Positions 1 to 8,520 of a stretch of DNA of 8,520 nt are shown here, in pieces (the stretch's first letter is position 1; each line of letters starts with the position of its first letter). The notes below the pieces were generated by a model that did no database searches, was not told where the DNA came from, and was given only the letters and a program-made list of their open reading frames with translations. The stretch covers positions 1 to 8,520 of the forward strand of contig JBGPLH010000126.1 in the NCBI GenBank assembly GCA_041486365.1. The letters are read 5' to 3'. The position numbers and the translations under genes were made by a program. This stretch comes from JBGPLH01 sp041486365 [NCBI: Thermodesulfobacteriota bacterium] (lineage in GTDB: Bacteria; JAUYMQ01).

Positions 1-1433
1 ATCAACTTCCCCTCGAGCCCGGCGGGGAGCGGCAGCCCCAGGCTGTAGAGCAGCGTGGGCGCCGTGTCGGCGATGGCGCGGGAGGGGAGCGTGGCGCCGC
101 GCCGGATCCCCGGCCCCATCGCCATGAAGATCCCCTCGTGGCGGTGCATACCGCTCACCTGCCGGCGCGGCTTCACGAGCTGGTCGGAGGGGAGGATGGA
201 GGGATGCCCGCCGTCCCTCAGGTAGAGCGTGATGTCCGGCGCGTCCTCCATCGCGGGACCCGGGTAGGCCTCCTCGCGGATGACGGCGCGCTTGATCACC
301 GTGTCGTTCGTCGCCGGATCGCGCCAGGACAGCAACTCCTCGACGAGCTTCGCCCGGTACGACGGGTATTCCTCCTTCGTGACGCCGCCCCAGCCGCGCT
401 CGGCCTTGCGGATGTAGACGCCGTTGGCGCTGGAGGAGCGCACGTAGGCCCTCGTGCGGGGCCAGTCGACCGTCTTGTAGAAGTCGAAGATGTACGGCGC
501 CGTGAGCTGATCGTCCGGGTTCGGCGGCATCGCGCTCTTCCAGACGAGGTGGCCGCGCTCCGCGAGGAACGCATTGGCGAAGACGATCTCCGACGTGGGC
601 CCCGCCCCGTGGTCGGAAGCGAGGAACACACGGGTCTCTTGACCCGCGATCTCGACCAGCGAGGCGAGGTAGCCGTCCAGCCGGACGAAGTAGTCGATCG
701 AGAGATCGCGGATTCGCTTCTCCCAGTCGGTGTTCAGCGTGTCCTTGAGATCCGGATCGAGGAACCGCCAGCACAGGTGCTGGAGCCGATCCACGCCCTC
801 GAAGACGATCGCGGCGAAATCCCACTGCTCCTCGGTGATGAGCATCTTCGCGACCTGGTACCAGTGCTGGTCCTTGTTCGTGATGTAGCCGACCCAGCGC
901 TCGTACTCCTCCGCCGGAACGCCATCCACCGCCTTGCGGTTCAAATCCATGTTCCAGCTGAACTCCTTCGGGTCGAATCCCGGGAGCGCGATCAGGCGGT
1001 GGTATAGGTCCCGCGGGTACACGCTGGTCCTGAGCTGCCGGGCCAGGATGTAGCCGGGCACCACGAAGCCGTTCACGGGCTTGGCGGGGAACGTCGCCGG
1101 GAAGTTCAGCTGGATCACCCGCCGGCCGTGGCGGTTGGCCATGGAGACGATCGTCTCGCAGCGCACGTCGTTGGACGTGACGAGCCGTCCCCAGGGACCG
1201 TGCTCGTACTCCGTCCAGTGCATGAAGTCGAAGATCCCGTGCGCCCCCGGGTTCATCCCCGTCATGAGCGTGGGCCATGCCAGCGGCGTGATCGGATTCG
1301 GCGTGGAGATCAGATCCGCGCGCACGCCCTCCTCGAGGCAGCGCCCGAGGAACGGGAGCCGTCCCTCGGCGACAAGGTCGTCGAGAAGGGTGAAGGTCAT
1401 GCTGTCCAGGCCGAGCAGAAGCGTGCGAGCCAC
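1..1433 (-). CDS. Alkaline phosphatase superfamily phosphodiesterase/nucleotide pyrophosphatase-like protein, 3' end outside window
   Basis: 477 codons are visible and the C terminus lies beyond the left edge. The GTG start directly abuts the ACP stop codon. The first in-frame ATG (codon 12) would remove the metal ligand D10, so GTG is preferred. Hallmarks of the type I phosphodiesterase group are in order: D10 (LLGLDSMTF), probable nucleophile T49 (PITPLAWPTLMTG), NPGAHGIFDF at 61-70, D215 and H219 (GVDRLQHLCW), D274/H275 (ASDHGAG) and H430 (SGMHRHEGIFMAMGPGI). These fit a two-metal site that hydrolyses phosphomonoesters or phosphodiesters. The N terminus runs straight into the first core strand, with no signal peptide or membrane segment, so the protein is probably cytoplasmic. 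The substrate is unknown. Its position last in a lipid/polyketide operon suggests action on a nucleotide-activated, phospholipid-like or phosphopantetheine-linked intermediate. It may equally be an unrelated co-transcribed enzyme. Confidence 0.88.
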   Translation of the reverse strand, partial: MARTLLLGLDSMTFTLLDDLVAEGRLPFLGRCLEEGVRADLISTPNPITPLAWPTLMTGMNPGAHGIFDFMHWTEYEHGPWGRLVTSNDVRCETIVSMANRHGRRVIQLNFPATFPAKPVNGFVVPGYILARQLRTSVYPRDLYHRLIALPGFDPKEFSWNMDLNRKAVDGVPAEEYERWVGYITNKDQHWYQVAKMLITEEQWDFAAIVFEGVDRLQHLCWRFLDPDLKDTLNTDWEKRIRDLSIDYFVRLDGYLASLVEIAGQETRVFLASDHGAGPTSEIVFANAFLAERGHLVWKSAMPPNPDDQLTAPYIFDFYKTVDWPRTRAYVRSSSANGVYIRKAERGWGGVTKEEYPSYRAKLVEELLSWRDPATNDTVIKRAVIREEAYPGPAMEDAPDITLYLRDGGHPSILPSDQLVKPRRQVSGMHRHEGIFMAMGPGIRRGATLPSRAIADTAPTLLYSLGLPLPAGLEGKL

Positions 1434-1754
1434 CTAGATCTTCCCCCTTTCCGCGAGCGTCCGGTGCAGGAAATCGGCGAGCTGCGAGACCCGGAGGTCG
1501 GTCACGTAGCGCCCGTCCTCGATCAATATCTGTTCGAAGCCCAGATCCTGCTCCTGGTAGACCTCGCCGAGCGTCACGATCAGATGCACCACGTCGATCG
1601 ACTCGAAGGCCAGGTCGCCCACCAGCAGCGTGTCCTGGCCGATCTTCCCCGAGAACTCGATGTCCCAGTCGCTCGTCATGTCCTCGATGACGTCGAGGAC
1701 CTGCTTCAGGACCACGTCCCGACCCACGCCCCTCGGCACCGTTTCCGTGCTCAT
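1434..1754 (-). CDS. Discrete acyl carrier protein (phosphopantetheine-binding)
   Basis: This is a 106-residue acidic helical protein of the acyl carrier family, slightly longer than a typical 75-85 residue ACP. The attachment serine is S52 in the sequence DLAFESIDVVHL, which matches the usual D-S-[IL]-D-x-[VI] pattern at the start of helix II, with Glu in place of the usual Asp before Ser. The stretch after it (about residues 63-90: LGEVYQEQDLGFEQILIEDG, then YVTDLRVSQLADFL) differs from housekeeping AcpP and suggests a specialised carrier. It would carry acyl intermediates as thioesters on the 4'-phosphopantetheine arm, which is probably installed by the PPTase domain encoded just upstream. 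The ATG overlaps the PKS stop (ATGA) and is preceded by a strong ribosome site. The stop TAG abuts the next start. It could carry the chain during synthesis, or receive the finished chain for transfer; the sequence does not decide. Confidence 0.92.
   Translation of the reverse strand: MSTETVPRGVGRDVVLKQVLDVIEDMTSDWDIEFSGKIGQDTLLVGDLAFESIDVVHLIVTLGEVYQEQDLGFEQILIEDGRYVTDLRVSQLADFLHRTLAERGKI
1443..1447 (-). promoter_or_regulatory. Ribosome binding site for the phosphodiesterase gene
   Basis: The minus strand reads AAAGGGGGAAG around 1440-1450, with the G run 9 bases before the GTG at 1433-1431. It is weaker than the ACP gene's site. It overlaps the last codons of the ACP gene, and it supports a GTG start over the downstream ATG at codon 12. 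Confidence 0.45.
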
Positions 1755-4700
1755 GCGTCTTTCCTCCTGCAGGTGGTGATGGCCGCGACGAGGTCCCCCT
1801 CGCGCAGCGTGCGGACTTCCAGCGTCGCGCCCGCCATCTCCGGGCGCAGGCGGGCGGGCTCGCCGCCCACTTCCAGGGCGATCACGCCGCTGTGCTCGTC
1901 AATCTTGCGGGCCACGAGGCCCTTGGGGTTCCAGGCCAGTCCCGTTCCCAGCGCCTTGGCGGCCGCCTCCTTGGCGCACCAGGTGCGGAGCAGCCACTCG
2001 TCCCGCGCGGTCGGCGCGATCCCGTCGAGGATTGCACGCTCCTCCTCGGAAAGCGTCGCGCCGTCGAATCCCTCTGCGAGGGCGCGCGTGCGCTCGGCGT
2101 CGATCCCCACGTCGAGACCCAGGTCGCCGTCGCAGGCCACGCCGACCGCAACGGTGCGACCGTGCGACAGCGCCACGGCGGGGGCGCGTCCCACGCGGTC
2201 GAGCCATGCGCCCCGGGCGATCGGGCGGCCGAGGGAGTCCGCGGCGATCTCGACGTCCGCGGGCAGGACGTCAATCCCGTGCCGTGCGCGCAGCAGATCG
2301 CACACCGCGTCCTTCACCGCGGCGCGCGCGAGCAGCCACTGCGTGCGCCCCCGCGGAGGCCGCCGCAGCGCGCGGAAGGTCTCGCGCTCGGCGCGGCCGA
2401 GGATCAGTGAGGCGAGCTGCTTCTGCCAGATCTGACCGAAGCCCTCGAAGGTCCCCTCGGGCCAGTCGATCACCCGCCGGCAGCGCCAGGCCCCCGGCTC
2501 GAAGAGATGAGCCACGGGACCCGGCCAGGGCTCGCTAAGCCGGATCCCCCGCGACTCGGAGGTGAGCGCGCAGATCGGCGCCGGGAGATCGAACGTGCGG
2601 TCCTCCCAGCCCCGGGCCGTCGCGTGGACGCGGCCGTCTGGGTCCAGGATCGCGAGATCGGCGCGGAGGTGATCGGGGGCCAGCCGCGCGATGAGCGCGC
2701 GTCCCCTGGCGCGCGTGCCGGCCGGGAGCGGCGGCCCGTGGAGCGTGAGGGAGGCCAGCGTGAAGGGGGTCGAGTTGATCCCGCGCACGTCCGTGTCGGC
2801 GTTCCAGAAGGCGACGAGCTGCCCGGCCGCGTCCAGCAGCGCCGGGTCGATGAGGAGGCGCGGCGCCGGGTTCGTCCGGAAGAGGCCCTCGGCCGGGAGC
2901 GCGATCAGGCTGGCCTCCACGCCGTCGTCCCCCGCGCGATCGATCGAGTCGACCCCCTGGAAGGCGGGGCCGTGGAACATCCCGTCGCGGTAGAGCCGCT
3001 CGGGGGTCCATGCGGGGACCCGCTCGTTGGCCAGGGGGAACCCGGCCATCGCGGGCGATTGGGGGAAGTCGTCGGCGAAGAGCGCAACCGCCTCGAAGAG
3101 CAGGGCGGCCCGACCCTCGCCCCCGGCCTGGCGGATCTCGGTGCGAATTTCCCCGGCGCCCTCCCGCCGAGCCTCGATTTCCGCGACGACGGGGCCGTTC
3201 TCGAAGGTGATCCAGCGGTGGGCCCGCGCGTCGCGCATCCCGACGAGGCGGCGCCCGGGCTCGAGCAGCGCGGCCGCCTCCGCGGCCATCTCGATCGTCA
3301 TCGTGAAGGGCATGACGGGGAGCGCGGTGAGGGATGGATCGGTCACCGAGACCCTCCCGCCGAGCGTGTGATCGAGAAGGAACCGGTCCTCCTCCGGGTC
3401 GAGCGTGCGTCGCGAGAGAAGCCGCCGGCCGGGAGTGAACGCGACTATCTCGCCCACGAGGGGCATGCCGTGGGCGTGCGCGCCGGGCGCCTCGAGGTCC
3501 GCCGGGATCCGCGCGGCGTGGACCGCATCGATCCCGGGCGATTCGGCCTGCGCCCCTGCCGCGGGCAATTCCGGGACGCCCTCGTCCAGGAAGGCGTGCA
3601 TCACCTCCCGCTGGATCGCGAGGAAGCGCTCCATGGTGTCGAAGTACGCCCGCATCGCGGGAGCCGTCTCCGCCCGATCGAGGCCGCGCGCGGCAGCGGC
3701 GCCGCCGGCCTCGGGGGACGGGGCTTCCTTCGGCGGCGCGGGCGCGGGCGGCACCTCCCGCATGACGGGAGCTTCCGCCCCCATCGGAGCAGCGGCGCTG
3801 TTGCCCCCCGCAGGACCCGTGGCCGCCGCCGCGGGCGGGCGCAGCCCGGCCGGGAGGCCGTCCGGCCCCCCGAGGTGGAGCAGCGGCAGCGCGAGCGAGA
3901 TGTCCATCGCCGGGGCCTTGCGGGGCTCCGGGGCCGGGCCGTGCACGAGGTCCAGCCGGCGCGGCGCGCGGCGGCGGTAGAGCGCATCGAGTCGCATGGG
4001 CACGCCGTGGGCCGCGGCCATCGCCAGCATGTGGTGGAGCTGCGTGATCCCGGAGCGGCCGGGAAGGTTCGACGCCACGGCGAGGAAGGGGCGCTTGCGG
4101 AGGATGTCGTTCACGAAGGACGTCAGGTTCCCCCGTGGCCCGACCTCCACGAAGATCCGCACGCCGTCCTCGTACATGGCCTCGATCGTCTCCCGGAATC
4201 GGACCGGGCGGATCCACTGCTCCAGCGCCACGCGCCGGGCCTCGGAGGCTTCCGTCGGATAGGGGGCCGCCGTGGCGCAGGACCACAGCGTCGCCTCGGA
4301 GCGCGGCGGGTCGATGGGCGGGAACGAGTCGGCGAGGAACCGGTAGGCGGGCTCGAAGAGCGCCGTGTGGTAGGGGCGATCGAAGGGGAGGGTGGTGCAG
4401 ATCGCGCCCCCGGCCCGTAGCGTCGCCATCGTCCGCTCCGCCAGCGGCGGGTCGACCGACAGCACGACCTGGTAACGGCAGTTGTCCATCGCGACGAGGA
4501 TCCTTCCATCCGATCCCTGGACAAGTGATTCGATCAAGGCCGGCTCGGCGCCGCCCACGGCGATCAGCACGACCTGCGGCACGTCCTTCGTCTGCGAGAG
4601 GGCCAGGTACACCTTGTTCACGTTCCGGATCATCCGGATCAGGGACGCGTCGTCGTCTGCCCGCGTCGCGCCCGCCGCCAGCAGCGCCGGATACTCGCCC

Positions 4701-6733
4701 GCGCTGTGGCCGGCGATGACCTTCGGGCGCAGGCCCAGTTCGCCGAGCAGCGTGGCCATGGCGTGGCCGGCCACGAAAACCGACTCCACCGCGCCATCCA
4801 TCTGCCACAGGATCCGCTCCTGCTCCTCGAGGGTCCGGTCCTCTCCCGGCATCGGCGGCGGGAAGATGTACTGCGACGGTGTGTACCCGCGCGGGTGATC
4901 AGCGAACGCGCGATCCATCAGGTCGAAGCGCGAGCGCACCGACGGGAAGTGCATGCACAGATCGGCGAGCATGTTCGGGTACTGCGATCCCTCGCCGGGG
5001 AAGAGGAACGCGAGCTTGCCGCTTTCGTGCAGGGGCGCGTCGACGAAGTGGATCCCCCCCCGGTCCTTGATCCGCGCGCAGGACGGATCGGCGAGGCGTC
5101 CGAGGGCGTGGTCGAGCTTGCGCGCGAGCTCGGCGGTGTCGGTCGCGACCACGGCGAGGCGGAGCCGGCCGTCGAGGTCCGCGTTCACCGTGTACGCGAC
5201 GTCCCGCAGCGGCGTCTCCGGCGCGCGCTCCAGATAACGCTCGAGCAGCCTTCCGCGGGCCATCAGCGCCTCCCGCGTGTCGCCCGCGAGGATCACCACC
5301 TCGGAGTCCCACGTGCGATCGAGGCTCATCGTGGCGTGCTCGTCGGCCGCGGCGTGCTCCTCGAGGATCGCGTGGGCGTTGATCCCGCCGAATCCGAAGG
5401 CGTTCACCCCGGCGCGCCGCGGCGTCTCTCCGCCGTGGATCCAGGGGCGCGTCTCCGTGTTGAAGTAGAAGGGGGTCTTCTCGATCTCGAGCTTCGGGTT
5501 GGGATTGTCGAGGTGGATCGTCGGCGGCAGCACCTTGTGGTAGAGCGCCAGCGCGGCCTTGATCGTCCCCGCGGCGCCCGAGGCCGGGAGGAGGTGGCTG
5601 ATCATCGACTTGACGGATCCCAGCGCGATGCGCGGCGCGCCCCGCCGCTCGCCGAAGACGCGGCGCAGGGCCTGGATCTCCGTCTCGTCCCCGACCGGCA
5701 TCGCCGTGCCGTGCGCCTCGATGAGCCCCACGGTCGCCGGATCGATCCCGGCCGCCTCGTATGCGCGCCGGAGCGCCAGCTCTTCGCCTTCCACGCGCGG
5801 CGTGAGGATCGCCCGCGCGCGCCCGTCGCTCGAGGTTCCCACGGAGCAGAGGAGGGCGTACACCCGGTTGCCGTCCCGCTCCGCGTCCTCCAGGCGCTTG
5901 AGGAGCAGCATCCCCGCCCCTTCCCCCAGCATCGTGCCGTCGGCCTCCCGGTCGAAGGGGCGCAGGTGCGGTTTGTGCGACAGGGCGCCCATGTCGGCGA
6001 ACATGTTGTGGATCGGAGCCGGCGTGGACACCTGGACGCCGCCCACGAGCGCGGCGTCGCAGCGGTGATCGCGGAGATCCTGGAGCGCCTTCTCCATCGC
6101 GATGATGGAGGATGCGCAGGCGCCGTCGATCGTGTGGTTCACGCCGCGGAGATCGAAGCGATTGGCGATGCGCCCCGACACGAGGCTCGGTGCCATCCCG
6201 GCGGCGGTCTCCGGGGTGATGGGCGGCACGCACTGCGTGAGGCGCTCGCGGATCGCCCGCAGCTCCTCCTCGGTGTGCTCGGGGTGCAGCTCGCGCAGGA
6301 GCCTCAGGAACTGGTCGATCGCGATCTTGTGCTGGAACTGGATCAGCACGCCCCGGTTGGTGAAGGTGCCGCGCCCGAGGATCACCTCGGTCCGCTCCCG
6401 GTTGAGCGGGAGATCCGGGACGCCGGCGTCCAGGAGCGTCTGGTGCGCCACCTCGAGCGCGAGGAATTGATCCGGCTCGGCGCCGTCCACGCTGCTCGGC
6501 ATGATTCCGAACTCGAGCGGATGGAACTTCGCGAGATCCCCGATGTACCCGCCGCGCACGCAGTACAGGCCCGTCTGCTCCCGCGTCTCGAGGAAGGGCT
6601 CCATCCCCCGGCTCGGGGGCGGGTCGCTCACCGCGTCCACCTTGCGGACGATGTTCTCCCAGTACGTCGCCACGTCGGGCGCCTTGGGAAAGAGGCACGC
6701 CATGCCGACGATCGCCACGGGCTTCGCGTTCAC
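1751..6733 (-). CDS. Iterative polyketide/fatty-acid synthase, KS-AT-DH-PPTase
   Basis: This is a complete 1660-residue cytosolic synthase. The GTG start at 6733 is chosen because the KS begins at once (KPVAIVGMACLFP), a purine-rich ribosome site precedes it, and it overlaps the upstream stop. The frame stays open for 290 codons upstream, but that stretch is antisense-like shadow inside the neighbouring gene. Ketosynthase, 1-460: C206 (DGACASS), H341 (EAHGTAMPVGDE) and K375/H380 (GSVKSMISH) are all present. A KS-to-AT linker follows. Acyltransferase, about 571-885: nucleophile S677 (GHSAGE), likely carboxylate-binding R703, and H789 (RPYHT); this pattern fits malonyl-CoA loading. An Ala/Pro-rich linker (about 930-1025) and a helical segment (1026-1050) come next. 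Dehydratase, about 1088-1375: H1122 (FLLDHTLGG), D1301 and Q1305 (LLDAAGQ). PPTase, about 1440-1655: SH at 1523-1524, metal ligands D1545/E1547 (GIDAE), and WCAKEAAAK at 1585-1593. There is no carrier, KR, ER or thioesterase, so it must work with partners in trans. It resembles Hgl, Pfa and enediyne synthases, but I cannot assign a product. Confidence 0.93.
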   Translation of the reverse strand: MNAKPVAIVGMACLFPKAPDVATYWENIVRKVDAVSDPPPSRGMEPFLETREQTGLYCVRGGYIGDLAKFHPLEFGIMPSSVDGAEPDQFLALEVAHQTLLDAGVPDLPLNRERTEVILGRGTFTNRGVLIQFQHKIAIDQFLRLLRELHPEHTEEELRAIRERLTQCVPPITPETAAGMAPSLVSGRIANRFDLRGVNHTIDGACASSIIAMEKALQDLRDHRCDAALVGGVQVSTPAPIHNMFADMGALSHKPHLRPFDREADGTMLGEGAGMLLLKRLEDAERDGNRVYALLCSVGTSSDGRARAILTPRVEGEELALRRAYEAAGIDPATVGLIEAHGTAMPVGDETEIQALRRVFGERRGAPRIALGSVKSMISHLLPASGAAGTIKAALALYHKVLPPTIHLDNPNPKLEIEKTPFYFNTETRPWIHGGETPRRAGVNAFGFGGINAHAILEEHAAADEHATMSLDRTWDSEVVILAGDTREALMARGRLLERYLERAPETPLRDVAYTVNADLDGRLRLAVVATDTAELARKLDHALGRLADPSCARIKDRGGIHFVDAPLHESGKLAFLFPGEGSQYPNMLADLCMHFPSVRSRFDLMDRAFADHPRGYTPSQYIFPPPMPGEDRTLEEQERILWQMDGAVESVFVAGHAMATLLGELGLRPKVIAGHSAGEYPALLAAGATRADDDASLIRMIRNVNKVYLALSQTKDVPQVVLIAVGGAEPALIESLVQGSDGRILVAMDNCRYQVVLSVDPPLAERTMATLRAGGAICTTLPFDRPYHTALFEPAYRFLADSFPPIDPPRSEATLWSCATAAPYPTEASEARRVALEQWIRPVRFRETIEAMYEDGVRIFVEVGPRGNLTSFVNDILRKRPFLAVASNLPGRSGITQLHHMLAMAAAHGVPMRLDALYRRRAPRRLDLVHGPAPEPRKAPAMDISLALPLLHLGGPDGLPAGLRPPAAAATGPAGGNSAAAPMGAEAPVMREVPPAPAPPKEAPSPEAGGAAAARGLDRAETAPAMRAYFDTMERFLAIQREVMHAFLDEGVPELPAAGAQAESPGIDAVHAARIPADLEAPGAHAHGMPLVGEIVAFTPGRRLLSRRTLDPEEDRFLLDHTLGGRVSVTDPSLTALPVMPFTMTIEMAAEAAALLEPGRRLVGMRDARAHRWITFENGPVVAEIEARREGAGEIRTEIRQAGGEGRAALLFEAVALFADDFPQSPAMAGFPLANERVPAWTPERLYRDGMFHGPAFQGVDSIDRAGDDGVEASLIALPAEGLFRTNPAPRLLIDPALLDAAGQLVAFWNADTDVRGINSTPFTLASLTLHGPPLPAGTRARGRALIARLAPDHLRADLAILDPDGRVHATARGWEDRTFDLPAPICALTSESRGIRLSEPWPGPVAHLFEPGAWRCRRVIDWPEGTFEGFGQIWQKQLASLILGRAERETFRALRRPPRGRTQWLLARAAVKDAVCDLLRARHGIDVLPADVEIAADSLGRPIARGAWLDRVGRAPAVALSHGRTVAVGVACDGDLGLDVGIDAERTRALAEGFDGATLSEEERAILDGIAPTARDEWLLRTWCAKEAAAKALGTGLAWNPKGLVARKIDEHSGVIALEVGGEPARLRPEMAGATLEVRTLREGDLVAAITTCRRKDA
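1763..1767 (-). promoter_or_regulatory. Ribosome binding site for the acyl carrier protein gene
   Basis: The minus strand reads GGAGG, 8 bases before the ATG at 1754-1752, within the last codons of the PKS gene. It is a near-perfect Shine-Dalgarno match and the strongest in the window. This fits a need for many carrier molecules per synthase, which is an inference. Confidence 0.7.
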
Positions 6734-8520
6734 GGGCGTCCCCTCTCCGACGGCGGCAGCAACGACTCGTCCCAGCCGACGAGGCGGTTGAGGGCCGCCG
6801 CGCAGGTGAACTCGAAGCCGTCGATCGCGAAGGCCGTCCTTCCCTCCGGAGTGAGGCAGAGGATGTCCGACCGGACGTTCGCCTCGCCGGATCCCTCGAG
6901 GACCCGGAGCGAGACGGTGAGCGGCTTCGCGGGATCGAAGGCGTAGCGGCGCACGGCCCGCAGGCGGGAAGGCAGGCCGGTCATGTCGTGGATCGCGCGC
7001 ACCCAGAGCAGCGCGAGCTGAAGGCACCCATCGACGAGCACCGGATCGATTGTCCAGCGGGCCGCGCCGCCGGTCCCCTCGAGGCAGGAGGACGGCCGCG
7101 AGGGCGCGATCTCCGAGAGGATCCCCTCTTCGGAGACGCCGAGCACGCGGCGCACGCACTGGAACACGGGTCCATGGAAGAGCCACTTCCGATACGCGTC
7201 GCCGATGGGAATCGGATAGGGCGGCAACGTCGCGAGGAAGGGATGGCGCGCCGCCGGTCCCTCCGTGAGGCGGGCGCCGAGCAGGATCGTCGCGCGGTAG
7301 CACGCGCGGTCGGGGCGGCCCGGCTCGGTGATCTCGACGGCGGCCTCGATGGCGTCGGAGGCCTCCGAGGGCGCGTGGGTCTTCGGTCGGACCGCGATGC
7401 GGATCGGGAAGGTGGCCTGGGCGAGCGTGATGCCGCGCAGCACCCGCACGTCGCGGGCGCCGGTCACGACCAGGTCGGGCCAGGCCTTCTGCGCCGCCTC
7501 CGCCATGAGCGCGAGCCCGGCCGCGGCCGGCAGCACCGGCTTTCCGTCGAGCTTGTGGTGATGCAGGTAACGGTCGAACGCGGGATCGAGCACGCGCAGG
7601 CACTCCATCTCGCCGCCCCGGCCCGGGACGAGCCGTTCGCGGTGAAGGAGGGGCGTGACGAGGGTTTCCGCCGGCGCGGCCTCGCCGCCCGGGAGATCCC
7701 GCCAGGGCCCGTCGCCGATGACCAGGACCGACCCGCGCGCCTTCGGCGCTCCGATCTCCGCCAGCAGCGCCTCGCAGCCCGCCGCCGGGGGGATCACCCG
7801 CACGCCCCGCTCCGCGAACTGCCGCTTCACTTCCTCGCCGGCCATTCCCACGCTATCCCAGGGCCCCCAGTCCAGCGCCACGACGCGCCCCTCCCAGCGC
7901 CGATCCAGGAACGCCGCGAGGTGGTTCAGCACCTCGTTCGCGGCGCCGTAATCGGCCTGCCCGCGGTTGCCGAAGGCGCCGGTCACGCTGCTCATGAAGA
8001 CGAGGAAGCGCAGCCCCTCCGGGCGCAGCATGCGCGCGAGCAGGAAGGCCGAATCGGCCTTCGTGTCGAAGACGCGGTCGAAGGACTCGGGGCTCTTCTC
8101 CTCGAGGAGCTTGTCCTCGATCACGCCCGCTCCGTGGATCACCCCGTCGATCCGGCCGTACGTCGCGTAGGTCTCCTCGATCACCGCGCCGAGCGCCGAG
8201 GCGTCGCGGGCGTCCGCCTGACGGTAGACGATCCGCGCTCCCGTCCCGCGCATCGCACGGAGGTTCTCGCGGATCTCCCGCGCGCCCAGGGTGCGCCCGA
8301 TCTCCGCCTCGATGGCGCGAGGGGTCGGGCGCGCACCCGCGATCTTCGCGCGCTGGAGCAGCGCGGCGCGCATGGCGGCGGGGCTCCCGGCGGAAGCCAG
8401 ATCCGGCGGCTCGTCCTCCGGCGGAAGGGGCGAGCGGCCGAGCAGCACGATGGTGGGCTTCGCACGCTCGGCCAGCGTGCGGGCGATGGCCGCGGTGATC
8501 CCCCGGGCGCCGCCGGTCAC
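6730..8520 (-). CDS. Multidomain polyketide/PUFA-type synthase, C-terminal part (KR-DH), 5' end outside window
   Basis: This is the C-terminal 596 residues of a larger synthase; the frame is open at the right edge, so the true start and the N-terminal domains are missing. The first GTG in view lies inside the Rossmann motif (TGGARGIT, residues 2-9) and is not a start. Residues 1 to about 270 form an NADPH-dependent ketoreductase. Visible catalytic candidates are K154 (FDTKADS), S178 (FMSSVTG), Y191 and N195 (DYGAANEVLNH). Residues about 30-92 are a long helical insert after the second strand, which I associate from memory with PUFA-synthase-type KRs. Residues about 300-575 form a double-hotdog dehydratase: H322 in YLHHHKLDGKPVLP is the likely catalytic His, and D497 with Q501 (DPVLVDGCLQ) lie in the second hotdog. 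No domain follows the DH. KR before DH is the PfaA/PksE order, not the DH-KR order of modular PKS. The stop overlaps the next gene's start by 4 bases. KS, AT and carrier domains upstream are expected but not seen. Confidence 0.9.
   Translation of the reverse strand: MTGGARGITAAIARTLAERAKPTIVLLGRSPLPPEDEPPDLASAGSPAAMRAALLQRAKIAGARPTPRAIEAEIGRTLGAREIRENLRAMRGTGARIVYRQADARDASALGAVIEETYATYGRIDGVIHGAGVIEDKLLEEKSPESFDRVFDTKADSAFLLARMLRPEGLRFLVFMSSVTGAFGNRGQADYGAANEVLNHLAAFLDRRWEGRVVALDWGPWDSVGMAGEEVKRQFAERGVRVIPPAAGCEALLAEIGAPKARGSVLVIGDGPWRDLPGGEAAPAETLVTPLLHRERLVPGRGGEMECLRVLDPAFDRYLHHHKLDGKPVLPAAAGLALMAEAAQKAWPDLVVTGARDVRVLRGITLAQATFPIRIAVRPKTHAPSEASDAIEAAVEITEPGRPDRACYRATILLGARLTEGPAARHPFLATLPPYPIPIGDAYRKWLFHGPVFQCVRRVLGVSEEGILSEIAPSRPSSCLEGTGGAARWTIDPVLVDGCLQLALLWVRAIHDMTGLPSRLRAVRRYAFDPAKPLTVSLRVLEGSGEANVRSDILCLTPEGRTAFAIDGFEFTCAAALNRLVGWDESLLPPSERGRP
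6740..6748 (-). promoter_or_regulatory. Ribosome binding site for the KS-AT-DH-PPTase gene
   Basis: The minus strand reads GGAGAGGGG, 6 bases before the GTG at 6733-6731. It lies inside the last codons of the upstream synthase gene. Together with the GTGA stop/start overlap it fixes the start of the downstream gene and suggests translational coupling. Confidence 0.6.

Follow-up and report, generated by a model that had tools for sequence, protein, structure and literature searches.

The window (the whole 8,520-nt stretch of DNA analysed here) encodes a 1660-aa protein with KS, AT, DH and PPTase domains, which probably serves as the second of the two subunits in an iterative secondary-lipid synthase that belongs to the PUFA-synthase family. 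Its parts, their order and conservation, the catalytic residues and the pairing with an upstream PfaA-type subunit can all be read from the sequences compared. The gene (1751..6733, minus strand) has a GTG start that overlaps the stop of the upstream KR-DH gene, and it shares 4-base overlaps with both that gene and the ACP gene downstream.

Pfam places a KS domain (KS2) at residues 4-408, with a C-terminal extension to residue 514 (5192..6724; 6.9e-54 and 1.2e-33), an AT domain (AT2) at residues 576-880 (4094..5008; 6e-14, with support from motif tables), a DH domain (DH2) at residues 1091-1376 (2606..3463) and a PPTase core at residues 1542-1627 (1853..2110; ACPS 9.1e-13, with motifs), all on the minus strand, so that AT, DH and PPTase lie together on a single chain. 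For DH2, the PS-DH match (1.4e-13) is above the curated cut-off and the PKS_DH_N match is below it. The first-pass annotation had described all four motif sets as intact, and catalytic residues were indeed found in every domain: Cys/His/His in the KS, Ser/His in the AT, His/Asp in the DH, and GIDAE and WCAKE in the PPTase. No KS-CLF didomain is present, the protein having one intact KS and no second KS-like domain. Against TIGR02813 (PfaA) it scores 580.9 bits, below the curated cut-off of 1010.1.

The same annotation had held that the protein lacks both ACP and KR, and this was confirmed. Pfam at E<=1 gave no PP-binding match over the whole protein and no KR match; the absence of KR is based on Pfam, and the NCBIfam whole-protein matches (the best 25 of 35 families) were left aside for statements of absence. 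The Pro/Ala-rich linker at residues 900-1090 (3464..4036, minus strand), where a carrier profile had been suggested as a check, was re-examined with three profile approaches. Neither Pfam at E<=10 nor NCBIfam at E<=1 found a carrier there, and ACP profiles made from the window and its relatives, run at maximum sensitivity, reached at most 0.9 bits on the whole protein and less than 0 on the linker; a hidden carrier in this region is ruled out by the three together. The linker contains a helix-like motif, YFDTMERFLAIQREVMHAF. This post-AT motif was picked out by a pattern, and a minority of rows have it, among them the window, gene 1 of the related locus L003 and a few others; it was not taken as proof of duplication.

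As stated at first reading, KR and a second DH lie on the preceding protein. The gene for this partner (6730..8520, minus strand) is cut at its 5' end by the window edge, leaving the C-terminal 596 aa with KR (Pfam 3.1e-35) followed by DH (DH1; PS-DH 6.4e-14). The fragment aligns to positions 2003-2580 of TIGR02813 (NCBIfam), and the KR Ser/Tyr/Lys and DH His/Asp are all there in the alignment. The separately encoded downstream ACP was likewise upheld: a 106-aa gene (1434..1754, minus strand) encodes a discrete ACP with a FESID phosphopantetheine site. It has no Pfam match and its NCBIfam ACP matches are far below cut-off (best E 0.0016); its predicted fold is similar to ACPs, which make up most of its structural matches, none with an E-value <0.001. 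The next gene encodes a type I phosphodiesterase of the alkaline-phosphatase superfamily (477 aa; 3..1433, minus strand; PF01663 2.4e-33) and has its 3' end beyond the window. The low-confidence fold model of this enzyme (mean pLDDT 66) is nearest to phosphonoacetate hydrolase, SPAP and NPP1.

The same gene order was found in relatives labelled Gammaproteobacteria and Streptomyces and in other genomes, and this recurrence shows that it is due neither to chance nor to an assembly artefact. A frame error or lost gene pieces was also considered for the KS-AT-DH-PPTase gene and ruled out, several relatives having the identical single open frame. L004 is the sole locus among the relatives that is split into overlapping frames; there, the KR-bearing ORF and the KS gene have two ORFs between them, one of PqqD-HlyD type and one bearing a DH.

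A KR-bearing PfaA-type protein is encoded directly upstream in 12 of the 13 loci that include the 5' side of the gene, the window counted, and further upstream in the 13th, L004. In complete relatives the partner has the layout NMO(ER)-KS-AT-ACP(1-3)-KR, a DH being present in some of them. The nearest complete partner, that of L003, lies 29 bases from the second synthase gene and scores 1413.6 bits on TIGR02813, above the curated cut-off. An NMO/ER-type domain is present on the partner in 7/13 loci, the remaining six ending before that region; the seven relatives with ER fused to KS-AT-ACP-KR are L003, L005, L056, L037, L040, L042 and L043. The window's own partner is cut there and presumably has the ACPs and ER of its relatives. 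Since the partner holds one to three ACPs in relatives, the lack of a carrier is a property of one subunit of the pair. The proposal that the toolkit is split differently stands, but the picture of carriers confined to the small downstream ACP is incomplete. No DH was seen on the partner in five of the 13 loci (L005, L056, L037, L040 and L041; absence confirmed by Pfam for L005, L037, L040 and L041), so that in these five the KS-AT-DH-PPTase protein carries the sole DH seen.

A KS tree, one of the checks suggested at first reading, was built, and in it KS2 forms a clade of its own (10 rows, 97/93), separate from the three PfaC-type KS rows and outside the KS1 group that contains a Rhodococcus opacus KS-AT-ACP3-KR-DH protein. 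This tree omits two FabF rows, three CLF rows, the degenerate L037 KS2 and the short L009 KSC; a first tree with the FabF and CLF rows included had poor resolution and long branches. Both trees omit L001 and L056, the latter also being omitted from the KS catalytic-residue and AT motif tables, and the single-domain KS of L004 was counted as KS2. The catalytic residues are intact in 11/12 KS2 domains, that of L037 being dead. KS2 is neither a PfaC-type KS nor a dead CLF, as its separate clade and intact residues show. A second KS is dispensable in kin: the KS2 of L037 is inactive, and the AT-DH proteins of L038 and L044-L046 yielded no KS.

In the DH tree, which omits L043 and L056, a 99/99 branch separates DH1 from DH2, which falls on the side of the ArsD-type rows. 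A single clade of all DH2, AT-DH and ArsD rows was not rejected (p 0.43), but it is not established because the PfaC-type DH of L009 sits on the same side. L036, L048 and L004 have an altered or truncated PPTase, and in L003 and L047 the GIDxE motif has Q for E, so the role of this domain may be replaceable. For the PPTases of Types M-T, the motifs described are x(G/D)xP, which is present, and hShxH (P1b'). The LGRP of the window fits the former, and its VALSH has A in place of the expected S; VSMAH of L002 and others fit hShxH. The PUFA-type P0 motif was not seen in the window by alignment.

The discrete ACP is found downstream in 13/15 loci and is not obligatory, since L037 and L039 show none in the 19.5 kb examined. 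A phosphodiesterase is present in all seven members of one KS2 subclade and a glycosyltransferase in all three members of the other. In addition, hydrolase, HlyD, ABC or FtsX genes are located near L003 and L040 and in part near L004, L041, L042 and L047. In the kin, the phosphodiesterase or glycosyltransferase, hydrolase and HlyD/ABC genes suggest a lipid that is exported or placed in the envelope.

In the proposed working of the pair, the upstream subunit would carry the growing chain, with loading, condensation, ketoreduction and enoyl reduction taking place there, and the KS-AT-DH-PPTase subunit would prime the carriers through its PPTase and provide dehydratase in trans. KS2 would be a second active KS, probably for other chain lengths than the first KS; according to an excerpt of PMC9702510, prokaryotic PUFA synthases split chain lengths in this way between their two KS domains. 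AT2 may shuttle the acyl chain between the partner ACPs and the small discrete ACP, much as the AT VinK, in the excerpted text of PMC6164871, connects an ACP that stands alone with the loading ACP of a PKS. From the discrete ACP the chain would then pass to an enzyme for head-group attachment or release, putatively the phosphodiesterase here and the glycosyltransferase and hydrolase in the sister clade, and the product would be a long-chain envelope or exported lipid. In its most specific form, the reading is of a CLF-less two-subunit class in which AT2, as an ACP-to-ACP shuttle, hands finished long chains to the small ACP and the alkaline-phosphatase-superfamily enzyme (a glycosyltransferase in the sister clade) turns them into a lipid with a head group, to be exported by an ABC system, and this we put forward only tentatively.

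AT2 appears to be a non-malonyl-type AT. The window AT2 has GHSAGE, and RPYHT where the AFH motif is expected; AFH occurs in 20/22 AT1 and 0/18 AT2, and Arg at the malonyl-Arg column in 22/22 AT1 and 0/18 AT2 by alignment, five of the 18 AT2 rows coming from AT-DH proteins that showed no KS. The AT of PfaC-type KS-CLF-AT proteins is similar (Arg 0/4, AFH 0/4). It is unlikely that AT2 is instead a second malonyl transferase, with the small ACP as a supplementary extender carrier and the second subunit as a mere increase in dose. The catalytic Ser and His kept in 18/18 AT2 (GHS spelt so in 16), the Arg that adjoins the malonyl-Arg column in 6/18 rows (window included, in a gapped alignment stretch) and the 96 bits of the window AT2 on the FabD profile would all suit such an enzyme. 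However, AFH is missing throughout AT2, 12/18 rows have no Arg at the column or at either neighbour, and the FabD score is about half the 195 bits of the L003 partner protein. The window's own specificity is less certain given the adjoining Arg.

The direction of transfer could also be the reverse, with the discrete ACP as a starter loader and AT2 moving an unusual starter from it onto the synthase rather than product off it. In the excerpt of PMC6164871, VinK joins the ACP of a loading module with one that stands alone, and the ACP and AT2 genes adjoin; we regard this as possible but doubtful, as there is no starter-making gene within the window and the gene after the ACP, a phosphodiesterase (in kin, a glycosyltransferase or hydrolase), would fit the finishing of a product better. 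A further alternative is an iterative PKS of the polyene type, as in enediyne PksE or RerA/RerB, with a conjugated polyene built on a carrier in trans. The kinds of domain are the same, and in Rhodococcus a KS-AT-ACP-ACP-KR-DH chain and a separate PPTase-bearing protein (RerA/RerB) give polyene products (PMC11563203). We nevertheless consider this improbable, since the NMO/ER-type domain of the partner suits reduced chains, KS2 falls outside the KS1 group of the R. opacus protein, and the KS-AT-DH-PPTase chain has neither ACP nor KR.

On the reading of a two-protein secondary-lipid synthase, the window system is filed as a CLF-less variant of the fused PfaDA / PfaBC-PPTase (Type M-like) kind, on the strength of published descriptions. 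A 2026 paper reports fused PfaDA together with PfaBC that includes a PPTase in Aquimarina and Flavobacterium, and likens them to Renibacterium salmoninarum, which Shulse and Allen list under Type M and whose product is uncharacterised. They share with our system an ER-KS-AT-ACP-KR partner (in the relatives) and a second protein on which AT, DH and PPTase are combined, whereas the window has no PKS-NRPS genes and has a discrete ACP and a phosphodiesterase; for the published second protein, the comparison covers which domains the text names. Pseudoalteromonas DS-12 also has the PPTase within pfaC (Shulse and Allen). With these fused proteins, the assertion that the PPTase of PUFA synthases is a separate protein does not hold in general. 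Compared with PfaA-E, the L003 partner belongs to the PfaA family by curated cut-off, the two-KS division of labour serves as a model, and AT2 lacks AFH and Arg as in PfaC-type rows, but the window protein has no CLF, has its PPTase fused and has a KS2 outside the PfaC KS clade. Enediyne PksE is a single chain with KS, AT, DH and PPTase plus ACP and KR, the last two being missing from the window chain; PksE is set apart on this domain content. PksE and RerA/RerB share the iterative KS-AT-DH-PPTase toolkit, and RerB differs in having a PPTase, a domain without assigned identity and a TE (PMC11563203).

Plasmid operons of Streptomyces sp. NBC_00984 and NBC_01243 (WP_331749608, WP_327311893) encode NMO-KS-AT-ACP-KR, KS-AT-DH-PPTase and ACP, with 34.7% identity over 76% of the query; in them, hydrolase, glycosyltransferase and methyltransferase replace the phosphodiesterase and no DH was seen on the partner. 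Type P phenolic-lipid synthases (Beijerinckia indica, listed as Type P; Methylosinus C49, which is alike; Azotobacter ArsA/ArsD) combine an NMO-KS-AT-ACP-KR protein with a separate DH-PPTase protein that aligns with the C-terminal half of the window protein. The latter has no KS-AT in front, no discrete ACP was found, and one or two genes annotated as 3-oxoacyl-ACP synthase III C-terminal domain (taken as type III PKSs) lie between the synthase genes; none do so in the window or L003, where the 4-base overlap and the 29-base gap apply. A scan of genome contigs gave no Frankia, Renibacterium, Actinosynnema or S. avermitilis locus among its matches. In the literature search, the exact architecture strings had no match, and among the papers listed, titles and abstract openings named no characterised synthase of this order.

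A different split of the PUFA-synthase/secondary-lipid toolkit is supported. The suggestion of a little-described class holds in that no characterised synthase of this architecture was found in these searches, but a similar kind is already in print, with no product found. According to an excerpt of PMC13291983, the secondary lipids identified amount to no more than a handful. The two-protein split, with an intact KS2, an AT2 of another signature and a dedicated ACP, makes the KS2, AT2 and off-loading roles separately testable, and the exported or envelope lipid suggested by neighbouring genes in kin would follow a logic comparable to that of heterocyst glycolipids and cyst phenolic lipids. With a DH-PPTase profile (E<=1e-30; each count includes the centre genome, and in four of the matched genomes, L038 and L044-L046, the protein is one in which no KS was found), matches occurred in 5/297 genomes of the phylum of G003, 9/398 of the phylum and 2/13 of the family of G001, and 1/1 of the phylum of G002.

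We identified four co-directional genes on the minus strand of the window: the C-terminal end of a KR-DH protein (8520..6730), the 1660-aa KS-AT-DH-PPTase protein (6733..1751), a small gene of 106 aa (1754..1434) and a phosphodiesterase gene cut by the window edge (1433..3). Overlaps of 4 bases each join the KS gene to the upstream KR-DH gene and to the small gene, and thus the four genes look like one transcription unit. Pfam gave the domain order of the 1660-aa protein and found neither a carrier nor a KR in it, as the first-pass annotation had held, and three further tests of the linker (residues 900-1090) also found no carrier.

The small gene had no Pfam match and weak acyl carrier protein (ACP) matches in NCBIfam. 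Most of the PDB structures matched by its predicted model (mean pLDDT 77, built with 8 sequences) were acyl carrier proteins, with probability near 1 and no E-value below 0.001. A discrete ACP lies 3' of the KS-AT-DH-PPTase gene in 13 of the 15 loci covering that end (the window and loci L002-L005, L036, L040-L043, L047, L048 and L056 from other genomes or plasmids); none was found within the stretch covered in L037 and L039.

Thirteen loci cover the 5' side of the gene (window, L001, L003, L004, L005, L056, L036, L037 and L039-L043), and 12 of them encode a KR-bearing PfaA-type partner immediately upstream on the same strand, although L005/L056, L042/L043 and L003/L047 are near-copies, so that locus counts are not independent. 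The exception is L004, where the KR-bearing ORF lies further upstream and a PqqD-HlyD-type ORF and a DH-bearing ORF intervene. A DH precedes the KS gene in 8/13 loci; the partner carries it except in L004, where it has a separate ORF. None was seen there in L005, L056, L037, L040 and L041 (Pfam concurs for all but L056). In these five loci the sole dehydratase seen is that of the KS-AT-DH-PPTase protein, so the two proteins should act jointly if the product is a dehydrated chain.

In the KS tree, the KS of this protein (KS2) formed one clade of 10 rows (support 97/93), separate from 22 PfaA/ArsA-type KS domains and from the outgroup of three PfaC-type KS rows; its Cys-His-His set is present in 11/12. 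One subclade has the phosphodiesterase gene in 7/7 (~5 kb downstream in L039), and in the other (L005, L040, L041) a glycosyltransferase replaces it in 3/3. The second DH lies on the same side of a 99/99 branch as that of separate DH-PPTase proteins (Methylosinus, Beijerinckia), with the upstream-protein DH on the other side; judged by this tree, therefore, the window's two DH domains are not recent duplicates.

Arg is the malonyl-binding residue of AT domains. The partner's AT has the malonyl-type Arg in 22/22 and AFH in 20/22, whereas AT2, on the KS-AT-DH-PPTase protein, has each in 0/18 at the aligned places, with Arg the neighbouring letter of a gapped stretch in six of the 18, window included, which counts against the contrast. 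Four PfaC-type KS-CLF-AT proteins likewise have an AT with neither at these places. HAFH, a string related to AFH, is given as a malonyl signature in a passage of PMC6164871. In L037 (8891-13474), which has no discrete ACP detected, KS2 is degenerate, lacking the Cys and both His, and neither AT of the locus has the usual GHS spelling; this version is either decayed or re-purposed.

We propose that the two proteins are subunits of one iterative synthase. The partner (subunit 1) would hold the growing chain, load malonyl units, catalyse condensation and reduce the keto and enoyl groups. Subunit 2 would prime the carriers and act as a dehydratase in trans; its own KS would take condensations at other chain lengths, and it would also shuttle acyl chains, with the partner's ACPs on one side and the small ACP on the other. 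Prokaryotic PUFA synthases split chain lengths between two KS domains, according to a section of PMC9702510, and PMC6164871 describes VinK, an acyltransferase whose two carriers are a standalone ACP and the loading ACP of a PKS; beyond these two precedents we infer the mechanism. The phosphodiesterase had no match among PDB sequences at E<=0.01, and its low-confidence model (mean pLDDT 66) was nearest to phosphonoacetate hydrolase, SPAP and NPP-type enzymes; on this basis, assigning it a head-group or release step is a guess.

Secondary lipid synthase Types A-T were defined by Shulse and Allen in 2011, Type M (Frankia, Renibacterium, Actinosynnema, S. avermitilis) being listed without known product in the relevant part (PMC3098273). 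A 2026 paper describes a pfaDA fusion and a pfaBC fusion with a PPTase from Aquimarina and Flavobacterium, an arrangement that it likens closely to that of an uncharacterised synthase of Renibacterium salmoninarum (PMC13291983). Judged against these published descriptions in text, the window operon fits this kind and likely belongs to the fused, Type M-like class. RerA/RerB of Rhodococcus is also a split synthase and makes polyenes (PMC11563203), but its second protein differs. The window synthase is probably a variant of this published kind, for which these accounts give no characterised member. Its product and the role of AT2 are testable.

One scan of genome contigs recovered four loci. L003, from a gammaproteobacterial MAG, holds the whole operon: a 2908-aa partner (NMO-KS-AT-ACP-ACP-KR-DH by Pfam, a third ACP being seen with profiles built here), a 1650-aa KS-AT-DH-PPTase protein, a 101-aa ACP and a 530-aa phosphodiesterase, followed by an alpha/beta hydrolase and then HlyD adaptor and ABC/FtsX genes. 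Its MAG carries two closely related copies, L001 and L003, on separate contigs, either paralogues or mixed strains. Over comparable parts the window is closest to L002, whose MAG carries the label Deltaproteobacteria (identity 69% for AT, 55% for the DH-PPTase part, 74% for ACP and 74% for the available portion of the phosphodiesterase). For the phylum of L002 no genome but its own was returned, and the window may therefore derive from a sparsely sampled lineage. A plasmid search found identical gene order in two Streptomyces plasmids, and a DH-PPTase profile search found further loci at low frequency (5/297 and 9/398 genomes, centre genomes counted). Our profiles gave the KS-AT-DH-PPTase order in L036, L037 and L039-L043, cross-checked with Pfam except for L043; the PPTase of L036 is below Pfam detection.

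PPTase motif residues are lost in L036 and L048, and in L004 the C-terminal PPTase is truncated ahead of the GID and KE motifs, the remaining operon being kept in all three; GIDxE reads Q in place of E in L003 and L047. AT-DH proteins lie beside the same kind of partner in L045 (4272-7274), L046 (8154-11156), L038 (5894-8473) and L044 (7250-11149), with no KS or PPTase found in them by our profiles, which suggests stepwise gain or loss of these domains. In L045 and L046 the PPTase is encoded by a gene of its own and bears an FNxSH motif of the PUFA type. HlyD-type adaptors are fused behind ~500 residues in L042 (15572-18085; no Pfam match in these residues) and L004 (3847-6369; a PqqD-like domain). 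Near the L048 operon lies a 946-aa protein with a methyltransferase domain (5002-7842), and L039 1-537 opens with a stretch that looks alike by eye.
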